Assembly: GCF_002080415.1 (NCBI RefSeq)
Contig: NZ_CP020474.1
Location: 3,547,501 to 3,611,500, forward strand
Source: Roseovarius mucosus
Lineage (GTDB): Bacteria > Pseudomonadota > Alphaproteobacteria > Rhodobacterales > Rhodobacteraceae
Length of the DNA stretch: 64,000 nucleotides
Direction: 5' to 3'
Numbering within the stretch: the first letter of the stretch is position 1; each line of letters starts with the position of its first letter. This document shows, one piece after another, positions 1 through 64,000 of the stretch. The notes below the pieces were generated by a model. That model searched no databases. It saw nothing but the letters and a program-made list of their open reading frames with translations, and had not been told where the DNA came from. The translations under genes and the position numbers were made by a program.

Positions 1-375
1 GACGGTCCGTTTGAGATCGAGGGTGCGGGAGGGGCTATCGCGCTCACACCGTTTCAGGTCAATCACGGCTCGATTGACTCGCTTGGCTTTCGCGTGGGTG
101 ATCTTGCCTATCTGCCTGATGTGGCCGCCATTCCCGAGGATGTCTGGCCGGTGCTGAGCGGGCTGGATTGCTGGATATTGGATGCGCTGCGCCGCACGCC
201 GCATCCGACGCATGCCCATCTGGCGCTGTCGCTTGAATGGATCGCGCGCGCGGCCCCGCGCCGGGCTGTCCTGACCAATATGCATATCGATCTCGACTAT
301 CAGACTGTGGCAGAGGAGACACCGGCGCATGTGACCCCCGCCTATGACGGGATGATCCTGCGTTACACGGTCTAA
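1..375 (+). CDS. MBL-fold metallohydrolase, C-terminal part (cut by window start)
   Basis: An open frame runs in from before base 1 and ends at a TAA at 373-375, so only the last 124 residues are visible. The text resembles the C-terminal half of PhnP-like/MBL-fold metal-dependent hydrolases: a segment FQVNHGSIDSLGFRVG, then LAYLPDV and 'ILDALRRTPHPTHAHLALS', where the family keeps a late His-containing beta strand and metal-site residues. The substrate cannot be told; the family includes cyclic phosphodiesterases and related phosphoesterases. The gene ends five bases before the ATG of the AEC transporter, so the two are probably cotranscribed. Confidence 0.75.
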   Translation, partial: DGPFEIEGAGGAIALTPFQVNHGSIDSLGFRVGDLAYLPDVAAIPEDVWPVLSGLDCWILDALRRTPHPTHAHLALSLEWIARAAPRRAVLTNMHIDLDYQTVAEETPAHVTPAYDGMILRYTV

Positions 376-380
376 GCGCG

Positions 381-1310
381 ATGCAGGCGCTGTTTGAAAT
401 CATCCTGCCGGTCTTTCTGGTGATCGGCTTTGGCTATCTCGCGGTTTGGCGGCGCTGGTTCAGTCAGGCGGGCGTGGATGGCCTGATGAGCTTTACCCAG
501 AAATTCGCCATTCCCTGTTTGCTGTTTACGGCCATTTCGCGCCTCGATCTGGGGCAGAGTTTCGATTGGCGGCTCTTGCTCAGTTTCTACGTCGGGGCGA
601 GTTCCGGCTTTGCTCTTGGTCTTTTCGGCGCAAGGCTGATCTTTGGCCGGACATGGGAGGATGCAGTCGCTATCGGCTTTTGCTGCCTCTTCTCCAACTC
701 GCTGCTTTTGGGCCTGCCGATCATGGAGCGTGCCTATGGGGCGGATGCCTTGGCCGCCAATTTCGCCATCATCGCTGTGCACTCGCCGTTTTGCTACGGT
801 CTGGGCATCACCGTGATGGAAATCGTCAAGGCGCGCGGAACGGCGGGGCCGAAGGTTGTTGTCAAAGTGCTCAAGGCGATGTTTTCCAACACGCTGATCA
901 TGGGCGTCGCGGCAGGGTTTGTTGTCAACCTGTCGGGTTTGGTTCTGCCTGCGCCGGTGGACGATGGGCTTGATCTTATGGCGCGCGCGGCGCTGCCGGC
1001 GGCGCTCTTTGGTCTGGGGGGCGTGCTGGTGCAATACCGTCCCGAAGGCGATTTGCGGGTGATCCTCTATGTCTGCCTGATCTCATTGGTGGCGCATCCG
1101 GCGATCACCTTTGGCCTTGGTCTGGGGATCGGGCTGTCGGTTGAGGGCGTGCGCTCGGCGGTGGTGACGGCGGCCATGGCACCGGGGGTCAACGCCTATG
1201 TCTTTGCCAATATCTATGGTCACGCCAAGCGTGTGGCGGCCTCGAGCGTTCTTTTGTCCACTGGCTTGACGATCGTTACGGCTTGGATCTGGTTGCAGGT
1301 TTTGCCCTGA
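381..1310 (+). CDS. AEC family (auxin efflux carrier-type) transporter
   Basis: A 309-residue protein almost wholly made of hydrophobic segments, about ten predicted membrane helices, starting with MQALFEIILPVFLVIGFGY, which is typical of AEC/PIN-like permeases. Length and N-terminus match the family. Family members export or import organic acids such as malate or malonate, or other small anions; the substrate is not predictable here. It starts six bases after the stop of the upstream MBL hydrolase without its own strong ribosome binding site, which suggests translational coupling. The next gene lies convergent on the other strand. Confidence 0.88.
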   Translation: MQALFEIILPVFLVIGFGYLAVWRRWFSQAGVDGLMSFTQKFAIPCLLFTAISRLDLGQSFDWRLLLSFYVGASSGFALGLFGARLIFGRTWEDAVAIGFCCLFSNSLLLGLPIMERAYGADALAANFAIIAVHSPFCYGLGITVMEIVKARGTAGPKVVVKVLKAMFSNTLIMGVAAGFVVNLSGLVLPAPVDDGLDLMARAALPAALFGLGGVLVQYRPEGDLRVILYVCLISLVAHPAITFGLGLGIGLSVEGVRSAVVTAAMAPGVNAYVFANIYGHAKRVAASSVLLSTGLTIVTAWIWLQVLP

Positions 1311-1334
1311 GCCAAGGCGGTGCGTGGATCTGCC

Positions 1335-2354
1335 TTAGCGCATCCAGAACCCGTTGCGCTTGATGGTATTGCGGATCACTTGCTCGCGACGGGGCAGATC
1401 GTTTTGGTCAAAAAGCGCGCGCACCTTCATTCCACGGCCCTGATAGATCATCCGCTTCGCAGGTTCGTAATTCTTCAGCACGCGCTTGATCTTGTTGGGG
1501 GCCGTCACCTCTTGCAGAACTTCGACCACATGATCGGCCTCGCGTGCATAAAGCAGCGGCAAAAGCCGATAGTGACAACTGATCTGACCATCCAGCAGGT
1601 CGGGTGGCAGCGTGTCCCGCCCGCCTCCAAGCGAATGGATCACCAAGGGCAGTGCCACCTGATCGAGCCAAGGATCGAGGGATTGCAGGAGTAATTCGCG
1701 CGGCCCGTCATCGCGTATGCTGAGCGCATAGTCGAGAAAGCGTCGGCCAAAGACATGCGGGCAATGATAGAAAAAAAAGCCTGCGTTGAAATAGAGATAG
1801 CGTTGCCAATAGCCCTCTGGCTGGCCCTGATCGAGAGAGGTTTCGAAAGTGAGGCCGAACTTGTCATAGAGCGATTTCCAGATCTGCGTATGGGTTGGGC
1901 CATAAAGCTCGATCTGCGGCCATGTGCCTTCGCGGCGCAACGAGGCTGTGGGGCGGCTGAAATCGAAGGGAACAGAGGCAAGATCGCCGCAGATCAGCGT
2001 GTCGGTGTCGAAGAACACAAAGGGCTCGCCCTTGGGCAGCGCGAACAGCGCCTCGATCTTGTTGCCATAGGGATAGGCTGCCCCGAAATGGCGGCTTTCA
2101 AAGGCCACGAATTCCGCGCCGAGATCAGTCAAGAGCGCGCGGCTGTCCTCGTCCTTGATGCGTGGATCGTCGCCCCAGAGCGGCCCCGGCTGCGGCTCTG
2201 CCACAAAAAGACGCCCCGCAAAGCCGGGTGAGGTGGCGCGCAGTGACGCTGCAAAGAGAATAGCCTCGTATTGCAACCGACCGGCCTGACCGACGATCAG
2301 GATATTGTAGGTCTGAGGCACCTCTGTCTCGGGGACCTTTGTCTTGGGGGCCAT
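1335..2354 (-). CDS. putative GT-A fold glycosyltransferase
   Basis: A 339-residue protein. After a short charged N-terminus comes a Rossmann-like strand (YNILIVGQAG, from about residue 16). At residues 113-120 is VFFDTDTL, a DxD-type motif (D116, D118) that binds metal and nucleotide sugar in GT-A glycosyltransferases. A later YFNAGFFFY stretch (about 188-196) resembles the acceptor-site region of GT8-like enzymes. There is no signal peptide or membrane segment, so it is probably cytosolic and modifies a polysaccharide or glycan precursor. No glycan locus adjoins it, so the donor and acceptor are unknown. It runs convergent to the AEC transporter gene. Confidence 0.6.
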   Translation of the reverse strand: MAPKTKVPETEVPQTYNILIVGQAGRLQYEAILFAASLRATSPGFAGRLFVAEPQPGPLWGDDPRIKDEDSRALLTDLGAEFVAFESRHFGAAYPYGNKIEALFALPKGEPFVFFDTDTLICGDLASVPFDFSRPTASLRREGTWPQIELYGPTHTQIWKSLYDKFGLTFETSLDQGQPEGYWQRYLYFNAGFFFYHCPHVFGRRFLDYALSIRDDGPRELLLQSLDPWLDQVALPLVIHSLGGGRDTLPPDLLDGQISCHYRLLPLLYAREADHVVEVLQEVTAPNKIKRVLKNYEPAKRMIYQGRGMKVRALFDQNDLPRREQVIRNTIKRNGFWMR

Positions 2355-2446
2355 TCTTGTCGTGATCCTGCCTGACTGCCACCCTCACTATGGGGTTTTC
2401 CACCGCACAGATAAAGCGGTTATCGCAGGTCAGCGCGCGCTGCGTG

Positions 2447-3184
2447 TCAAAAGCGCAGGGTTAATCCCGCAAGTGGGCCAGAGAATGTCGCGTCAAACTT
2501 TCGGCCATTCTTGCTATAATCCACGTAAAGATGCCGGTATCCTGCCGAGAGCCAGAGCCGGTCACTGGCCTGCCAGTTGAGCGTGCCGACAAGCTGAGAT
2601 GTCATGTCTGAGCCCGCCCCAAAGCCACCGACATCGACGTAACCGATAAAGGACCAGCGGTCCGTGAGCCGCAGATTGGTCCGCGCGGCAAGGATCGGAT
2701 CGGTAAAGCTCACGTCGATCCCGGCGGCAAGCCCCGGCACCGGCGTGGTGGCGCGTCCTTCAACCTGCCAGTGGCGCAGGCCTGCCATGAAATCAACCGT
2801 GGCATCAGGCGTCGTAAGCGCCCGATACCCTGCGGTAAGCGTCAGCGAGGATTGCTCGATCCGGCCACGCGCGGGCAGGCCGGGGGCAGGGGGTGGCAAC
2901 GGCACGGTTCCGCGTCGCGAACTTGCCGAATGGGACAGGTCGCCCATCACCACCAAACGCTGATAGCGGGCATAACCCGTGAGAAAGAACGCCGTATCGA
3001 GATCTTCGAGAACGTCTGACAGCCCTTTGTCAAAGCGCAATGACGGGCCGCCTGCACGGGGTGTGATCGTTCCGCCAATGCCGGTCCCCCATGCATAGGG
3101 CGTGATCTGGGCGTTCCAGTCTTGCGCATGTGCAGGCGGCGCGAGGCTGAGTATCGTCAACAGGGCTGCGAGGCGCGCAAACAT
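2447..3184 (-). CDS. outer-membrane beta-barrel protein
   Basis: A 245-residue protein with a clear Sec signal peptide (hydrophobic LLTILSLAPP, cleavage after AHA-Q near residue 20). The rest is made of alternating polar and hydrophobic strands with aromatic residues (for example LWLSAGYRHLYVDY) and ends in LTLRF, an outer-membrane barrel C-terminus with terminal Phe. Length and strand density suggest a small eight- to ten-strand barrel. The ATG shares one base with the stop of the upstream amidohydrolase gene (TGATG), so the two are translationally coupled. The substrate or role is unknown. Confidence 0.7.
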   Translation of the reverse strand: MFARLAALLTILSLAPPAHAQDWNAQITPYAWGTGIGGTITPRAGGPSLRFDKGLSDVLEDLDTAFFLTGYARYQRLVVMGDLSHSASSRRGTVPLPPPAPGLPARGRIEQSSLTLTAGYRALTTPDATVDFMAGLRHWQVEGRATTPVPGLAAGIDVSFTDPILAARTNLRLTDRWSFIGYVDVGGFGAGSDMTSQLVGTLNWQASDRLWLSAGYRHLYVDYSKNGRKFDATFSGPLAGLTLRF

Positions 3185-4641
3185 CAGAGTTGATCCTTCA
3201 CGACCGCACCGCCCTTGACGATCATTGCAAGGCTTTGCTCGGGCGCATCAAGCCAGTCAAGCCCTGCCTCGGGATCGCTCTCGACCACCAGAAGATCGGC
3301 CATCGCCCCTTCTGCGATGACACCAAGTTGTCCGTCATAGCCGCTGCGTTCCCCAGAAAGCGCCAGCAGATCGCCCGCCGCCCCTGTCGCCATGCGCAAG
3401 GCCTCGAGCGGGGGCATGAAGCGGCTCAGCTTGGCCAATTGCCGCCCCTGACTGCTGGCCCCTGTAGGGTTCATCAGGATGTCGGTGCCAAAGGCCATGT
3501 TGACCCCCACAGTGCGGCCCATTTCAAAGGCCTGCACGGTGCCTACCGACACCTCCTGCCGCTTGGCGTTCTGTCTTGGATCGCTGCTTGGGTTGGAATC
3601 CTCATCGGCCAAAAAGGGCTGGATCGACCACCACGCGCCCATGTCGCGCATCAGGCGAACCGTCTCAAGATCTGCTAATTGACCGTGTTCAATGGATTTC
3701 ACCCCAGCCCGCAGGGCGCGCTGGATACCTTTGGGCGTATAGACATGGGCGCAAACATAGGTGCCCCAATCTTCTGCGGCCTCGACGGCGGCGCGCATTT
3801 CGTCTTCGGTGAATTGCAGGCTCTCGAGCGGATCATAAAGCGAGGTGACGCCGCCGCCGGCCATGATCTTGATTTGGCTTGCGCCCTTCATCAATTGTTC
3901 GCGGGTGCGGCGCAGCACCTCGGCGCGCCCGTCTGCGATCGCCACCACGCCGACCCGTTCACTATAGCTCAGATCGCCGTCGGCGCGGGGAAGTTCCGAA
4001 GTCATGCGGAAATCGCCATGCCCCGAGGTTTGCGAAATCATCGCGCCCGACGCAAGAATGCGCGGTCCGGGCAAAGCACCTCGATCAATGGCCAGCTTGA
4101 GGCCAAAAGCCGGGCCGCCGGTGTCGCGCACGGTTGTGAAGCCGCGCAAGAGCGTGGCCCCTGCCTCGCGCCCGGCCATCAGATGCACAAAACCAATGTC
4201 GGCTGTCATGGCCTGCAGTTGGGTCACACCAACCAGCGTACTATGCCAATGTGCGTCGATGAGGCCCGGAATGACCGCCCGATCACCACAGTCTATGCGC
4301 TCAGCATCCGTCGGTCCCTGTCCGGCGGCGGGCAGGCCGGTTATCCGCCCGCCTTCGATCAAGATCTCGCGGCCTTGGATCAGAGAGAGGTCATTGCCGT
4401 TGAAGTAGCGCAGGTTGGTCAAGAGCAGCGGGCGACCGGGGGTCTGTGCCCGAGCCGGTTTTGACGCCAGACCAAACCCCGCATAAAGACCCACCACCGC
4501 CGCCAGACCACCCAACATAGCGCGGCGGTTGATGTCTGCCTCGATCCGGGCAAAGGCCGCTTGAGTAGTGGGGGCGCCGCAGAGGCAGCAATCAATTTCG
4601 TCGTGGCTGTTTGAAGGGGAAGGGCAGCATATCTGGCACAT
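3184..4641 (-). CDS. exported amidohydrolase (imidazolonepropionase/dipeptidase-like)
   Basis: A 485-residue amidohydrolase-superfamily enzyme. The metal-binding HxH of the family is H131-x-H133 (in IDAHWHS). The lysine-containing strand IKIMAGGGVTS, the later histidines in CAHVY and SIEHGQ, and the final metal Asp in FGTDILM follow in the usual order. The N-terminus is odd: cysteines at positions 2, 5, 6, 18, 19 and 21, then NRR followed by a hydrophobic stretch ending in AQ near residue 66, which looks like a twin-arginine export signal. The enzyme is therefore probably a folded, metal-loaded periplasmic hydrolase of unknown amide substrate. Its stop overlaps the start of the barrel protein gene. 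Confidence 0.8.
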   Translation of the reverse strand: MCQICCPSPSNSHDEIDCCLCGAPTTQAAFARIEADINRRAMLGGLAAVVGLYAGFGLASKPARAQTPGRPLLLTNLRYFNGNDLSLIQGREILIEGGRITGLPAAGQGPTDAERIDCGDRAVIPGLIDAHWHSTLVGVTQLQAMTADIGFVHLMAGREAGATLLRGFTTVRDTGGPAFGLKLAIDRGALPGPRILASGAMISQTSGHGDFRMTSELPRADGDLSYSERVGVVAIADGRAEVLRRTREQLMKGASQIKIMAGGGVTSLYDPLESLQFTEDEMRAAVEAAEDWGTYVCAHVYTPKGIQRALRAGVKSIEHGQLADLETVRLMRDMGAWWSIQPFLADEDSNPSSDPRQNAKRQEVSVGTVQAFEMGRTVGVNMAFGTDILMNPTGASSQGRQLAKLSRFMPPLEALRMATGAAGDLLALSGERSGYDGQLGVIAEGAMADLLVVESDPEAGLDWLDAPEQSLAMIVKGGAVVKDQL

Positions 4642-4806
4642 CGGTCTCGCCTCTTACCTTGATCTTGATCGGCAGAGGGCACGCCGCGCTGTCTCCGCTT
4701 GACAGAAGTTAGGGACATCAGGCGCGACGTCAACGCAATAGCACATAAACTCGCCAATGCTCTGCGCACAGGCGGGTCCGCGATCCCTTGAAATTAAGAG
4801 GGAAAG

Positions 4807-4890
4807 TGGTGGGCGACCCAGGAATCGAACCTGGCGTGCGTCTCCGCGAGGGAGTTACAGTCCCCTGCCACACCTTGCGGCCTGTCGCCC
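4807..4890 (-). tRNA. tRNA-Tyr (GTA)
   Basis: A class II tRNA of 84 bases including an encoded CCA end. The acceptor stem is GGGCGAC/GTCGCCC, the D-arm stem GCC/GGC, and the anticodon loop CTGTAAC, giving anticodon GTA. A long variable arm (CGCGGAGACGCACG region) and a T arm CCAGG-TTCGATT-CCTGG follow. A strong promoter lies upstream at 4926-4954. Confidence 0.95.
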
Positions 4891-4925
4891 ACTTTCCCAG
4901 CACTTGCGCGCCGGACGTGGGGGGC

Positions 4926-4954
4926 TGATTACTAGTGGCCGGATGCTGCGTCAA
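4926..4954 (-). promoter_or_regulatory. sigma-70-type promoter of tRNA-Tyr
   Basis: Reading the minus strand, TTGACG (4954-4949) and TAATCA (4931-4926) are separated by exactly 17 bases, ending 35 bases before the mature tRNA. The tRNA-Gly and tRNA-Asp genes of this window have the same TTGAC(C/G)-17-TAxxxA arrangement, which supports the call. Confidence 0.75.
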
Positions 4955-5025
4955 CCGGAAAATCGCTTGCAAGCAGTGGCCGCCCGTCGCATTGTCACGG
5001 GCCGGAAAAGAGGGGCCTTACAGCC

Positions 5026-5802
5026 ATGAAAAAACCCCGTTGGGTGATCGACAAGGAACAGGCCAAGCGGGCGGCAGCCTCTGAGACTGTGTGGCTGTTT
5101 GGTTTGCATGCGGTGCGTGATGCGCTGGAAAACCCGGCCCGCGAAAAACTGCGGCTGATCGTGACGAAAAACGCCGCTGACAAGCTGGAGGCGGCGATTG
5201 CTGCAAGCGGCATAACACCCGAAGAGGTCGATCCGCGCAAGTTCAACGCCCCGCTTGATCCCGGTTCGGTGCATCAGGGTGCCGCGCTAGAAGTCAAGCC
5301 GCTGGATTGGGGCCCGATGGCTGAGGTCTGTTTGGGGGATGGTCGCACCGCGCCCCGCGTGGTGCTTTTGGATCGGGTCACAGACCCGCATAACGTGGGT
5401 GCTATTCTGCGCTCTGCCGAAGTATTTGGCGCGCGGGCAGTAATTGCCCCCCGCCATCACGCCGCACCCGAAACCGGGGCACTTGCCAAGACCGCCAGCG
5501 GTGCGCTTGAACGCCAGCCTTACCTCAGAGTGCGCAATCTGGCCGATGCGATCATCGAGTTGCAGGCCATGGGCTATACGGTGCTGGGGCTGGCCGGTGA
5601 GGCGGAACTGACCATTGAGGCCGCTCTTGAGGGCAAGCGTGACCGTCCGGTTGCCCTTGTGCTCGGCGCCGAGGGGCCGGGGCTGCGCGAGAGGACGCGC
5701 GAGGTGTGCGATGCCTTGGTGCGGATCGAGTTCGCCAGCGATTTCGGCTCGCTCAACGTGTCCAACGCGGCGGCTGTGGCGCTTTACGCAGCGCGAGGCT
5801 GA
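5026..5802 (+). CDS. rlmB: 23S rRNA (guanosine-2251-2'-O)-methyltransferase
   Basis: A 258-residue SpoU/TrmH-family protein. It begins with the substrate-binding L30e-like domain (VWLFGLHAVRDAL, then LEVKPLDW) and continues with the SPOUT knot catalytic domain. That domain carries the three family motifs: LDRVTDPHNVGAILRSA (motif 1, catalytic Asn/Arg), VALVLGAEGPGLRE (motif 2) and SLNVSNAAAVALYAA (motif 3). The enzyme methylates the ribose of G2251 in the peptidyl-transferase loop of 23S rRNA. It is divergent from tRNA-Tyr. Its last 19 bases overlap the end of the convergent membrane-protein gene. Confidence 0.93.
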   Translation: MKKPRWVIDKEQAKRAAASETVWLFGLHAVRDALENPAREKLRLIVTKNAADKLEAAIAASGITPEEVDPRKFNAPLDPGSVHQGAALEVKPLDWGPMAEVCLGDGRTAPRVVLLDRVTDPHNVGAILRSAEVFGARAVIAPRHHAAPETGALAKTASGALERQPYLRVRNLADAIIELQAMGYTVLGLAGEAELTIEAALEGKRDRPVALVLGAEGPGLRERTREVCDALVRIEFASDFGSLNVSNAAAVALYAARG

Positions 5803-6677
5803 GGGCGGGCGGCGGCATCCTCGAAGGCTGCGATGAACCGCCCCTTGATCATCCAACTGAGGCCAAAGGCGCAGAGGCCGAGGGATTCAAACAAAAAGGT
5901 TAGGCGGAGACTGTCCCAGATGGCCTCTATGCTCTGAGCAAGGCCAAGAGGCAGGATCATCTCAAGCAGCGCGGCCTTGATCGCCAGCACGCCCACCACG
6001 GCAAAAATGATGCGCCCAAGCGTGCGATACCACAGATTGCGCCGGTCCTTGCGATTGCCAGCAAGGCGCGCGGCGGTGGAATTTTCACGGGTAAAGACAT
6101 AGGCTGAGAAATACCCAAGCACCAAAAACATCACCCCCGCCGCGCCGAAATGCATCATTTTGAGAACGGTTGGCACATCTGCACCGAGCGCGGCAAAGCT
6201 GGCCCAAAAATCATAGCTGATCGTGCCTTCGACCGTGCCGCCCGGCGGGTGAAACCCCTCTGAGCCGCTGGCATTGGTCAGGAACACACGCGCCACCTCG
6301 CCGGAATAGGTGCACCCTGATCCGGTGGTCGGCACGAAGGCCACGATGACGGCGGCCACCCCGGCCAGTTTTAGTAGTACCACATCATACCAATGCCAGC
6401 CCAAGCACCCCTCGCGCCCCGGCGCACGAAAACTGTAAAAGAACATGAGCAACAGGCCGATAAAGCTGAGCGCGCCCACAAGGATATCCCCGCCGATCCG
6501 GCTGAAGTAATAGTGGCTGATCGAGGCGTTGAAGCAGGTGTTGGTCAGCAGGGACACCAGCCCAAGTGATACCGGTAAACCAAGCGCCACATAGCCGACG
6601 CCCAGATTGAGGCGGCGCAGGTCTATGTCAAAAGGCAGGTCGCGCAGGTCGGGGAGAGGCGCATTCGTATCTGTCAT
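5784..6677 (-). CDS. multi-pass membrane protein, function unknown
   Basis: A 297-residue protein with about seven hydrophobic segments, including LGYVALGLPVSLGLVSLL near residue 30, a helix pair around residues 80-130, and three in the C-terminal third. A loop with Cys, Gly and aromatic residues lies between helices 3 and 4 and probably faces the periplasm. No catalytic motif or transporter signature was recognised. The gene is convergent with rlmB and overlaps it by 19 bases (TAA at 5784-5786). Confidence 0.65.
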   Translation of the reverse strand: MTDTNAPLPDLRDLPFDIDLRRLNLGVGYVALGLPVSLGLVSLLTNTCFNASISHYYFSRIGGDILVGALSFIGLLLMFFYSFRAPGREGCLGWHWYDVVLLKLAGVAAVIVAFVPTTGSGCTYSGEVARVFLTNASGSEGFHPPGGTVEGTISYDFWASFAALGADVPTVLKMMHFGAAGVMFLVLGYFSAYVFTRENSTAARLAGNRKDRRNLWYRTLGRIIFAVVGVLAIKAALLEMILPLGLAQSIEAIWDSLRLTFLFESLGLCAFGLSWMIKGRFIAAFEDAAARPQPRAA

Positions 6678-6750
6678 CTGGCGTATCCCTTGTCACTGAG
6701 ACAGGATCAGCCTAGCCCAAGATCGCCGCAATCCGAAACGCTTTCACGCC

Positions 6751-7518
6751 TCAGGCGGCGTCTTCTGTGCTCTCTTGATCTGGCGCGGTCCAGCGGTTGA
6801 CGTAATCGGATTGATACACCTTGTCTGCTGATTTTGTTGAGCGCTTCGGCTTGCGCACCGCATAATCGAGGATGATCCCGCCCTCTGCCAATGAACCGGA
6901 CAGGCGCGGGCGCTTGCCGGTCACATTGGGATTGGTGGTTGTCACCACCTTTCGGGCATGCGCAGGCTTGATCGGTTGCAATGCGCAATGCAGCACCTCA
7001 TAGCCCAGTGTCGCCTCCCAAAAGCCATAGACCATCTCGGGGTTGATCTGGTAAAATGAATGATTGACCCAGTTGTTGCAGGGGCTGTGCCCGATCAGCA
7101 CGCCACCGGGTTTGAGCATCTTGTGAATATTGCGATAGGCGGTGGGCAAATCAAAGATATGCTCGCAGGTGCCGCCGTCATAGATCACGTCGAACTTGCG
7201 CTCCAGTTTCTTGGGCAATTCGGCGCTGAGGTCTTGAATGATACTGGCCTTTTCAAAATCCGAGTAATCCATGGAATCGACCGAGGCAAAACCGAGTTTC
7301 TCGAAGAAGGGTTCGGAATAGGTTGCACCTTCGGGAACCAGATCGGCCTCGCTCAGGCCCGGCAAGTGGTCTGCCAACGCTTGCGCAAACACCCGCGATG
7401 ACGCACCGCGCCGTGACCCGATCCAGCGCTGCCGCCCAAGCATCAAGAAACTACCGTTCAACTCATGACCTTTTACAGTCTCAATCAGCCGGGCAGCAAG
7501 GGTATCAGGAATGGCCAT
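6751..7518 (-). CDS. class I SAM-dependent methyltransferase-like protein
   Basis: A 255-residue protein if it starts at MAIPDTLAARL (7518). This start is preferred over an upstream ATG at 7563 because GGGAG lies about nine bases before it. The central part reads like the second half of a class I methyltransferase: KFDVIYDGGTCEHIFD (end of strand 4 and the following helix), then HKMLKPGGVLIGHSP (the post-motif region of SAM enzymes). The N-terminal glycine-rich motif I is weak, so enzymatic activity is uncertain. Such proteins often sit in glycan or surface-polysaccharide loci, but none is seen next to it. Confidence 0.6.
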   Translation of the reverse strand: MAIPDTLAARLIETVKGHELNGSFLMLGRQRWIGSRRGASSRVFAQALADHLPGLSEADLVPEGATYSEPFFEKLGFASVDSMDYSDFEKASIIQDLSAELPKKLERKFDVIYDGGTCEHIFDLPTAYRNIHKMLKPGGVLIGHSPCNNWVNHSFYQINPEMVYGFWEATLGYEVLHCALQPIKPAHARKVVTTTNPNVTGKRPRLSGSLAEGGIILDYAVRKPKRSTKSADKVYQSDYVNRWTAPDQESTEDAA

Positions 7519-7747
7519 AACGGGGCTCCCTAGGTGTTGGATTGAGCGCGTCGACCATCCCAAGGCCCCCGCCGTTCAACTTTGCAGCCATTGCGCGGGC
7601 GCTTCAAGTAAAGATATGCGCGCCCGGCTTGGCCAAAATCGCCGACTCGCGACGGGTTCCGCTCAGTGCGACTATTCAGCGCGTGCATCAGCGTTTGGGC
7701 GCGCTTTTGGTCAAGACGCGTCGTGGCAAAAGTCCGGACAGCCGGGC

Positions 7748-7776
7748 TTGACCCTTGGGCGCGCCTCTACTAACTA
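7748..7776 (+). promoter_or_regulatory. sigma-70-type promoter of tRNA-Gly
   Basis: TTGACC (7748-7753), a 17-base spacer and TAACTA (7771-7776) end ten bases before the tRNA-Gly gene. The stretch 7519-7747 upstream holds no recognisable gene. Confidence 0.75.
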
Positions 7777-7786
7777 GCGCAAGAGC

Positions 7787-7860
7787 GCGGGCGTTGTGTA
7801 ATGGTAAGACCCTTGCCTTCCAAGCAAGAGACGCGGGTTCGATTCCCGCCGCCCGCTCCA
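7787..7860 (+). tRNA. tRNA-Gly (TCC)
   Basis: A 74-base tRNA with encoded CCA. The acceptor stem is GCGGGCG/CGCCCGC, the anticodon stem-loop CTTGC-CTTCCAA-GCAAG gives anticodon TCC, and the T arm is GCGGG-TTCGATT-CCCGC. It reads GGA glycine codons. Confidence 0.95.
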
Positions 7861-7961
7861 CCAAATTCCCCCTACCATGCCCTCTGTGGCTGATCTGTCC
7901 CCTTGACCACGGCCTCATCGCCCGCCAAGAACCTTGGCCAAAGGATGAGGAATAAAAATCT

Positions 7962-9758
7962 ATGGTGCGCAGGGCCGAAAACGGGGCTGATCTGCTGGAT
8001 CGCGAGAAATCGAAACATGTGGGCGCGTTGGCTGAACTGTGGCCATTCTTGCGCCCCTATCGCAAACTGCTGACTGCCGCGGTTCTGGCGTTGGTCATCA
8101 CCGCAAGCGTGGCCTTGATGCTGCCACTGGCAGTGCGCCGGGTGGTGGATAATTTCAGCGCTGAGAACGGCGCTATCCTTGACCAGTATTTCGCGGCGGC
8201 TGTGCTGATCGCGGCGCTTTTGGCGGTAGGCACCGGGTTGCGGTATCTGCTGGTGACCCGGTTGGGCGAGCGCGTGGTCGCCGATATTCGCAAGGCCGTG
8301 TTTGACCGCGTGATCGGCATGAGCCCAGCCTTTTTCGAGCGGCTGATGACGGGCGAGGTTCTGAGCAGGATCACGACAGATACGACGCTGATCCTGTCAG
8401 TGATTGGCTCTTCGGTGTCGATCGCGCTGCGAAATTTGCTGATCTTGATCGGGGGCATGGGGTTGATGATGCTGACCTCAGCCAAGCTGACGGGGCTCGT
8501 TCTGTTGATCGTACCCCTCGTCATCGTGCCTATTCTAACGCTTGGCCGACGGATGCGCGTGCTCAGCCGCGAGAACCAAGACTGGATCGCGCAGAGTTCG
8601 GGCAATGCGTCAGAGGCGCTTTTGTCTGTGCAGACGGTGCAGGCTTTCACCCATGAGCGCGAGAGCCGCGCGCGATTTGGTGATGTGACCGAACGCAGCC
8701 ATGACGCCGCACGCCGCCGGGTCAATACCCGCGCGCTGATGACCGTGATCGTGATCTTTCTCGTTTTCACAGGGATTGTGGGCGTGCTTTGGATCGGCGC
8801 ACGCGATGTGCGCGCGGGGGGCATGACCGCAGGTAGTTTGGTGCAATTTGTCATCTACGCGGTGATGGTCGCAGGGGCGGTTGCGGCGCTCTCGGAAATC
8901 TGGGGCGAATTGCAGCGCGCGGCAGGTGCAACTGAGCGTCTGGTCGAGCTGTTGCAAGCCGAAGATCCGGTGCGCGATCCCGCCCGACCATCCCCTGTGC
9001 CACGCCCGGTGCGCGGTGAGATCGCCTTTGAGGATGTGCAATTCGCCTATCCATCGCGCCCCGGCATCCCAGCATTGGATCACGTGAGCCTGACGATCCG
9101 CCCCGGCGAAACGGTCGCTCTTGTCGGTCCCTCTGGGGCGGGTAAGACCAGCGTCATTCAGTTGATCCAGCGCTTCTATGATCCGGATGCAGGGCGAATC
9201 ACGCTCGATGGCGTGTCGCTTGCGGATATGGCGCGGCACGAATTTCGTCGTGATCTGGCCTTGGTGCCGCAGGACCCGGTGATCTTTGCCGCCTCGGCAC
9301 GCGACAACATCCGCTTTGGCCGGCTTGATGCGACCGACGCCGAGATCGAGGCCGCGGCGCACGCAGCCAATGCGCATGATTTCATTTGCCGCTTGCCGGA
9401 CGGCTATGACACTTATGTGGGCGAGCGTGGTGTGATGCTGTCCGGTGGGCAGAAACAGCGTATCGCCATTGCCCGCGCTATTCTGCGAGATGCGCCAGTT
9501 CTGTTGCTGGACGAGGCGACATCGGCGCTTGATGCCGAGAGCGAACGCGCGGTGCAGTCAGCGGTAGAAGCGATGGCGCGCACCCGCACCACGATTATCG
9601 TGGCCCATCGTCTGGCGACGGTAAAAAAGGCTGACCGCATTGTGGTGATGGATCAGGGCCGCATTGTCGCGCAGGGCACGCATGACAGCCTTGTCGCTGA
9701 GAATGGCCTCTATGCGCGGCTCGCGCGGTTGCAATTCACCGATGGCGAGGCGGCCTGA
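7962..9758 (+). CDS. MsbA/LmrA-like ABC exporter (fused permease and ATPase)
   Basis: A 598-residue half-transporter. The N-terminal membrane domain (about residues 20-320) has six hydrophobic helices. The C-terminal ATP-binding domain has Walker A GPSGAGKTS near residue 388, the signature LSGGQKQ near 492, Walker B LLLDEATSALDAES near 512 and the H-loop IIVAHR. It works as a homodimer in the inner membrane and exports lipids, peptides or drugs; the substrate is not evident. It has no cotranscribed partner and is followed by a hairpin at 9758-9778 that overlaps its stop codon. Confidence 0.9.
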   Translation: MVRRAENGADLLDREKSKHVGALAELWPFLRPYRKLLTAAVLALVITASVALMLPLAVRRVVDNFSAENGAILDQYFAAAVLIAALLAVGTGLRYLLVTRLGERVVADIRKAVFDRVIGMSPAFFERLMTGEVLSRITTDTTLILSVIGSSVSIALRNLLILIGGMGLMMLTSAKLTGLVLLIVPLVIVPILTLGRRMRVLSRENQDWIAQSSGNASEALLSVQTVQAFTHERESRARFGDVTERSHDAARRRVNTRALMTVIVIFLVFTGIVGVLWIGARDVRAGGMTAGSLVQFVIYAVMVAGAVAALSEIWGELQRAAGATERLVELLQAEDPVRDPARPSPVPRPVRGEIAFEDVQFAYPSRPGIPALDHVSLTIRPGETVALVGPSGAGKTSVIQLIQRFYDPDAGRITLDGVSLADMARHEFRRDLALVPQDPVIFAASARDNIRFGRLDATDAEIEAAAHAANAHDFICRLPDGYDTYVGERGVMLSGGQKQRIAIARAILRDAPVLLLDEATSALDAESERAVQSAVEAMARTRTTIIVAHRLATVKKADRIVVMDQGRIVAQGTHDSLVAENGLYARLARLQFTDGEAA

Positions 9759-9778
9759 CGTCGGCAAGATGCCGACGT
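9758..9778 (+). terminator. hairpin after the ABC exporter gene
   Basis: A nine-base perfect stem ACGTCGGCA/TGCCGACGT closes a three-base AGA loop. It begins at the last base of the stop codon and is followed only by TTATC, so it may act as a weak terminator or as an mRNA 3'-end stabiliser. Confidence 0.55.
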
Positions 9779-9876
9779 TATCGACTATGGTGGACCGCCT
9801 CGCAAACGCGTCCCGTTCAGGACCAATTCACCGATTACACCGGGCGGAAATGTGAGGCGGCCCCGCAGATCATCCC

Positions 9877-10311
9877 TCAGAAGGACATGATCCGCGTCTC
9901 CTCCGCCAAGAGGCGCGCAGCCACGGCAGGTGGTTTCGCGGCGGTGATCCCGTCTAGCAAAGCGGTCTCATCCACGCCCTTGTTGGGCAGGTATATGGCG
10001 CAGACCTCAATCGTTGCCCCGGTCTCCATGATCTTTTGCATCAGGCCCTGTGGGCTCATCCCCATCGGCGCTTGCGGCGCGGTGGCACTGGCGGGGGCAT
10101 CCTTGAGGGCCAGGTCGCCAGCCGGGCCGCAGAGCAGCACATAAGAGCTTGCCCCGGCCTGCATCGTCTGCATCGTCAGAACCATGCCCATGAGCTGCGT
10201 TTGGGGTTCTGCACTGGTCAGGATCGTGACCATCTGCTTTGCGTCCTCGGCCATGACAGGGCTTGTGAGGGCGGCCAGACCAAGCGTCGCCGCGGTGATG
10301 ATTTTGCGCAT
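9877..10311 (-). CDS. periplasmic DsrE/DsrF-like protein
   Basis: A 144-residue protein with a Sec signal peptide (MRKIITAATLGLAALTSP, cleavage near VMA-E). The mature part resembles DsrE/DsrF-like sulfur-relay folds: a strand SSYVLLCGPAGDLAL holding one cysteine, a Met-rich linker, then LMQKIMETGATIEVCAIYLP with a second cysteine, as in DsrE-like active sites. A role in periplasmic sulfur or thiol chemistry is inferred from the fold only. A perfect FNR-type site (10392-10405) lies about 87 bases upstream of the ATG, which suggests induction under low oxygen. Confidence 0.65.
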   Translation of the reverse strand: MRKIITAATLGLAALTSPVMAEDAKQMVTILTSAEPQTQLMGMVLTMQTMQAGASSYVLLCGPAGDLALKDAPASATAPQAPMGMSPQGLMQKIMETGATIEVCAIYLPNKGVDETALLDGITAAKPPAVAARLLAEETRIMSF

Positions 10312-10391
10312 GATGTCCTCTTTTCTAGCAAAGATGAATTCTGAATCCGTGTTTTCAGGGCCACCCTAGGCTGTGTGCAGGCCTATCGACC

Positions 10392-10405
10392 TTGATCTGG
10401 ATCAA
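10392..10405. promoter_or_regulatory. FNR/FnrL-type binding site
   Basis: TTGATCTGGATCAA matches the TTGAT-N4-ATCAA consensus of FNR-family regulators at every defined position. It lies in the divergent region between the DsrE-like gene (start 10311) and hchA (start 10603), nearer the former. The rest of 10312-10602 shows no gene. Confidence 0.75.
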
Positions 10406-10602
10406 TCACATTCAGAAAGAAGAATTTGATGCAGCTTCAGAGAAAGCAGACAAACCCTCTCGGTTCGGAATTGCGCCAAATCTTGCGCCTTCACTGGGCT
10501 CGCTTTCGTGTCGAGATACCAAAACTGAGGGATTTCCCCCATTTTGTCAGCGCGACTGGCGGCATAATTGTGTAACCTCATGCCTGAAACGGAGAGTACT
10601 AG

Positions 10603-11469
10603 ATGTCGACACCACAGTCCTCGGACATGCGCCCCACGCCCGATCCCGCCGAAGATAATGCCTTTTTCCCCTCGCCCTATTCCCTGAGCCAGTTTACCGC
10701 GCCGGTTTCCGATCTGTCGGGGGCGGACTATCCTCATCCCTATTCTGGGGGGCGCTGGAAGATTCTGGTGATCTGTGCAGATGAACGCTATTTGCGGATG
10801 GAGAATGGTACGATGTTTTCGACTGGAAATCATCCAGTCGAGACCCTGCTTCCGCTCTATCATCTTGATAAGGCAGGGTTTGGCTTCGATTTCGCGACGA
10901 TTTCCGGTTATCCAGCCAAGTTTGAACTCTGGGCCATGCCGAGGCAGGACCCTGAGGTGATGGGCCTGTTCGCAAAATATGCCGAAGCCTTGAAAACACC
11001 TGTGAAATTGCGAGATGTCCTCGCAAAAGTGCTTGAGGGAGGGTCAGACTATATCGGGGTGTTTATCCCCGGTGGGCATGGTGCATTGATCGGTCTGCCC
11101 GAGAGTGCGGAGGTCAAGACCTTGCTTGAATGGGTTGCAGCCGAGGACAAGTTTCTGATCTCGCTGTGTCACGGCCCTGCTGCCTTTTTGGCCGTGGGCA
11201 AGGACAGCACGATCTATAAAGGTCGCAAGATCGTGGCCTTTCCGGATGCAATGGACGCGCAAACCCCCGAGATTGGCTATATGCCCGGGCATCTGACGTG
11301 GAAATTCGGAGAGGAATTGCAGGCCATCGGCTTTGAGATTCTCAACGAGGGTATTTCCGGTCAGGTCCACAAGGATGGTAAAATCCTGACTGGTGACAGC
11401 CCGCTGGCTGGTAATGGCTTGGGGAAACTGGCGGCGACGGAACTGTTGGCTGAGGTGCACAAAAAGTGA
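10603..11469 (+). CDS. hchA: Hsp31-type chaperone/protein deglycase (glyoxalase III)
   Basis: A 288-residue DJ-1/PfpI-superfamily protein close in length and text to Escherichia coli HchA. The nucleophile elbow SLCHGPAAFL places the catalytic Cys at 189 and His at 190. The conserved Glu (HPVE, about residue 80) and the later Asp in AFPDAMDA complete the site. The extra N-terminal P-domain stretch (NAFFPSPYSLSQFT) marks Hsp31 rather than smaller DJ-1 paralogues. It handles methylglyoxal-damaged proteins or glyoxal and acts as a chaperone under stress. It starts after GGAGAG and overlaps the LuxR gene by four bases (GTGA). Confidence 0.88.
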   Translation: MSTPQSSDMRPTPDPAEDNAFFPSPYSLSQFTAPVSDLSGADYPHPYSGGRWKILVICADERYLRMENGTMFSTGNHPVETLLPLYHLDKAGFGFDFATISGYPAKFELWAMPRQDPEVMGLFAKYAEALKTPVKLRDVLAKVLEGGSDYIGVFIPGGHGALIGLPESAEVKTLLEWVAAEDKFLISLCHGPAAFLAVGKDSTIYKGRKIVAFPDAMDAQTPEIGYMPGHLTWKFGEELQAIGFEILNEGISGQVHKDGKILTGDSPLAGNGLGKLAATELLAEVHKK

Positions 11470-12182
11470 GCCGTGAGCCCGCGGATTCGGTTCTTTCAGT
11501 TCTTTTGCGGCTGGAGGAGGCCACAACGCTTGAAGGGGTATCGCAGGTTATCTGCGAGACCTGTGAACCGCTTGGGTATGACCGGGTGCTGCTGTTTTCG
11601 GCAGCTGCACAGCGGGAGCAGATCGTGAGCAGGGTGTATTGGGTCAAAGGTGATTGGTTCGGTGATGGCAGCACAGTTGATGCCGAAACCTATCTCCAGA
11701 GATGCCCCATCACCCTCAATGTGCTAAAGTGCAGCGCGCCGTTTTTCTGGACCAAGACGCCGAATACCGAATACCGGGTTGTTCGCACCCCGAGCCTGTC
11801 GGGCACCAATGGGTTTCAGGTGCCGATTTACGGGCCGATTGGCTTGGAGGGCGCGGTGAGCTTTGGAGGCGGCCGCATCGACGCCTCTCGGCGGGTGCAA
11901 CTTTTGTTAACCTTGTTGGCGGAGCAGGCGTTTCGGGTCAGCCGCGCCTTGATCGAAGGTGAGAGCCCCGAAACGGGCCATCTGTCGACGCGCGAACGCG
12001 AGGTTCTGGCGTGGGTTGCGGCCGGGCGCCGAGGGGCCGAGATTGCCGGCACTCTGGGAATTTCTCAGAGGACGGTTGAAAATCACCTGCGTAACGCGCG
12101 CAATCGTTTGGCTGTCAAGACCACGGCACAGGCGGTGCAGGCGGCCATTCGGCTTGGTCAATTGGATGGGTTGCCAGACTGA
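11466..12182 (+). CDS. LuxR-family regulator with autoinducer-binding-like domain (LuxR solo)
   Basis: A 238-residue protein starting at GTG. The N-terminal 165 residues resemble the autoinducer-binding domain of quorum-sensing LuxR proteins (YDRVLLF, W/Y residues in VYWVKGDWF, then PFFWTKT). The C-terminal GerE-type helix-turn-helix runs from LSTREREVLAWVAAG through ISQRTVENHLRNA. The usual Asp-Pro ligand pair is replaced by a CPI segment, so it may not bind ordinary acyl-homoserine lactones. No luxI gene is in the window. Its start codon overlaps the hchA stop, so it is cotranslated with hchA. Confidence 0.82.
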   Translation: MSREPADSVLSVLLRLEEATTLEGVSQVICETCEPLGYDRVLLFSAAAQREQIVSRVYWVKGDWFGDGSTVDAETYLQRCPITLNVLKCSAPFFWTKTPNTEYRVVRTPSLSGTNGFQVPIYGPIGLEGAVSFGGGRIDASRRVQLLLTLLAEQAFRVSRALIEGESPETGHLSTREREVLAWVAAGRRGAEIAGTLGISQRTVENHLRNARNRLAVKTTAQAVQAAIRLGQLDGLPD

Positions 12183-12220
12183 GCGACAGTTTAACTGTTC
12201 CCAAGCTTGGTGTGCTTTGA

Positions 12221-13852
12221 TCAGGTGTCCCCATCGCCCAGCCGCGCCAGAATGGGGCCTGTGTCGAGCGTGCCAATCGCCCCGGCCACACGTCCGCGCG
12301 GATCGCTGAGGCGTGTCGAGATATAGCCCTGCGCCACCGCATCAGGGGCATGCCGCATCAGGACTGAAGCGGTCAGAAGCGTGGCGAGGCTCTCGGAATA
12401 CCAACGGGCCTGTGCCTCTTCGGGCAGCTTGGGAAAGGTTTGCATATGCGCTTTCAGCGCGGCGTCAAACCGGCGGTCCTGCCCGGCGACGCTGGCCAAC
12501 TCCGCAGTCAGAACCTCGCCTGCAAGCGGCTCTTTGCGCAGGGTGCGCAGGATATCAAGGCAGATGACATTGCCCGACCCTTCCCAGATCGAATTGAGCG
12601 GCGCTTCGCGGTACAAAAGGGGCAGGGGCGTATCTTCGACATAGCCCATGCCACCCATGGCCTCCATGGCCTCATAGACCACACCGGGGCAGAGCTTGTT
12701 GCCGAGGAATTTCGCGAGTGCCACGCCAAGACGCGCAAAGGCGCGCTCTGCCGGGCTGCGCCCGTCAAATGCCCGCGCCACATGAAGCCCAAGCGCCAGC
12801 GTGCCCTCCCAATCAAGCGCGAGATCGGCCAGAACGGCGCGCATCAGCGGCTGGTCGATGAGTTGCCTTTGAAAGACGGACCGATGGTGCGCCCAATGCC
12901 GCGCGTGATCCAGAGCCGCGCGCATCAGCCCTGCCGGGGCTATGGCGGTATCCAACCGCGTGTGATGCACCATTTCCAGAATGGTACGTAGCCCCGCGCC
13001 CTCGTCGCCCAGCCGATAGGCGATGGCCCCGTGATATTCAATTTCCGCAGACGCATTGGCACGATTGCCAAGTTTATCTTTTAGTCTTTGGATCTGGATC
13101 TCATTGCGCGCGCCCTCCAGCCAGCGCGGCACCAGAAAGCAGGTCAGCCCCTCTGGCGCTTGCGCCAGCGTTAGAAACCCGTCTGACATTGGCGCGGAGC
13201 AGAACCATTTATGGCCGAAAAGACGATAATATGCGCCCTCTGGCGTCGCGGTGGTGGCATTGGCACGAATGTCCGATCCGCCCTGCTTTTCGGTCATTGC
13301 CATGCCCAGTGTGGCACCCGGTTTGCGCGCCAGCGGCTTTGCGCCCGGATCATAGGCGCGCGCCGTCAGTTTCGGCACCCAATCTGCAAAAAGCGCCTTG
13401 TCGCTGCGCAGGGCAGGCACGGCGGCATAGGTCATGGTCATCGGACAGCACACGCCCGGTTCCACCTGAGAGGTCAGATAGACCATCGCGGCATGGGTCA
13501 CGTGGCCGCCCTTGGCCCCTTCCCACGGAATGGCCGCATAGCCCGCGCCGATACCAACGCGCATCAGATCATGATACGCGGGGTGAAACCGCACCTCGTC
13601 CAGCCTGCGCCCGCCCGCATCAAAAAGCACCAGTTCGGGTGGGTGTCGGTTGGCCGCGCGCCCTGCCGAACGCAGGGTTTCAGTGCCGATCCGTGCGCCA
13701 TAGGCGGCCAGAGTTTCGGGATCGGCCCCTGCTGCCGTCGCATGGGTCTGCAAGCCAGAATCGTCTGCCCAAAGATCAAGATCACCGCGCGATGCGGGTT
13801 GGTTCGTCACCTCATGGGTACCAAGCATGTCCTTAGGCGGGCTGTCCTGCAT
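12221..13852 (-). CDS. AidB-type acyl-CoA dehydrogenase family protein
   Basis: A 543-residue flavoprotein, longer than the roughly 380-residue catabolic acyl-CoA dehydrogenases and matching the AidB branch. Visible segments are GMAMTEKQGGSDIRAN (flavin and substrate contact), YRLFGHKWFCSAPMSDGFL, GNRANASAEIEYHGA and VYEAMEAMGGMGYVEDTPL (ADP-binding end). AidB proteins bind FAD and DNA and are linked to protection from alkylation damage; the true substrate is not settled. It is transcribed away from ftsB and stands alone. Confidence 0.8.
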   Translation of the reverse strand: MQDSPPKDMLGTHEVTNQPASRGDLDLWADDSGLQTHATAAGADPETLAAYGARIGTETLRSAGRAANRHPPELVLFDAGGRRLDEVRFHPAYHDLMRVGIGAGYAAIPWEGAKGGHVTHAAMVYLTSQVEPGVCCPMTMTYAAVPALRSDKALFADWVPKLTARAYDPGAKPLARKPGATLGMAMTEKQGGSDIRANATTATPEGAYYRLFGHKWFCSAPMSDGFLTLAQAPEGLTCFLVPRWLEGARNEIQIQRLKDKLGNRANASAEIEYHGAIAYRLGDEGAGLRTILEMVHHTRLDTAIAPAGLMRAALDHARHWAHHRSVFQRQLIDQPLMRAVLADLALDWEGTLALGLHVARAFDGRSPAERAFARLGVALAKFLGNKLCPGVVYEAMEAMGGMGYVEDTPLPLLYREAPLNSIWEGSGNVICLDILRTLRKEPLAGEVLTAELASVAGQDRRFDAALKAHMQTFPKLPEEAQARWYSESLATLLTASVLMRHAPDAVAQGYISTRLSDPRGRVAGAIGTLDTGPILARLGDGDT

Positions 13853-13981
13853 CGCGCTCTCCTTTGGCGGGTATGCTAGTGGGGGTCGCGGAGCGGCGAA
13901 AGGGGATTCACAAAGCGCAGAGCCTGTGGCATGATGCCTGCAACGCCCGACACGAGGCGGATCGAAGAGGCAGAGCAGAGT

Positions 13982-14278
13982 ATGACACCCCGCAGCCGCC
14001 CTTGGGGCCTGTTGATTTTTTTCCTGATCGCCTTTTTTCTAGGGGCGTATTTTACATTTGCGGCTGTTCAAGGGGATTACGGCCTATTCCGTCGCGCCGA
14101 AATTGATGCACAAAGCGTCGAGTTGCAGGCCCAGCTTGACGCGTTGAATGTGCGGCTGGCGCGGATGGAAAACCTGACCCGGCGGCTCTCGGACGGCTAT
14201 CTTGATCTTGACTTGTTGGATCAGCAGGCGCGTGAAGTTTTGGGCCTGTTGCGCAGTGACGAGATTGTCATCCGCTGA
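13982..14278 (+). CDS. ftsB: cell division protein FtsB (DivIC family)
   Basis: A short bitopic protein of 98 residues when started at MTPRSRPWG (13982); an in-frame ATG at 13931 would add 17 residues with no family match. After a few cytoplasmic residues comes one membrane helix (LLIFFLIAFFLGAYFTF), then AAVQGDYGLFRR and a coiled coil (VELQAQLDALNVRLARM), ending in DLLDQQAREVLGLLRSDEIVIR-type sequence typical of alphaproteobacterial FtsB. It bridges FtsL and FtsQ in the divisome. In many relatives it lies directly before pdhA; here about 10 kb separates them. Confidence 0.8.
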   Translation: MTPRSRPWGLLIFFLIAFFLGAYFTFAAVQGDYGLFRRAEIDAQSVELQAQLDALNVRLARMENLTRRLSDGYLDLDLLDQQAREVLGLLRSDEIVIR

Positions 14279-14333
14279 GGCGCGCGTGACGTCTTGCTCA
14301 GAGTTTTCGCTTAAGCCCAACACCTTAGCCCGT

Positions 14334-14792
14334 TTAGGCCTCGGCCTTCTTTTCCCATCGCCCGCCGGCCTCGGACCAGTATTGCGCGGCGCAGCCTGCG
14401 CCGGTCAGCGCCTTCCATTGTCCACGCGCAACTTGAACGGCCGCGTCGTCATTCCCGTCAAAGAGAATGCAGACCCGTTGCAGTGACTGCACCTCCTCTG
14501 CGCTCACGTCTGCCCCGTCGATCGCCATAACGCAGGCTGCGCCATTGGGTCGGGCATGGTCTGTCGTCAGCAAAACCGGCTGATCGGCATCATGCGCCCC
14601 ACCGGCCACGCCATGCGGCAAAAACCCATCCTCAGGCCCTAACCAGAGCCGTTCATCGAGCCAGACAAGCCGCGCCGCCTCTCTTCCCCGCACCACCACG
14701 CGCCAGCCAGCCCCCAAGGATTTCTCAAGCAACATCGGCAATGTCGCCTCAAGTGGCTGACGCGTCAGGTGATAGAAGTAGACGGCCCCCAT
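14334..14792 (-). CDS. holC: DNA polymerase III subunit chi
   Basis: A 152-residue protein starting MGAVYFYHLT, typical of HolC (YHL at the N-terminus, then LLEKSLGAGWRVVV, and W-D-LW...FLPHG). The chi subunit links the clamp loader to single-strand DNA-binding protein at the replication fork. The ATG at 14792 shares one base with the pepA stop (TGATG); a TTG one codon upstream is the alternative. The pepA-holC pair is a conserved arrangement in proteobacteria. Confidence 0.88.
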   Translation of the reverse strand: MGAVYFYHLTRQPLEATLPMLLEKSLGAGWRVVVRGREAARLVWLDERLWLGPEDGFLPHGVAGGAHDADQPVLLTTDHARPNGAACVMAIDGADVSAEEVQSLQRVCILFDGNDDAAVQVARGQWKALTGAGCAAQYWSEAGGRWEKKAEA

Positions 14793-16279
14793 CAACTCTC
14801 CTCAAGCATATCCGCAACCAGACGGTTGAGCGCCAGAACGCCCCAGCCTGTCGCGCCTTTGGGGGCGTAGGTCGTGTCCGCCTTGACGCTGGCCACCCCC
14901 GCGATATCAAGATGTACCCAAGGCATGCCCTCCTGCACAAAGCGGTGCAGGAATTCCGCTGCCGTGATCGTGCCCGCAGGCCGCCCGGCAGAGTTCTTGA
15001 TATCGGCGATCTGGCCCTTGATCATATCGGCATAGCCCGGCCCGAGCGGCAGACGCCATGCGCCTTCGCCTTCTGTCTTTGCGGCACGCAGGAAGGCGTT
15101 GCAGAGCCCTTCGTCATTGCTGAGAACAGCGGCATTCTCGTGACCCAAGGCCACGATACAGGCCCCTGTGAGGGTGGCCAGATCAATCATTCCGCGCGGC
15201 TTGTAGGTTTCTTGCGCATACCAGAGCACATCTGCCAGCACGAGCCGCCCCTCGGCGTCGGTATTGATCACCTCGATGGTGTCGCCCTTCATCGACGTCA
15301 CCACGTCGCCAGGACGGGTGGCGCGGTCCGAGGGCATGTTTTCCACGATGCCCACAAGGCCCACGACATTTGCCTTGGCGCGCCGAAGGGCCAGCGTGCG
15401 CATGACCCCTGCGACAACACCGGCACCGCCCATGTCCATGGTCATTTCTTCCATGCCAGCGGCGGGTTTCAGGCTGATGCCACCTGTGTCGAACACCACG
15501 CCCTTGCCGATGAGGGCCAGTGGTGCCTCGCCCTTTGGCCCGCCTAGCCATTCCATCACTGCCAGTTTCGACGGGCTGGCGCTCCCGTGACCCACAGACA
15601 AGAGCGCACCCATCCCGAGTTTCTCCATGTCCTTTTCCTCAAGAATGGTGATCTTGAGGCCCAGATCCTTCATCGCGGCGATGCGATTTGCGAATTCGGT
15701 GGTGGTCAGGTGATTGGCAGGCTCGTTGACCAGATCGCGGGTAAAGAATACCCCCTCGGCCAAGGCCAATGTGGGCGCGGCTTCGGCTTTGACTTCATCC
15801 GGCCTGCCGGTCATCAGCGTAACGGCACCGGGGTCCTTTGGTGCGGTGTCTTTCTTGGGCTGCGATTTGTGCGGGGTGAAATCATAGGCCCGCAGCAGCA
15901 CGCCAAGCAGCACATCGACCGGACGGCGCAACGCCGATCCAAGGATCAAAAGCGGCTTGTCCCCCTTGAGGCGGCTCAGGTTCACACCTGCGCGGCGGCT
16001 CTCGGCGGGGCTGGCGCTGCGGGGAAGGATGACCACATCAATCGCCTCGGCCACCATCCCGGAGGGCCAGTTGATGCTGATCACGTCGCCAGGTTTTTTG
16101 TCGTTCAGGGCGGCCGCCTCGACCAGCCGCGCAAGGGTGCCGCGCGTCATGCGATTGATCTTTCGCGCACCGGCGTCAAGCTTGCCTTCGGGGGGAATGA
16201 TCACAGCGATCCGACCGGGCGCTGTGGCGAGCGCCTCTAGATCAGTCTCGGCAAAGACAACGTGCAGGGGGGTGGTCAT
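14792..16279 (-). CDS. pepA: leucyl aminopeptidase (M17 family)
   Basis: A 495-residue M17 aminopeptidase if started at MTTPLHVVF (16279), where AAGGAG lies about nine bases upstream; an upstream ATG at 16309 lacks this. The catalytic domain holds GKGVVFDTGGISLKPA (metal Lys and Asp) and the family signature NTDAEGRLVLADVL. It is a hexameric dinuclear-metal cytosolic enzyme that removes N-terminal residues from peptides. It is followed by holC with a one-base overlap and is divergent from lptF. Confidence 0.93.
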   Translation of the reverse strand: MTTPLHVVFAETDLEALATAPGRIAVIIPPEGKLDAGARKINRMTRGTLARLVEAAALNDKKPGDVISINWPSGMVAEAIDVVILPRSASPAESRRAGVNLSRLKGDKPLLILGSALRRPVDVLLGVLLRAYDFTPHKSQPKKDTAPKDPGAVTLMTGRPDEVKAEAAPTLALAEGVFFTRDLVNEPANHLTTTEFANRIAAMKDLGLKITILEEKDMEKLGMGALLSVGHGSASPSKLAVMEWLGGPKGEAPLALIGKGVVFDTGGISLKPAAGMEEMTMDMGGAGVVAGVMRTLALRRAKANVVGLVGIVENMPSDRATRPGDVVTSMKGDTIEVINTDAEGRLVLADVLWYAQETYKPRGMIDLATLTGACIVALGHENAAVLSNDEGLCNAFLRAAKTEGEGAWRLPLGPGYADMIKGQIADIKNSAGRPAGTITAAEFLHRFVQEGMPWVHLDIAGVASVKADTTYAPKGATGWGVLALNRLVADMLEES

Positions 16280-16407
16280 CGAGGGCTCTCCTTGGTTCGG
16301 CTTTGCCAAGACCTAGCGCGGCTTGTCGCCAATGACCAGTTAGCAGTTTTCCCCCGCAATCAATTCCGCTAGGTTGCCCGGCAATACTGCTGCCACGGGG
16401 GATAAGA

Positions 16408-17550
16408 GTGACCAGATTCGACAGATACATGCTGTCGCAATTCATGGTTTTGTTCGGTTTCTTTGCGCTCGTTTTGGTTTCGATCTTTTGGATCAACAAG
16501 GCGGTGCGCATGTTCGACCGGCTGATCGGGGATGGCCAGCCCGCTTGGGTGTTTGTGGAATTCACGGCATTGACCCTGCCGGGGGTGATCGGCGTCGTGC
16601 TGCCGATTGCGGCCTTTGCTGCCGCTGTTTACGTGGTCAACCGCCTGTCAAGCGAAAGCGAGCTGACGGTGATGCAGGCCACTGGATATTCGCCTCTGCG
16701 CTTGGCCCGCCCGGTGTTTGTCTTCGGTGTGATCGTTGCGGTGATGATGTCGCTCTTGGCGCATTTCCTGATCCCCAGCAGCCTAAGCCAGCTGCGCCTG
16801 CGGCTAGATGAGGTCTCGCGCAATATCACGGCCAAATTGCTCAGCGAGGGCGAATTCCTGCATCCCGCCCCCGGCGTGACCTTCTATATTCGCGAGATCA
16901 CATTGTCTGGCGAATTGCGCGACGTGTTTCTGTCTGACCGGCGTGATCCCGAAGCGCCTGTGACCTATACCTCGTCCCGCGCCTATCTGGTGCAAGAGGG
17001 GGGCGGCACACGGCTGGTCATGGTCTCGGGATTGGCCCAGAATATTCGCGCCGAGCAAAACCGGCTCTTTACCACCTATTTTGACGATTTTTCCTATGAC
17101 ATCAGCAGCCTTGTTCGGCGCGATGTGGTCAATTTAGACGAGGTGGCCTTTGCGGGCACGCTCGAGATGCTGCGCGACCCCGAGGCGGTCGCGGCGCGCA
17201 CGGGCGTTAGTATGGGGGCTGTGATGGCCCAGATGCATGGCCGCATCACGGCGGCTTTGCTCTGCGTGATCGCGGCTTTGGTTGGGTTCTGCACCCTCTT
17301 GGTGGGGGCACATAGCCGGTTTGGTGTCTGGCGTCAGGTGTTGCTGGCTTTTGGTCTTTTGGTGGGGCTCAAGATCGTCGAGAGCCTTGTGCTGGCACCG
17401 GTTCTGGCCAGCGCTGTGCTGTGGCCGTTGCTTTATCTGCCGGCGCTGATCGGGCTGGCGTTGTCGGGGCTGCTCCTGGCGCTTGCCAGCTATCCGGGCC
17501 TGTGGCACCGGCTGCGGCGCAAGGGGCCTGCGGCGGAGGTGCCGACATGA
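16408..17550 (+). CDS. lptF: LPS export ABC transporter permease LptF
   Basis: A 380-residue permease of the YjgP/YjgQ family starting at GTG (16408) after GGGGGATAAGA. It starts FDRYMLSQFMVLFGFFALV, a first helix typical of LptF. It has three N-terminal helices, a periplasmic beta-jellyroll of about 170 residues (residues 130-270), and three C-terminal helices. With LptG and the LptB ATPase it extracts lipopolysaccharide from the inner membrane. The stop overlaps lptG by four bases (ATGA). Confidence 0.92.
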   Translation: MTRFDRYMLSQFMVLFGFFALVLVSIFWINKAVRMFDRLIGDGQPAWVFVEFTALTLPGVIGVVLPIAAFAAAVYVVNRLSSESELTVMQATGYSPLRLARPVFVFGVIVAVMMSLLAHFLIPSSLSQLRLRLDEVSRNITAKLLSEGEFLHPAPGVTFYIREITLSGELRDVFLSDRRDPEAPVTYTSSRAYLVQEGGGTRLVMVSGLAQNIRAEQNRLFTTYFDDFSYDISSLVRRDVVNLDEVAFAGTLEMLRDPEAVAARTGVSMGAVMAQMHGRITAALLCVIAALVGFCTLLVGAHSRFGVWRQVLLAFGLLVGLKIVESLVLAPVLASAVLWPLLYLPALIGLALSGLLLALASYPGLWHRLRRKGPAAEVPT

Positions 17551-18638
17551 TCCTAGAGCGCTATTTCGGGCGACGTTTCTTTGTGAGCTTTATGGGCGTG
17601 ACGATCACCATGCTCGTGATCATGGGGCTGATCGACCTGATGGACGAGTTGGGCGATTTCCCTGAATTGGCCTTTGGTCAGGTTTTGGGGATCGTGCTGT
17701 TGAAACTGCCCGAAGCCTATTACGAGATCATTCCATTGGTGATGATTCTTGCCTCGGTCGCGCTTTTCTTACGGTTGGCGCGCTCGTCCGAGATGGTGGT
17801 GCTGCGCGCCTCTGGCCGGTCTGCATTGCGCGGTCTGCTTGCTCCGGCAGCGGTGGCTCTGGCTATTGGCCTGTTGGGGCTGGCGGTAGGCAATCCGCTG
17901 GTGGCGGCGACTGCGAAACGGCATCACGATCTGGTCAATACCTACTCGGGTCAGACATATTCTGACCTTGCCATTGCGTCAGAGGGTCTGTGGCTGCGGC
18001 AGGGGGGAACGGCGGGTCAGACGGTGATCTATGCTGCCCGTTCCAGTTCTGATCTCAGCACACTTTACGGCCCCAGCTTTTATGACTTTGCCCCCGATGG
18101 CCAACCTCTGCGCCGCATAAGTGCCAGCACCGCACGGCTTGAGACCGGGGCCTGGCTGCTCGAAGATGCCAAGATTTGGGACTTGGCCGAGAACATCAAT
18201 CCCGAGGCTATGGCTCGCCAAGAGGCGCAGTTGAGCGTGCCCTCTGATCTGACCCAGGATCGAATTCTCGACAGTTTCGGCAGCCCGGAGTACATCCCGA
18301 TTTGGGAGTTGCCCAAGTTCATTGATCAATTGGAAGAGGCTGGATTTTCTGCGCGACGTTACGCCATATGGTTCCAGAGCGAATTGGCGCAGCCAGTCTT
18401 TCTGGTGGCGCTTGTGTTGATTTCGGCGGCACTGACCATGGGGCACACGCGCGGTGCCAATGTCGGGCTTTCGGTATTGACGGCAGTTCTTTTGGGGTTC
18501 GGCCTGCATTACGTGCGCAATTTCGCGCATATCTTGGGTGAGAATGGCCAATTGCCGATCTTGCTGGCGGCTTGGGCTCCGCCCGTTGCCTCGCTATTTA
18601 TCGGTCTCGGCATCCTTCTGCATCTGGAGGATGGATGA
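17547..18638 (+). CDS. lptG: LPS export ABC transporter permease LptG
   Basis: A 363-residue paralogue of LptF starting at MILERYFGRRFF (17547); the ATG overlaps the lptF TGA. It shows the same plan of three helices, a periplasmic jellyroll domain (about residues 100-260) and three helices, with GHTRGANVGLSVLTAV in the penultimate helix pair. The C-terminal end LGILLHLEDG is typical. It pairs with LptF in the LptB2FG extractor. Its stop overlaps the lptD ATG in the same way. Confidence 0.92.
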   Translation: MILERYFGRRFFVSFMGVTITMLVIMGLIDLMDELGDFPELAFGQVLGIVLLKLPEAYYEIIPLVMILASVALFLRLARSSEMVVLRASGRSALRGLLAPAAVALAIGLLGLAVGNPLVAATAKRHHDLVNTYSGQTYSDLAIASEGLWLRQGGTAGQTVIYAARSSSDLSTLYGPSFYDFAPDGQPLRRISASTARLETGAWLLEDAKIWDLAENINPEAMARQEAQLSVPSDLTQDRILDSFGSPEYIPIWELPKFIDQLEEAGFSARRYAIWFQSELAQPVFLVALVLISAALTMGHTRGANVGLSVLTAVLLGFGLHYVRNFAHILGENGQLPILLAAWAPPVASLFIGLGILLHLEDG

Positions 18639-20806
18639 TCCGCCAAATACGCCTCTTTCTTGTTCTGCTGCTTTCGCTCGCAAGCCCGCTGGCCGCGCAG
18701 GATGCCCCCTCTGATCCGGCGGTGTTGGTCGCAGATGACGTGCGCCTCACGGCGGACAACCGCCTGATTGCGACGGGCAATGTTGAGGCGCTCTATCAGG
18801 GGCGCCGTCTGACTGCGCGCGAAATCACCTATGACCATGGCACCGGCCAGTTGGCGATCACCGGACCGTTGACGCTCACGGATGTCGAAGGCGCGTTGGT
18901 CGTGGCCGACAGCGCCGAGCTGGACCGCGACCTGACCAATGGCATCCTGCGTGGGGCGCGGATCGTCATGCAGGATCAATTGCAATTGGCGGCCGTGGAG
19001 ATGCGCCGCACCGATGCGCGCTTTAACCAGCTTTACAAGACTGCCGTGACCTCTTGCAGGGTTTGCGATAACGGCCGCCCTCCGCTGTGGCAGATCCGGG
19101 CGCAGCGGGTGATCCATGATGAGCAAGAACGTCAGCTCTATTTTGACAACGCGCAGTTCCGCATCCTGAACACCACCGTGCTCTATCTGCCGCGTCTTCG
19201 CTTGCCGGACCCGACGCTTGATCGCGCGCGTGGGTTTCTGACCCCGTCGCTGGTCAACTCTTCGCTTTTGGGCACGGGCATCCGCGTGCCCTATTTCATC
19301 CCCATTGGCGATAGCCGCGACCTGACGCTGGCGCCGTTCCTTGCGACCAATTCCAAGCGGCTGGAATTCCGCTATCGTCAGGCGTTTCGCCAGGGTGAAA
19401 TTGAATTCAACGGTGCCGTGGCCGAGGATGATTTCAGCCCCGACCCAACCCGTGGATATCTGTTTGGTACGGGTCGGTTCGAACTGCCGCGCGATTTCAT
19501 CCTGCGGTTCAATGTCGAGCTGTCCAGCGACGATACGTTTCTGTTGGACCATGGATTTTCCGACAAGGACCGCCTGATCAATGAGGTGTCGGTCGAGCGT
19601 GCGCGCCGGGATGAGTATATCCGTGGCGCGATCACGCATTTTCAATCGCGACGGGTGGGCGAGAGCAACGCAACCCTGCCCACGTTGGCGGGCAATGCCG
19701 AATATGAGCGCCGGTTCTTTCCCACACGGATCGGGGGCGAATTGCGCTTTGGCGCGACACTGCACAGCCATTACCGCAGCTCGGATTCCACGCTGGCCAC
19801 GCTTGACCGCTTTGCGGACGGGCGCGATGTAACACGGCTGACCACCCGGCTGGACTGGTATCGCGGTTGGACGCTGCCAGCAGGCGTGCTTGCCAGTTTC
19901 CAAACCGGCCTCATCCTGGATCATTTCGAGATTTCACAGGCGGGGATTACGGCCGCCTCGCAGGCCACCGAACTGACCCCCACACTCGCGCTTGAACTTC
20001 GGTGGCCGCTGCTCAAATCCACGCGCCATGCAGTCACCCATGTGATCGAGCCTGTGGCGCAATTGTCGTGGAGCGGTGGATCGAACCCCGATATTCCCCT
20101 CGACGAGGCGACGCTGATCGAGTTTGACGAAGGCAACCTTTTCAATCCCTCGCGGTTCAATGCCCCTGACCGGCGCGAACGTGGGTATAGTGCCGCCTAT
20201 GGGGTAAGCTATACCCGGTTTGATCCGGCGGGCTGGCAAGGAAGTCTTGCTCTCGGGCAGGTCTGGCGCGAAGAGCGTTTGCTGGAGAGGGATGGCCTGA
20301 CCCCAAGCTTTGCCAAATCCTCGGGGTTGCGCGCCCGTGCCTCGGACTTGCTGATTGCGGGACAGTTCCGCAATGCCACTGGTTTGACCGTGACGGCGCG
20401 GGGCCTGTTTGATTCCATGTTCGACACGACCAAGGCTGAGGCCCGCGCCAGTTGGCGTAACGATGATACCAATATTGCGGCCACTTATGTCTGGCTCTCG
20501 GCTGATCCGGCTGAAAATCGACCGGCGAAAGTGTCCGAATGGGCGATTGATGGCAGCTATCGCTTTGCTCAGCATTGGACTGGCCATGCCGAGTGGCGGT
20601 TTGACGCGGCGGCAGAGCGCAGCGTGCGTGCAGGGGCGGGGCTGACATATTCCAACGAATGCGTGGACATCACGCTTTCGGTCTCGCGCCGGTTTACCTC
20701 TTCGACTATCCTTGAACCGGAAACCAACTTCGGCTTTACGGTAGGGTTTACGGGGTTCTCGTCCGCGACCCGTGACCGAAGCTTTACCCGGACCTGCAGG
20801 AACTGA
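18635..20806 (+). CDS. lptD: LPS assembly outer-membrane protein LptD
   Basis: A 723-residue protein starting MIRQIRLFLV (18635), with a Sec signal peptide cut near AAQ-D (residue 22). Next comes the periplasmic OstA/LptA-like jellyroll (residues 30-170; VLVADDVRLTADNRLIATGNVEA), then a long beta-barrel of alternating strands to the C-terminus. A cysteine pair in the N-domain (SCRVCDNG) and late cysteines (NECVD, TCRN end) are likely disulphide partners. With LptE it inserts lipopolysaccharide into the outer leaflet. The start overlaps the lptG stop. Confidence 0.92.
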   Translation: MIRQIRLFLVLLLSLASPLAAQDAPSDPAVLVADDVRLTADNRLIATGNVEALYQGRRLTAREITYDHGTGQLAITGPLTLTDVEGALVVADSAELDRDLTNGILRGARIVMQDQLQLAAVEMRRTDARFNQLYKTAVTSCRVCDNGRPPLWQIRAQRVIHDEQERQLYFDNAQFRILNTTVLYLPRLRLPDPTLDRARGFLTPSLVNSSLLGTGIRVPYFIPIGDSRDLTLAPFLATNSKRLEFRYRQAFRQGEIEFNGAVAEDDFSPDPTRGYLFGTGRFELPRDFILRFNVELSSDDTFLLDHGFSDKDRLINEVSVERARRDEYIRGAITHFQSRRVGESNATLPTLAGNAEYERRFFPTRIGGELRFGATLHSHYRSSDSTLATLDRFADGRDVTRLTTRLDWYRGWTLPAGVLASFQTGLILDHFEISQAGITAASQATELTPTLALELRWPLLKSTRHAVTHVIEPVAQLSWSGGSNPDIPLDEATLIEFDEGNLFNPSRFNAPDRRERGYSAAYGVSYTRFDPAGWQGSLALGQVWREERLLERDGLTPSFAKSSGLRARASDLLIAGQFRNATGLTVTARGLFDSMFDTTKAEARASWRNDDTNIAATYVWLSADPAENRPAKVSEWAIDGSYRFAQHWTGHAEWRFDAAAERSVRAGAGLTYSNECVDITLSVSRRFTSSTILEPETNFGFTVGFTGFSSATRDRSFTRTCRN

Positions 20807-20811
20807 CCAGA

Positions 20812-22056
20812 ATGACACCGATCTTTCGCCGCCTGATTGCCGCCCTGACCCTCGCCGTGACGGGCTTGCTGGTGTGGCCCCTGAGCGGGGGTATGGCGCA
20901 GGCGCAAAACCTGTTCTCGCCGCAAATCTATGTGAACGATCAGGCGATCACCGGCTACGAGTTGCAACAACGCGCGCGCCTTCTGACGCTGTTTCGCGCG
21001 CCCGGCGACCCGCAGCGACTGGCCCGGGAGCAGCTGATCGAGGAACGTATCAAGCTTGACGCCGCCAGAGCCTCGGGTCTTGTGCTTGAAGAGGATTTGG
21101 TGCGGGACGGGATGGAGGAATTTGCCGGTCGGGCAAATATGACCGCTGATCAGCTTATCGCGGCATTGGGAGATTCGGGCGTGTCGCAAGAATCCTTCCG
21201 AGAGTTTGTTCGCGCCGGGATCACATGGCGCGAACTGACGCGCGCGCGGTTTGCTGCGCGCGTGTCGGTAAGCGAAGATGATCTGGAACGTGCAACGCGC
21301 GCTCTGACCGGTGGCGCTGCAGTGCGCGTTCTTTTGTCAGAAATCATCCTGCCGGTGACCAGTCTTGAGGATGCAGAGGCCAAGCAGGCCTTGGCCGCGT
21401 CTATTGCAGAATCCACCAGCGAAGGCGCATTCGCAGAGGCAGCGCGCCGTCACTCCGCGGCACCCTCGTCCTCGCGTGGGGGACGCATGGATTGGGTTGC
21501 GTTGTCTGAATTGCCCGCAGGGTTGCGGCCAATCGTGCTGGGGCTTGCCCCGGGCGAGGTGTCCGATCCGTTGCCTCTAGAAGGTGCTCTGGCGCTCTTC
21601 TACATGCGCGATATCGAGGAAATGACAGTGCCCTCTCCGGAATATGCCGCCATCGAATATGCCGCCTACTATATCCCCGGCGGGCGGAGTGAGGCGGCGT
21701 TGCAGCGTGCGGCACAGGTGCGCGCAGCGGTTGATACCTGCGATGACCTTTATGGCGTGGCGCATGGACAGCCGCCTGAAGTGTTGGAGCGCGGGTCGAA
21801 GGCCCCAGAGGAAATTCCGCAGGATATCGCCATCGCGCTCGCCTCGCTTGATCCCGGCGAAACTTCGACCAGCTTGACGCGCGCCAATGGGCAAACACTG
21901 GTGTTCCTGATGCTCTGTGGTCGCTCGCCGAAACTTGACGGAGAGGCACCTTCGGTTGAGGATCTGTCGAATTTCATCCGCAACCAGCGGATCGAGTCCT
22001 TTGCCAATGGGTATCTCGAACAGTTACGCGCCGAGGCGCGGATCGTCGAGAAGTGA
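20812..22056 (+). CDS. surA: periplasmic peptidyl-prolyl isomerase/chaperone SurA
   Basis: A 414-residue exported protein with a signal peptide (ALTLAVTGLLVWPLSGG, cut near AQA-Q). The SurA N-domain follows (NDQAITGYELQQRARLLTLF). One parvulin-type domain is recognisable (LLSEIILPV, then ARRHSAAPSSSRGGRMDWV and LPAGLRPIVLGLAPGEVSDPL). It carries outer-membrane proteins such as LptD across the periplasm, which fits its place five bases after lptD. The stop overlaps the pdxA GTG (GTGA). Confidence 0.88.
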   Translation: MTPIFRRLIAALTLAVTGLLVWPLSGGMAQAQNLFSPQIYVNDQAITGYELQQRARLLTLFRAPGDPQRLAREQLIEERIKLDAARASGLVLEEDLVRDGMEEFAGRANMTADQLIAALGDSGVSQESFREFVRAGITWRELTRARFAARVSVSEDDLERATRALTGGAAVRVLLSEIILPVTSLEDAEAKQALAASIAESTSEGAFAEAARRHSAAPSSSRGGRMDWVALSELPAGLRPIVLGLAPGEVSDPLPLEGALALFYMRDIEEMTVPSPEYAAIEYAAYYIPGGRSEAALQRAAQVRAAVDTCDDLYGVAHGQPPEVLERGSKAPEEIPQDIAIALASLDPGETSTSLTRANGQTLVFLMLCGRSPKLDGEAPSVEDLSNFIRNQRIESFANGYLEQLRAEARIVEK

Positions 22057-23024
22057 GCGCGCCCATCGCGCTCAGCTGTGGCGAGCCGGCTGGCATCGGT
22101 CCGGAAATTGCCGCCGCCGCATGGGACCGTCTGCGGGGTGCCCTGCCTTTCTTCTTGATTGGTGATCCGGCGCATCTGCCACCCGGAACACCTATCGCGC
22201 AAATTACAGATCCTGCCGAGGCATCCGCCGCCTGTGCCACTGCGCTGCCGGTTTTGGCGCATGCGTTTGATGGGCCGCTGACGCTTGGCACGCCCAACCC
22301 TGCTCATGCGCGTGGCGTGATCGACGTGATCGCGCGCGGTGTCGATCTGGTGCAATCCGGCGCGGCGTCGGCGCTCTGCACCGCGCCAATACACAAACAG
22401 GCGCTACAGGACGGGGCAGGTTTTGCCTTTCCGGGTCATACCGAGTTTCTTGCGCATCTGGCGGGTGTCGGGCGTGTGGTGATGATGCTGGCCTCGGATC
22501 AGTTGCGCGTCGTGCCCACGACCATCCACATACCGCTCAAGGACGTGCCGCAGGCGCTCTCGCCCGGTCTGCTGGAAGAGACGATCCGCATCACCCACGC
22601 CGCGTTGATCCGTGATTTCGGCCTGAGTGCCCCGCGATTGGCCATTGCAGGTCTCAATCCGCATGCTGGTGAGGGTGGCAAAATGGGGCGCGAGGAAATC
22701 GAGGTTATTGCCCCAGTGATCAGCCGCCTTCGCGCCCAGGGGTTTGATCTGCGCGGGCCGCTCTCAGCGGATACGATGTTTCACGCCTCCGCCCGCGCGA
22801 CGTATGATGCCGCAGTCTGTATGTATCACGATCAGGCGCTCATTCCGATCAAAACGCTGGATTTCGACCGGGGCGTGAATGTTACGCTTGGCCTGCCGTT
22901 TATCCGCACCTCGCCGGATCACGGCACAGCCCTGGACATCGCGGGGCAGGGGCGGGCCAATCCCACCTCGTTGATTGAGGCCCTTAAGCTCGCGCAGACC
23001 ATGGGCGAGGCGCGCCGCGCATGA
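22053..23024 (+). CDS. pdxA: 4-hydroxythreonine-4-phosphate dehydrogenase
   Basis: A 323-residue enzyme starting at GTG. It holds the PdxA features [18 protein letters not shown] at the N-terminus, [12 protein letters not shown] with the first metal His, and [14 protein letters not shown] with a second metal His near the C-terminus. It oxidises 4-phosphohydroxy-threonine in the DXP-dependent pyridoxal phosphate pathway. It lies between surA and rsmA, an order conserved across proteobacteria, with four-base overlaps on both sides. Confidence 0.93.
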
Positions 23025-23872
23025 GAGCGCTTGAAGACCTTCCTCCACTGGCCAAGGTTATCGCGGCACATGGTCTTTCCGCCCGCAAATCCTTGGGTCA
23101 GAATTTCCTGCTCGATCTGAACCTCACCTCGAAAATTGCGCGGCAGGCGGGGGACCTTGGCGGTTGCGACGTGCTGGAGATTGGCCCCGGACCCGGCGGA
23201 TTGACTCGCGGGCTTTTGATGGAGGGCGCGCGACATGTGCTTGCGATCGAAAAGGATTCGAGGTGCCTGCCCGCCTTGCAAGAGATTGCCGAGGCCGCAC
23301 CGGGCCGCCTGACGGTTCTAAATGCTGACGCGCTTGATCTTGATCCGCTGGCACATCTGACGCCGCCTATTCGCGTGGTGTCGAACCTGCCCTATAATGT
23401 GGGCACGGAGTTGTTGATCCGCTGGTTGACGCCGCCCGAATGGCCGCCCTTTTGGCAATCGCTTACCTTGATGTTTCAACGCGAAGTCGCAGAGCGCATC
23501 GTGGCGCAGCCGGGGGGCAAGGCCTATGGGCGTCTGGCCCTTTTGGCGCAGTGGCGCGCTTTGCCGCGCATCGTGATGCATCTGCCGCCGGGGGCCTTTA
23601 CCCCACCACCCAAGGTGTCAAGCGCCGTGGTGCATCTGACCGCGTTGCCCGAGCCACGCTATCCCGCGGACCCCAAGATATTGGAGCGCGTGGTCGCCCG
23701 CGCCTTCAACCAGCGCCGCAAAATGCTGCGCGCAGCGCTCAAGGGGGCGGCCCCCGATATCGAGGATCGGTTGCTCTCTGCGGGGATTAAACCCACGGAT
23801 CGCGCTGAGACTGTGAGTTTAGAGCAGTTTTGCGCGCTTGCACGCCGAATGCCGGGCGGAGTTGAGGCCTGA
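23021..23872 (+). CDS. rsmA: 16S rRNA dimethyladenosine transferase (A1518/A1519)
   Basis: A 283-residue KsgA-family methyltransferase. Visible motifs are [15 protein letters not shown], motif [17 protein letters not shown], the motif II acid in LAIEKDSRC, and the catalytic [12 protein letters not shown] (NLPY). The C-terminal helical domain includes [14 protein letters not shown]. It dimethylates two adjacent adenines near the 3' end of 16S rRNA late in 30S assembly. It is the last gene of the lptF operon, with its ATG overlapping the pdxA stop. Confidence 0.94.
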
Positions 23873-23991
23873 GGCTTTTGTTGTTTTGCTGGATGAGGGT
23901 GTCCGTGCTGCGGCATTTGGGCAGGGGTGTGCTGCACGACTTACTCTAGGTAAAATTCCCTCTCGCAACCGCGACGCGATTGGTGTATGAA

Positions 23992-24011
23992 ATAGTTTAA
24001 TGCTAAACTAT
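23992..24011. promoter_or_regulatory. AT-rich perfect inverted repeat upstream of pdhA
   Basis: ATAGTTTA-ATGC-TAAACTAT is a perfect eight-base inverted repeat with a four-base centre, 27 bases upstream of the pdhA ATG. It overlaps the only promoter-like AT-rich stretch in the 165-base gap after rsmA. Size and symmetry fit a dimeric repressor site, for instance of MarR or GntR type; which regulator binds is unknown. Confidence 0.55.
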
Positions 24012-24037
24012 ATTCGCCAGCAAGGAGTCGCCATCCC

Positions 24038-25048
24038 ATGGTTGCCCGGAAAAGCACTAAGAAATCCAACGTCTCAGCCGAAGATCTCAAGCAGTATTAT
24101 CGCGATATGCTGCTCATTCGACGATTCGAGGAAAAGGCGGGCCAGCTTTATGGCATGGGTCTGATCGGCGGTTTCTGCCATCTCTACATCGGACAAGAGG
24201 CGGTTGTCGTCGGACTTGAGGCCGCCGCAGAAGAGGGCGACCGCCGCATCACCACATACCGCGATCACGGGCACATGCTGGCCTGCGGGATGGACCCCAA
24301 CGGTGTGATGGCCGAACTCACCGGGCGTGAGGGGGGCTATAGTCGCGGCAAGGGCGGCTCGATGCATATGTTTTCGACCGAAAAGCGGTTCTATGGTGGC
24401 CATGGCATCGTGGGTGCCAACGTGCCGCTCGGCGCCGGTCTGGCCTTTGCCGACAAATACCTTGGAAATGATCGTGTGACCTTCACGTATTTCGGAGATG
24501 GTGCCGCCAATCAGGGACAGGTCTATGAGACCTTCAACATGGCCGCCCTTTGGCAATTGCCGGTGATCTTCGTGATCGAGAACAACCAATACGCCATGGG
24601 CACATCGCAGAAACGATCAACCTCTAGCCCTGACATCTACACGCGTGGGCAGGCCTTTGGCATTCCCGGCGAAGCGGTCGACGGGATGGACGTGCTGGCC
24701 GTGAAAGAGGCGGGCGACAAGGCCGTTGCGCACTGCCGCTCGGGCGCGGGCCCCTACATTCTAGAAATCAAGACCTACCGCTATCGTGGCCATTCCATGT
24801 CTGACCCGGCCAAATATCGCACCCGCGAAGAGGTGCAGAAAATGCGCGAGGAAAAAGACGCCATCGAGCATGTGCGCGATCTGCTGGTGTCGGGCGGTCA
24901 TGCCACCGAAGAGGACCTCAAGGCGATCGACAAAGAGATCAAGGATGTGGTGAACGCCAGTGCCGAATTCGCCAAGGAAAGCCCCGAGCCCGCGCTTGAT
25001 GAGCTTTGGACAGATATTATTGCCGACGCGGCACCGCAGAACGCGTGA
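24038..25048 (+). CDS. pdhA: pyruvate dehydrogenase E1 component, alpha subunit
   Basis: A 336-residue protein with the thiamine-diphosphate motif of the alpha chain: FGDGAANQG through ENNQYAMGT (GDG-X-N). The regulatory-loop region YRYRGHSMSDPAKYR near residue 250 is also present. It forms an alpha2-beta2 heterotetramer with PdhB, decarboxylates pyruvate and passes the acetyl group to lipoyl-E2. AAGGAG precedes the ATG. It leads the three-gene operon pdhA-pdhB-pdhC; the E3 gene (lpd) is not in the window. Confidence 0.95.
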   Translation: MVARKSTKKSNVSAEDLKQYYRDMLLIRRFEEKAGQLYGMGLIGGFCHLYIGQEAVVVGLEAAAEEGDRRITTYRDHGHMLACGMDPNGVMAELTGREGGYSRGKGGSMHMFSTEKRFYGGHGIVGANVPLGAGLAFADKYLGNDRVTFTYFGDGAANQGQVYETFNMAALWQLPVIFVIENNQYAMGTSQKRSTSSPDIYTRGQAFGIPGEAVDGMDVLAVKEAGDKAVAHCRSGAGPYILEIKTYRYRGHSMSDPAKYRTREEVQKMREEKDAIEHVRDLLVSGGHATEEDLKAIDKEIKDVVNASAEFAKESPEPALDELWTDIIADAAPQNA

Positions 25049-25063
25049 AGAGGAGAGACGACA

Positions 25064-26428
25064 ATGGCAACCGAAATCCTGATGCCCGCCCTCTCTCCGA
25101 CCATGGAAGAAGGCACACTGGCCAAATGGCTGGTTAAAGAAGGCGATACCGTCAAAGCTGGTGATATCCTCGCCGAGATTGAAACTGACAAGGCCACGAT
25201 GGAATTCGAGGCGGTCGATGAGGGCGTGATGGGCAAAATCCTGATCGCCGAGGGCAGCGAAGGCGTCAAGGTCAACACCCCCATCGCCGTGATGCTGGAG
25301 GATGGCGAGAGCGCCGAAGACGTGGCAAGTGCCCCCGCCGCCAAGGCACCCGAGGCCGCCCCCGCCCCGAAAGCTGCCCCTGCTACTGCCAAGGCTCCCG
25401 AGGCACCGAAAGCGAATACCAGCCCCGATTGGCCTGAAGGCACCGAAATGCAGACCATGACAGTGCGCGAAGCGCTGAACACTGCCATGGCCGAGGAAAT
25501 GCGCCGTGACGACACCGTGTTTGTCATGGGGGAAGAGGTTGCCGAGTATCAGGGAGCCTATAAGATCACCCAGAACCTGCTCGAGGAATTCGGTGCCAAG
25601 CGCGTGATTGACACGCCGATCACCGAGCATGGCTTTGCCGGGATAGGTGTTGGCGCGTCTTGGGGGGGCTTGCGGCCCATCGTCGAATTCATGACGTGGA
25701 ACTTTGCCATGCAGGCGATTGACCAGATCATCAACTCTGCGGCCAAGACGCTTTATATGTCTGGTGGTCAGATGGGCAGCCCGATCGTGTTCCGTGGTCC
25801 CAACGGGGCAGCCGCGCGTGTCGGCGCACAGCACAGCCAGGATTACGCGGCGTGGTACGCCCAAGTGCCCGGTTTGCGCGTGGTGCAGCCTTATTCGGCG
25901 GCGGATGCCAAGGGCCTGTTGAAAACCGCCATTCGCGATCCCAACCCGGTGGTGTTTCTCGAAAATGAGATCCTCTATGGCCGCTCGTTTGAAGTTCCCA
26001 AGCTCGACGATTTCACCATCCCCTTCGGCAAGGCCAAGATATGGCGAGAAGGCACGGATGTGACCATCGTCAGCTTTGGTATCGGCATGACCTATGCGCT
26101 AGAGGCCGCCGAGAAACTGGCTGAGGATGGGATCAGCGCCGAGGTGATTGACCTGCGCACGCTGCGCCCGATGGATACGGATACGGTCATCGCCTCTGTG
26201 ATGAAAACCAATCGTTGCGTGACGGTGGAAGAAGGCTGGCCGGTGGCCTCAATCGGCAACCATATCTCGGCCGTGCTGATGCAAAAGGCGTTCGACTATC
26301 TCGATGCGCCGGTCATCAACTGCACGGGCAAGGATGTGCCGATGCCCTATGCCGCCAATCTGGAAAAGCTGGCGCTGACCTCTACCCAAGAGGTGATCGA
26401 CGCCGTTCGCCAAGTGACCTATCGCTGA
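25064..26428 (+). CDS. pdhB: pyruvate dehydrogenase E1 component, beta subunit, with N-terminal lipoyl domain
   Basis: A 454-residue protein, about 120 longer than ordinary E1-beta. Residues 1-78 are a complete lipoyl domain with the lipoylated lysine in [11 protein letters not shown]. An Ala/Pro/Lys-rich linker follows (about 88-125), then the transketolase-like E1-beta domain ([38 protein letters not shown]). The lipoyl domain on E1-beta is known from alphaproteobacteria such as Sinorhizobium and Zymomonas. It is nearly identical to that of the next gene, pdhC. GAGGAGAG precedes the ATG. Confidence 0.95.
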
Positions 26429-26441
26429 GGGAGACCCTAAG

Positions 26442-27749
26442 ATGGCAACCGAAATTCTGATGCCCGCCCTCTCGCCCACGATGGAAGAGGGCACGCTGGC
26501 CAAATGGCTGGTCAAAGAGGGGGATACCGTTTCTGCGGGCGATCTCTTGGCCGAGATTGAAACTGACAAGGCCACGATGGAATTCGAGGCAGTGGAAGAG
26601 GGCGTTGTTGGCAAGATCCTGGTGGCCGAAGGCACCGAAGGGGTCAAGGTCAACACCCCCATCGCGGTGATGCTGGATGAGGGCGAAAGCGCTGCGGATA
26701 TATCCAGTGCCCCGGCCAAGGCCGAGGCTCCGGCAGCCAAACAGGCCGAGGCAACGCCGCAAGCCCAAGCTGCGGCCAAACCTGCCCCCGTCGCGCCGAA
26801 AACGGGCGATGGGGATCGCATTTTCGCCTCGCCGCTTGCGCGTCGCATCGCGGCAGACAAGGGGATTGATCTGGCAGGCATCACCGGTTCGGGCCCGCAT
26901 GGCCGGATCGTCAAGGCGGATGTGGAAGGGGCCAAGGCCGGCGCTGCCCCCGTTGCAAGCGCTGCCGAGGCTCCGGCAAGCAAGGCTGCAACCCCGGCAC
27001 CCGCTGCAGCCCCTTCTGGTCCGTCGTCGGATGCCGTGGTTGCCATGTATCAGGGCCGCGCCTATGAAGAGGTCAAGCTCGACGGCATGCGCAAGACCAT
27101 TGCTGCGCGCCTGACCGAGGCCAAGCAAACCGTGCCGCATTTCTACCTGCGGCGTGAAATCCGCCTTGATGCACTGATGAAATTCCGCGCGGATCTGAAC
27201 AAACAGTTAGAGCCACGGGGCGTCAAGCTGTCGGTCAATGACTTTATCATCAAGGCCTGCGCGCTTGCCCTTCAGGCGGTGCCGGATGCCAATGCCGTCT
27301 GGGCCGGTGACAAGGTGCTGCGCCTGAAACCCTCTGACGTGGCGGTGGCGGTGGCCATTGAAGGTGGGCTCTTTACGCCGGTTCTAAAGGACGCCGAGAT
27401 GAAATCTCTTTCGGCGCTATCGGCAGAGATGAAAGACCTCGCCAAACGCGCCCGTGACCGCAAGTTGGCACCACAGGAATATCAGGGCGGCACCTTTGCG
27501 ATTTCCAACCTTGGCATGTTCGGGATCGAGAATTTCGATGCCGTCATCAACCCGCCGCATGGTGCGATCCTCGCCGTTGGCGCAGGGCTTAAAAAGCCGG
27601 TGGTGGGCAAGGATGGTGAATTGACCGTGGCCACGGTCATGTCGGTGACGCTCTCGGTGGATCACCGCGTGATCGACGGCGCACTTGGTGCGGAGCTTTT
27701 GACGAAAATCGTCGAGAACCTTGAAAATCCGATGGTCATGTTGGCCTAA
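26442..27749 (+). CDS. pdhC: pyruvate dehydrogenase E2, dihydrolipoamide acetyltransferase
   Basis: A 435-residue E2 with a single N-terminal lipoyl domain (lysine in [11 protein letters not shown]). An Ala/Pro-rich linker follows, then the peripheral-subunit-binding domain ([18 protein letters not shown], about residues 125-160), a second linker, and the catalytic domain ending with the acyltransferase motif [13 protein letters not shown] (His and Asp catalytic). It transfers acetyl from lipoamide to CoA and forms the complex core. It starts 13 bases after pdhB and is followed by a hairpin terminator at 27757-27779. Confidence 0.95.
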
Positions 27750-27756
27750 AGATCAG

Positions 27757-27779
27757 CGCCCCGGCTCTTAGTCGGGGCG
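27757..27779 (+). terminator. terminator hairpin after pdhC
   Basis: A seven-base GC stem CGCCCCG/CGGGGCG with a nine-base loop lies directly after the pdhC stop, followed by TTACACTTTG. It also lies at the 3' end of the convergent retropepsin gene, so it could act on both transcripts. Confidence 0.65.
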
Positions 27780-27790
27780 TTACACTTTGT

Positions 27791-28369
27791 TCAGCGGGTC
27801 AGCACAAGACGTCCGCCAGTGATCTCGATGCTGGAAAAGCGTTGCAGATACTCCATCCCCAACAGGGATTGGCCCATTTCGCCCTGATTGACCACGGCCC
27901 GCAGGTTTTCATGCCGCACCGGCCCAACCACAAGGCTTTCAAGACGCACCGGCGCTGTGCGCACCTCGCCATTGGCGGTATAGGCGCGGCCCAGATAGGC
28001 CAAACTCTTGGTATCAAGCCCGATCCGTTCAGCGTCACTCTGGCTGAGCACGATCTGACTGGCCCCAGTATCGACGACAAAGCGCACCGGCACGCCCTCG
28101 ATCTCGACAGTCAGGTAGTAATGCCCGTCCGGCGCGCGCGGCACTTCGATCCGGTCGCCCGCGACGACGCTTTGCATTGGGCGCACCGTCTGGCGAATAT
28201 CCTCCCAGAGGCCCACCGCCGCCAAGGCACCAACAAAGATAAGACCCCAGATCAACGCCTGCTGCGCCAATTTGCCCAAGGACGCGCGGTTCTGAGCCAC
28301 AAACCAAACCAAAAGCACTGATCCAAGGATCATGAGATAGGTCAGTCGGGCGAAATCAAAATCCTGCAT
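27791..28369 (-). CDS. membrane-anchored retropepsin-like aspartic protease
   Basis: A 192-residue protein of the TIGR02281-type single-domain aspartic proteases. Two hydrophobic segments at the N-terminus (about residues 10-25 and 38-54) anchor it. The soluble part carries the active-site triad VVDTGAS (Asp 100) and a second conserved strand LLGMEYLQRFS. One copy of the domain means it must dimerise to be active, as retroviral proteases do. The role and targets of the family in alphaproteobacteria are poorly known. Confidence 0.82.
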   Translation of the reverse strand: MQDFDFARLTYLMILGSVLLVWFVAQNRASLGKLAQQALIWGLIFVGALAAVGLWEDIRQTVRPMQSVVAGDRIEVPRAPDGHYYLTVEIEGVPVRFVVDTGASQIVLSQSDAERIGLDTKSLAYLGRAYTANGEVRTAPVRLESLVVGPVRHENLRAVVNQGEMGQSLLGMEYLQRFSSIEITGGRLVLTR

Positions 28370-28386
28370 GGCCGCTATATAGGCGC

Positions 28387-29013
28387 TCAGCCAGCCAAAC
28401 CAAAGCCGCGCAAGCCATCAAGCACGAATTGTACGGCAAGCGCCGCCAGCAGCATGCCCAAGAGCCGTGTCACCACGTTGATCCCTACCTTGCCAAGGGC
28501 GCGCTCTAAAAGACCAGAGGTCAGAAACATCACGAAAACCAAGGCGATGACCGACAGCATAACACCGATGACCCAGAGCAGCCCCTCTGCCCCCGGCTTT
28601 TGCCCAGCCAATAGGATCACCGTTGCAATCGACCCGGGCCCGGAAATGAGCGGGATCGCGATGGGAAAAATCGACGGATCGTCGCTGTCGTCTTCTTCGG
28701 CCGCGTCGGCCTGTCCCTTGCGCCGCTGTCCGCGCCGTTCAAAAAGCATGTCGAGCGCCGTGAGAAACAGCAGCAAACCACCTGCAATGCGAAAGGCAGG
28801 CATCGAAATGCCGATAAAGCCCAACACCGCCTCGCCGAGCGCAGCAAACAGGATGAGCAACAGCGCAGAGGTGACGCAGGCCCGAATGGCAATCGCGCGC
28901 CGTCGCGCCGTGCTCATCCCTTGGGTCAGCGCCACAAAGAGCGGTGTCATCCCGATAGGATCAATGATCACGAAGAGCGTGACAAAGGCCGTGATGAGAA
29001 ACGCAGTATCCAT
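28387..29013 (-). CDS. MarC family integral membrane protein
   Basis: A 208-residue protein with six hydrophobic segments and typical MarC text: AFVTLFVIIDPIGMTPLFVALTQ-like start, PIAIPLISGPGSIATVILL in the middle, and NVVTRLLGMLLAALAVQFV at the end. The central loop has an acidic stretch between RRGQRRKGQ and SDDPSIFP. MarC proteins were once thought to confer drug resistance; the transported compound is not established. It lies 17 bases before the retropepsin gene and is likely cotranscribed with it. Confidence 0.85.
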   Translation of the reverse strand: MDTAFLITAFVTLFVIIDPIGMTPLFVALTQGMSTARRRAIAIRACVTSALLLILFAALGEAVLGFIGISMPAFRIAGGLLLFLTALDMLFERRGQRRKGQADAAEEDDSDDPSIFPIAIPLISGPGSIATVILLAGQKPGAEGLLWVIGVMLSVIALVFVMFLTSGLLERALGKVGINVVTRLLGMLLAALAVQFVLDGLRGFGLAG

Positions 29014-29109
29014 AAGGGTCTTGCACCATTTTCAGGCTGAAATGCCAAGGGAAAAGTCCCCTGATCCAAAAACCTGAGTGCCCGCAAAGGTAGATGCTCG
29101 TAAGGGCGA

Positions 29110-30957
29110 TCAGCGCTCTGCCGTTTCCAGCCGCTCCAATGCCTCCATCCAGAGGGTCTCAGCCAGAGACAGGCCATCCTCAATCTCGGCGTATTTCTTT
29201 TGCCATTGGGTCAGCCCGTGGATGTCATCGTAGATCGCGGGATCGGCCAATTTCGCGGCGACCTTGCTCTCCATGTCCTGCAGCTTGGCGATACGCTCTT
29301 CGCAGCGTTTCACATCTTGTCGCAGCTTGAGGATCGCATCGCGCGAGGGCTTTTTGACCTTGATTTCCTTGGGTTTTTCACTTGGCTTTTCGGTGTCCGA
29401 GCCGCTGAGCAGCATGGCGCGATAGCTTTCCAGATCACCCTCATAGGGGGCCACAGCACCGTCCCGGACCAGCCACAGGCGATCCGCCACCAGCCCCAGC
29501 AGGTGCATATCATGGCTTACCAGAATGATCGCGCCGGAATAGGCGGTCAGCGCCTCAACAAGGGCCTCACGGCTTTCGATATCGAGGTGGTTGGTCGGTT
29601 CATCGAGAATCAGCATATGCGGCGCATCGAGCGTGGCCAGCATCAGCGATAGCCGCGCCTTTTGCCCGCCCGAAAGCTTGCCGACCAGCGTTTCGGCCTG
29701 TTCGGCCCCGATTCCAAATCCGCCCAAACGCGCCCGCAGTTTCGCGGGTGCCTCTTCCGGGCGCAGGCGGCGGATGTGGTCAATGGGGGTTTCATCAAGG
29801 TGCAATTCCTCGACCTGATGCTGCGCAAAATAGCCGACGCGCAGCTTTGAGGCTTTGTGAATCTGGCCTTCAATTGGGTCAAGTTTGCCTGCCAAGAGCT
29901 TGGAAAGAGTAGATTTCCCTTCACCATTGCGCCCCAAGAGTGCGATCCGGTCATCTTGGTCGATCCGCAGGTTCAACCGCCGCAGCACCGGCACGCCATC
30001 ATACCCAACCGATCCGCTCTCGATCCGCAAGATGGGCGGTGACAACTCTTCGGGCGTGGGAAAGGTAAAGCGTTTGAGTGCTGCCTCTTGCGGTGTTGTG
30101 ATCGGCTTGAGTTTGGCAATCATCTTGAGGCGGGATTGTGCCTGCACGGCCTTGCTCGCCTTGGCGCGGAAGCGGTCGACAAAGCTCTGGAGATGCGCGC
30201 GGCGGGCGTCTTGCTTTTTCGCCTCAGAGGCGGCAGCGGCAAGACGGGCGGCACGGGTTTCGGCGAAAGTCTCGTAACCGCCTTGATAAAGCGTGAGTTT
30301 TTTATCCTCAAGATGCAGGATCGAGCCCACGGCGCGGTTTAAAAGCCCGCGATCATGGCTGATGATGAGCACCGTATGGGGATAGCGCGCGAGGTAGGTT
30401 TCAAGCCACAGCGCGCCTTCAAGGTCGAGATAGTTGGTGGGTTCGTCCAGCAGCAAGAGGTCGGGTTGCGAGAAAAGCACACCTGCCAAGGCCACGCGCA
30501 TCCGCCAGCCGCCAGAGAAGGCGGAGCAGGGCATAAGCTGTTCTTCGTCGGTAAACCCCAGTCCTTTAAGGATGCTCGAGGCGCGCGCCTCGGCGGACCA
30601 AGCGTCGATATCTGCGAGCCGCGTCTGGATTTCGGCGATCCGCGCGCCATCGGTCGAGCGCTCGGATTCTTCCATGAGTTCAGCACGTTCCGTGTCATAG
30701 CTCAGAACGGTGTTGACCAGTGACACCTCGTTTCCGGGCACCTCTTGGGCCACGCCGCCGATGCGCGCGCGCGACGGCAGGCTGATGCTGCCACCTTCCA
30801 GTGCCAATTCGCCCCGGATCAGGCGGAATAGGGTGGTTTTGCCCGTGCCATTGCGGCCCACGATGCCAACCTTGTGGCCATCGGGGATAGAGGCAGAGGC
30901 GCTCTCGATCAGGGTTCGGCCCGCGACCGAATAGGTGATATCATCTATGTGCAACAT
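29110..30957 (-). CDS. ABC-F family ATPase (ribosome-associated type)
   Basis: A 615-residue protein with two ABC ATPase domains and no membrane helices. The first Walker A is GRNGTGKTT at 34-42 and the second is GRNGEGKST near residue 340. Both halves have the Walker B motif [14 protein letters not shown] or [14 protein letters not shown], and an interdomain linker rich in Lys and Arg (residues 235-290). A C-terminal coiled coil is seen around residues 555-610. ABC-F proteins of the Uup/YheS type act on the ribosomal E site rather than as transporters. Confidence 0.88.
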
Positions 30958-31092
30958 GGCCCCCGCATGCCGTATGTGCGCGCCGCCGTCAATCGCGGCT
31001 TTTCAAGGCGCGGTGTGCATGTTATCGGACCCGCGATCAAACGCGGTCGGGCAAGGGGCCGGGCCGGTGAAACCTATGGAAAAGAGGCTGAA

Positions 31093-31515
31093 ATGGCTGT
31101 TGAACGCACGCTGAGCATTATCAAACCCGACGCGACCAAGCGCAACCTGACCGGCAAGATCAATGCCAAGTTCGAGGATGCAGGTCTGCGCATCGTCGCG
31201 CAGAAGCGCATTCAACTGACACCGGAACAGGCGGGTGTTTTCTATGCCGTGCACAAAGAGCGCCCCTTCTACGGCGAACTGTGCGAATTCATGGCGTCTG
31301 GCCCGGTTGTGGTGCAGGTTCTGGAAGGCGAGGGCGCTGTGGCCAAGAACCGCGAAGTGATGGGCGCAACCAATCCTGCGGATGCTGCAGCGGGCACGAT
31401 CCGTGCGGAATTCGCCGAGTCGGTCGGTGAAAATTCTGTCCACGGTTCGGATGCGGCAGAGACTGCAGCGGTCGAGATCGCCTATTTCTTTTCGGGTCTC
31501 GAACTGGTCGGCTGA
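31093..31515 (+). CDS. ndk: nucleoside diphosphate kinase
   Basis: A 140-residue enzyme starting [17 protein letters not shown] (31093), the usual Ndk length and N-terminus. The catalytic histidine lies in NSVHGSDA near residue 117. It transfers the gamma phosphate between nucleoside triphosphates and diphosphates through a phosphohistidine. It is monocistronic: divergent from the ABC-F gene and followed by a strong terminator at 31536-31570. Confidence 0.96.
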
Positions 31516-31535
31516 TCTTAAGGCGATAGATAAAG

Positions 31536-31570
31536 AAAGGGCCGTATCCTGTTGGGATGCGGCCTTTTTC
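31536..31570 (+). terminator. rho-independent terminator of ndk
   Basis: GGCCGTATCC and GGATGCGGCC form a ten-base stem (one G-T pair) with a short TGTTG loop, followed by TTTTTC and more T-rich sequence, a textbook intrinsic terminator. The remaining stretch 31571-31805 before the alcohol dehydrogenase gene holds nothing recognisable. Confidence 0.88.
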
Positions 31571-31805
31571 TTTTATATACTTGCGTAGTCCTGATAGACT
31601 GGCGCGGCATTTGGTTTGGGCTGCGGTCGCGCAGAGGGTTGCGGGGGCGCGGATTTGGCCCCGGATGTCGGGGGGGTGGCCTGTGGCATTGGACTGCTCC
31701 ATTATGGGGTGGCAAACCTTGAACGGCTTGGCCTTTGATTATCCTTACAGGATCGGTAAGTTTCACGGCGCGGTTAGGGCGCGATTGTGGCGAAACTAAG
31801 GCGAA

Positions 31806-32855
31806 TCAGGCGCTTAGCTGGTCGACCACGGTGACGCCATAGCCCTGAAAGCCGTCCATTGCGATCAAGGCATTGTTAAGTCCCGATAATCCGATGCGTT
31901 GGGTGATCAGGCGTTCAGGGTCGAGATGCCCGGCAGAGATCATGGCGAAGAGGGGGGCGAAGCGGTCAGCCCCCATGCCACGGGTGCCGTGCAACGTGAT
32001 CTGGCGAGAATAGACCAGCTCTAACAGGGGTAATTCGGGTGTGGCGTGGCGGCCAAGGGGCATGCCGATTTGAACGTGACGCCCCATTTTGCGAAGGCTT
32101 TTCAAAGAGTTGTGAAAGGTGTCCGTGATCCCGAGCGCGTCTAGAGAGACATGCGCGCCGCCTTCGGTCAGGTCGCGCACGGCGGCACCGACATCTGGGG
32201 ATTGGCTGGCATCAAGGGTGGCTGTCGCGCCGAGGGATTTGGCGATGCGCAGCGCCTCGGGGTTGACGTCGATGGCCAGAACACGGGCACCGATGGCTGC
32301 GCCGATCATGATGGCCGAGAGACCGACACCACCGCAGCCGTGGACGCTAAGCCATTCACCGGGTTGAGTTTTTGCGCGATCCACGACGGCGCGAAAGGCC
32401 GTGGTGACGCGGCATCCCATGCCAGCGGCGGCGGCATAGCCCATCGTATCGGGCAGGCGCACGAGGTTGAAATCGGCGCGCGGAATGGCGAGACGTTCCG
32501 CAAAGGCCCCCCAGCCGGTAAAGCCGATCACCTGTTGGTGATTGCAGACTGTGGGCTCTCCGCCCCGGCAATCGGGGCAGGTGCCGCACCCCAGAATGAA
32601 CGGGGCCGTGACCCGGTCACCCACGGCGAAGGCCCGACATTCTGGCCCGATTTCAAGGACTTCTCCCGCGAATTCATGCCCCATGACATGCGGCAGGATG
32701 ACATCGGGATCGGCCCCTTTCCACGCGTGATGGTCAGAGCGGCACACACCGCAGGCGCGCACGGCGATGATCGCGCCGTCACGGGGACAGTCGGGATCGG
32801 GCACTTCGGTGATGTCGGTGGGGGTATTGTAGCAGGTCAGGAGGGCTGCGCGCAT
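31806..32855 (-). CDS. zinc-dependent alcohol dehydrogenase family protein
   Basis: A 349-residue MDR-superfamily enzyme. The catalytic zinc ligands are the Cys in VRACGVCRSDHHAW and the His-Glu pair in VMGHEFAGEV. The structural zinc is bound by CGTCPDCRGGEPTVC (four Cys). The NAD(P)-binding motif is SVHGCGGVGLSAIMIG. The class oxidises alcohols or reduces aldehydes; the substrate is unassigned. It lies downstream of the serine-cycle operon, separated by about 150 bases that include a GC hairpin, and may or may not be cotranscribed. Confidence 0.85.
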   Translation of the reverse strand: MRAALLTCYNTPTDITEVPDPDCPRDGAIIAVRACGVCRSDHHAWKGADPDVILPHVMGHEFAGEVLEIGPECRAFAVGDRVTAPFILGCGTCPDCRGGEPTVCNHQQVIGFTGWGAFAERLAIPRADFNLVRLPDTMGYAAAAGMGCRVTTAFRAVVDRAKTQPGEWLSVHGCGGVGLSAIMIGAAIGARVLAIDVNPEALRIAKSLGATATLDASQSPDVGAAVRDLTEGGAHVSLDALGITDTFHNSLKSLRKMGRHVQIGMPLGRHATPELPLLELVYSRQITLHGTRGMGADRFAPLFAMISAGHLDPERLITQRIGLSGLNNALIAMDGFQGYGVTVVDQLSA

Positions 32856-32964
32856 CGGGCACCTGTAGCTGGAATTGTCGGCAGCCTAGGGGCGGGGTTT
32901 GGCGGGTGCAAGCCTGTAAGGTCTGTAAGGTTCTCAAGTCGATTTTGTAAGGTCCGGTAGGGCC

Positions 32965-32991
32965 GGGGCCGCCACAGGGAGAAGCGGCCCC
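32965..32991 (-). terminator. GC hairpin after mtkB
   Basis: An eight-base perfect stem GGGGCCGC/GCGGCCCC with an 11-base loop lies just past the mtkB stop (33005). No T run follows, so it could stabilise the mRNA or attenuate reading into the alcohol dehydrogenase gene rather than end transcription. The nearby GTAAGGT repeats are noted only. Confidence 0.45.
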
Positions 32992-33004
32992 AAGGTCGGG
33001 CGGA

Positions 33005-33889
33005 TCAGGCGACCATCCGCGCGACCACCTCGCCAAAGGAGGAGGGGGTCGGGACGATTGTGACACCCGCCTCGGAGAGGATCTCGACCTTTTCTTGCGC
33101 CGATTCGCCGAAGGCCGACACGATCGCCCCGGCATGGCCCATACGTCGACCTTTGGGGGCCGAGAGACCGGCGATATAGGCCGCCACCGGCTTGGTCATA
33201 TGGTCGCGGATGTAAGCGGCGGCTTCGGCCTCTTGCGGGCCGCCGATTTCGCCGACCATGACCACGGCATCGGTGCCCTCGTCATTCTCGAACAACTCCA
33301 GAATGTCGCGGAAGGAGGAGCCGTTGATCGGATCGCCGCCGATGCCGACGGAGGTGGACACACCGATGCCACGCTCTTTCATCTGGCTGGCGGCCTCGTA
33401 TCCCAAGGTGCCCGACCGCCCGATGATGCCCACCCGGCCCGGTTTGTAGATATGCGGCGGCATGAGGCCGGCAAAGGCCTGACCGGGGGTGATGATGCCC
33501 GCGCAGTTGGGGCCGATGAGGCGCATGCGCTTTTCTGCCTTGTAGCGGCGCATGTAGCGTTTGACCTTGATCATGTCGCTGGCGGGGATGCCATCGGCGA
33601 TGCAGACGCAGGTGGTGATGCCAGCATCCGCCGCTTCCATGATGCTGTCGGCGGCAAAGGGGGGCGGGACGAAGCAGATCACGAGATCGGCACCGGTTTC
33701 TGCCACAGCCCCTTTGACGGTGTTGAAAACGGGCAGGCCGTTATGTTTGGTGCCGCCCTTGCCCGGTGTCACGCCGCCCACGACGTTGGTGCCGTGGTTG
33801 ATCATGTCCTGCGTATGAAAGCTGCCGATGCGGCCGGTGAGGCCGGTCACGAGCACGCGACTGTTCTTGTCGATGATAATGGCCATCAT
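33005..33889 (-). CDS. mtkB: malate--CoA ligase (malate thiokinase) alpha subunit
   Basis: A 294-residue homologue of the succinyl-CoA synthetase alpha subunit. It has the CoA-binding Rossmann N-terminus ([16 protein letters not shown]) and the phosphohistidine segment [14 protein letters not shown] (His near residue 252). Assignment to malate rather than succinate comes from context: it follows mtkA, a malyl-CoA lyase gene and serine-glyoxylate aminotransferase. Together MtkAB make malyl-CoA from malate, ATP and CoA. The stop of mtkA overlaps the ATGATG start. Confusion with SucD is possible in isolation. Confidence 0.85.
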
Positions 33890-35076
33890 GCGGCTCCCTT
33901 GACGGTGTTTTTGGTGTCGGACCAGGCGCGGACCACCAGATCAGCGGCTTCGGCCAGTGTTTCGGCGGTCAGGATCGGCAGGCCGCTGTCGGCGATGAGG
34001 CGGCGGCCCTCTTCGACATTGGTGCCCGAGAGGCGCACGACGAGGGGCAGGGTGAGGTTCAATTCGCGCACCGCGCGGATCACGCCCTCGGCGATCCAGT
34101 CGCAGCGGTTGATGCCTGCGAAGATATTGACCAAGATCGCCTCGACGTTGCGGTCGTTGAGTACGGCGTTGAAGGACATCAGCACCCTATCGGGGCTGGC
34201 CCCGCCGCCCACGTCGAGAAAGTTGGCCGGTTCGCCGCCCGCCATCTTGATCATGTCGAGCGTCGCCATGGCGAGACCCGCGCCGTTGACGATACAGCCG
34301 ATTTCGCCGGTCAGACCGATGTAGTTGAGGCCGCGGTCAGAGGCGAAGGTTTCGCGCGAGTCCTCTTGGCTTTTGTCGCGGAGTTCCGAGATTTCGGGGC
34401 GGCGGAAAAGGGCGTTGTCATCAAAGCTGACCTTGGCGTCGAGCGCCATGATCTCGCCCGAGGTGGTGACGACGAGCGGGTTGATTTCCACCATATTGGC
34501 GTCGGTTTCCTCCATCATGCGGTAGCAGCCGATGATGGTCTTGACCGCCTGCGGGATGAGGGCGGCATCAAGGCCCAGGGAAAAGGCAATCTCGCGGGCC
34601 TGAAACGCCTGCATGCCCACGGCTGGATCGACCACGGAGCGGATGATCGATTCGGGCTCTTGCGCGGAAATCTCTTCGATCTCCATGCCGCCTTGGCCTG
34701 AGGCCACGACGACAACGCGCTCTTCCTTGCGGTCCATCACGAAGGCCAGATAGATTTCCTGCGCGATGCTGGTGGCCTCTTCGATATAGAGGCGGCTGAC
34801 GAGTTTCCCTTGGGGGCCGGTCTGATGGGTGACGAGCATGCGCCCGAGCATCCATTGTGCGGCCTCGGAAATCTCGGTCTCGTTTTTGCAGATGCGCACG
34901 CCGCCTGCTTTGCCGCGCGCGCCGGAGTGGATCTGGGCCTTGACCACCCAACGGTCGCCGGACAGTTCCGAGGCGCGGTAGACCGCCTGTTCGGGGCTAT
35001 AGGCGATGCCGCCGCGCGGCACCTGCACGCCAAAGCGTTTCAAGAGTTCCTTGGCTTGGAATTCGTGGATATCCAT
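33886..35076 (-). CDS. mtkA: malate--CoA ligase (malate thiokinase) beta subunit
   Basis: A 396-residue ATP-grasp protein like the SucC beta subunit. It begins [20 protein letters not shown], typical of the family, with the ATP-grasp segment [17 protein letters not shown] and the C-terminal CoA-ligase domain ([45 protein letters not shown]). Gene order with mcl and sga identifies it as the malate thiokinase subunit of the serine cycle. A good GGGAGG site precedes the ATG, and it overlaps mtkB by four bases. Confidence 0.85.
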
Positions 35077-35118
35077 TTGGTAGTCCTCCCTATCGTGGTT
35101 GGCCTTTTTGGTTGGCCC

Positions 35119-36060
35119 TCAGCCTTTGGCGGCGATGGCGTCGGCGACGCTGATGACGTTGTTGGCCATACGCTCGGATGCGGCGTCGATCATCTTGCCA
35201 TCAAGGCTCGCGGCCCCTTTGCCTTGGGCCTCGGCCTTGCGCAGTTCTTCGATGATGCGGCGGGCGCGGGTGACTTCGGCCTCGGGGGGCGAGAAGACAT
35301 CATTGGCGAGCGCGATCTGGCTGGGGTGGATGGCCCATTTCCCCTCGATCCCCAAGGTCGCGGCGCGTTTTGCGCTGAGCGTATAGCCGTCAGGGTCAGA
35401 GAAATCGCCAAACGGGCCGTCGATGGCGCGCAGACCGTAAGCGCGGCAAGCCACTGTCATGCGGCTGAGGGCAAAATGCCACTGGTCACCGGGATAATCG
35501 GGGTTGAGGCCGCCGATGACCACGGTGCGGGCGCGGTTGGAGGCGGCATAATCGGCCACGCCAAAATGCAGCGCCTCGAGCCGTCCGGGGGCCGAGGCGA
35601 TCGCCTCGACATTGGCCATGCCGAGGGCGGTTTCAATCAGCGCCTCAAGGCCGATCTGATGGGTAAAGCCCATCGCCGTCTCGATCTGGCTGACCATGGT
35701 TTCGACGGTGTAGAGATCGGCGGGCACGCCCACCTTGGGGACAAGGATGGTATCAAGGTGCTGACCTGCCTGTTCCACAATCTCGACCACGTCGCGATAC
35801 ATGTAATGGGTATCAAGGCCGTTGATGCGGATCGAAATGGTCTTGCCCTTGGCTTTCCAGTCGATGTCGTTGAGGGCCTGAATGATATTGGCGCGGGCCT
35901 GCACCTTGTCCGGGGGGGCGACGGCATCCTCTAGGTCAAAGAAGATGTAGTCGACATCCGAGTCCGCTGCCTTGTCGATCATCGAGGGGCTGGAGCCGGG
36001 AACGGCGAGTTCCGAGCGTTGCAGGCGTTGCTTTTTCAGCGGGTGAAGCGTGTAGCTCAT
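35119..36060 (-). CDS. mcl: L-malyl-CoA/beta-methylmalyl-CoA lyase
   Basis: A 313-residue CitE-like TIM-barrel lyase. It starts YTLHPLKKQRLQRSELAVPG, as malyl-CoA lyases do. The metal- and substrate-binding acids are in DYIFFDLEDAVAPPDK and in GLEALIETALGMANVEAI, with the CoA-side residues WAIHPSQIALANDVF. It cleaves malyl-CoA to glyoxylate and acetyl-CoA. In Rhodobacteraceae the same enzyme can serve the ethylmalonyl-CoA pathway, so its role may be shared. It lies 12 bases after sga and 42 before mtkA. Confidence 0.88.
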   Translation of the reverse strand: MSYTLHPLKKQRLQRSELAVPGSSPSMIDKAADSDVDYIFFDLEDAVAPPDKVQARANIIQALNDIDWKAKGKTISIRINGLDTHYMYRDVVEIVEQAGQHLDTILVPKVGVPADLYTVETMVSQIETAMGFTHQIGLEALIETALGMANVEAIASAPGRLEALHFGVADYAASNRARTVVIGGLNPDYPGDQWHFALSRMTVACRAYGLRAIDGPFGDFSDPDGYTLSAKRAATLGIEGKWAIHPSQIALANDVFSPPEAEVTRARRIIEELRKAEAQGKGAASLDGKMIDAASERMANNVISVADAIAAKG

Positions 36061-36072
36061 AAAGATGTCCGA

Positions 36073-37281
36073 TCAGGCGGCGCGGGCGGGTGCAACGCGC
36101 ACCTGCATTGTGGGGGTGGAGGCGCGGAAATGTTCCTGAGCGGCGGCGATGCCACAGCCCGGTTCGATCACAGCCCCGGCATCTCGCAGCGCCATTTCAG
36201 CCGCCGATATGGCACCGCAGAGCATCACCGGGTTGAGCGAACCCAAGTGACCGATGCGAAAGGCGCGACCGGCCAGTTTGGCAAGGCCAGAGCCAAGCGA
36301 GGTCTGATACTTGTGATAGGCGGTGGCGATCACGTCGCGGGCATCGACGCCCTCGGGGGCATAGATGGCCGACACGGTATCGGAATGCCATTCCGGACCA
36401 TGCGCCACGAGGCGGCAACCCTGCCATTCGGCAATCGCGGCACGTACGCCCGAAGCGAGGCGGTGGTGACGGTCCCAGACGCTTTCCATTCCTACCGCCA
36501 GCAGCATATCGAGCGAGCAGCGCAATCCGCGCAGGAGTTGGGTGGCGGGGGTGTAGGGGAAATAGCCGGTGTCGTTCAGCTTGATCATATCGGCAAAGCT
36601 GAAGTAGCAGCGGGGCATTTTTGCGTGCTCATGGGCGGCGAGCGCCTTGTCGCTGACGCCCAAGAGACCAAGACCGGCGGGCAGCATGAAGCCTTTTTGC
36701 GAGCCTGCGACGGCGAGGTCGACGCCCCAATCCTCCATCTCGAATTCAATCGAGCCGATCGAGCTGACGCCATCGACAAAGAGAAGTGCGGGGTGGTTGG
36801 CCGCATCCATCGCGGCGCGAATGGCGGCGATGTTGGAGGTGACGCCGGTGGCTGTCTCGTTATGGGTGGCAAAGACCGCCTTGATCTTGTGCTCTTTATC
36901 GGCGGTCAGTTTGGCGGCGTAATCCTCGACCGGCACGCCCTTGCCCCAATCCACCTCGCAGAGGTCCACGTCGAGGCCCAAACGCTCGGCCATATCAACC
37001 CAAAGCATTGAGAACTGGCCAAACCGTGACATGAGCACGCGGTCGCCGGTGTTGAGCGTGTTGGAAATCGCGGCCTCCCAAGCGCCGGTGCCGGAGGTCG
37101 GGTAGACAAACACGCGGCCATGGGTCAGGCGGAACACCTTTTTCAGGTCCGACAGCAGCGGCAGGATGAAATCGCCGAAATCCGGCGCGCGCATATCCTC
37201 CATCGGGATATTCATCGCGCGGCGCACCTCCTCGGGTACATTGGTGGGTCCGGGAATGAAAAGATGCGAATGGCCGTTCAT
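36073..37281 (-). CDS. sga: serine--glyoxylate aminotransferase
   Basis: A 402-residue class V aminotransferase starting at MNGHSHLFIPGPTNVP (37281), with AGGAGGA seven bases upstream. The PLP lysine lies in VAGSQKGFMLPAGL and the cofactor Asp in LLFVDGVSSIGS. It makes hydroxypyruvate and glycine from serine and glyoxylate, which feeds the serine cycle. It heads the operon sga-mcl-mtkA-mtkB, so one transcript returns malyl-CoA-derived glyoxylate to glycine. A divergent LuxR-type regulator gene begins 218 bases away. Confidence 0.9.
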   Translation of the reverse strand: MNGHSHLFIPGPTNVPEEVRRAMNIPMEDMRAPDFGDFILPLLSDLKKVFRLTHGRVFVYPTSGTGAWEAAISNTLNTGDRVLMSRFGQFSMLWVDMAERLGLDVDLCEVDWGKGVPVEDYAAKLTADKEHKIKAVFATHNETATGVTSNIAAIRAAMDAANHPALLFVDGVSSIGSIEFEMEDWGVDLAVAGSQKGFMLPAGLGLLGVSDKALAAHEHAKMPRCYFSFADMIKLNDTGYFPYTPATQLLRGLRCSLDMLLAVGMESVWDRHHRLASGVRAAIAEWQGCRLVAHGPEWHSDTVSAIYAPEGVDARDVIATAYHKYQTSLGSGLAKLAGRAFRIGHLGSLNPVMLCGAISAAEMALRDAGAVIEPGCGIAAAQEHFRASTPTMQVRVAPARAA

Positions 37282-37385
37282 GATTGTCCTCCTCTTGGCT
37301 TGGCCCTTTATGCGGGGCGGTGGCGCATGCCGTAATGCCCGCGCGCATGGAAAAACGCGGCCATACGGGGGGCTGATTGCCCCGG

Positions 37386-37406
37386 CGGGTAGGGGTGCCC
37401 TACCCG
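37386..37406. promoter_or_regulatory. perfect nine-base inverted repeat between sga and the LuxR-type regulator
   Basis: CGGGTAGGG-GTG-CCCTACCCG is a perfect palindrome with a three-base centre, about 105 bases upstream of the sga ATG and 94 upstream of the regulator start. It lies in the shared 218-base control region and is the best candidate operator there. Its symmetry suits a dimeric LuxR/NarL-type DNA-binding domain. Confidence 0.6.
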
Positions 37407-37499
37407 ATGGGGGCGCGGCGGTATGCCGTTGCATTCTGAAAAATCGTTTGATTTCAGGACGTTCCTTGGTCTTGTATAGCGGGGCCGGAGGAGGAGACT

Positions 37500-38150
37500 G
37501 TGCGAGATATGATTGACGCGACCGTTCAGGACGCTGCATTGGAGCTGCCCGAGGTGATCGTGGCGGACCGGCAGGCGATTGTCTGTCAGGGCCTGGGATC
37601 ATTGGTGGCGCAGATCGCGGCGGTGCGACTTGGCCCCTTTGCCACCGATCTGGCCAGCCTGCGCAAGGCGCTGGGTGAGCGGCCGGGGCGGGTGGTGCTG
37701 GTGCTGGGGGTTCGGTTGGCGGATGCGGATCTGGGCCGGGTGTTGGACATGCTGCGGCGGGATCATCCGCGCGTGATGGTGGTGGTGGTTGCCGAGGAGG
37801 CGGAGTTTGCCTTTATCCGCACGGCGGTGAAGGCGGGGGCGCATTCGGTTTGTATGATGGGGCAGGTTCTGAGCAGTCTGCCGCGGGTGTTGGGCCATCT
37901 GGTTGAAGGCCACAGCATCCTGCCCGCCGAGATTCTCAAACGGTTGATGGGCGAGCAAGGCGATAGCCTGACCCGGCGCGAGCATGAGATATTGGGGCTG
38001 TTGGTGGATGGGTTGACCAATTTCCAGATTTCAGCGCGGCTGGGCCTGTCGGAGAATACGGTCAAATATTACCTCAAGGCGATTTACCAGAAACTGGACG
38101 TGAATTCGCGGGGCGGGGCCATCGCGAAATATGTGGCGGGGACGTATTGA
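37500..38150 (+). CDS. LuxR/NarL-type regulator with degenerate receiver
   Basis: A 216-residue protein starting at GTG after GGAGGAGGAG. The C-terminal GerE helix-turn-helix ([15 protein letters not shown] to [19 protein letters not shown]) is intact. The N-terminal receiver-like domain keeps the fold pattern but lacks phosphorylation residues: one Asp instead of an acidic pair (VADRQ), Gly70 where the phospho-acceptor Asp should stand ([11 protein letters not shown]), and Met in place of the conserved Lys near residue 119. It is probably regulated by something other than phosphorylation. It is divergent from the serine-cycle operon and likely controls it. Confidence 0.82.
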
Positions 38151-38284
38151 AGGGGGCTATCGCTGATGTTCACGCCGATGGCGTGCCACGCGGTGCCTGT
38201 CCGCCGGGAGGGCGCTGAAACAGGAGTGGATGGCACTTTATGACTGCCGAATACTTCCGCGCCATCAAGAAACTGCGACGCCGC

Positions 38285-38317
38285 AAAAGCGCCCGCCCGA
38301 GGGGGCGGACGGGCGCT
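38285..38317 (-). terminator. terminator of the peptide-binding-protein gene
   Basis: On the minus strand an eight-base stem AGCGCCCG/CGGGCGCT with inner complementary GC is followed by TTTTGCGG. It lies about 70 bases past the stop codon at 38385. On the plus strand it has no T run. The region 38151-38384 shows no convincing gene. Confidence 0.65.
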
Positions 38318-38384
38318 GCGCGGCGGCGCTACGCGCCTTGATTCCGCGCGGGTTGAGTGCTGCGAATGACCGAGAAAATCCCCC

Positions 38385-39869
38385 TCAATCCACCACCGTC
38401 ACCAGATGCCAGCGCAGCGCATCGTTGGGCACCGGATCGAAATGGGTCACGCGGTTGGAGAGCACCACGAGTTGCGTGACGTGAAAGGGGATGATCGTGC
38501 CGGAATTCATCGCCAGATATTCCTGCGCCTCGATATAGAGCGCGCGGCGGCGTTTGAAATCAAGCTCGGCGCGGGCGGTTTCGAGCAGTTGGTCGAATTT
38601 GGAATTCTTATAGAAAGTCTCGTTCCATTTGGCGGTGGAGTGAAACGCCTCATTCAGGGCTTGATCGGCGGGGCGTTCGCCCCAAGAGGTGCTGAACGCG
38701 TCCTTTTTCATCCAGACATTTGACCAATAGCCATCGGCGGCGGCGTTGATCAGGTTGACGCGGATGCCCGCGCGCGCGGCCTGTTCCTGAAACGCGACAC
38801 CGATCACCGGCCAGCTGGGATCAAGGGCAGAGACATGCACATCGACATCGACCCCATCGGGATAGCCTGCCTCGGCGAGCAATTGGCGCGCACGCTCGGG
38901 GTTGGCGGGGCACTCCATCTCGGCGCGGTATTGGTCATTGGGGGCCACGGGCGTGTCGCAGGAAATCACCCCGCCGCCATCCAGCGCCAGTTGCAGCATC
39001 TCGTCGCGGTCGACGGTCAGGTGCAGCGCCTCGCGCACGCGGGGGTCATCAAAGGGTGGCACATCGGTGCGAAAGGCCAGACCCATCCAGTTGCCGGTGG
39101 GGATCTCTAGGAGTTGGTAGCGCAGCGATTTATCAAGCGCGCGGCGCATCATGGGGGCGATGCCGCGCTCCATGTCGAGCTGTCCGCCGAGGAACGCCTG
39201 AAGCCGGGCTTGGGCATCGGGCACACCGATCACCTCGATTCGGGCGAGGGCGGGGGGGCCTTCCCAATAGTCCTCATTGGCGACCAGCGTGGTGATGCCG
39301 TCTGGGTCGAATTTCTCGACCTTGAATGGTCCGGTGCCAATTCCGGAATGGTGAATGGTATCGCCCGAGCCTTCTGGGATGATCCGCAGGCGGGGGTCCA
39401 TCAATTGCAGCGGCAGATCGGCAAAGGGCGCGTCAAGGCGCAGTTCCACGCTGAGCGGCCCGGTGGTGGCAATGTGGGTGATCATCTTGACGGCGGCGCG
39501 GGCGGGGCTGCCGAAATCGGGGTCAATCACCCGCTTGATCGAATAGACCACATCGCCCGCATCCAGCGCGCTGCCATCGTGAAAGCGCACACCGTCGCGA
39601 ATCTGAAAGCTCCAGACGGTGCCATCTGAATTGGGGGTCCAAGAGGTGGCGAGATCGGGTGCGGGCTTGCCGCCGGGACCGGGGCGCACAAGGCGGCTCT
39701 GGATTTTCTCGATGATCTGGAGCACGCGGCCCTGCGAGGCGGGATCAAGGCTCGAATGGGCGCCGAAGCCCACGTTATGCGCATGGCGGAACGTGCCCGA
39801 GGGGGCGGCGCCTGCCGGCGTGGCAAGCAGCAGGCACAGGATCGACAATAGGATGGGCCGCATCGACAT
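38385..39869 (-). CDS. ABC transporter substrate-binding protein, family 5 (oligopeptide/nickel type)
   Basis: A 494-residue exported protein with a clear signal peptide (LLSILCLLLATPAGAA). Typical SBP_bac_5 text follows: DLATSWTPNSDGTVWSFQIR, FHDGSALDAGDVVYSIKRV, and a late TVDRDEMLQLALDGG. Such proteins deliver peptides, heme, nickel chelates or other ligands to Dpp/Opp-type permeases. No permease or ATPase gene is adjacent, so it is an orphan binding protein that must borrow a transporter, or its partners are elsewhere. A hairpin terminator follows at 38285-38317. Confidence 0.87.
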   Translation of the reverse strand: MSMRPILLSILCLLLATPAGAAPSGTFRHAHNVGFGAHSSLDPASQGRVLQIIEKIQSRLVRPGPGGKPAPDLATSWTPNSDGTVWSFQIRDGVRFHDGSALDAGDVVYSIKRVIDPDFGSPARAAVKMITHIATTGPLSVELRLDAPFADLPLQLMDPRLRIIPEGSGDTIHHSGIGTGPFKVEKFDPDGITTLVANEDYWEGPPALARIEVIGVPDAQARLQAFLGGQLDMERGIAPMMRRALDKSLRYQLLEIPTGNWMGLAFRTDVPPFDDPRVREALHLTVDRDEMLQLALDGGGVISCDTPVAPNDQYRAEMECPANPERARQLLAEAGYPDGVDVDVHVSALDPSWPVIGVAFQEQAARAGIRVNLINAAADGYWSNVWMKKDAFSTSWGERPADQALNEAFHSTAKWNETFYKNSKFDQLLETARAELDFKRRRALYIEAQEYLAMNSGTIIPFHVTQLVVLSNRVTHFDPVPNDALRWHLVTVVD

Positions 39870-39999
39870 CTCCCCGGGCTATTGGGGCAGAGTGTGCCAA
39901 GGCGGCGCGGGGAAATCAAACTATTCGGGATGCTGCGGAGATCACGATTTGGGCGTGGGGGATGGGCATAGGAAAGTTGAAATTTCCGCCAGCCAGCGC

Positions 40000-40028
40000 T
40001 TGACGGGCGCGCAGCCCCGTCATAGAAG
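40000..40028 (+). promoter_or_regulatory. promoter of the first tRNA-Asp
   Basis: TTGACG (40000-40005), a 17-base spacer and TAGAAG (40023-40028). The first 13 bases, TTGACGGGCGCGC, are identical to those of the second tRNA-Asp promoter. Confidence 0.7.
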
Positions 40029-40066
40029 CGCCACACGTCGGGGGTTCGCCCCTGATCGTGCTGCGG

Positions 40067-40143
40067 GCGGTTGTAGCTCAGTTGGTTAGAGTACCGGCCT
40101 GTCACGCCGGGGGTCGCGGGTTCGAGCCCCGTCAACCGCGCCA
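40067..40143 (+). tRNA. tRNA-Asp (GTC), copy 1
   Basis: A 77-base tRNA with encoded CCA. The acceptor stem is GCGGTTG/CAACCGC, the anticodon stem-loop CCGGC-CTGTCAC-GCCGG gives anticodon GTC, and the T arm is CGGG-TTCGAGC-CCCG. It is identical base for base to the copy at 40283-40359. Confidence 0.96.
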
Positions 40144-40159
40144 CCGCAGCCCTCAAAGG

Positions 40160-40182
40160 CCCCCGCCCCGGCGGGGGTTTTT
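40160..40182 (+). terminator. rho-independent terminator between the two tRNA-Asp genes
   Basis: CCCCCGC and GCGGGGG form a seven-base stem with a four-base loop, followed by TTTTT. Together with the separate promoter of copy 2 it makes the two tRNA genes independent transcription units. Confidence 0.85.
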
Positions 40183-40242
40183 GCGTTTGGGGGCTGGGTC
40201 TGAGGGCCTATCTGCCAATGCTTTCGATTCACGATTTTGGGA

Positions 40243-40271
40243 TTGACGGGCGCGCGGGGGGCGCTTATGCA
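40243..40271 (+). promoter_or_regulatory. promoter of the second tRNA-Asp
   Basis: TTGACG (40243-40248), a 17-base spacer and TATGCA (40266-40271), ending 11 bases before the mature tRNA. It resembles the promoter of copy 1. Confidence 0.72.
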
Positions 40272-40282
40272 GCCTCCCACGC

Positions 40283-40359
40283 GCGGTTGTAGCTCAGTTG
40301 GTTAGAGTACCGGCCTGTCACGCCGGGGGTCGCGGGTTCGAGCCCCGTCAACCGCGCCA
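40283..40359 (+). tRNA. tRNA-Asp (GTC), copy 2
   Basis: A 77-base tRNA with encoded CCA, identical to the copy at 40067-40143, with anticodon GTC in the loop CTGTCAC. The spacer between copies (40144-40282) differs from the sequence upstream of copy 1 except for the -35 region. Confidence 0.96.
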
Positions 40360-40396
40360 CTTTCCCCTTTATGCCTGACAGACCAGCCTTGGCGGA

Positions 40397-41455
40397 TCAC
40401 TCTGCCGCGGCGATGGTTTGCTCGGCGAATTGCGGTATCACCTTGTCGATGAAGAGTTGCAGCGAGCGTTTCTGGCGATCCATATCGAGGCCCATGGACG
40501 CGTAGTAGATGAAGGCATCGACGCCCAAAGCCTCGTATTGGCGGACTTTATCGGCCACGGTCTCGGGGCTGCCGAAGGCGAGGTTTTCCTCGAGCATGGC
40601 GGGATCGGTGCGGGCGTTGCCCTCGAGTTCCGCGAGGGGGACGGGATCGGGGAAGCCGTTGACCACTTCGCCGCGTTTCATCATCAGGTTGCCGAATTGG
40701 CCCAGAACGCGGCGCAGGGCTGCCAAGGCGGCCTGCCGGTCGTCCTCGGTTTCATAGACCGCCGTGTGGCGCATGAGCGCCCAACGCCCGTCATAGCGCC
40801 CGCCGTTCTTGGCGATCGCGGCGTCGAGCCGGGCGCGGTAATTCTCGGCCTCGGAAAAGGGCATGGTGAGCGGCCAGCTCATGATGTCGCAGCCATGTTC
40901 CACCGCATAATCAAAGGTGATGGGGGCGCGGGCGGCGACCCAGATCGGCACCTCGGATTGCACCGGCTTGGGGCAGGAGGTGGCGGTGGGGAATTGCCAG
41001 TATTCGCCGTCATGGGCGTAATCGCCCGCCCAGAGGTTTTGCACCACGGGCAGCGATTCCTGCATATAGCGCCAGCTGTCGGGCTGCGCGAGCCCCGGCA
41101 TCATACGGTCGAATTCGCGCTGATAGGCACCCGAGCCGATGCCGAATTCAAGCCGCCCGTCGCTGAGCAAATCCAGCATCGCGGCCTCGCCAGCCAGCCG
41201 GATGGGGTGCCAATAGGCGGCGTTGACCACGCCCACGCCCAAGCGGATGCGGCTGGTGTGTTCGCCCCACCATGTCAGGATCTGAAAGGGGTTGGGGGCG
41301 ATGGTCATCTCAAGCGCGTGATGCTCTGCCGCCCAAGCGATTTCAAAGCCGCCTGCCTCGGCCATTTGGACCATTTCGAGGGTGTGGTCGCGCAGGGCCT
41401 TCATGTCGGCGCTGGGATCGAGCCGTTCGAGATTGATTGCGAGGTGGAATTTCAT
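40397..41455 (-). CDS. LLM-class (luciferase-like) flavin-dependent monooxygenase
   Basis: A 352-residue TIM-barrel flavin enzyme of the bacterial luciferase family: AEAGGFEIAWAAEHHAL near residue 40, RIRLGVGVVNAAYWHPIRLAGEAAMLD-type core (shown here in part), and LSDGRLEFGIGSGAYQREF, the family signature. These enzymes use reduced FMN supplied by a separate reductase to oxygenate a substrate such as an amine, sulfide, sulfonate or aldehyde. Its operon also encodes a flavin reductase and an aldehyde dehydrogenase, which suggests an oxidative cleavage that releases an aldehyde. The substrate is unknown. Confidence 0.85.
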   Translation of the reverse strand: MKFHLAINLERLDPSADMKALRDHTLEMVQMAEAGGFEIAWAAEHHALEMTIAPNPFQILTWWGEHTSRIRLGVGVVNAAYWHPIRLAGEAAMLDLLSDGRLEFGIGSGAYQREFDRMMPGLAQPDSWRYMQESLPVVQNLWAGDYAHDGEYWQFPTATSCPKPVQSEVPIWVAARAPITFDYAVEHGCDIMSWPLTMPFSEAENYRARLDAAIAKNGGRYDGRWALMRHTAVYETEDDRQAALAALRRVLGQFGNLMMKRGEVVNGFPDPVPLAELEGNARTDPAMLEENLAFGSPETVADKVRQYEALGVDAFIYYASMGLDMDRQKRSLQLFIDKVIPQFAEQTIAAAE

Positions 41456-41470
41456 GCCGGTCTCCTGTGA

Positions 41471-42943
41471 TCAGCGCATTTGAAAGGGGTTGGCCATGGG
41501 ATCGTCGGACATATTCATCCAGACGGTTTTGGGCCGTGTGTAATCGTAAAGCGCCTGAAAGCCGCTTTCGCGGCCATAGCCGCTGGATTTCGTGCCGCCG
41601 AATTCGGCGATGGGGCTGATGGCGCGGTAGGTGTTGACCCAGACGATACCGGCGCGCACGGCGCGCGACATTCGCAGGGCGCGGGCGTTGTCGCGGGTAA
41701 AGATGCCTGCGGCAAGGCCATGCTCGGAGCCGTTGGCGAGGGTCAGCGCCTCGGCCTCGGTTTTGAAGCGAAGGACCGAGAGGACTGGGCCGAAAAGCTC
41801 GGTATCGACGATGCGCAGGTCGGGGGAGGGGCAATCAAGAATGGTGGGTTCAAAGAACATCTCGCCCGCCGCAGACCGTTTGCCGCCGCAGATCAGGCGC
41901 GCGCCTTGGGTCTGGGCATGGGCCACCTCGCGCTCGATATGATCCAGTTGCGCGCGGGTGCAGAGAGGGCCCATTTGCGTGGCCTCGTCCATCGGATCGC
42001 CGATGCGGATGCGGCTGGCGATGGCGCTGAGGCGGGTGAGGAAATCGTCGGCGATATCGGCGTGCACAAGCAGGCGCGAGCCTGCGACGCAGCTTTGACC
42101 CGAAGCGCCAAAAATGCCCGCGACAGCGCCGTTCACGGCACTTTCGATATCGGCATCGTCAAAGACGACAAAGGGGGATTTGCCGCCCAATTCAAGGCTG
42201 ACTTGTGCGAAATTCTGGGTGGAGTTCGTGAGCACATGGCGCGCCGCGTTCGGGCCGCCGGTAAAGCTGATCCTTGCCACAAGCGGATGCGAGGTGAGCA
42301 CGCGACCGCAGGGATCGCCGTGGCCGGTGACGATATTGACCACGCCGTCGGGGATGCCTGCCTGTGCAATGAGCCGCCCGAATTCGAGAATCACGGCAGG
42401 GGCGTGTTCCGAGGTTTTGAGCACGAGCGTGTTGCCTGCGGCCAAGGCGGGGCCGAGTTTGACCGCCGTGAGGAACAGCTGGGAGTTCCACGGTACGATG
42501 GCGGCCACCACGCCCAAAGGTTCGCGGTGGGTGAAGACGAACATATCCGGCTTGTCGATGGGGAGGGTTTCGCCGGTGATCTTATCGGCGGCCCCGGCGT
42601 AGAACTGCAGGAATTCGGCGATATATTTGGCCTGCCAGCGGGTTTCCTTGAACATCTTGCCGGAATCGCGGGTCTCAATCTCGCCCAAGGGTTCGCTGTG
42701 TTCGGCCAGAAGATCGCCCAAGCGGCGCAGGCATTGGCCGCGTTGGGTGGGGGTCATGCGCGACCATGGGCCGTCATAGCAGGCGCGATGCGCGGCCTCG
42801 ACGGCGCGGATCACGTCGGCCTCGGTCGCCTCGGGGGCGGTGGCCCAGATTTCACCGGTGGCGGGGTTGAAGCTCTCGAACCGTCCACCGTCCGAGGCAT
42901 CGACCCATGCGCCGTCGATCAGCATTTGGTACTCAGTGGTCAT
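41471..42943 (-). CDS. NAD(P)-dependent aldehyde dehydrogenase
   Basis: A 490-residue aldehyde dehydrogenase started at MTTEYQMLIDGAWVDAS (42943); an upstream in-frame extension has no family match. The catalytic Glu is in SLELGGKSPFVVF and the catalytic Cys in FGASGQSCVAGSR. The cofactor segment VPWNSQLFLTAVKLGPALAAGN is family-typical, close to betaine/semialdehyde-type dehydrogenases. It lies between the flavin reductase (11 bases upstream) and the LLM monooxygenase (16 bases downstream), so it probably oxidises the aldehyde formed by that oxygenase. Confidence 0.9.
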   Translation of the reverse strand: MTTEYQMLIDGAWVDASDGGRFESFNPATGEIWATAPEATEADVIRAVEAAHRACYDGPWSRMTPTQRGQCLRRLGDLLAEHSEPLGEIETRDSGKMFKETRWQAKYIAEFLQFYAGAADKITGETLPIDKPDMFVFTHREPLGVVAAIVPWNSQLFLTAVKLGPALAAGNTLVLKTSEHAPAVILEFGRLIAQAGIPDGVVNIVTGHGDPCGRVLTSHPLVARISFTGGPNAARHVLTNSTQNFAQVSLELGGKSPFVVFDDADIESAVNGAVAGIFGASGQSCVAGSRLLVHADIADDFLTRLSAIASRIRIGDPMDEATQMGPLCTRAQLDHIEREVAHAQTQGARLICGGKRSAAGEMFFEPTILDCPSPDLRIVDTELFGPVLSVLRFKTEAEALTLANGSEHGLAAGIFTRDNARALRMSRAVRAGIVWVNTYRAISPIAEFGGTKSSGYGRESGFQALYDYTRPKTVWMNMSDDPMANPFQMR

Positions 42944-42953
42944 TCTTTGCCTC

Positions 42954-43481
42954 TTATTCTGCGGCACAGCGGGCGGCATCCTTGGGCACGACCCGGTGAT
43001 AGCCACCGTCGCGCCATGCCAGTGGCGCGGTACCTGCGTCAAACACGCTGGTGACATGGCCTATCACGATGAGATGGCTGCCCGATGGCACGCTCTGCGC
43101 CATGTCGCAGGCAAAGCCTGTGGCCCCTTCGATCAGGGGGGCGGTGCCCGGCGTGCCGTAGCAGTCGATGCCGGAAAAGCGGTCGGTGATCCAGCCGTCG
43201 TGCCGCCCGGCGAAGCGGTCGGCGATGTCAGTGCTGCCTTCGGGCAGGATATTGACGCAGAAGCGGCCATTGGCGGCCACTGCCTGTGCGATGCGGCTTT
43301 GCCCGTGCAGGCAGACAAGGACCGAGGGCGGATCGGCGGAAACCGAGGCAAAGGCGCTGACCGTGGCCCCGAACCGGCCCATCGGCCCATCGGTTGTGAC
43401 AACTGTCACCGAGGCTGCGACCTGACGCATGGCGCTGACAAAGCTGGCTCTGTCCACGGGGGCGGGGCTGGGGTGTTGCAT
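42954..43481 (-). CDS. flavin reductase family protein (FMN-binding split barrel)
   Basis: A 175-residue protein of the HpaC/flavin-reductase family: MRQVAASVTVVTTDGP at the N-terminus, GATVSAFASVSADPPSVLVCL (flavin-binding strand pair) and FCVNILPEGS. It reduces FMN or FAD with NAD(P)H and passes it to a partner monooxygenase. It is the first gene of the operon with the aldehyde dehydrogenase and the LLM monooxygenase, making a two-component flavin oxygenase system. Its control region (43482-43777) is shared with the divergent pckA gene. Confidence 0.87.
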   Translation of the reverse strand: MQHPSPAPVDRASFVSAMRQVAASVTVVTTDGPMGRFGATVSAFASVSADPPSVLVCLHGQSRIAQAVAANGRFCVNILPEGSTDIADRFAGRHDGWITDRFSGIDCYGTPGTAPLIEGATGFACDMAQSVPSGSHLIVIGHVTSVFDAGTAPLAWRDGGYHRVVPKDAARCAAE

Positions 43482-43550
43482 GGGATGTCCTTGGGTCTGG
43501 CGGGTGGTTTTGAAGGGCAGGTACAGGCTGACATGAAAGGTGAATTTTTG

Positions 43551-43565
43551 AAAACGAATTGTTTT
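43551..43565. promoter_or_regulatory. inverted repeat in the flavin reductase/pckA divergent region
   Basis: AAAAC-GAATT-GTTTT is a perfect five-base inverted repeat with a palindromic AATT near its centre. A second imperfect repeat TTCG-N7-CGAA follows at 43576-43590. Both lie 70-110 bases upstream of the flavin reductase start and are candidate operators. The remaining part of 43482-43777 holds no gene. Confidence 0.4.
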
Positions 43566-43777
43566 GCTGTATATGTTCGAATAATCCGAATTGATGCTCT
43601 GTGCAGGGCGTTTGCACCTGCAGCATTGCGGATTCCTGCCAAGTGATTGCGCTAACTTGGAAAAACGGGCTTGTTTGCGGGTTGCGAATCCGTATGAGGC
43701 TGGACTAGCTGACAGGAATGCGCCGCCGCAGCGGTGTCGGACAGGGTAGGGCGCCCACGCCCAAAAGGGAGAAAGAC

Positions 43778-45376
43778 ATGACGGCAGGACGGGTCAATCC
43801 GCGCTTTCGGTTGGAAGATCAGGGAATTTTGGGGCTGGGCAAGGTTCATTACAACCTGATGGAGCCCGCCTTGGTTGCGGCTTCGGTGCAGCGCGGCGAA
43901 GGGGAATTGGGGCAGGGCGGCACGCTCTTGGTCAGCACGGGTGAATTCACCGGCCGGTCGCCCAAGGATAAGTTCACGGTGCGCACACCGACCACGGAAA
44001 ACACGATCTGGTGGGATAACAATCTGGCGATGTCGCCAGAGCATTTTCATCAGTTGCACAAGGACATGCTGGCCTATCTGGCGGGGCGCGAAGTGTTTGT
44101 GCAGGATCTGGTGGCGGGTGCGGACTCTGAGCACAGCATCAATGTGCGGCTGGTCAATGAGCTGGCGTGGCACAACCTGTTCATCCGCCACATGCTGCGC
44201 CGTCCCGAGCGTGAGGCGCTGGATCATTTCGTAGCCGATTACACGGTCATCAACTGCCCCGGTTTCAAGGCGGACGCCGCGCGGCACGGCTGCCGGTCGG
44301 AGACGGTGATCGCGGTCAATATCGACGCCAAGCTGATCCTCATCGGCAATACCGAATATGCCGGGGAAAACAAGAAATCCATCTTTGGCCTGATGAATTA
44401 CCTTCTGCCCGAAAAGGGCGTGATGCCGATGCATTGCTCGGCCAACCATGCCAAGGATGATCCCGAGGATGCGGCGGTGTTCTTTGGTCTGTCGGGCACC
44501 GGCAAGACCACGCTGTCGGCAGATCCCAACCGGACCCTGCTGGGCGATGACGAGCATGGCTGGTCGGACACAGGCACGTTCAATTTCGAGGGTGGCTGCT
44601 ATGCCAAGACGATCCATCTGAGTGCGGAAGCCGAGCCGGAAATCTATGCCACCTGCTCGATGTTCGGCACGGTGATCGAGAACATGGTCTATGACGCAGA
44701 GACGCGCGAACTGGACTATGAGGATTCGAGCCTTACAGAGAATATGCGCTGCGCCTATCCGCTGAACTATATCCCCAATGCATCGGCCACCGGGCTGGCG
44801 GGACATCCGCGCAATGTGGTGATGCTGACCTGTGATGCGTTCGGCGTGCTGCCCCCGATTGCGCGTCTGACTCCGGCGCAGGCGATGTATCACTTCCTGT
44901 CCGGGTTCACCGCCAAGATGGCCGGGACCGAGCGGGGCCTGACCGAGCCGCAGCCGGTGTTTTCCACCTGTTTCGGCGCGCCCTTCATGCCGCGTCGCCC
45001 AGAAGTTTACGGCAATCTGCTGCGCGCCAAGATCGAGAGCCAAGGCGCGTCGTGCTGGCTGGTCAATTCGGGTTGGACGGGCGGGGCCTATGGCACCGGA
45101 TCGCGGATGCCGATCAAGGCGACCCGTGCGCTTTTGACCGCAGCCCTTGATGGGTCGCTCAACGGGGTCGAGTTCCGCAAGGATGCGAATTTCGGCTTTG
45201 ACGTGCCTGTGGCCGTTCCCGGCGTGGCGGATGTGCTTCTTGATCCGCGCCGCACATGGCATGATCCGGCGGCCTATGACGCGCAAGCGGCCAAGCTGGT
45301 GCGCATGTTTGCGGATAATTTCGCGCAATATCTGCCGCATGTCGATGAAGACCTGCGCGCGGTGGCGCTGGGCTAG
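43778..45376 (+). CDS. pckA: phosphoenolpyruvate carboxykinase (ATP)
   Basis: A 532-residue ATP-type PEP carboxykinase starting [16 protein letters not shown] (43778) after AAAAGGGAGAAAG. The kinase motif is [15 protein letters not shown] (P-loop near residue 237) and the metal-binding acids lie in [11 protein letters not shown]. The oxaloacetate site includes [12 protein letters not shown] and [15 protein letters not shown]. It converts oxaloacetate to PEP, the entry to gluconeogenesis and, in serine-cycle growth, part of carbon rearrangement. It is monocistronic, followed by about 150 bases before bamD. Confidence 0.95.
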
Positions 45377-45527
45377 GAGGCCCTGGCCGCCCTTTGAACC
45401 CGCGCGTGCGGTGTGCGATGGGCGGTCAAAACATGCCAAAGGCGTTTTGCACCGCAAATTAATGTGCTAGGACCGGGGCGACGCGGGCGTTACGACCCGC
45501 GCATCGCAACTGAGAGTGAGATCGCGC

Positions 45528-46376
45528 ATGAAAATCGGCACGTCCCGAGCCAGGCTATTGGGTGCCCTTGCTGTGGCCATGGTCATAGCGGGCTGTGGTG
45601 AGAGAGAAAGCGTCGAGCGCGGCAACGTCAATTATGAGAATTACACCGCGCAGCAAATTTTCGAGCGGGGTGAGTACGATCTGGCGCAGCGCGATCCCGA
45701 TTTGGCAGCCAAAAGCTTTGCCGAGGTCGAGCGGCTTTATCCTTATTCGGATCTTGCGAAGCGGGCGGTGATCATGCAGGCCTTTGCCCATCATCAGGAC
45801 AAGGCCTATGAGGAAAGCCGCGCCGCGGCCCAACGCTTTATCGACTTTTACCCGACCGATGAGGACGCGGCCTATGCGCAGTATCTTCTGGCGCTGAGCT
45901 ATTATGATCAGATCGACGAGGTCGGACGCGATCAGGGGCTGACCTTTCAGGCGTTGCAATCGCTGCGCGAAGTGATCGAGCGCTACCCCGACAGCGAATA
46001 TGCCAATTCCGCGATCCTGAAATTCGATCTGGCCTTTGACCATCTGGCCTCGAAGGAAATGGAGATCGGGCGCTATTACCTCAAGCGCGATAACTTCGCC
46101 GCTGCTGCCAACCGGTTCCGGGTTGTGGTTGAGGATTTCCAGACCACGACGCATACCGCCGAGGCGCTGCACCGGCTGGTGGAATCCTATCTGTCGCTGG
46201 GGCTGGTGAACGAGGCCCGCACGGCGGGGGCCATTCTGGGCCACAATTTCCAAGGCACCGATTGGTATGAGGACAGCTACAAGCTCTTGACCGGGCGGGG
46301 CTATACGCTGGAGGCGGCCGGAGATGGCTGGTTGCAGCAGATCTATCGGCAGACCGTTCAGGGTCGCTGGATCTAG
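45528..46376 (+). CDS. bamD: outer-membrane assembly lipoprotein BamD
   Basis: A 282-residue lipoprotein. The signal peptide ends in the lipobox VIAGC (Cys near residue 23). Five tetratricopeptide-like repeats follow, including AAKSFAEVERLYPYSDLAKRA and SLREVIERYPDSEYANSAIL. With BamA it inserts beta-barrel proteins in the outer membrane. The start at ATG 45528 is preferred over GTG 45516 because GAGAGTGAG precedes it. In many relatives lpxC lies directly upstream; here pckA does. recN follows 37 bases downstream. Confidence 0.9.
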   Translation: MKIGTSRARLLGALAVAMVIAGCGERESVERGNVNYENYTAQQIFERGEYDLAQRDPDLAAKSFAEVERLYPYSDLAKRAVIMQAFAHHQDKAYEESRAAAQRFIDFYPTDEDAAYAQYLLALSYYDQIDEVGRDQGLTFQALQSLREVIERYPDSEYANSAILKFDLAFDHLASKEMEIGRYYLKRDNFAAAANRFRVVVEDFQTTTHTAEALHRLVESYLSLGLVNEARTAGAILGHNFQGTDWYEDSYKLLTGRGYTLEAAGDGWLQQIYRQTVQGRWI

Positions 46377-46413
46377 AGGGGGCGGGGATGCCCCTGCCTG
46401 ACGGGATGGCCTG

Positions 46414-48063
46414 ATGCTGCGCGCGCTTGAGATTCGCGACATGCTGATCATTGACCGGCTGGACCTTGTGTTTCAGCCGGGTCTTAACGTGCTTACCGGC
46501 GAGACGGGGGCGGGCAAATCAATCCTTTTGGACAGTCTGGGCTTTGTGCTGGGCTGGCGCGGGCGGGCGGAATTGGTGCGCCGGGGGGCGGATCAGGGCG
46601 AGGTGGTAGCCGAGTTCGAACTGCGCCCCGATCATCCGGCGCGCGCGGTGCTGCGCGAGGCGGGATTGCCCGAAGAGGACGTGCTGATCCTGCGTCGGGT
46701 CAACAGCGCGGATGGGCGCAAGACGGCCTGGGTCAATGATCGGCGGGTCTCGGGCGAGGTGTTGCGACAGCTATCGGATGTGTTGGTAGAGTTACACGGT
46801 CAACAGGATGATCGCGGCCTGCTCGACCCCAAGGCGCATCGCGATTTGCTGGATGCTTATGGTGATCTGGGCGCGCGGCGCGAGGGCGTGCGGGCGGCGT
46901 GGCGCGATCTGGGCGCGCAGCGCAAGGCGCGCGCGGCGGCGGAGGCGGCGCAGGCGGCGTTGCGGGCCGAGGAAGAATTCCTGCGCCATGCGGTGGCGGA
47001 ACTGGATGCGCTTGACCCACAGCCGGGCGAAGAGGTGGAGTTGGACGCGCGCCGTCGCATGATGCAGGGCGCGGAGCGCATTCGCGAAGACATTGCCAAG
47101 GCCGCCGAGGCGCTGGGCCTTAACGGGGCCGAAGGGGCGGCGGGCGACGCGCTGCGCTGGCTTGAGGGGGCGGCAGAGCGGGCCGAGGGGCAGCTGGACG
47201 AGGCGATTGCCGCCATCGGCCGGGCGCTGGTGGAGCTGGACGAGGCCGGGCGCGGCGTGCTGCGCTGCCTTGAGGCGCTGGATTTCAACCCGGTGGAGTT
47301 GGAGGCGGTGGAAGAGCGGCTGTTTGCGATCCGTGGGCTGGCGCGCAAACATGGAGTTCTGGCGGATGATCTGGCAGGCTTTGCCGAGGGGCTGCGTGGG
47401 CAATTGGCGGCGCTCGACCGGGGTGATGCGGATATGCGCGCGTTGGCGGCGGCGGTGGCCGAGGCCGAGCGCGTCTATGGCGCAGAGGCCGAAGCGCTGA
47501 GCCTGGCGCGGGCCGAGGCCGCCGCGCGGCTTGATCGGGCGGTGATAGCGGAACTGGCCCCGCTCAAGATGGAGCGGGCGGTGTTCACCACCGAGATTGG
47601 CCGGGCGGAGCCGGGAGCATCGGGGCAGGACGAGGTGGTGTTTCGGGTGGCCACCAACCCCGGCGCGCCCTCTGGTCCGCTGGCCAAGATCGCCTCGGGC
47701 GGGGAGCTGAGCCGGTTTCTGCTGGCGCTCAAGGTCTGCCTGACGGGCACGAACAGTGGTGTCACGATGATCTTTGACGAGATCGACCGGGGCGTGGGCG
47801 GGGCCACGGCGGATGCGGTGGGCCGCAGGCTGGCGCAATTGGCGGCGGGTGGTCAGGTGCTGGTGGTCACGCACTCGCCGCAGGTGGCCGCGCGCGGCGC
47901 GCATCACTGGCGGGTGGAAAAGCGGGTCGAGGGGGAGGAGACGCTCTCGACCGTGCGGGCGATGCGCGGGGGCGACCGCGTGGACGAGATCGCGCGGATG
48001 CTGTCGGGCGAGCGGATCACGCCCGAGGCCCGCGCCGCCGCCGAGGCGCTGATGGAGGGGTGA
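46414..48063 (+). CDS. recN: DNA repair protein RecN
   Basis: A 549-residue SMC-like ATPase. It starts MLRALEIRDMLIIDRLDLVF and has Walker A GETGAGKSILLDSLGF (29 onward), a long coiled-coil middle (about residues 150-390, Ala/Arg/Glu-rich), the signature segment KIASGGELSRFLLALKV, and Walker B MIFDEIDRGVGGATADAV. It helps process and hold double-strand breaks for recombination repair. The gene has strongly GC-biased codons. It follows bamD and ends at a dispersed repeat (48066-48132). Confidence 0.93.
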   Translation: MLRALEIRDMLIIDRLDLVFQPGLNVLTGETGAGKSILLDSLGFVLGWRGRAELVRRGADQGEVVAEFELRPDHPARAVLREAGLPEEDVLILRRVNSADGRKTAWVNDRRVSGEVLRQLSDVLVELHGQQDDRGLLDPKAHRDLLDAYGDLGARREGVRAAWRDLGAQRKARAAAEAAQAALRAEEEFLRHAVAELDALDPQPGEEVELDARRRMMQGAERIREDIAKAAEALGLNGAEGAAGDALRWLEGAAERAEGQLDEAIAAIGRALVELDEAGRGVLRCLEALDFNPVELEAVEERLFAIRGLARKHGVLADDLAGFAEGLRGQLAALDRGDADMRALAAAVAEAERVYGAEAEALSLARAEAAARLDRAVIAELAPLKMERAVFTTEIGRAEPGASGQDEVVFRVATNPGAPSGPLAKIASGGELSRFLLALKVCLTGTNSGVTMIFDEIDRGVGGATADAVGRRLAQLAAGGQVLVVTHSPQVAARGAHHWRVEKRVEGEETLSTVRAMRGGDRVDEIARMLSGERITPEARAAAEALMEG

Positions 48064-48065
48064 GG

Positions 48066-48132
48066 TTTGGGGGCGCTGCCCCCGCCGCCCGTGCCGGGCG
48101 TCCCCCCCGAGGTATTTTTTGGCCAGATGAAA
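48066..48132. repeat. dispersed intergenic repeat, copy A
   Basis: A 67-base element: TTTGGGGGCGCTGCCCCC (self-complementary), then a variable hairpin CGCCCG-TGC-CGGGCG, then CCCCCGAGGTATT, T-rich bases and GCCAGATGAAA. The same order of blocks occurs at 53541-53608. It lies between the convergent recN and FAD-oxidase genes, where its hairpins could end both transcripts. Confidence 0.75.
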
Positions 48133-48148
48133 GTGGGGGCGGGGTGCC

Positions 48149-49525
48149 TCAATTCCTCGGTGGGACCAGTTTGCCGGGGTTGAGGATGTTGAGCGGGTCG
48201 AGGGCGTGTTTGAGTGCGCCCATCAGCGCCCAGCCGCCCCCGTGTTCGCGCTGCATATAGTCTAGTTTTCCCACGCCGATGCCGTGTTCTCCGGTGGCGG
48301 TGCCGCCAAGGGCCAGGGCGCGCGTGACCATGCGGTCGGAGGCGGCTTTGGCGGCGGTGAGTTCGTCGGGGTTGTCGGGGTCGATGAGCAGGACCGCGTG
48401 GAAATTGCCGTCGCCGACATGGCCCAGAATGGGGCCCATCACACCCGCCTGGTCGAGATCGGCGCGGGTCTCCTCGATCGCTTCGGCCAGTTTCGAGATC
48501 GGCACGCAGATGTCGGTGACGATGGCGCGCGCGCCGGGGCGCTGTCCAAGGATCGCGTAATAGGCATTGTGGCGCATGGCCCAGAGGGCGGTGCGGGCCT
48601 CGGTCTGGGTGGCCCAGTCGAAATCCGAGCCCTTGTGCTCGCGCGCCAAGGCGCCAAAGCTTTCGGCCTGTTCGGCGGTGCTGGCGGGCGTGCCGTGGAA
48701 CTCGAGCAGGAGGTGGGGTTTTTCGGGCAGGGTCATCTTGGCATGGGCGTTGACCGCGCGCACGCTTTCGGTGTCCATCAGTTCGATCCGCGCGATGGGG
48801 ATGCCGCATTGGATGGTGTCGATCACGGTGGCGACGGCATCGGCGACGCTGTCAAAGGCGCAGACCGCGGCCGATATCGCCTCGGGCTGGCCTGAGAGGC
48901 GCAGGGTGAGTTCGGTGATGAGACCGAGCGTGCCCTCGGCCCCGACGAATAGCCCGGTGAGGTCATAGCCTGAGGAGGATTTGCGCGCGCCGGTGCCGGT
49001 GCGGATCACCTCGCCCTTGGCGGTCACGACCTCGAGCGCCAGAACATTGTCGCGCATGGTGCCGTAGCGCACGGCGGTAGTGCCGCTGGCGCGGGTCGAG
49101 GCCATGCCGCCCAAAGAGGCATTGGCACCGGGATCGACGGGAAAGAAGAGGCCGGTCGCGCGCAGGGCGTCATTGAGCGCTTGGCGTGTCAGGCCCGGCT
49201 GCACCCGCGCGGTCATATCTGCCGTGGCCACGTCGAGCACGGCGTTCATCCGGCTGAAATCCACCACGATGCCGCCGCGAAAGGCCTGCGCCTGCCCTTC
49301 CAGAGAGGTGCCGGTGCCCCAAGCCACCACCGGCACGCGGTGGCGGGCGCAGAGGGTGACGATCTCGGCCACCTCTGCCGTCGTCTCGGGATAGGCCACG
49401 GCATCGGGGGGGCTGGGTGGAAAATGCGATTCGCTTTGGCCATGCAGGGCGAGATCGGACTTGGACAGGGTGATCCGTTGGCCTAGAGAGGATTGGAGGT
49501 CTGCGATGGCGCGGGCAATGTCCAT
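48149..49525 (-). CDS. FAD-binding oxidase, GlcD/D-lactate dehydrogenase-like
   Basis: A 458-residue flavoprotein starting at MDIARAIADLQSSLG (49525); the longer frame upstream has no match. The PCMH-type FAD domain (residues 40-215) holds VPVVAWGTGTSLEG and PGANASLGGMASTRASGTTA. The C-terminal FAD-oxidase cap ends with GTATGEHGIGVGKLDYM, the GHGI(G) motif of GlcD/DLD enzymes. It oxidises a 2-hydroxy acid such as D-lactate or glycolate to the keto acid, passing electrons to the respiratory chain. No GlcE or GlcF partner is adjacent, so D-lactate dehydrogenase is more likely. Confidence 0.85.
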   Translation of the reverse strand: MDIARAIADLQSSLGQRITLSKSDLALHGQSESHFPPSPPDAVAYPETTAEVAEIVTLCARHRVPVVAWGTGTSLEGQAQAFRGGIVVDFSRMNAVLDVATADMTARVQPGLTRQALNDALRATGLFFPVDPGANASLGGMASTRASGTTAVRYGTMRDNVLALEVVTAKGEVIRTGTGARKSSSGYDLTGLFVGAEGTLGLITELTLRLSGQPEAISAAVCAFDSVADAVATVIDTIQCGIPIARIELMDTESVRAVNAHAKMTLPEKPHLLLEFHGTPASTAEQAESFGALAREHKGSDFDWATQTEARTALWAMRHNAYYAILGQRPGARAIVTDICVPISKLAEAIEETRADLDQAGVMGPILGHVGDGNFHAVLLIDPDNPDELTAAKAASDRMVTRALALGGTATGEHGIGVGKLDYMQREHGGGWALMGALKHALDPLNILNPGKLVPPRN

Positions 49526-49611
49526 GGATGTGCTTTCTGAGAGAGGCGATGGGCGTAGCCTAATGCATGCCGCGCTGACGGAAAAGCGCGCGCGAGGCGT
49601 GAAGGGGAGCG

Positions 49612-51300
49612 ATGCAGGCCGAAGAGCCATCCTTTTGGGGCCAGTTGCGCCGGAGCATGGGCGAGAGCCTGCGCGAAGGCTGGCGGGTGCTGCGCAAGCG
49701 GGGTCCGAGCCAGTTTCAATTCTGGCTTATCGCTCTGGGAATCGGGATTGCCGCGGGGTTCGCGGCGCTGCTCTTTCGCAAGGGCATCACCGCCTTGCAG
49801 CAGCTGGTTTATGGCACCGAGGATGTGGCGCGTCTGCATAGTTTTGCAGAGCATTTGCCGTGGTATTGGATCCTAATGTTGCCCATCGCGGGCGGGCTGG
49901 TTGTGGGGCTGATCCTGCACCGGTTCACGCCGGATGGGCGGGTGCGTTCGGTGGCGGATGTGATCGAGGGGGCCGCTCTTTATGAGGGGCGGGTCGAGCG
50001 GCGCGAAGGTCTGGCCTCGGCTGCGGCGTCACTCATTACGCTGGGCACGGGCGGGTCTTCGGGGCGCGAAGGGCCGGTGGTGCATCTGGCGGGCGTCATC
50101 TCTAGCTGGGTGAGCGACCGCATCAATGCCGATGGTGTGACGGGGCGCGATCTTTTGGGCTGTGCCGTGGCGGCGGCGGTGTCTGCCTCGTTCAATGCGC
50201 CCATTGCCGGGGCGCTTTTTGCGCTGGAGGTGGTGCTGAGGCATTTCGCGGTGCATGCCTTTGCCCCTATCGCCATTGCCAGCGTGGCGGGCACGGTGAT
50301 CAATCGGCTGGAATTCGGCGGTGTGACCGAATTCAGCCTGCCGCAGGCGAGCGTGCTGGAATTCTATGCCGAATTGCCGGCCTTTCTGATCCTTGGGCTG
50401 ATTTGCGGGGTGGTGGCGGCGGCGCTGATGCGGGCGATCTTTTTGGCTGAGGATGTGGCCGGGCATGTGCAGGCGCGGATGGGCCTGCCGCGCTGGCTGC
50501 GGCCTGTTGGGGCGGGGGCGCTGCTGGGTCTTATGGCGATCTGGTTTCCGCATATCATCGGCGTGGGATACGAGACCACCTCGGCGGCCCTGACGGGCAA
50601 GCTTTTGTGGCATGAGGCGGCGGTGTTTGCCGTGCTCAAGGTGGTGGCGGTGGCGATCACCATTGGCGGGCGCATGGGCGGAGGCGTGTTTTCACCTTCG
50701 CTGATGGTGGGCGCGCTGACGGGGCTGGCCTTTGGCCATGTGGCGACCGCACTGTTGCCCGAGGTTTCGGGCGCGCACACGCTCTATGCATTGGCGGGCA
50801 TGGGCGCTGTGGCGGCGGCGGTGCTGGGCGCGCCCATATCGACCACGCTGATCGTGTTTGAGTTGACCGGCGACTGGCAGACGGGGCTGGCGGTGATGGT
50901 GGCGGTGTCAACCTCGACGGCGCTGGGATCACGGCTGGTGCGGCGGTCGTTCTTTCTGGCACAGTTGATGCGGCGGGGCATCCGGCTTGCGGCGGGACCG
51001 CAGGATTATCTGCTGGGGATGTTCCGGGTGTCCAAGGTGATGCGTGCGCCCGATGACGCGCGCGCAGCGGATGAGGCGCAATGCTGGTCGTTGATCGAGC
51101 AGGGGGTGTATCTGGACGTGACCGCCACGCTGGAACAGGCGATGCCGCTTTTCGAGCGGGCAAATGTGCCCTTTGTGCCGGTGGTCACGCTGTCGGGGGG
51201 GGATCAGCCGCCCGAATTGTCGGGCGCGCTGTTTCATGTGGATGCGCTCAAGGCCTATAACCGCGCCTTGGCGGCGGTGTCAGAGGAAGAGCACAGCTAA
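49612..51300 (+). CDS. ClC-family voltage-gated chloride channel or H+/Cl- antiporter
   Basis: A 562-residue membrane protein with about ten hydrophobic helices. The ClC selectivity motifs are GTGGSSGREGPVVH (GREGP with gating Glu near residue 153) and GGVFSPS near 356. The last 90 residues are cytoplasmic and lack a full CBS pair. It moves chloride or another anion across the inner membrane, by channel or antiport mode, which cannot be decided from this text. It is divergent from the FAD-oxidase gene. Confidence 0.9.
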   Translation: MQAEEPSFWGQLRRSMGESLREGWRVLRKRGPSQFQFWLIALGIGIAAGFAALLFRKGITALQQLVYGTEDVARLHSFAEHLPWYWILMLPIAGGLVVGLILHRFTPDGRVRSVADVIEGAALYEGRVERREGLASAAASLITLGTGGSSGREGPVVHLAGVISSWVSDRINADGVTGRDLLGCAVAAAVSASFNAPIAGALFALEVVLRHFAVHAFAPIAIASVAGTVINRLEFGGVTEFSLPQASVLEFYAELPAFLILGLICGVVAAALMRAIFLAEDVAGHVQARMGLPRWLRPVGAGALLGLMAIWFPHIIGVGYETTSAALTGKLLWHEAAVFAVLKVVAVAITIGGRMGGGVFSPSLMVGALTGLAFGHVATALLPEVSGAHTLYALAGMGAVAAAVLGAPISTTLIVFELTGDWQTGLAVMVAVSTSTALGSRLVRRSFFLAQLMRRGIRLAAGPQDYLLGMFRVSKVMRAPDDARAADEAQCWSLIEQGVYLDVTATLEQAMPLFERANVPFVPVVTLSGGDQPPELSGALFHVDALKAYNRALAAVSEEEHS

Positions 51301-51306
51301 AGCCGG

Positions 51307-51648
51307 TCAGACCCGTTCGACGGTCACAGAGTCGGTTGCGTAGAAGGCAATGTGATCCTTGATCTCTGCCACTTCGGGTTTGGGCGATTCATAGCTCCAG
51401 GCGGCATTCTCGAGGGTTTGGCTTTTGGTGATGATCGAGTAATAGCGCGCGTCGCCTTTGTAGGGGCAATGGCTGAATTGTTCGGTTTCATCGAGAAAGG
51501 CCATGGCGATATCCGCACGCGGGAAATAGATCACGAAAGGATAGTCCCCTTCGGTCAGTTCCAGTGCATTGCGGCTCTCGCCCAGAACGGCGCCACCAGC
51601 GCGGACCGTCCAGGTGCCTTCGGCCTTGCGAATCGTGATACGTGCCAT
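51307..51648 (-). CDS. DUF427 domain-containing protein
   Basis: A 113-residue protein with the DUF427 pattern: VVLGES-like strand (AVLGESRNALELTEGDYPFVIYFPR), then FSHCPYKGDARYYSI, and a C-terminal DHIAFYATDSVTVE. It has no signal or membrane segment. The function of DUF427 is not established; structures show a small beta-fold with a conserved CPYKG-type loop. It ends six bases after the convergent ClC gene, leaving no space for a separate terminator. Confidence 0.88.
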   Translation of the reverse strand: MARITIRKAEGTWTVRAGGAVLGESRNALELTEGDYPFVIYFPRADIAMAFLDETEQFSHCPYKGDARYYSIITKSQTLENAAWSYESPKPEVAEIKDHIAFYATDSVTVERV

Positions 51649-51712
51649 TGTCCATCCCCTTGTTCTTTGATCTTGATTTTTTGGTGTGACGCAGGAACCT
51701 AACAGGAATATG

Positions 51713-53515
51713 TCAGCTTGTCTGCGTTACTTTCTCCAACCATAGCCGCGCTTGGGGCGAAAGCAGAGGGCCAATCTTGTCGCGGCAGGCCCTGTGATAG
51801 GTATTCAGCCAGTCGCGTTCCGGTATGGAGAGCATATCACGGTCGATGAGGCGGGTATCGAGGGGTGTATAGGTCAGGGTTTCGAACCCAAGCTGCGTTG
51901 CGCCGTCGCCGTCGGGCAGCGGGTTGAGCGCTGTCACGACGATGAGATTCTCGATTCGGATGCCAAAAGCGCCCTCGCGGTAATAGCCGGGCTCGTTCGA
52001 GAGAATCATGCCTGGCTCTAGCGGCACCTCGGAGAGCCGCGAGAGGCGTTGCGGGCCTTCGTGGACGCAAAGATACACGCCAACCCCGTGGCCGGTGCCA
52101 TGGGCGTAATCCTGATCGGCCAGCCAGAGGGGTGCGCGCGCGATGGCGTCAAGGTCTCGGCCTGCGAGGCCGCGTGGGAAGCGCAGCCGCGAGATGGCGA
52201 TCATGCCCTGCAACACGCGGGTAAAGGCCGCGCGCTCGGCGGCACCGGGGGTGCCGATGGGGAGGGTCCGGGTGATGTCGGTGGTTCCGTCGAGATATTG
52301 CCCGCCACTGTCGAGCACGAGCAAGTCGCCATCAAGCAGGCGGCGGTTGCTGGCCTCGGTCACGCGGTAATGCGGCAGCGCGCCATTAGGGCCGGAGCCT
52401 GCGATGGTGTCAAAGCTGATGTCGAGGAGTTGCCCGGTGGCGGCGCGGGCCTGCTCAAGCTGGCGCACCACGTCGATTTCGGTGAGCGTGCCGGGGGATT
52501 GCGCGTCAAACCACGCCAGAAACTCGCACATTGCCGCCCCGTCGCGCAGATGCGCGCTGCGGGTGGCGGCAATCTCGGCGGGGGTCTTGCGCGCCTTGGG
52601 CAGGATGCAGGGATCGGCCCCCCAGACATGGGGCACGCCTGCCCCGTCAAGCACTTGCACCACGCGCAGCGGCACATGGGCGCGGTCAAGGCGCACCGGG
52701 CCGGGGAGGGCGGCAAGGGCGGTCTCGAAGGCCTCGGGGGGGCTGAGGGTGATCTCGGGCCCAAGATGCGCGCGGGCGGCGGCATCGAGCTTGGCGGGGT
52801 CGGTGAAGAGGGTGGCGCGCCCGTCATCGCGCAGGATGGCAAAGCCCTGTGCGACCGGGTTGCGGGGAATGTCACGGCCCCGGATGTTGAAAAGCCACGC
52901 AATCGAGTCGGTGAGGGTGAGGACCGCCGCTGTCTGGCCTGCGGCGCGCAGGGTTTCCGCCAAGGCGGCGCGTTTTTCGGCGTGGCTGGTTCCGGCGAGG
53001 GTGTCGGGCCATGGGGTGATGGCCCCCTGCGGCGGGGCGGGGCGGTCAGGCCAGATGCTGTCGATCAGATTGGTGTGGGGTTTGAGGTGGATGGCGGTGC
53101 CCGAGAGCGCCTCGGTCAGGGCGTCGATCTGTTCGGGGGTGTAGAGCCAGGGATCAAAGCCCACGGTGCCGCCCTCTGGCAGATGTTCGCGCAGCCATGG
53201 GCCAAGGCGGGTGTCGGGCCAATCAACGGGGGTGAAATGCGGGATGGCGACCTGTGCGCGAACCTGCACGCGGTAGCGCCCATCGGTAAACACGCCCGCC
53301 ACATCCGGCAGCACCGCGCAGAACCCGGCAGAGCCGGTAAAGCCGGTGAGCCATGCCAGACGATCATCGCAGGCGGCGACATATTCGCCCTGATGCGCGT
53401 CAGCGCGGGGCACGAGCCAGCCCGCAAGCCCGGCCTCGGCCATGGCGCGGCGCAAATTGGCCAGACGAGGCGGGCCCTGATCGGGGCGGGCGGATTGGGT
53501 GAAGGACTGGAACAT
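51713..53515 (-). CDS. Xaa-Pro aminopeptidase (M24B family)
   Basis: A 600-residue metallopeptidase starting MFQSFTQSARPDQGPP (53515) after AGGAGACC. It has the three-part plan of eukaryote-like aminopeptidase P: two creatinase-like N-terminal domains (residues 20-310) and a C-terminal pita-bread domain. Dinuclear metal ligands are Asp in LVLDSGGQYLDGTTDIT, His in YAHGTGHGVGVYL, Glu in MILSNEPGYY and Glu in FGIRIENLIVV. It removes the N-terminal residue before proline. The frame extends upstream into the dispersed repeat, which is not coding. Confidence 0.9.
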   Translation of the reverse strand: MFQSFTQSARPDQGPPRLANLRRAMAEAGLAGWLVPRADAHQGEYVAACDDRLAWLTGFTGSAGFCAVLPDVAGVFTDGRYRVQVRAQVAIPHFTPVDWPDTRLGPWLREHLPEGGTVGFDPWLYTPEQIDALTEALSGTAIHLKPHTNLIDSIWPDRPAPPQGAITPWPDTLAGTSHAEKRAALAETLRAAGQTAAVLTLTDSIAWLFNIRGRDIPRNPVAQGFAILRDDGRATLFTDPAKLDAAARAHLGPEITLSPPEAFETALAALPGPVRLDRAHVPLRVVQVLDGAGVPHVWGADPCILPKARKTPAEIAATRSAHLRDGAAMCEFLAWFDAQSPGTLTEIDVVRQLEQARAATGQLLDISFDTIAGSGPNGALPHYRVTEASNRRLLDGDLLVLDSGGQYLDGTTDITRTLPIGTPGAAERAAFTRVLQGMIAISRLRFPRGLAGRDLDAIARAPLWLADQDYAHGTGHGVGVYLCVHEGPQRLSRLSEVPLEPGMILSNEPGYYREGAFGIRIENLIVVTALNPLPDGDGATQLGFETLTYTPLDTRLIDRDMLSIPERDWLNTYHRACRDKIGPLLSPQARLWLEKVTQTS

Positions 53516-53540
53516 GCGGTCTCCTGCGGGGCGGTCGGGG

Positions 53541-53608
53541 TTTGGGGGCGCTGCCCCCGTCCCGGATTTCATCCGGGCCTCCCCCGAGGTATTGAGAGCC
53601 AGATGAAA
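53541..53608. repeat. dispersed intergenic repeat, copy B
   Basis: Same block order as 48066-48132: TTTGGGGGCGCTGCCCCCG, a hairpin of different sequence but same shape (CCCGGAT-TTC-ATCCGGG), then CCTCCCCCGAGGTATT and GCCAGATGAAA. Its stem differs from copy A on both sides so that pairing is kept, which suggests selection on RNA or DNA structure. It lies between cobT and the aminopeptidase gene. Confidence 0.75.
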
Positions 53609-53630
53609 CCGGCCAGAGGACACCGGGGCA

Positions 53631-55508
53631 TCAGCCCGCGCGGCGGATGCCCATGACGCGGGCGCGGGCGCGCGGATCGCTGTCAAAGAGCGCGGCCAAT
53701 TGTTCGGTCATGGCCCCTGCCAGTTGGTCGGCATCGGTGATGGTCACGGCGCGCTGGTAATAGCGGGTGACGTCATGGCCGATGCCGATGGCCAAAAGCT
53801 CGACCTGTTTGCGACGCTCGACCATGGCGATCACATCGCGCAGGTGTTTTTCCAAGTAATTGGCGGGGTTGACCGAGAGGGTGCTGTCATCAACCGGCGC
53901 GCCATCGGAGATCACCATCAGGATCTTGCGCGCCTCTTTGCGCTGGATCATGCGGCGATGCGCCCATTCGAGCGCCTCGCCGTCGATGTTTTCCTTCAAG
54001 AGCCCCTCTTTCATCATCAGCCCGAGATTGTCGCGGGTGCGGCGCATGGGGGCGTCGGCGGATTTATAGATGATATGGCGCAGGTCATTGAGGCGGCCGG
54101 GCAGTTGCGGGCGCCCCTCGGCCAGCCATTTTTCGCGGCTCTGGCCGCCTTTCCACGCGCGGGTGGTGAAGCCGAGGATCTCGACCTTGACCGAGCAGCG
54201 TTCGAGCGTGCGCGCCAGAACATCGGCGCAGATGGCGGCGATGGAAATGGGGCGGCCGCGCATCGAGCCGGAATTGTCCAGAAGCAGCGTCACCATCGTG
54301 TCGCGGAACTCGGTATCCTTTTCCACCTTGAAGCTGAGCGGGGTGGTCGGGTTGGCCACCACACGGGCCAAGCGGCCTGCGTCCAAGATGCCCTCTTCGC
54401 GGTCGAATTCCCAAGACCGGCTTTGCTGCGCCTGAAGGCGGCGTTGCAGCTTGTTGGCAAGGCGGCTGACAGCACCTTTGAGCGGTTCCAACTGTTGATC
54501 GAGATAGGCGCGCAGGCGTTCCAACTCGACCGGGTCGGCGAGGTCTTCGGCGCGGATTTCTTCGTCAAAGGCGGTGTTGTAGACGGCGTAATGCGGATCG
54601 GCGTCGGAAATGGGCGCAGGTGCGGGCGGCTCAAGCGGGGCTTCGCCCTCGGGCAGCTCGGTTTCATCCTGCATCTCGTCGTCAGCCAGCTCCTCCATGC
54701 TGACCTGTGCCTGCGCCGCGTCCTGCTGTTCGTCCTGAGAGCGTTCGGGATCGGCTTCGGCTTCGGTTTCGTCGCTGTCGTCCTGACCGGTGCTGTCGGG
54801 CTCTTCTTGTTCTTCGCCGCTTTCTTCGGCCTCGTCCTGCTGGTCGTCATCCATGCTGTCGGGGTCATCGCCCAACTGGTCGCCGTAGCCGAGATCTTCG
54901 ATCATGCGGCGGGCGAATTTGGCGAAGGCGGTCTGATCGGCGAGAATATCCTGAAGCGCGCCGAGCGTGCCGCCAGCCTGTTCCTCGATAAAGCCGCGCC
55001 AGAGGTTCATGACGTTTTGCGCGCCTGCGGGCATGTCGCGGCCCGTGGCGAGGTGGCGGATGAGGTAGCCAGCGGCGGCGGGCAGGGGGGCATCGGCGGT
55101 GGAGGTGATCCGCTCGAACCCCAGACGATTGGCATCCTGTGCGATCTTGGCGTCGATATTGGTGGCGGTGCCGGGCATGTCGCGGGCGCCCACCGCCTCG
55201 CAACGCGCGGTTTCCATCGCCTCGTAGAGGTCGCGCGCCATGTCGCCGGGGGGGGCGTAGCGGGCATGGGTGCCCGCGTCGTGGAATTTGTGGCGCAGCG
55301 CCAGCGCATCGGCGGTGCCGCGCGCCAAAAGCACCTCTTCGCGGCTCATGCGGCGGGAGACCTGCGGCAGGCGCATGGCATCGCCGGAGATACCGCTGGG
55401 GTCCACCGAATAGCTGACGGTCAGTTCAGAATCGTCGGCCATCACCTTGGTGGCGTTGGCGAGCGCCTTTTTGAACGGATCGGCGGGGTTGTCGGTGGGT
55501 TTGTTCAT
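53631..55508 (-). CDS. cobT: aerobic cobaltochelatase subunit CobT
   Basis: A 625-residue protein. An N-terminal helical region (residues 1-200) is followed by a very acidic Asp/Glu/Gln stretch (about 205-275) and a C-terminal von Willebrand A domain with the metal-ion-dependent adhesion site [13 protein letters not shown] near residue 408. With CobS (AAA+) and CobN it inserts cobalt in hydrogenobyrinate a,c-diamide in the aerobic vitamin B12 pathway. It lies 19 bases after cobS; cobN is not in the window. Confidence 0.93.
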
Positions 55509-55527
55509 CGGGCTGTCCCAGTGGCGC

Positions 55528-56514
55528 TTAGCGCACTTTTACATTCGCGGCACTCTCGGGCAGTTCCTCGTCAAAGCAGCGCTGGTAGAATTCGGCGACG
55601 GTCTGACGCTCCAACTCATCGCATTTGTTGAGGAAGGTGAGGCGGAAGGCGTAGCCCACGTTGCGGAAGATGGTGGCGTTTTGCGCCCATGCGATCACGG
55701 TGCGGGGGCTCATGACGGTTGAAAGCTCGCCATTCATGAAGGCCGTGCGCGAGAGGTCTGCGACTGTGACCATGCGGCTGATGGTCTTGCGCCCCTCGGC
55801 GGTGTTGTAGAGCGGGTTCTTGGCGATCACGATAGCGGTTTCAGCGTCATGGCTGAGATAGTTCAGCGTGGCCACGAGCGACCAACGGTCCATCTGGCCC
55901 TGGTTGATCTGCTGGGTGCCGTGATAAAGCCCGGTGGTGTCGCCGAGACCCACGGTGTTGGCGGTGGCGAAGAGGCGGAAATAGGGGTTGGGCGAAATCA
56001 CCTCGTTCTGGTCCAGAAGCGTGAGTTTGCCATCCGCCTCGAGCACGCGCTGGATCACGAACATCACATCGGCGCGACCGGCATCGTATTCGTCGAACAC
56101 AATGGCGGTGGGGTTGCGCAGCGCCCAAGGCAGAATGCCTTCGTGGAATTCCGTGACCTGCACGCCGTCGCGCAGTTTGATCGCATCCTTGCCGATCAGG
56201 TCGATCCGGCTGATGTGGCTGTCAAGGTTGACGCGCACGCAGGGCCAGTTGAGACGGGCGGAGACCTGTTCGATATGGGTGGATTTGCCGGTGCCGTGAT
56301 AGCCTTGGATCATCACGCGGCGATTGTGGGAAAACCCGGCGAGGATCGCGAGCGTGGTGTCGGGATCGAATTTATAGGTCGAGTCGAATTCCGGCACGCG
56401 CTCGGTCCGGGTGGCGAAGCCTTTGACGATCATATCGGTGTCGATACCGAATGTCTCGCGGACCGAGATTTCCTCGGTCGGTTTCGCGTTGATGTCCATC
56501 ATTCCGTCAGCCAT
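55528..56514 (-). CDS. cobS: aerobic cobaltochelatase subunit CobS
   Basis: A 328-residue MoxR-type AAA+ ATPase. Walker A is [13 protein letters not shown] near residue 71 and Walker [16 protein letters not shown] near 137, with the sensor segment [15 protein letters not shown]. It drives CobT-CobN cobalt chelation. It heads the cobS-cobT operon, with about 125 bases before the upstream Crp/Fnr gene's stop. Confidence 0.94.
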
Positions 56515-56639
56515 TCCGCCGGTCCTTTAATCGGGTCGTTTCTCAGATATCGTCGTGCAACATATCGCAGCAGAGGGCAAGGGGAAGGGGCAAGATTGCG
56601 CTGGCCTTATGAGGGTTGCGAGATTGGCCTCATGGTCGG

Positions 56640-57293
56640 TCATTCGGTGCTTTGGGCGATTTCGGCAAGGGATTCGGCGTCGAGAATCCGCACCAAGCCG
56701 CGCTCAACGGTCACGATACCCCGCCGCGCCAGCGCATCGAGGCGGCGCGAGACCACTTCGCGGGCGGAGCCGATCATCACGGCGATTTCAGCATGGGTGG
56801 CGCGCAGGATGTCATTCTCGGCGCGGTCGAGCAGGCATTGCGCAAGCCGGGTTTCGATCCGCTGAAAGGCCACGCGGTCGAGCAGGTGCATCATGGATTG
56901 CAGGCGTTGCGCGAAGGCGGCGAAGACGAAATGCCGAAAGCTGTCGGAGAGGTCCATCAGGTGCAGGAACGTATCGCGGGGGACCAGTACGAGTTCGGAG
57001 GGGGCGCGGGTGATCGCCTCGCCGGAATAGGCGTCACCGCCCATCAGGCCAAGGGTGGATTGCACGCAGCTTTGGCCCGGCTCGACGGCGTAGAGCAGCA
57101 GTTCTCGGCCCGACGCGCCGGTCAGATAGACCTCGACCCGGCCCGAGAGCATGATGACAAAGCCCTTGACCGTATCGCCGGGGTGAAAAAGCACGGTGCC
57201 CGCTGGCGCGGTCATCGGCGTCAGGCGGTCGAGAATGGCGCGCGCCTCTGGCTCGAGCACGGGCAGGCCGGGTGCGCGCGCCACCCACGGCAT
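56640..57293 (-). CDS. Crp/Fnr-family transcriptional regulator
   Basis: A 217-residue protein with an N-terminal cyclic-nucleotide-binding fold (residues 20-130; GTVLFHPGDTVKGFVIMLSGRVEVYL) and a C-terminal helix-turn-helix (THAEIAVMIGSAREVVSRRL). It lacks the N-terminal cysteine cluster of FNR, and only one cysteine is near the ligand pocket, so it is not an oxygen-sensing FNR. The gene is last in the valine/isobutyrate operon, its ATG sharing a base with the mmsB stop, and probably regulates that operon in response to a metabolite. Confidence 0.85.
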   Translation of the reverse strand: MPWVARAPGLPVLEPEARAILDRLTPMTAPAGTVLFHPGDTVKGFVIMLSGRVEVYLTGASGRELLLYAVEPGQSCVQSTLGLMGGDAYSGEAITRAPSELVLVPRDTFLHLMDLSDSFRHFVFAAFAQRLQSMMHLLDRVAFQRIETRLAQCLLDRAENDILRATHAEIAVMIGSAREVVSRRLDALARRGIVTVERGLVRILDAESLAEIAQSTE

Positions 57294-58165
57294 CAGCCGC
57301 GCCCGCGTTTCTCGAACCGGGGCAGCATGGCCGAGAAATCGCGGCCCTTGCCATCTTCGGCTTCCACGAATTGCGCGTAAAGATCGCAGGCGGCGCGGCC
57401 CATGGGGGTGTCGGCATCAGCCGTCTCTGCCGCCTGTTGCGAGAGGCGCAGATCCTTGAGCATGAGATCGGCGGCAAAGCCCGGTTTGTACTCATTGTCG
57501 GCGGGCGATTTGGGGCCAACGCCCGGGGCCGGGCAATAGGCATTCATCGACCATGAGTAGCCCGAGGAGGTTGAGACCACATCAAACATCGCCTGCCGGT
57601 CGAGGCCCAGTTTATCGGCCAAGGCAAAAGCCTCGCAGGTGGCGATCATGGTCACACCAAGGATCATGTTGTTGCAGATTTTGGCGGCCTGCCCATTGCC
57701 GGAGGGGCCACAATGCACCGCTTTTTGCCCCATGATGTCAAAGAGTTCGCGGGCGATGTTAAAGCCTGTTTCGTCGCCGCCCACCATGAAGGTGAGCGTG
57801 CCGGCGGTGGCCCCGCCGACGCCACCCGACACGGGTGCATCAAGCGCGGAGAGGCCCGCCGCCTGCGCCTCTGCCGCGACATCGCGGGCGCTGGCGACAT
57901 CGACGGTCGAGCAGTCAAGCAGCACGGCACCGGGGGTCATGGCCGGGATCACCTCGGACGTGACCTTGCGCAGGATGGAGCCATTGGGCAGCATGGTGAT
58001 GACCACGGCCGCACCGCGCGCGGCCTCGGTGGCGCTGGCGGCCATGGTGACGCCGTCGATCTGCACCGCTGCCATGTCATAGCCGGTGACGTCATGCCCG
58101 GCCTTGGCGAGATTGGCCGCCATCGGCGCGCCCATATTGCCCAGCCCGATAAACCCGATTTTCAT
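57293..58165 (-). CDS. mmsB: 3-hydroxyisobutyrate dehydrogenase
   Basis: A 290-residue beta-hydroxyacid dehydrogenase. The NAD-binding motif GFIGLGNMGAPMAANL is at the N-terminus, with the substrate motif DAPVSGGVGGATAGTL near residue 115 and the catalytic lysine in GNGQAAKICNNM near 165. It oxidises 3-hydroxyisobutyrate to methylmalonate semialdehyde in valine breakdown. It overlaps the hydrolase gene by four bases (ATGA) and the regulator gene by one. Confidence 0.92.
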   Translation of the reverse strand: MKIGFIGLGNMGAPMAANLAKAGHDVTGYDMAAVQIDGVTMAASATEAARGAAVVITMLPNGSILRKVTSEVIPAMTPGAVLLDCSTVDVASARDVAAEAQAAGLSALDAPVSGGVGGATAGTLTFMVGGDETGFNIARELFDIMGQKAVHCGPSGNGQAAKICNNMILGVTMIATCEAFALADKLGLDRQAMFDVVSTSSGYSWSMNAYCPAPGVGPKSPADNEYKPGFAADLMLKDLRLSQQAAETADADTPMGRAACDLYAQFVEAEDGKGRDFSAMLPRFEKRGRG

Positions 58166-59211
58166 GTCTTTGCCTCCTCCAGCGTCAGGGCGTCTTTGCC
58201 CAAGGGTTGCAGCATCTGCGCCACGGCACTGCCCGGCAAGCTGTCAAGCCCATGTTTCCAATGTGGTTTTCTGTCCTTGTCGATGATCGCGGCGCGGATG
58301 CCTTCTAGGAAATCACCCTGTTCCATGGCACGATAGGTGAAACGGTATTCAAGGCCAAGGGCGCGCCCGATATCGGCCGCGGGGCCGCGCAGACGGTGGA
58401 TCATCTCGATGGTGCAGGCCATCGAGAGGGGGGAATTGCGGCTGAGGGATTTTACCGTGTCGCGGGCAAAATCGCTGTCCTCGGCGCGTAGCGCGTTGAG
58501 GATGTCGCGCAGCGTCTCGCCGCTGAAATGCTGGGTGATCTGCGGGGTGAGGGCGCGCAGGGGGCCGGGGGGCGGCGTTTGCGCATGGTCGGTGATGAGG
58601 CTTGGGTCGCCGGTCTCGCTCAGTTTTGCGATGAGGGTGGGCCACATGAGCTGTGGCACGTAAGTATCAGCGAAGCCTGCGTAAATCGCGTCATCCGGCC
58701 CCATGCGTGTGCCGGTGGTGCCAAGGTATTCGCCCAAGCGCCCCGGCGCGCGGGCCAGGATCAGCGAGCCGCCGACATCAGGCACAAGGCCGATGCCGCA
58801 TTCGGGCATGGCGATTTGCGTGCTTTCGCAGGTGATGCGGTGCGACCCGTGACAGGAAATGCCCACGCCGCCGCCCATGACAAACCCCTGCATGAACGCG
58901 ATATAGGGTTTGGGATAGCCTGCGATCTTGGCATTCAGGCGGTATTCATCGGCCCAGAAGCGACGGCCATAATCGTAATCGCCCGCGCGCCCGGTGTCAT
59001 AAAGCTGCTGAATGTCGCCGCCGGCGCAAAACGCCTTGTCCCCTTCGGCGTCGATCAGGATCAGGGCCACGTCATCGTCGGTGCGCCAGTCCTCCAGCGC
59101 CGCTTCGATGGCCATGGCCATCTCGTAACTCAGCGCATTCAGCGCCTTGGGGCGGGTGAGGGTGATGCGCCCGACGCGCCCCTTTTTGCGGATGTGGATA
59201 TCGGCGGTCAT
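58162..59211 (-). CDS. 3-hydroxyisobutyryl-CoA hydrolase (enoyl-CoA hydratase family)
   Basis: A 349-residue crotonase-fold protein, longer than hydratases (about 260) and matching HIBCH-type hydrolases. The oxyanion-hole segments are FCAGGDIQQLY and GFVMGGGVGISCHGS. The catalytic region is MPECGIGLVPDVGGSLIL. It releases 3-hydroxyisobutyrate from its CoA ester, the step before MmsB, which follows directly. It overlaps the acyl-CoA dehydrogenase gene by four bases. Confidence 0.9.
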   Translation of the reverse strand: MTADIHIRKKGRVGRITLTRPKALNALSYEMAMAIEAALEDWRTDDDVALILIDAEGDKAFCAGGDIQQLYDTGRAGDYDYGRRFWADEYRLNAKIAGYPKPYIAFMQGFVMGGGVGISCHGSHRITCESTQIAMPECGIGLVPDVGGSLILARAPGRLGEYLGTTGTRMGPDDAIYAGFADTYVPQLMWPTLIAKLSETGDPSLITDHAQTPPPGPLRALTPQITQHFSGETLRDILNALRAEDSDFARDTVKSLSRNSPLSMACTIEMIHRLRGPAADIGRALGLEYRFTYRAMEQGDFLEGIRAAIIDKDRKPHWKHGLDSLPGSAVAQMLQPLGKDALTLEEAKT

Positions 59212-60350
59212 TGGCCCGCCAGCATCTGCCGCGCCACGATCAGGCGCATGATCTCGTTGGTGCCTTCAAGGATTTCATGCACGCGCAGGTCACGGACCAG
59301 TTTTTCAATCCCGTAATCGGCGAGATAGCCGTAGCCGCCATGCAATTGCAGGCATTGGTTGACCACGCGGCTGCCGGTTTCGGTGACGAATTTCTTGGCC
59401 ATGGCGCAGAATTTCGTGGCATCGGGGGCGTCATTGTCAAGCTTCCACGCCGCCTGGCGCAGAAAGGTGCGGGCGGCCTGAAGCTCGATTTCCATATCGG
59501 CAAGGCGGAATTGCAGCGCTTGAAACTGGTCGATCGGTTTGCCGAAGGCGCGGCGCTCGGCCATATAGGCGAGGGTTTGGGTGAGGCCCTGCTGCGCTGC
59601 GCCCAAGGAACAGGCGGCGATGTTGAGGCGGCCACCGTCAAGGCCATTCATCGCATAAGTGAAACCTTTGCCGTCTTCACCCACCAAATTCTCGGCAGAA
59701 ATGTTGCAATTGTCAAACTGCACCTGCCGGGTGGGTTGGCTGCGCCAGCCCATTTTATCCTCGAGCCCGCCATAGCTGAGGCCCTCTGTGCCCGCCTCGA
59801 CATAGACGGTCGAGATGCCCTTGGGGCCATCGCCGCCGGTGCGGACCATGACGATATAGGCGTCGGAATAACCGCCGCCCGAGATGAACGCCTTGGTGCC
59901 GTTGAGGGTATAGCCCGCATTGGTGCGCTCGGCGCGGGTCTTGAGGGCGGCGGCGTCAGAGCCGGAACCGGGCTCGGTCAGACAATAGGACAGCACGGTT
60001 TCCATGGTCAGGGCGCGGGGCAGAACGCGCGCCTTCATCGCGTCAGAGCCGAATTTGTCGATCATCTTGGCGCACATATTGTGGATCGACAGGAACGCCG
60101 CGACCGAAGGGCAGGCCATCGAGAGCGCCTCGAACACCAGCGTTGCCTCAAGGCGCGTAAGGCCAGAGCCGCCCGCCTCCTCGCTCACATAGAGGCCGCC
60201 AAAGCCAAGGGCGGCGATTTCCGGCCAAAGCTCCTTGGGGATGGTGCCCGCCCTTTCCCAATCGCGGGCATGGGGCGCGATGCGGTCCTGTCCAAAGGCG
60301 TGCGCCATGTCGAAAATGGCGGTCTGTTCCTCGGTAAGGGCGAAATCCAT
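59208..60350 (-). CDS. acyl-CoA dehydrogenase, probably isobutyryl-CoA dehydrogenase
   Basis: A 380-residue flavoprotein of usual length. The signatures are SYCLTEPGSGSDAAALKT and QLHGGYGYLADYGIEKLVRDLRV (second family signature, 'QxxGGxGY'). Coupling to the HIBCH and mmsB genes supports isobutyryl-CoA as substrate; the first dedicated step of valine breakdown would then begin this operon. The native promoter must lie in 60351-60421, or has been separated from the gene by the inferred prophage insertion at about 60422. Confidence 0.88.
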   Translation of the reverse strand: MDFALTEEQTAIFDMAHAFGQDRIAPHARDWERAGTIPKELWPEIAALGFGGLYVSEEAGGSGLTRLEATLVFEALSMACPSVAAFLSIHNMCAKMIDKFGSDAMKARVLPRALTMETVLSYCLTEPGSGSDAAALKTRAERTNAGYTLNGTKAFISGGGYSDAYIVMVRTGGDGPKGISTVYVEAGTEGLSYGGLEDKMGWRSQPTRQVQFDNCNISAENLVGEDGKGFTYAMNGLDGGRLNIAACSLGAAQQGLTQTLAYMAERRAFGKPIDQFQALQFRLADMEIELQAARTFLRQAAWKLDNDAPDATKFCAMAKKFVTETGSRVVNQCLQLHGGYGYLADYGIEKLVRDLRVHEILEGTNEIMRLIVARQMLAGQ

Positions 60351-60421
60351 CGGCGGCTCCTCTGCGCTGAAATGAACGGCTGTTTAATTAACAACTATTT
60401 CAGAACTATTGCAAAGGCCAG
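60351..60421 (-). promoter_or_regulatory. short native leader of the valine operon
   Basis: The 71 bases between the acyl-CoA dehydrogenase start and the inferred prophage end hold GAGGAG before the ATG, an AT-rich stretch with the palindrome TTAATTAA, and two AATAGTT copies. Minus-strand TTGCAA could serve as a -35 box. Any control element farther upstream would now lie beyond the prophage. Confidence 0.35.
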
Positions 60422-60511
60422 TGTTGCGTGACTGTTGTTGTAGCGTGACTGTTGTAGCGTGTGTAGCGTGACAGCGAAGTTTGCAGTAAATTACACTCTA
60501 GTTTACAGCAA
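60422..60511. repeat. repeat cluster, inferred right end of a Mu-like prophage
   Basis: It starts TGTTGCGTGAC. The core GCGTG recurs at 60426, 60443, 60457 and 60466, three of the four inside TAGCGTG, with TGTTGT spacers. A near-perfect inverted repeat follows, TTGCAGTAAA (60481-60490) and TTTACAGCAA (60502-60511), nine of ten positions paired. Mu-type elements start with TG and carry several transposase-binding sites within about 100 bases. All genes to the right run toward this point, as com and mom do in Mu. The other end is not in the window. Confidence 0.5.
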
Positions 60512-60595
60512 CGCAATTTTGGAAGAGCGGGTGTCAGGAGCTTGACCGGCGGACGTTACCGCCGCGTCGCTACCCTAGATCCTATGTACGCGGTG

Positions 60596-61870
60596 TCACT
60601 CGCCCTCTAGCCATAACTTGAGATCCTCATTGAACCGGCGAAGGTTGCCGCTCTCAAAGGCAAAGTAATCCTCATTGCCCGGGCTAAATAAATACGTCCC
60701 GTAAACACCCTTTTCCCACCGGCCAACCAGATCGCCGCCCCAATAGACTTTCCGCGTATAATCCAAGTACACGACTTTCCCCTTATTGGAAGTCGGCGGG
60801 TCTTTCGGGAGGAAGCTTAAATCCAGCATGTCCAAAGTACTCTTCCGCTTTGGTGGCTTCGCCCCCTCGAGGTCATCCAGAATCTCAATGAATGAGCGGG
60901 TATCTGCGAAGTAGTTTGGGTATGCTTGCCGAAGCGAGGCCATGTTATCAACGCTAACCTCAATGCTCTGTTTTGTCTCGTCAAGAGAATCCTCTAAATC
61001 GTCGAAAGCAAACAGCTCTCGCCAAGCTGGACTTACCTGAATATTCCCAGTCTCCCTGTTCATTCTGAGCATGTATCTGGAGCCATAGGAACCTCCATTG
61101 GTGTCAGCTTCATGCATGAACTGGCTGAATGTACTTAAGTTGTGTTTGACGTTGAGATTCTTCGAAAGCTCCCTTGCCTCGCGCCGGAGGTCTTTGGGGC
61201 TCATTGATAAGTGTTCTCCAAGCGGCTGGCCCTCAAGTTCAGCAATATGACCGCTCATGAGAGTCAAGAAACGTAGCCACTCAGTATTCCCTTCACCCGC
61301 CTTCAGGTCCTCGGTGCGCATCGAGCCAACTGCCTCGACCGTGGTTGCCCAAACATGTTGAAGCTGGGTGCGTAGTTGAATTTCAACGTTACACCCGACG
61401 TGTTTTTCGCCTGCGCCGCGCTCGCCAAACTTTAGGATCAAATGAATGCTTCTGTATCCGCTGGTCTTTGGGTTCGCGATATAGTCAGTCTTCCGACGCA
61501 CCCGCCCTCCGTCATCAACGGTCTTGTACTTGCTCAGCACTTCTTGAAGAGCATCCATGCTAGGGACGATTGCGCGGCATCCAACAAGGTCTTGCATCTG
61601 GTCGAGTTCCGCACTCCGCCGAAACAGCTTCTTTCGTATGGAAAATAAGCGCTTCAGACGCCCGGCGGTGAGGCCGCCCTGCGGTTTGACTAGTCGGGTC
61701 AGCTTTGCGCGCTCGCGCACCATCGGGTAGGCGTGGTGCAGGCGCCAGTTGTGCACAATTCGAAAGGCTTCTTCGACTTCCGGCGTCCTTTGGACAGCGC
61801 CGCCAAGGAGACGCCCCGCTAGTTTGATCTGGTTCTTTGAGTAGCGACGTTCAATGCTCAGTGTGTACAT
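60596..61870 (-). CDS. RelA/SpoT nucleotidyltransferase-domain protein (candidate alarmone synthetase or toxin)
   Basis: A 424-residue protein. The RelA/SpoT synthetase domain spans about residues 50-210: MQDLVGCRAIV (93-101), KTDYIANPKTSGYRSIHL (127-143, nucleotide-binding G-loop with Tyr139), and VEIQLRTQLQHVWA (162-175, catalytic Glu163). There is no HD hydrolase, TGS or ACT domain, so it is not the housekeeping Rel. The C-terminal half (residues 215-424) matches nothing recognised. Candidate activities are (p)ppGpp or (p)ppApp synthesis, or tRNA-CCA pyrophosphorylation as in toxic small alarmone synthetases. The DNA is visibly AT-richer than its neighbours, a sign of transfer. Confidence 0.8.
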   Translation of the reverse strand: MYTLSIERRYSKNQIKLAGRLLGGAVQRTPEVEEAFRIVHNWRLHHAYPMVRERAKLTRLVKPQGGLTAGRLKRLFSIRKKLFRRSAELDQMQDLVGCRAIVPSMDALQEVLSKYKTVDDGGRVRRKTDYIANPKTSGYRSIHLILKFGERGAGEKHVGCNVEIQLRTQLQHVWATTVEAVGSMRTEDLKAGEGNTEWLRFLTLMSGHIAELEGQPLGEHLSMSPKDLRREARELSKNLNVKHNLSTFSQFMHEADTNGGSYGSRYMLRMNRETGNIQVSPAWRELFAFDDLEDSLDETKQSIEVSVDNMASLRQAYPNYFADTRSFIEILDDLEGAKPPKRKSTLDMLDLSFLPKDPPTSNKGKVVYLDYTRKVYWGGDLVGRWEKGVYGTYLFSPGNEDYFAFESGNLRRFNEDLKLWLEGE

Positions 61871-62025
61871 GTCCTAACGAAATTCCTCTGCCCAGATTTC
61901 ATTAGAATACTAGGCTGCATTTGCCCTGCATTAGCAATCAAATCAACCAACGCGGCCGCGCCATCGTCAAGGTGGCGCTGGTCTTGGGTCACAATTGGGG
62001 CACGTTTCGATAGCCCGACAGCCAT
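61858..62025 (-). CDS. possible small ORF upstream of the RelA/SpoT gene
   Basis: A 55-codon open frame (MAVGLSKRAPIVTQ...) starting at ATG 62025 with AAGGGGTG eight bases upstream, ending at a TGA that lies 13 bases inside the RelA/SpoT gene. The overlap and the ribosome site suggest translational coupling, as in toxin-antitoxin pairs. No homologue is recognised, and the frame could be a leader peptide or chance. Three AACACCCC repeats (62030-62060) precede it. Confidence 0.35.
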   Translation of the reverse strand: MAVGLSKRAPIVTQDQRHLDDGAAALVDLIANAGQMQPSILMKSGQRNFVRTCTH

Positions 62026-62029
62026 TTTC

Positions 62030-62060
62030 AACACCCCTTTAACACCCCCCTAAACACCCC
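62030..62060. repeat. three AACACCCC repeats, 11-12 bases apart
   Basis: AACACCCC occurs at 62030-62037, 62041-62048 and 62053-62060, spaced 11 and 12 bases, about one helical turn. On the minus strand they read GGGGTGTT and lie directly upstream of the 55-codon ORF, the first overlapping its ribosome site. They could be an operator or binding array; promoter elements were not identified. Confidence 0.4.
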
Positions 62061-62062
62061 TC

Positions 62063-63172
62063 TCACTCCACATACCGAAACCCCTGCACGGCGCGAAAGT
62101 GCCCGCCGTAGCCGGTCCCGGCGGGCTTGAGACCTTTGCGTGCCCGGGCGGCGGCGAGGGTCTTCATGCTGCGCTCCTTCGATTCGGCGTAGAGGATGGC
62201 CGAGACCTGCGCCCAGAGGGGATCGCGGCGGAGCGCCGCGGCGAGGCCGGGGTGCGAGGTATGAAAGAGCATCGGCATCGGTTTGTCATAACGGTTCACG
62301 CCGCGCCGCCAGAGGGCGCAGACCTCGTTGAGAAAGCGCAGGCCCAGCCCTGCGCCCTGCCACTCGGGCATCACGACAAGGCGACAGGCGCGACCCTCGA
62401 CCAGCCCCGGCCGGGTGGAGACGGCGAGATGCGCCACGGGCGCGCCGTCGACGAAGCCCACGTAGTAATTCGCCGCGATCATGCGGGGCAGCTTCAGGTA
62501 GTGATGCGGCTCAAAGGCGGGCCAGAAGGAGCCGTCTGTCTGGTGAATGTCCATGGCAATGCGCGGTGCCCGTCGAAGACGCCTCCAGCGGAACTCGGCC
62601 CGGCGAGTGTCGATCACCCAATCGGGCTGTAGCCAGGACACCACGTCCTCGTGACAGGTGACGGCGACGAACTGGCCTTTGCCGCGCCGCCATGCCTTGG
62701 CAAAGGCGGCCGCCCCGATCTGGGCCACGCGCCGGTCGATGGTCGAGGTGAACTCGTCGAGAATGGCAAAGCTCGGCCGCTCGGCCAGAATGCGCGCGAG
62801 CTCAGCCCGGAATTGCTCGCCGGTCGAGAGGTGGCGGAATGGCCGCAGCCAGCTCGGCACCGTGCCAAGGCCCACGGCCGAGAGGGCCGCCGCCACGGCA
62901 TCGAACGCGCCCTCCGGGTCAATTGCGTCGATCAGCGCGCCCTCGGGCCACGGGCGTGGATCAAGCTGCGCGCCAAAGGCCGCGCGGGCGAGGGAGGATT
63001 TGCCGCTGCCCGAGGGGCCGACGATGAGGCCGATCTGCCACGGACGGGCCAAGAGATCGGCCTCGACCTCGAGGCGGAAATCCGCGTCGCCCTCGACGTT
63101 GAAGAGGCTGGAGACTCGGGCCGCGCGATAGGTGTCCGGGATGGGGCTGGCGTGGTGAATGGCGAGCTTCAT
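62063..63172 (-). CDS. ABC-type ATPase fused to GNAT acyltransferase (candidate phage DNA-modification enzyme)
   Basis: A 369-residue protein from ATG 63172, whose start overlaps the preceding ORF stop (ATGA); an ATG six codons upstream is the alternative. Numbering from that upstream Met, the N-terminal half is an ABC-like ATPase: Walker A GPSGSGKSS (58-66), a signature-like LSTGEQ (121-126), Walker B FAILDEF (141-147) and the switch His in VTCHED. The C-terminal half (about 225-340) is a GNAT fold with the acyl-CoA loop WQGAGLGLRFLNEV (277-290). No transporter domain is present. Mu Mom is also a GNAT-like enzyme that modifies adenine, but sequence similarity to Mom is not obvious. Confidence 0.7.
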   Translation of the reverse strand: MKLAIHHASPIPDTYRAARVSSLFNVEGDADFRLEVEADLLARPWQIGLIVGPSGSGKSSLARAAFGAQLDPRPWPEGALIDAIDPEGAFDAVAAALSAVGLGTVPSWLRPFRHLSTGEQFRAELARILAERPSFAILDEFTSTIDRRVAQIGAAAFAKAWRRGKGQFVAVTCHEDVVSWLQPDWVIDTRRAEFRWRRLRRAPRIAMDIHQTDGSFWPAFEPHHYLKLPRMIAANYYVGFVDGAPVAHLAVSTRPGLVEGRACRLVVMPEWQGAGLGLRFLNEVCALWRRGVNRYDKPMPMLFHTSHPGLAAALRRDPLWAQVSAILYAESKERSMKTLAAARARKGLKPAGTGYGGHFRAVQGFRYVE

Positions 63173-63197
63173 GTCACCACCACGCGGCATTTGAAGC
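63166..63197 (-). promoter_or_regulatory. possible stem holding the start codon of the ATPase/GNAT gene
   Basis: On the minus strand GCTTCA pairs with TGAAGC, the second arm containing the last two bases of the ATG at 63172. The loop (20 bases) holds the GGTGGTGA ribosome-binding region. In Mu, the mom start region is folded away and opened by Com; this could be a parallel. The stem is short, so the call is tentative. Confidence 0.3.
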
Positions 63198-63351
63198 CTT
63201 GGCGGCGCAGGCGGCCGAAGGCGTCCACTTGGGCCGCCTCGTCCTCGAGGAGGACAATGACGCCATATTGCCGCCGGTAGCGGGTGCCCTTGGGCAGGCC
63301 CGGCGCACCGGGCGGCAAGTCAGGTTTCGGGAGTGTGGTCGATCTGGCCAA
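63169..63351 (-). CDS. small hypothetical protein between com and the ATPase/GNAT gene
   Basis: A 60-residue ORF starting at TTG (63351) with a perfect AAGGAG six bases upstream, inside the last 32 bases of com. It is Pro-rich at the start and basic, then YGVIVLLEDEAAQVDAFG-like sequence, ending VVVT. It overlaps com upstream and the ATPase/GNAT gene downstream, so the three are translated as a coupled set. No family is recognised. Confidence 0.6.
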   Translation of the reverse strand: MARSTTLPKPDLPPGAPGLPKGTRYRRQYGVIVLLEDEAAQVDAFGRLRRQGFKCRVVVT

Positions 63352-63538
63352 GTTTGGCTCCTTCTCTCTGCGCAGCGCGCTTTGGGGGAAGGGCTCTTGG
63401 CCTCAGGATATTCATCGCCCGGCAGCGCGGGCACTTGATCGAGACGCCGGATATTTGCGCGCCTCTCTCATATTTAAATAGCAAACGGCTGCAGGCGCAG
63501 CAACGCAGTTCTAGACCTTCCAAATCGAATCGCCTCAT
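63320..63538 (-). CDS. com: Com-family zinc-ribbon translational regulator
   Basis: A 72-residue protein that matches Mu Com closely. It has LRCCACSRLLFKYE (Cys 13 and 16), then VSIKCPRCRAMNILRP (Cys 36 and 39), where Mu Com has IRCKNCNKLLFK and EIRCPRC. Mu Com is a zinc-binding RNA-binding protein that opens the mom mRNA for translation. This is the strongest single sign that the right end of the window is Mu-like prophage. The start is ATG 63538, ten bases after a small GC hairpin (63548-63560). Confidence 0.85.
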   Translation of the reverse strand: MRRFDLEGLELRCCACSRLLFKYERGAQISGVSIKCPRCRAMNILRPRALPPKRAAQREGAKLGQIDHTPET

Positions 63539-63547
63539 AAAGTCGCC

Positions 63548-63560
63548 GCCCCTTTGGGGC
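63548..63560 (-). other. small GC hairpin upstream of com
   Basis: GCCCC-AAA-GGGGC on the minus strand folds a five-base stem that takes in the GGGG part of the possible ribosome site (GGGGCGGCGAC) of com. It could reduce com translation. The rest of 63539-63671 shows no gene. Confidence 0.35.
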
Positions 63561-63671
63561 AGGGAGCGGCCATGAGGTTATGTCTGGTCGGCGGGGTTTC
63601 TGTTTGGCGACTGTGCCCCGCGTCCCCGGGCGTATCTTCCTGAACGCTCGGGGCCTCCTGTGGTTTTGGGA

Positions 63672-64000
63672 TCAGAACCGCGCGGCGAGGCCTGCGACGC
63701 CCTCTGGCACCTCCGGCCAGAGCGGATCGTCGCCCGTCTCGATAGCGCGACGGCACTCGGCCTGCATCGCGGCCACCCATGCTTTCCAGCCCTGCGCCAA
63801 TTCCAGATCGCCCTCGATCAGACCGGACGCGGCCAGAGCATCCGCGCGGGGGCTGCCGCCCAAGACGGCCGCCATAAACACGATCCCGGCTTGGGCGATG
63901 TTCATCTGCGTGGTCTCTGAGCCGACAAACAAGATACGCGACCGGCAGTCGGTCTTGATCAAGGCGGCACGAGCAAAGTTGTCTGCTAGGGTCTTGGCCT
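63672..64000 (-). CDS. hypothetical prophage protein, 5' end beyond the window
   Basis: An open frame reading from beyond base 64000 to the TGA at 63672-63674, with at least 108 residues visible (from ...AKTLADNFARAALIKT on). It is rich in Ala and Gly with short hydrophobic helices (MNIAQAGIVFMAAVLGG), ending VPEGVAGLAARF. A TTG at 63962 could start it, but the frame stays open past the window edge, so it is treated as partial. No family is recognised. It lies upstream of com on the same strand and is probably part of the same prophage. Confidence 0.55.
   Translation of the reverse strand, partial: AKTLADNFARAALIKTDCRSRILFVGSETTQMNIAQAGIVFMAAVLGGSPRADALAASGLIEGDLELAQGWKAWVAAMQAECRRAIETGDDPLWPEVPEGVAGLAARF

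Follow-up and report, generated by a model that had tools for sequence, protein, structure and literature searches.

What does Com switch on when the gene behind it is not mom? In phage Mu, Com switches on the DNA-modifying enzyme Mom, which protects the phage DNA from restriction. In the window (the whole stretch of DNA analysed here, 64,000 nucleotides from a 4.38 Mb genome in 3 contigs), com, a 60-codon ORF and a gene encoding an ABC-ATPase/GNAT fusion overlap in series at the right end of a Mu-like prophage. Judged from sequence comparison and structure prediction, we consider this operon to be a late Com-activated DNA-modification cassette of the prophage, with the fusion probably serving as an ATP-dependent DNA-base acyltransferase; that it is ATP-driven and that it acts on DNA are both features that we infer.

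The com ORF (63538-63320, minus strand; 72 aa) encodes a zinc-ribbon translational activator that matches PF10122 (Zn_ribbon_Com, 32.8 bits against a Pfam cut-off of 22.9) and phrog_6417 'translational regulator' (E 5e-11). It is overlapped by 32 nt by the small ORF (63351-63169, minus strand; 60 aa, TTG start), whose stop codon in turn overlaps the ATG of the fusion gene as ATGA. The earlier note had the fusion start at 63190, as in the ORF list (63190-62063, 375 aa). Because the proteins of relatives start with the MK of MKLAIHH, and because of the ATGA overlap, the start is probably ATG 63172 (63172-62063, minus strand; 369 aa). The series that the note described, Com followed by a coupled 60-codon ORF and the fusion, is otherwise confirmed by PF10122, the overlaps, phrog_11143 and the structural model.

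The fusion stop codon lies ~36 bp short of the point at which four similar sequences, found in 84 kb of chromosome, diverge after ...GTTGAA or variants of it (approximately 62027..62062, no strand assigned). We read these four ends as the right ends of Mu-like prophages. Two of them carry the whole fusion gene, in copies 42 kb apart on one chromosome and 99% identical, and the other two keep its 3' end only (genome contig G000:C1, 3650359-3650438 and 3693410-3693507); these fragments are apparently what is left of further Mu-like phages in this part of the chromosome. The prophage starting inside the window encodes a MuA-like transposase (phrog_310, E 8e-160), a MuB-like protein (phrog_296, E 3e-55), a ParB-like protein and a terminase. 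Given its right-end position and these Mu-like genes, the operon therefore holds the place that com-mom has in Mu. Just beyond the prophage end, a 424-aa ORF (60596-61870, minus strand) encodes a putative RelA/SpoT-type nucleotidyltransferase. Compared with the com-mom region of Mu (AF083977), the window shares the Com zinc ribbon, the Mu-like right end and a following gene that overlaps the end of com (by 50 nt in Mu, 32 nt here). It differs in that the overlapping gene is the extra 60-codon ORF and not the enzyme gene, and in that an ABC ATPase fused to a RimI-like GNAT replaces Mom.

A single PHROGs family, phrog_11143, covers residues 8-374 of the fusion as listed (E 5e-131). The ABC ATPase half (62582..63172, minus strand) matches ABC_tran (PF00005, 39.7 bits, cut-off 25), and the GNAT half (62063..62581, minus strand), which has a RimI-like fold, reaches GNAT models in Pfam below threshold only (PF13508, E 0.0017; PF00583, E 0.0029). 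In the alignment, the signature LSTGEQ, the Walker B Asp-Glu, the switch His, Walker A and QGAGLG are all present and mostly invariant. Walker A (GPSGSGKSS, 62993..63019, minus strand) is near-invariant in sets of 18 and 64 sequences. The acyl-CoA loop, which the earlier note held to be kept, is indeed conserved as QGAGLG (62342..62359, minus strand), with the Q and the first G invariant and the other two G present in at least 90% of 64 sequences. A structure predicted from 64 sequences (mean pLDDT 90.6) aligns over residues 1-200 with solved ABC ATPases and over 205-369 with solved GNATs. The GNAT half thus combines a GNAT fold with a QGxGxG-type CoA loop, as RimI-type protein acetyltransferases do, and among the matches listed the solved folds nearest to it are those of RimI and of other N-acetyltransferases that act on proteins or small molecules. 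Among the viral folds listed for it, the best match comes from Leptospira phage LE4, in a protein of 366 aa that aligns with the full-length fusion.

The family is large, with at least 5726 matches at E <= 0.001 among 8000 scored candidates. The host is probably a Roseovarius. The highest-identity full-length matches (98%, among the best 80 of 453 in species genomes) come from Roseovarius mucosus and Roseovarius sp. 217. Relatives such as P0057 and P0069 carry the name 'ABC-type ATPase with predicted acetyltransferase domain', a description of domains only, which presumably corresponds to COG2401. Many phages, whether annotated as lytic or as temperate, also have an ABC-GNAT gene, near terminase and tail genes.

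To describe the gene neighbourhood we surveyed 160 ABC-GNAT loci, comprising the best 80 of 453 in species genomes and the best 80 of at least 593 in viral contigs; since the best 80 were taken per scan, the survey leans to close relatives. Upstream counts refer to the 149 of the 160 loci with at least 800 nt upstream, and downstream counts to the 141 of 160 with at least 700 nt downstream. Among these best 80+80 loci, the domain of the small ORF is found in 144/149, and its end nearly always coincides with the ABC-GNAT start or lies no more than a few tens of bases away. Com is present in 74/149, each of which carries both Com and the small domain; about half of the ABC-GNAT loci (best 80+80 loci) have no Com. 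The link to com that the earlier note proposed is therefore real and recurrent, and it is accompanied by a Com-type hairpin upstream (see below).

The loci without Com carry the small domain in another form. On the strand examined, which was that of ABC-GNAT, the domain lies inside a ParB-like ORF in 52/76 loci without Com, against 0/75 with Com. ParB_N in Pfam is matched by three of five scanned fused proteins, one of them above cut-off, and PHROGs names ParB in all three proteins scanned (L081, L088 and a Gordonia phage protein). The product of the window's small ORF matches phrog_28816 (E 2e-9), and phrog_28816 lies at the C-terminus of all three of these ParB-like proteins. By sequence, the small ORF in the window is the stand-alone form of a domain that other phages fuse to ParB-like proteins. 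Its presence in 144 of 149 loci, together with the fused ParB forms, therefore marks the 60-codon ORF as a conserved partner of the enzyme; the earlier note was right about the coupling and missed this status. In Porphyromonas phage phage011a_WW2952, a 42-codon gene directly 5' of ABC-GNAT (L005, 3876-4004) is annotated as 'acr candidate', a label that we consider doubtful because, judged by position alone, the gene stands where the small partner ORF does.

According to passages of PMC6483171, Com of Mu binds a hairpin loop with the motif CC(N)2-3GAG. The window contains a candidate Com-binding hairpin inside com (GGCCAAGAGCC, 63392..63402, minus strand), with a CC(N)2GAG core on a 3-bp stem. 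As a site it is weak, as it lacks both the fourth pair and the GA...C flanks that the family consensus has. We searched for such hairpins up to 220 nt upstream of the small domain, counting the closing C-G as a pair, in 75 loci with Com and in 75 of the 76 loci that have the small domain and no Com (at least 200 nt available). A hairpin of at least three pairs was found in 62/75 loci with Com versus 9/75 without (best 80+80 loci); the reverse complement gave 3/75, and 20 shuffles averaged 7.6 (maximum 11). Requiring at least four pairs left 50 loci with Com, 5 without, 1 on the reverse complement and an average of 2.6 (maximum 9) in the shuffles. Five pairs occurred in 0/75 loci with Com, and 13 of the 75 had no CC(N)2-3GAG hairpin at three pairs.

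Covariation was assessed on motif sites taken without any pairing requirement (119 unique, unfiltered sites). All three flanking positions are paired at 59/119 sites, compared with a mean of 16.1 and a maximum of 27 in 1000 shuffles of the partners; the fourth stem position pairs below expectation (21 versus 29.3 expected). A less redundant set of 37 loci (61 sites), chosen at <75% identity of the fusion protein, lowers relatedness, some of which is still present, and keeps loci without a full-length protein unchecked. In this set, 29/61 sites are paired. Sliding the partner leaves 5-6 paired, and none of 2000 shuffles gives more than 17; a paired site is present in 23/37 loci. Where one locus holds more than one, the paired sites are spaced by 21-32 nt (n=6). 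At the 29 paired sites, the bases before the stem are G (27) and A (26), and a C follows the stem at 27/29. Stem variants such as ACG/CGT, TCG/CGA and AGG/CCT covary.

We considered coding constraint as a cause of the hairpin, as most sites lie inside com. The paired sites are spread over every reading frame of com (16, 8 and 3; another 2 lie outside com) and their stems covary, a pattern for which coding does not account. We thus arrive at an extended Com-site consensus of GA, a 3-bp flank, CC(N)2-3GAG, the complementary 3-bp flank and C, which the Mu site fits, sharing the GA...C flanks. The CC(N)2-3GAG hairpin with these flanks is accordingly common to Mu and the family consensus; the difference from Mu is that the hairpin in the window is weak and that no separate hairpin over the start is shown.

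The RNA of the window is predicted to fold stably around the start of the small ORF (z -2.78; 2 of 200 shuffles equally stable). The predicted fold pairs the Com-site strand and the bases following it with the TTG start and the Shine-Dalgarno sequence of the small ORF (AAGGAG, 63363-63358, minus strand, with the TTG 6 nt beyond). We rejected start sequestration as a rule of the family: the small-ORF start is less accessible than the com start in only 25/74 loci, and mean accessibility from base-pairing probabilities is 0.44 for the small-ORF start versus 0.39 for the com start (74 loci), in a test that picks start codons by a simple rule and uses a measure uncalibrated on Mu.

The genes that follow com in other genomes argue for a role in DNA modification. 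The comparison of Com neighbourhoods that the earlier note proposed was made by scanning Rhodobacterales for PF10122, which identified 17 places in 13 of 390 genomes, including that of the window. The next gene is a DNA methyltransferase at 11 of the 17 loci (L175-L178, L180-L184, L189 and L190), with an ORF that overlaps com and scores above the Pfam cut-off; these methyltransferases belong to three Pfam families (seven C5-cytosine, three D12 adenine and one N4/N6). Five loci have the small ORF and ABC-GNAT, two of which are the window genome's own, and one is degenerate (L187). The methyltransferase loci thus have the same Com leader and the same slot as ABC-GNAT, with a methyltransferase in place of the putative acyltransferase.

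In a sample of the phylum, Com was matched at 33 places in 27 of 397 genomes, corresponding to 29 new loci, the window's own locus and 3 places without a locus. The gene adjoining com at the 29 loci matches the D12 methylase of L175 in 17 cases, Mom in 3, a C5-cytosine methylase in 2 and an N4/N6 methylase in 1, so that a methyltransferase or Mom follows com at 23/29. Among the others, L212 falls just short of the D12 cut-off (21.7 against 22 bits) and L215 resembles L212 by eye only; com is followed by an unknown gene in L193, a HEAT-repeat gene in L195 and a lectin-like gene in L196; and L217 has no credible Com. ABC-GNAT was found at 0/29 of these phylum loci. Over both samples, 41 Com loci lack ABC-GNAT, and at 34 of them com is followed by a clear DNA-modification gene. 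In the survey of ABC-GNAT loci, no Mom ORF was found on the ABC-GNAT strand of the 160 loci (best 80+80), and three methylase seeds matched on that strand in 6/160, in two cases (L046 and L127) directly upstream of the small ORF.

At the level of sequence, the case for a DNA-modification role rests most strongly on the apparent exchange of ABC-GNAT and methylase. Three genomes, two of one genus, each have two Com loci that bear different partners. In the first, L178 (N4/N6 methylase) and L188 (ABC-GNAT) share 98.4% identity across 1673 nt; in the second, L179 (ABC-GNAT) and L189 (C5 methylase) are 94.6% identical over 1381 nt; in the third, L186 (ABC-GNAT) and L190 (C5 methylase) are 94.3% identical over 669 nt. 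Identity in each pair stops near the end of com, where the candidate start codons of the partner genes coincide. On the far flank of L178/L188, 94.8% identity resumes over 191 nt; for L179/L189 and L186/L190, no second match was found past the exchange point within the fetched stretch. The swap of ABC-GNAT for a methylase behind a near-identical Com leader amounts to a natural complementation experiment.

The pathway that we propose would begin, by analogy with Mu, with Com binding the CC(N)2-3GAG hairpin of the mRNA that encodes it and so opening translation of the 60-codon ORF, after which the fusion would be translated via the ATGA overlap. The small protein and the fusion may act as one enzyme, because their adjacency is near-constant. 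Two ABC halves would clamp together with ATP, on or around DNA; late in infection, the GNAT half would take an acyl group from an acyl-CoA and attach it to a phage DNA base. Acylated phage DNA could then escape restriction, as Mu does with Mom. We favour DNA as the substrate because DNA methyltransferases swap into the same Com-controlled slot. The recurrent link to com, the Com-type hairpin and the modification-enzyme slot therefore make a DNA acyltransferase the best reading of the fusion.

With RimI and further N-acetyltransferases for proteins or small molecules as the nearest solved folds of its GNAT half, the fusion could instead be an ATP-dependent protein acetyltransferase used for host takeover or virion assembly, with Com as a general late translational switch. 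The three phylum loci (of 29) where com precedes a HEAT-repeat, a lectin-like and an unknown gene point the same way. We consider this unlikely in view of the 34 of 41 loci without ABC-GNAT that have a DNA methyltransferase or Mom next, the methylase/ABC-GNAT exchange in three genomes, and the ParB-like partner, a fold that in phrog_498 accompanies phage DNA methyltransferases too.

Prophages often carry genes for defence or superinfection exclusion, and the ATPase part of the fusion matches mad3 of the MADS defence system in PADLOC (E 4.7e-15, in two stretches, the better one aligning residues 116-194 with model positions 259-336 of 374). A prophage-borne defence or superinfection-exclusion protein is nevertheless improbable: the mad3 match is confined to the ABC part, the other mads match (mad8) is weak, and ABC-GNAT stands under Com control and is encoded next to terminase and tail genes in many phages, lytic or temperate by annotation.

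Finally, it is very improbable that the GNAT half is a divergent Mom making N6-carbamoylmethyladenine, as might be suggested by the same control, the same phage end and, by eye, a shared HY(L/S) start and Q..FRY-like end, since the Mom model PF25680 is not among the Pfam matches of the fusion at E <= 1, profile comparison with Mom by hhalign (64 versus 29 sequences) gives a probability of 0.2%, the QGxGxG CoA loop is absent from the Mom alignment, and, though this carries no weight on its own, Mom is not named among the 50 listed viral fold matches of the GNAT half (several rows nameless). The earlier note's view that the GNAT half is not obviously Mom can be put more firmly: on these comparisons the fusion is not Mom, though it is placed and seemingly controlled like Mom.

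If the fusion is a DNA acyltransferase, the genes downstream in relatives may offer one clue to its acyl group, which the earlier note overlooked. An ORF of the formyltransferase family starts within 600 nt downstream in 101/141 loci (best 80+80 loci), including 52/66 loci with Com and 49/75 without. Clustering of downstream ORFs places 100 loci in one cluster (135 loci with at least 900 nt), and all four of the downstream formyltransferase ORFs scanned match PF00551. The nearest solved relatives of the protein from an Achromobacter locus (L031) are the formyltransferase domain of 10-formyltetrahydrofolate dehydrogenase (E 5e-27); unlike in that enzyme, the downstream formyltransferase of the relatives is a stand-alone gene. 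All 106 aligned sequences keep the catalytic His and Asp, and an Asn two residues before the His is present in 0/96 of those with a readable motif. PurN and Fmt have an Asn at that position, two residues ahead of the catalytic His. In Gordonia phage Axumite, an ORF annotated as tRNA-methyltransferase (L006, 1805-2452) matches Formyl_trans_N above cut-off and phrog_9240 formyltransferase.

The formyltransferase domain of 10-formyltetrahydrofolate dehydrogenase passes the formyl group to a pantetheine thiol. We speculate, as a rather improbable idea, that formyl transfer could be a new class of DNA modification, in which, where a phage has the complete operon, the formyltransferase would charge CoA and an ATP-driven ABC-GNAT with its ParB-linked partner would put the formyl group on a base, with Com in control. 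The window's prophages have no formyltransferase, and neither do the Roseovarius relatives with enough sequence, L014 and L023. The window genome has three weak formyltransferase matches outside the prophage region (best E 3e-7), which we take to be host genes of the PurN/Fmt type. Since the window's prophages lack the gene, the formyl hypothesis cannot be the whole story in the window. Should it hold elsewhere, phages without the formyltransferase, such as the window's, would use another acyl-CoA, and one family would make several marks.

That ABC-ATPase-coupled GNATs may acylate a DNA base, for example in phage pT24, was predicted earlier (in passages of PMC7824862, citing Iyer et al. 2013), and therefore the general idea is not new. 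The earlier note's proposal of a new Mom-like DNA acyltransferase thus stands as the best reading, supported by the slot and the exchange, and its claim of novelty does not. The pT24 ABC-GNAT has the same domain pair as the window protein, with 33.8% identity over 73% of it, and differs in that the two domains are two annotated genes in the record; Com does not appear in the passages of PMC7824862 that carry the prediction. Within the literature searched, which left most subscription papers and Iyer et al. 2013 outside, we found no coupling of Com with ABC-GNAT or of ABC-GNAT with a formyltransferase; nor did we find there any mention of the partner domain or of the methylase exchange.

The loci described here make the older prediction of DNA acylation by ABC-GNAT directly testable. 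They indicate that what Com controls extends beyond Mom to other kinds of late DNA-modification enzyme. They also define a minimal gene set with which to search for an unknown base, namely the small ORF and ABC-GNAT, with or without the formyltransferase.
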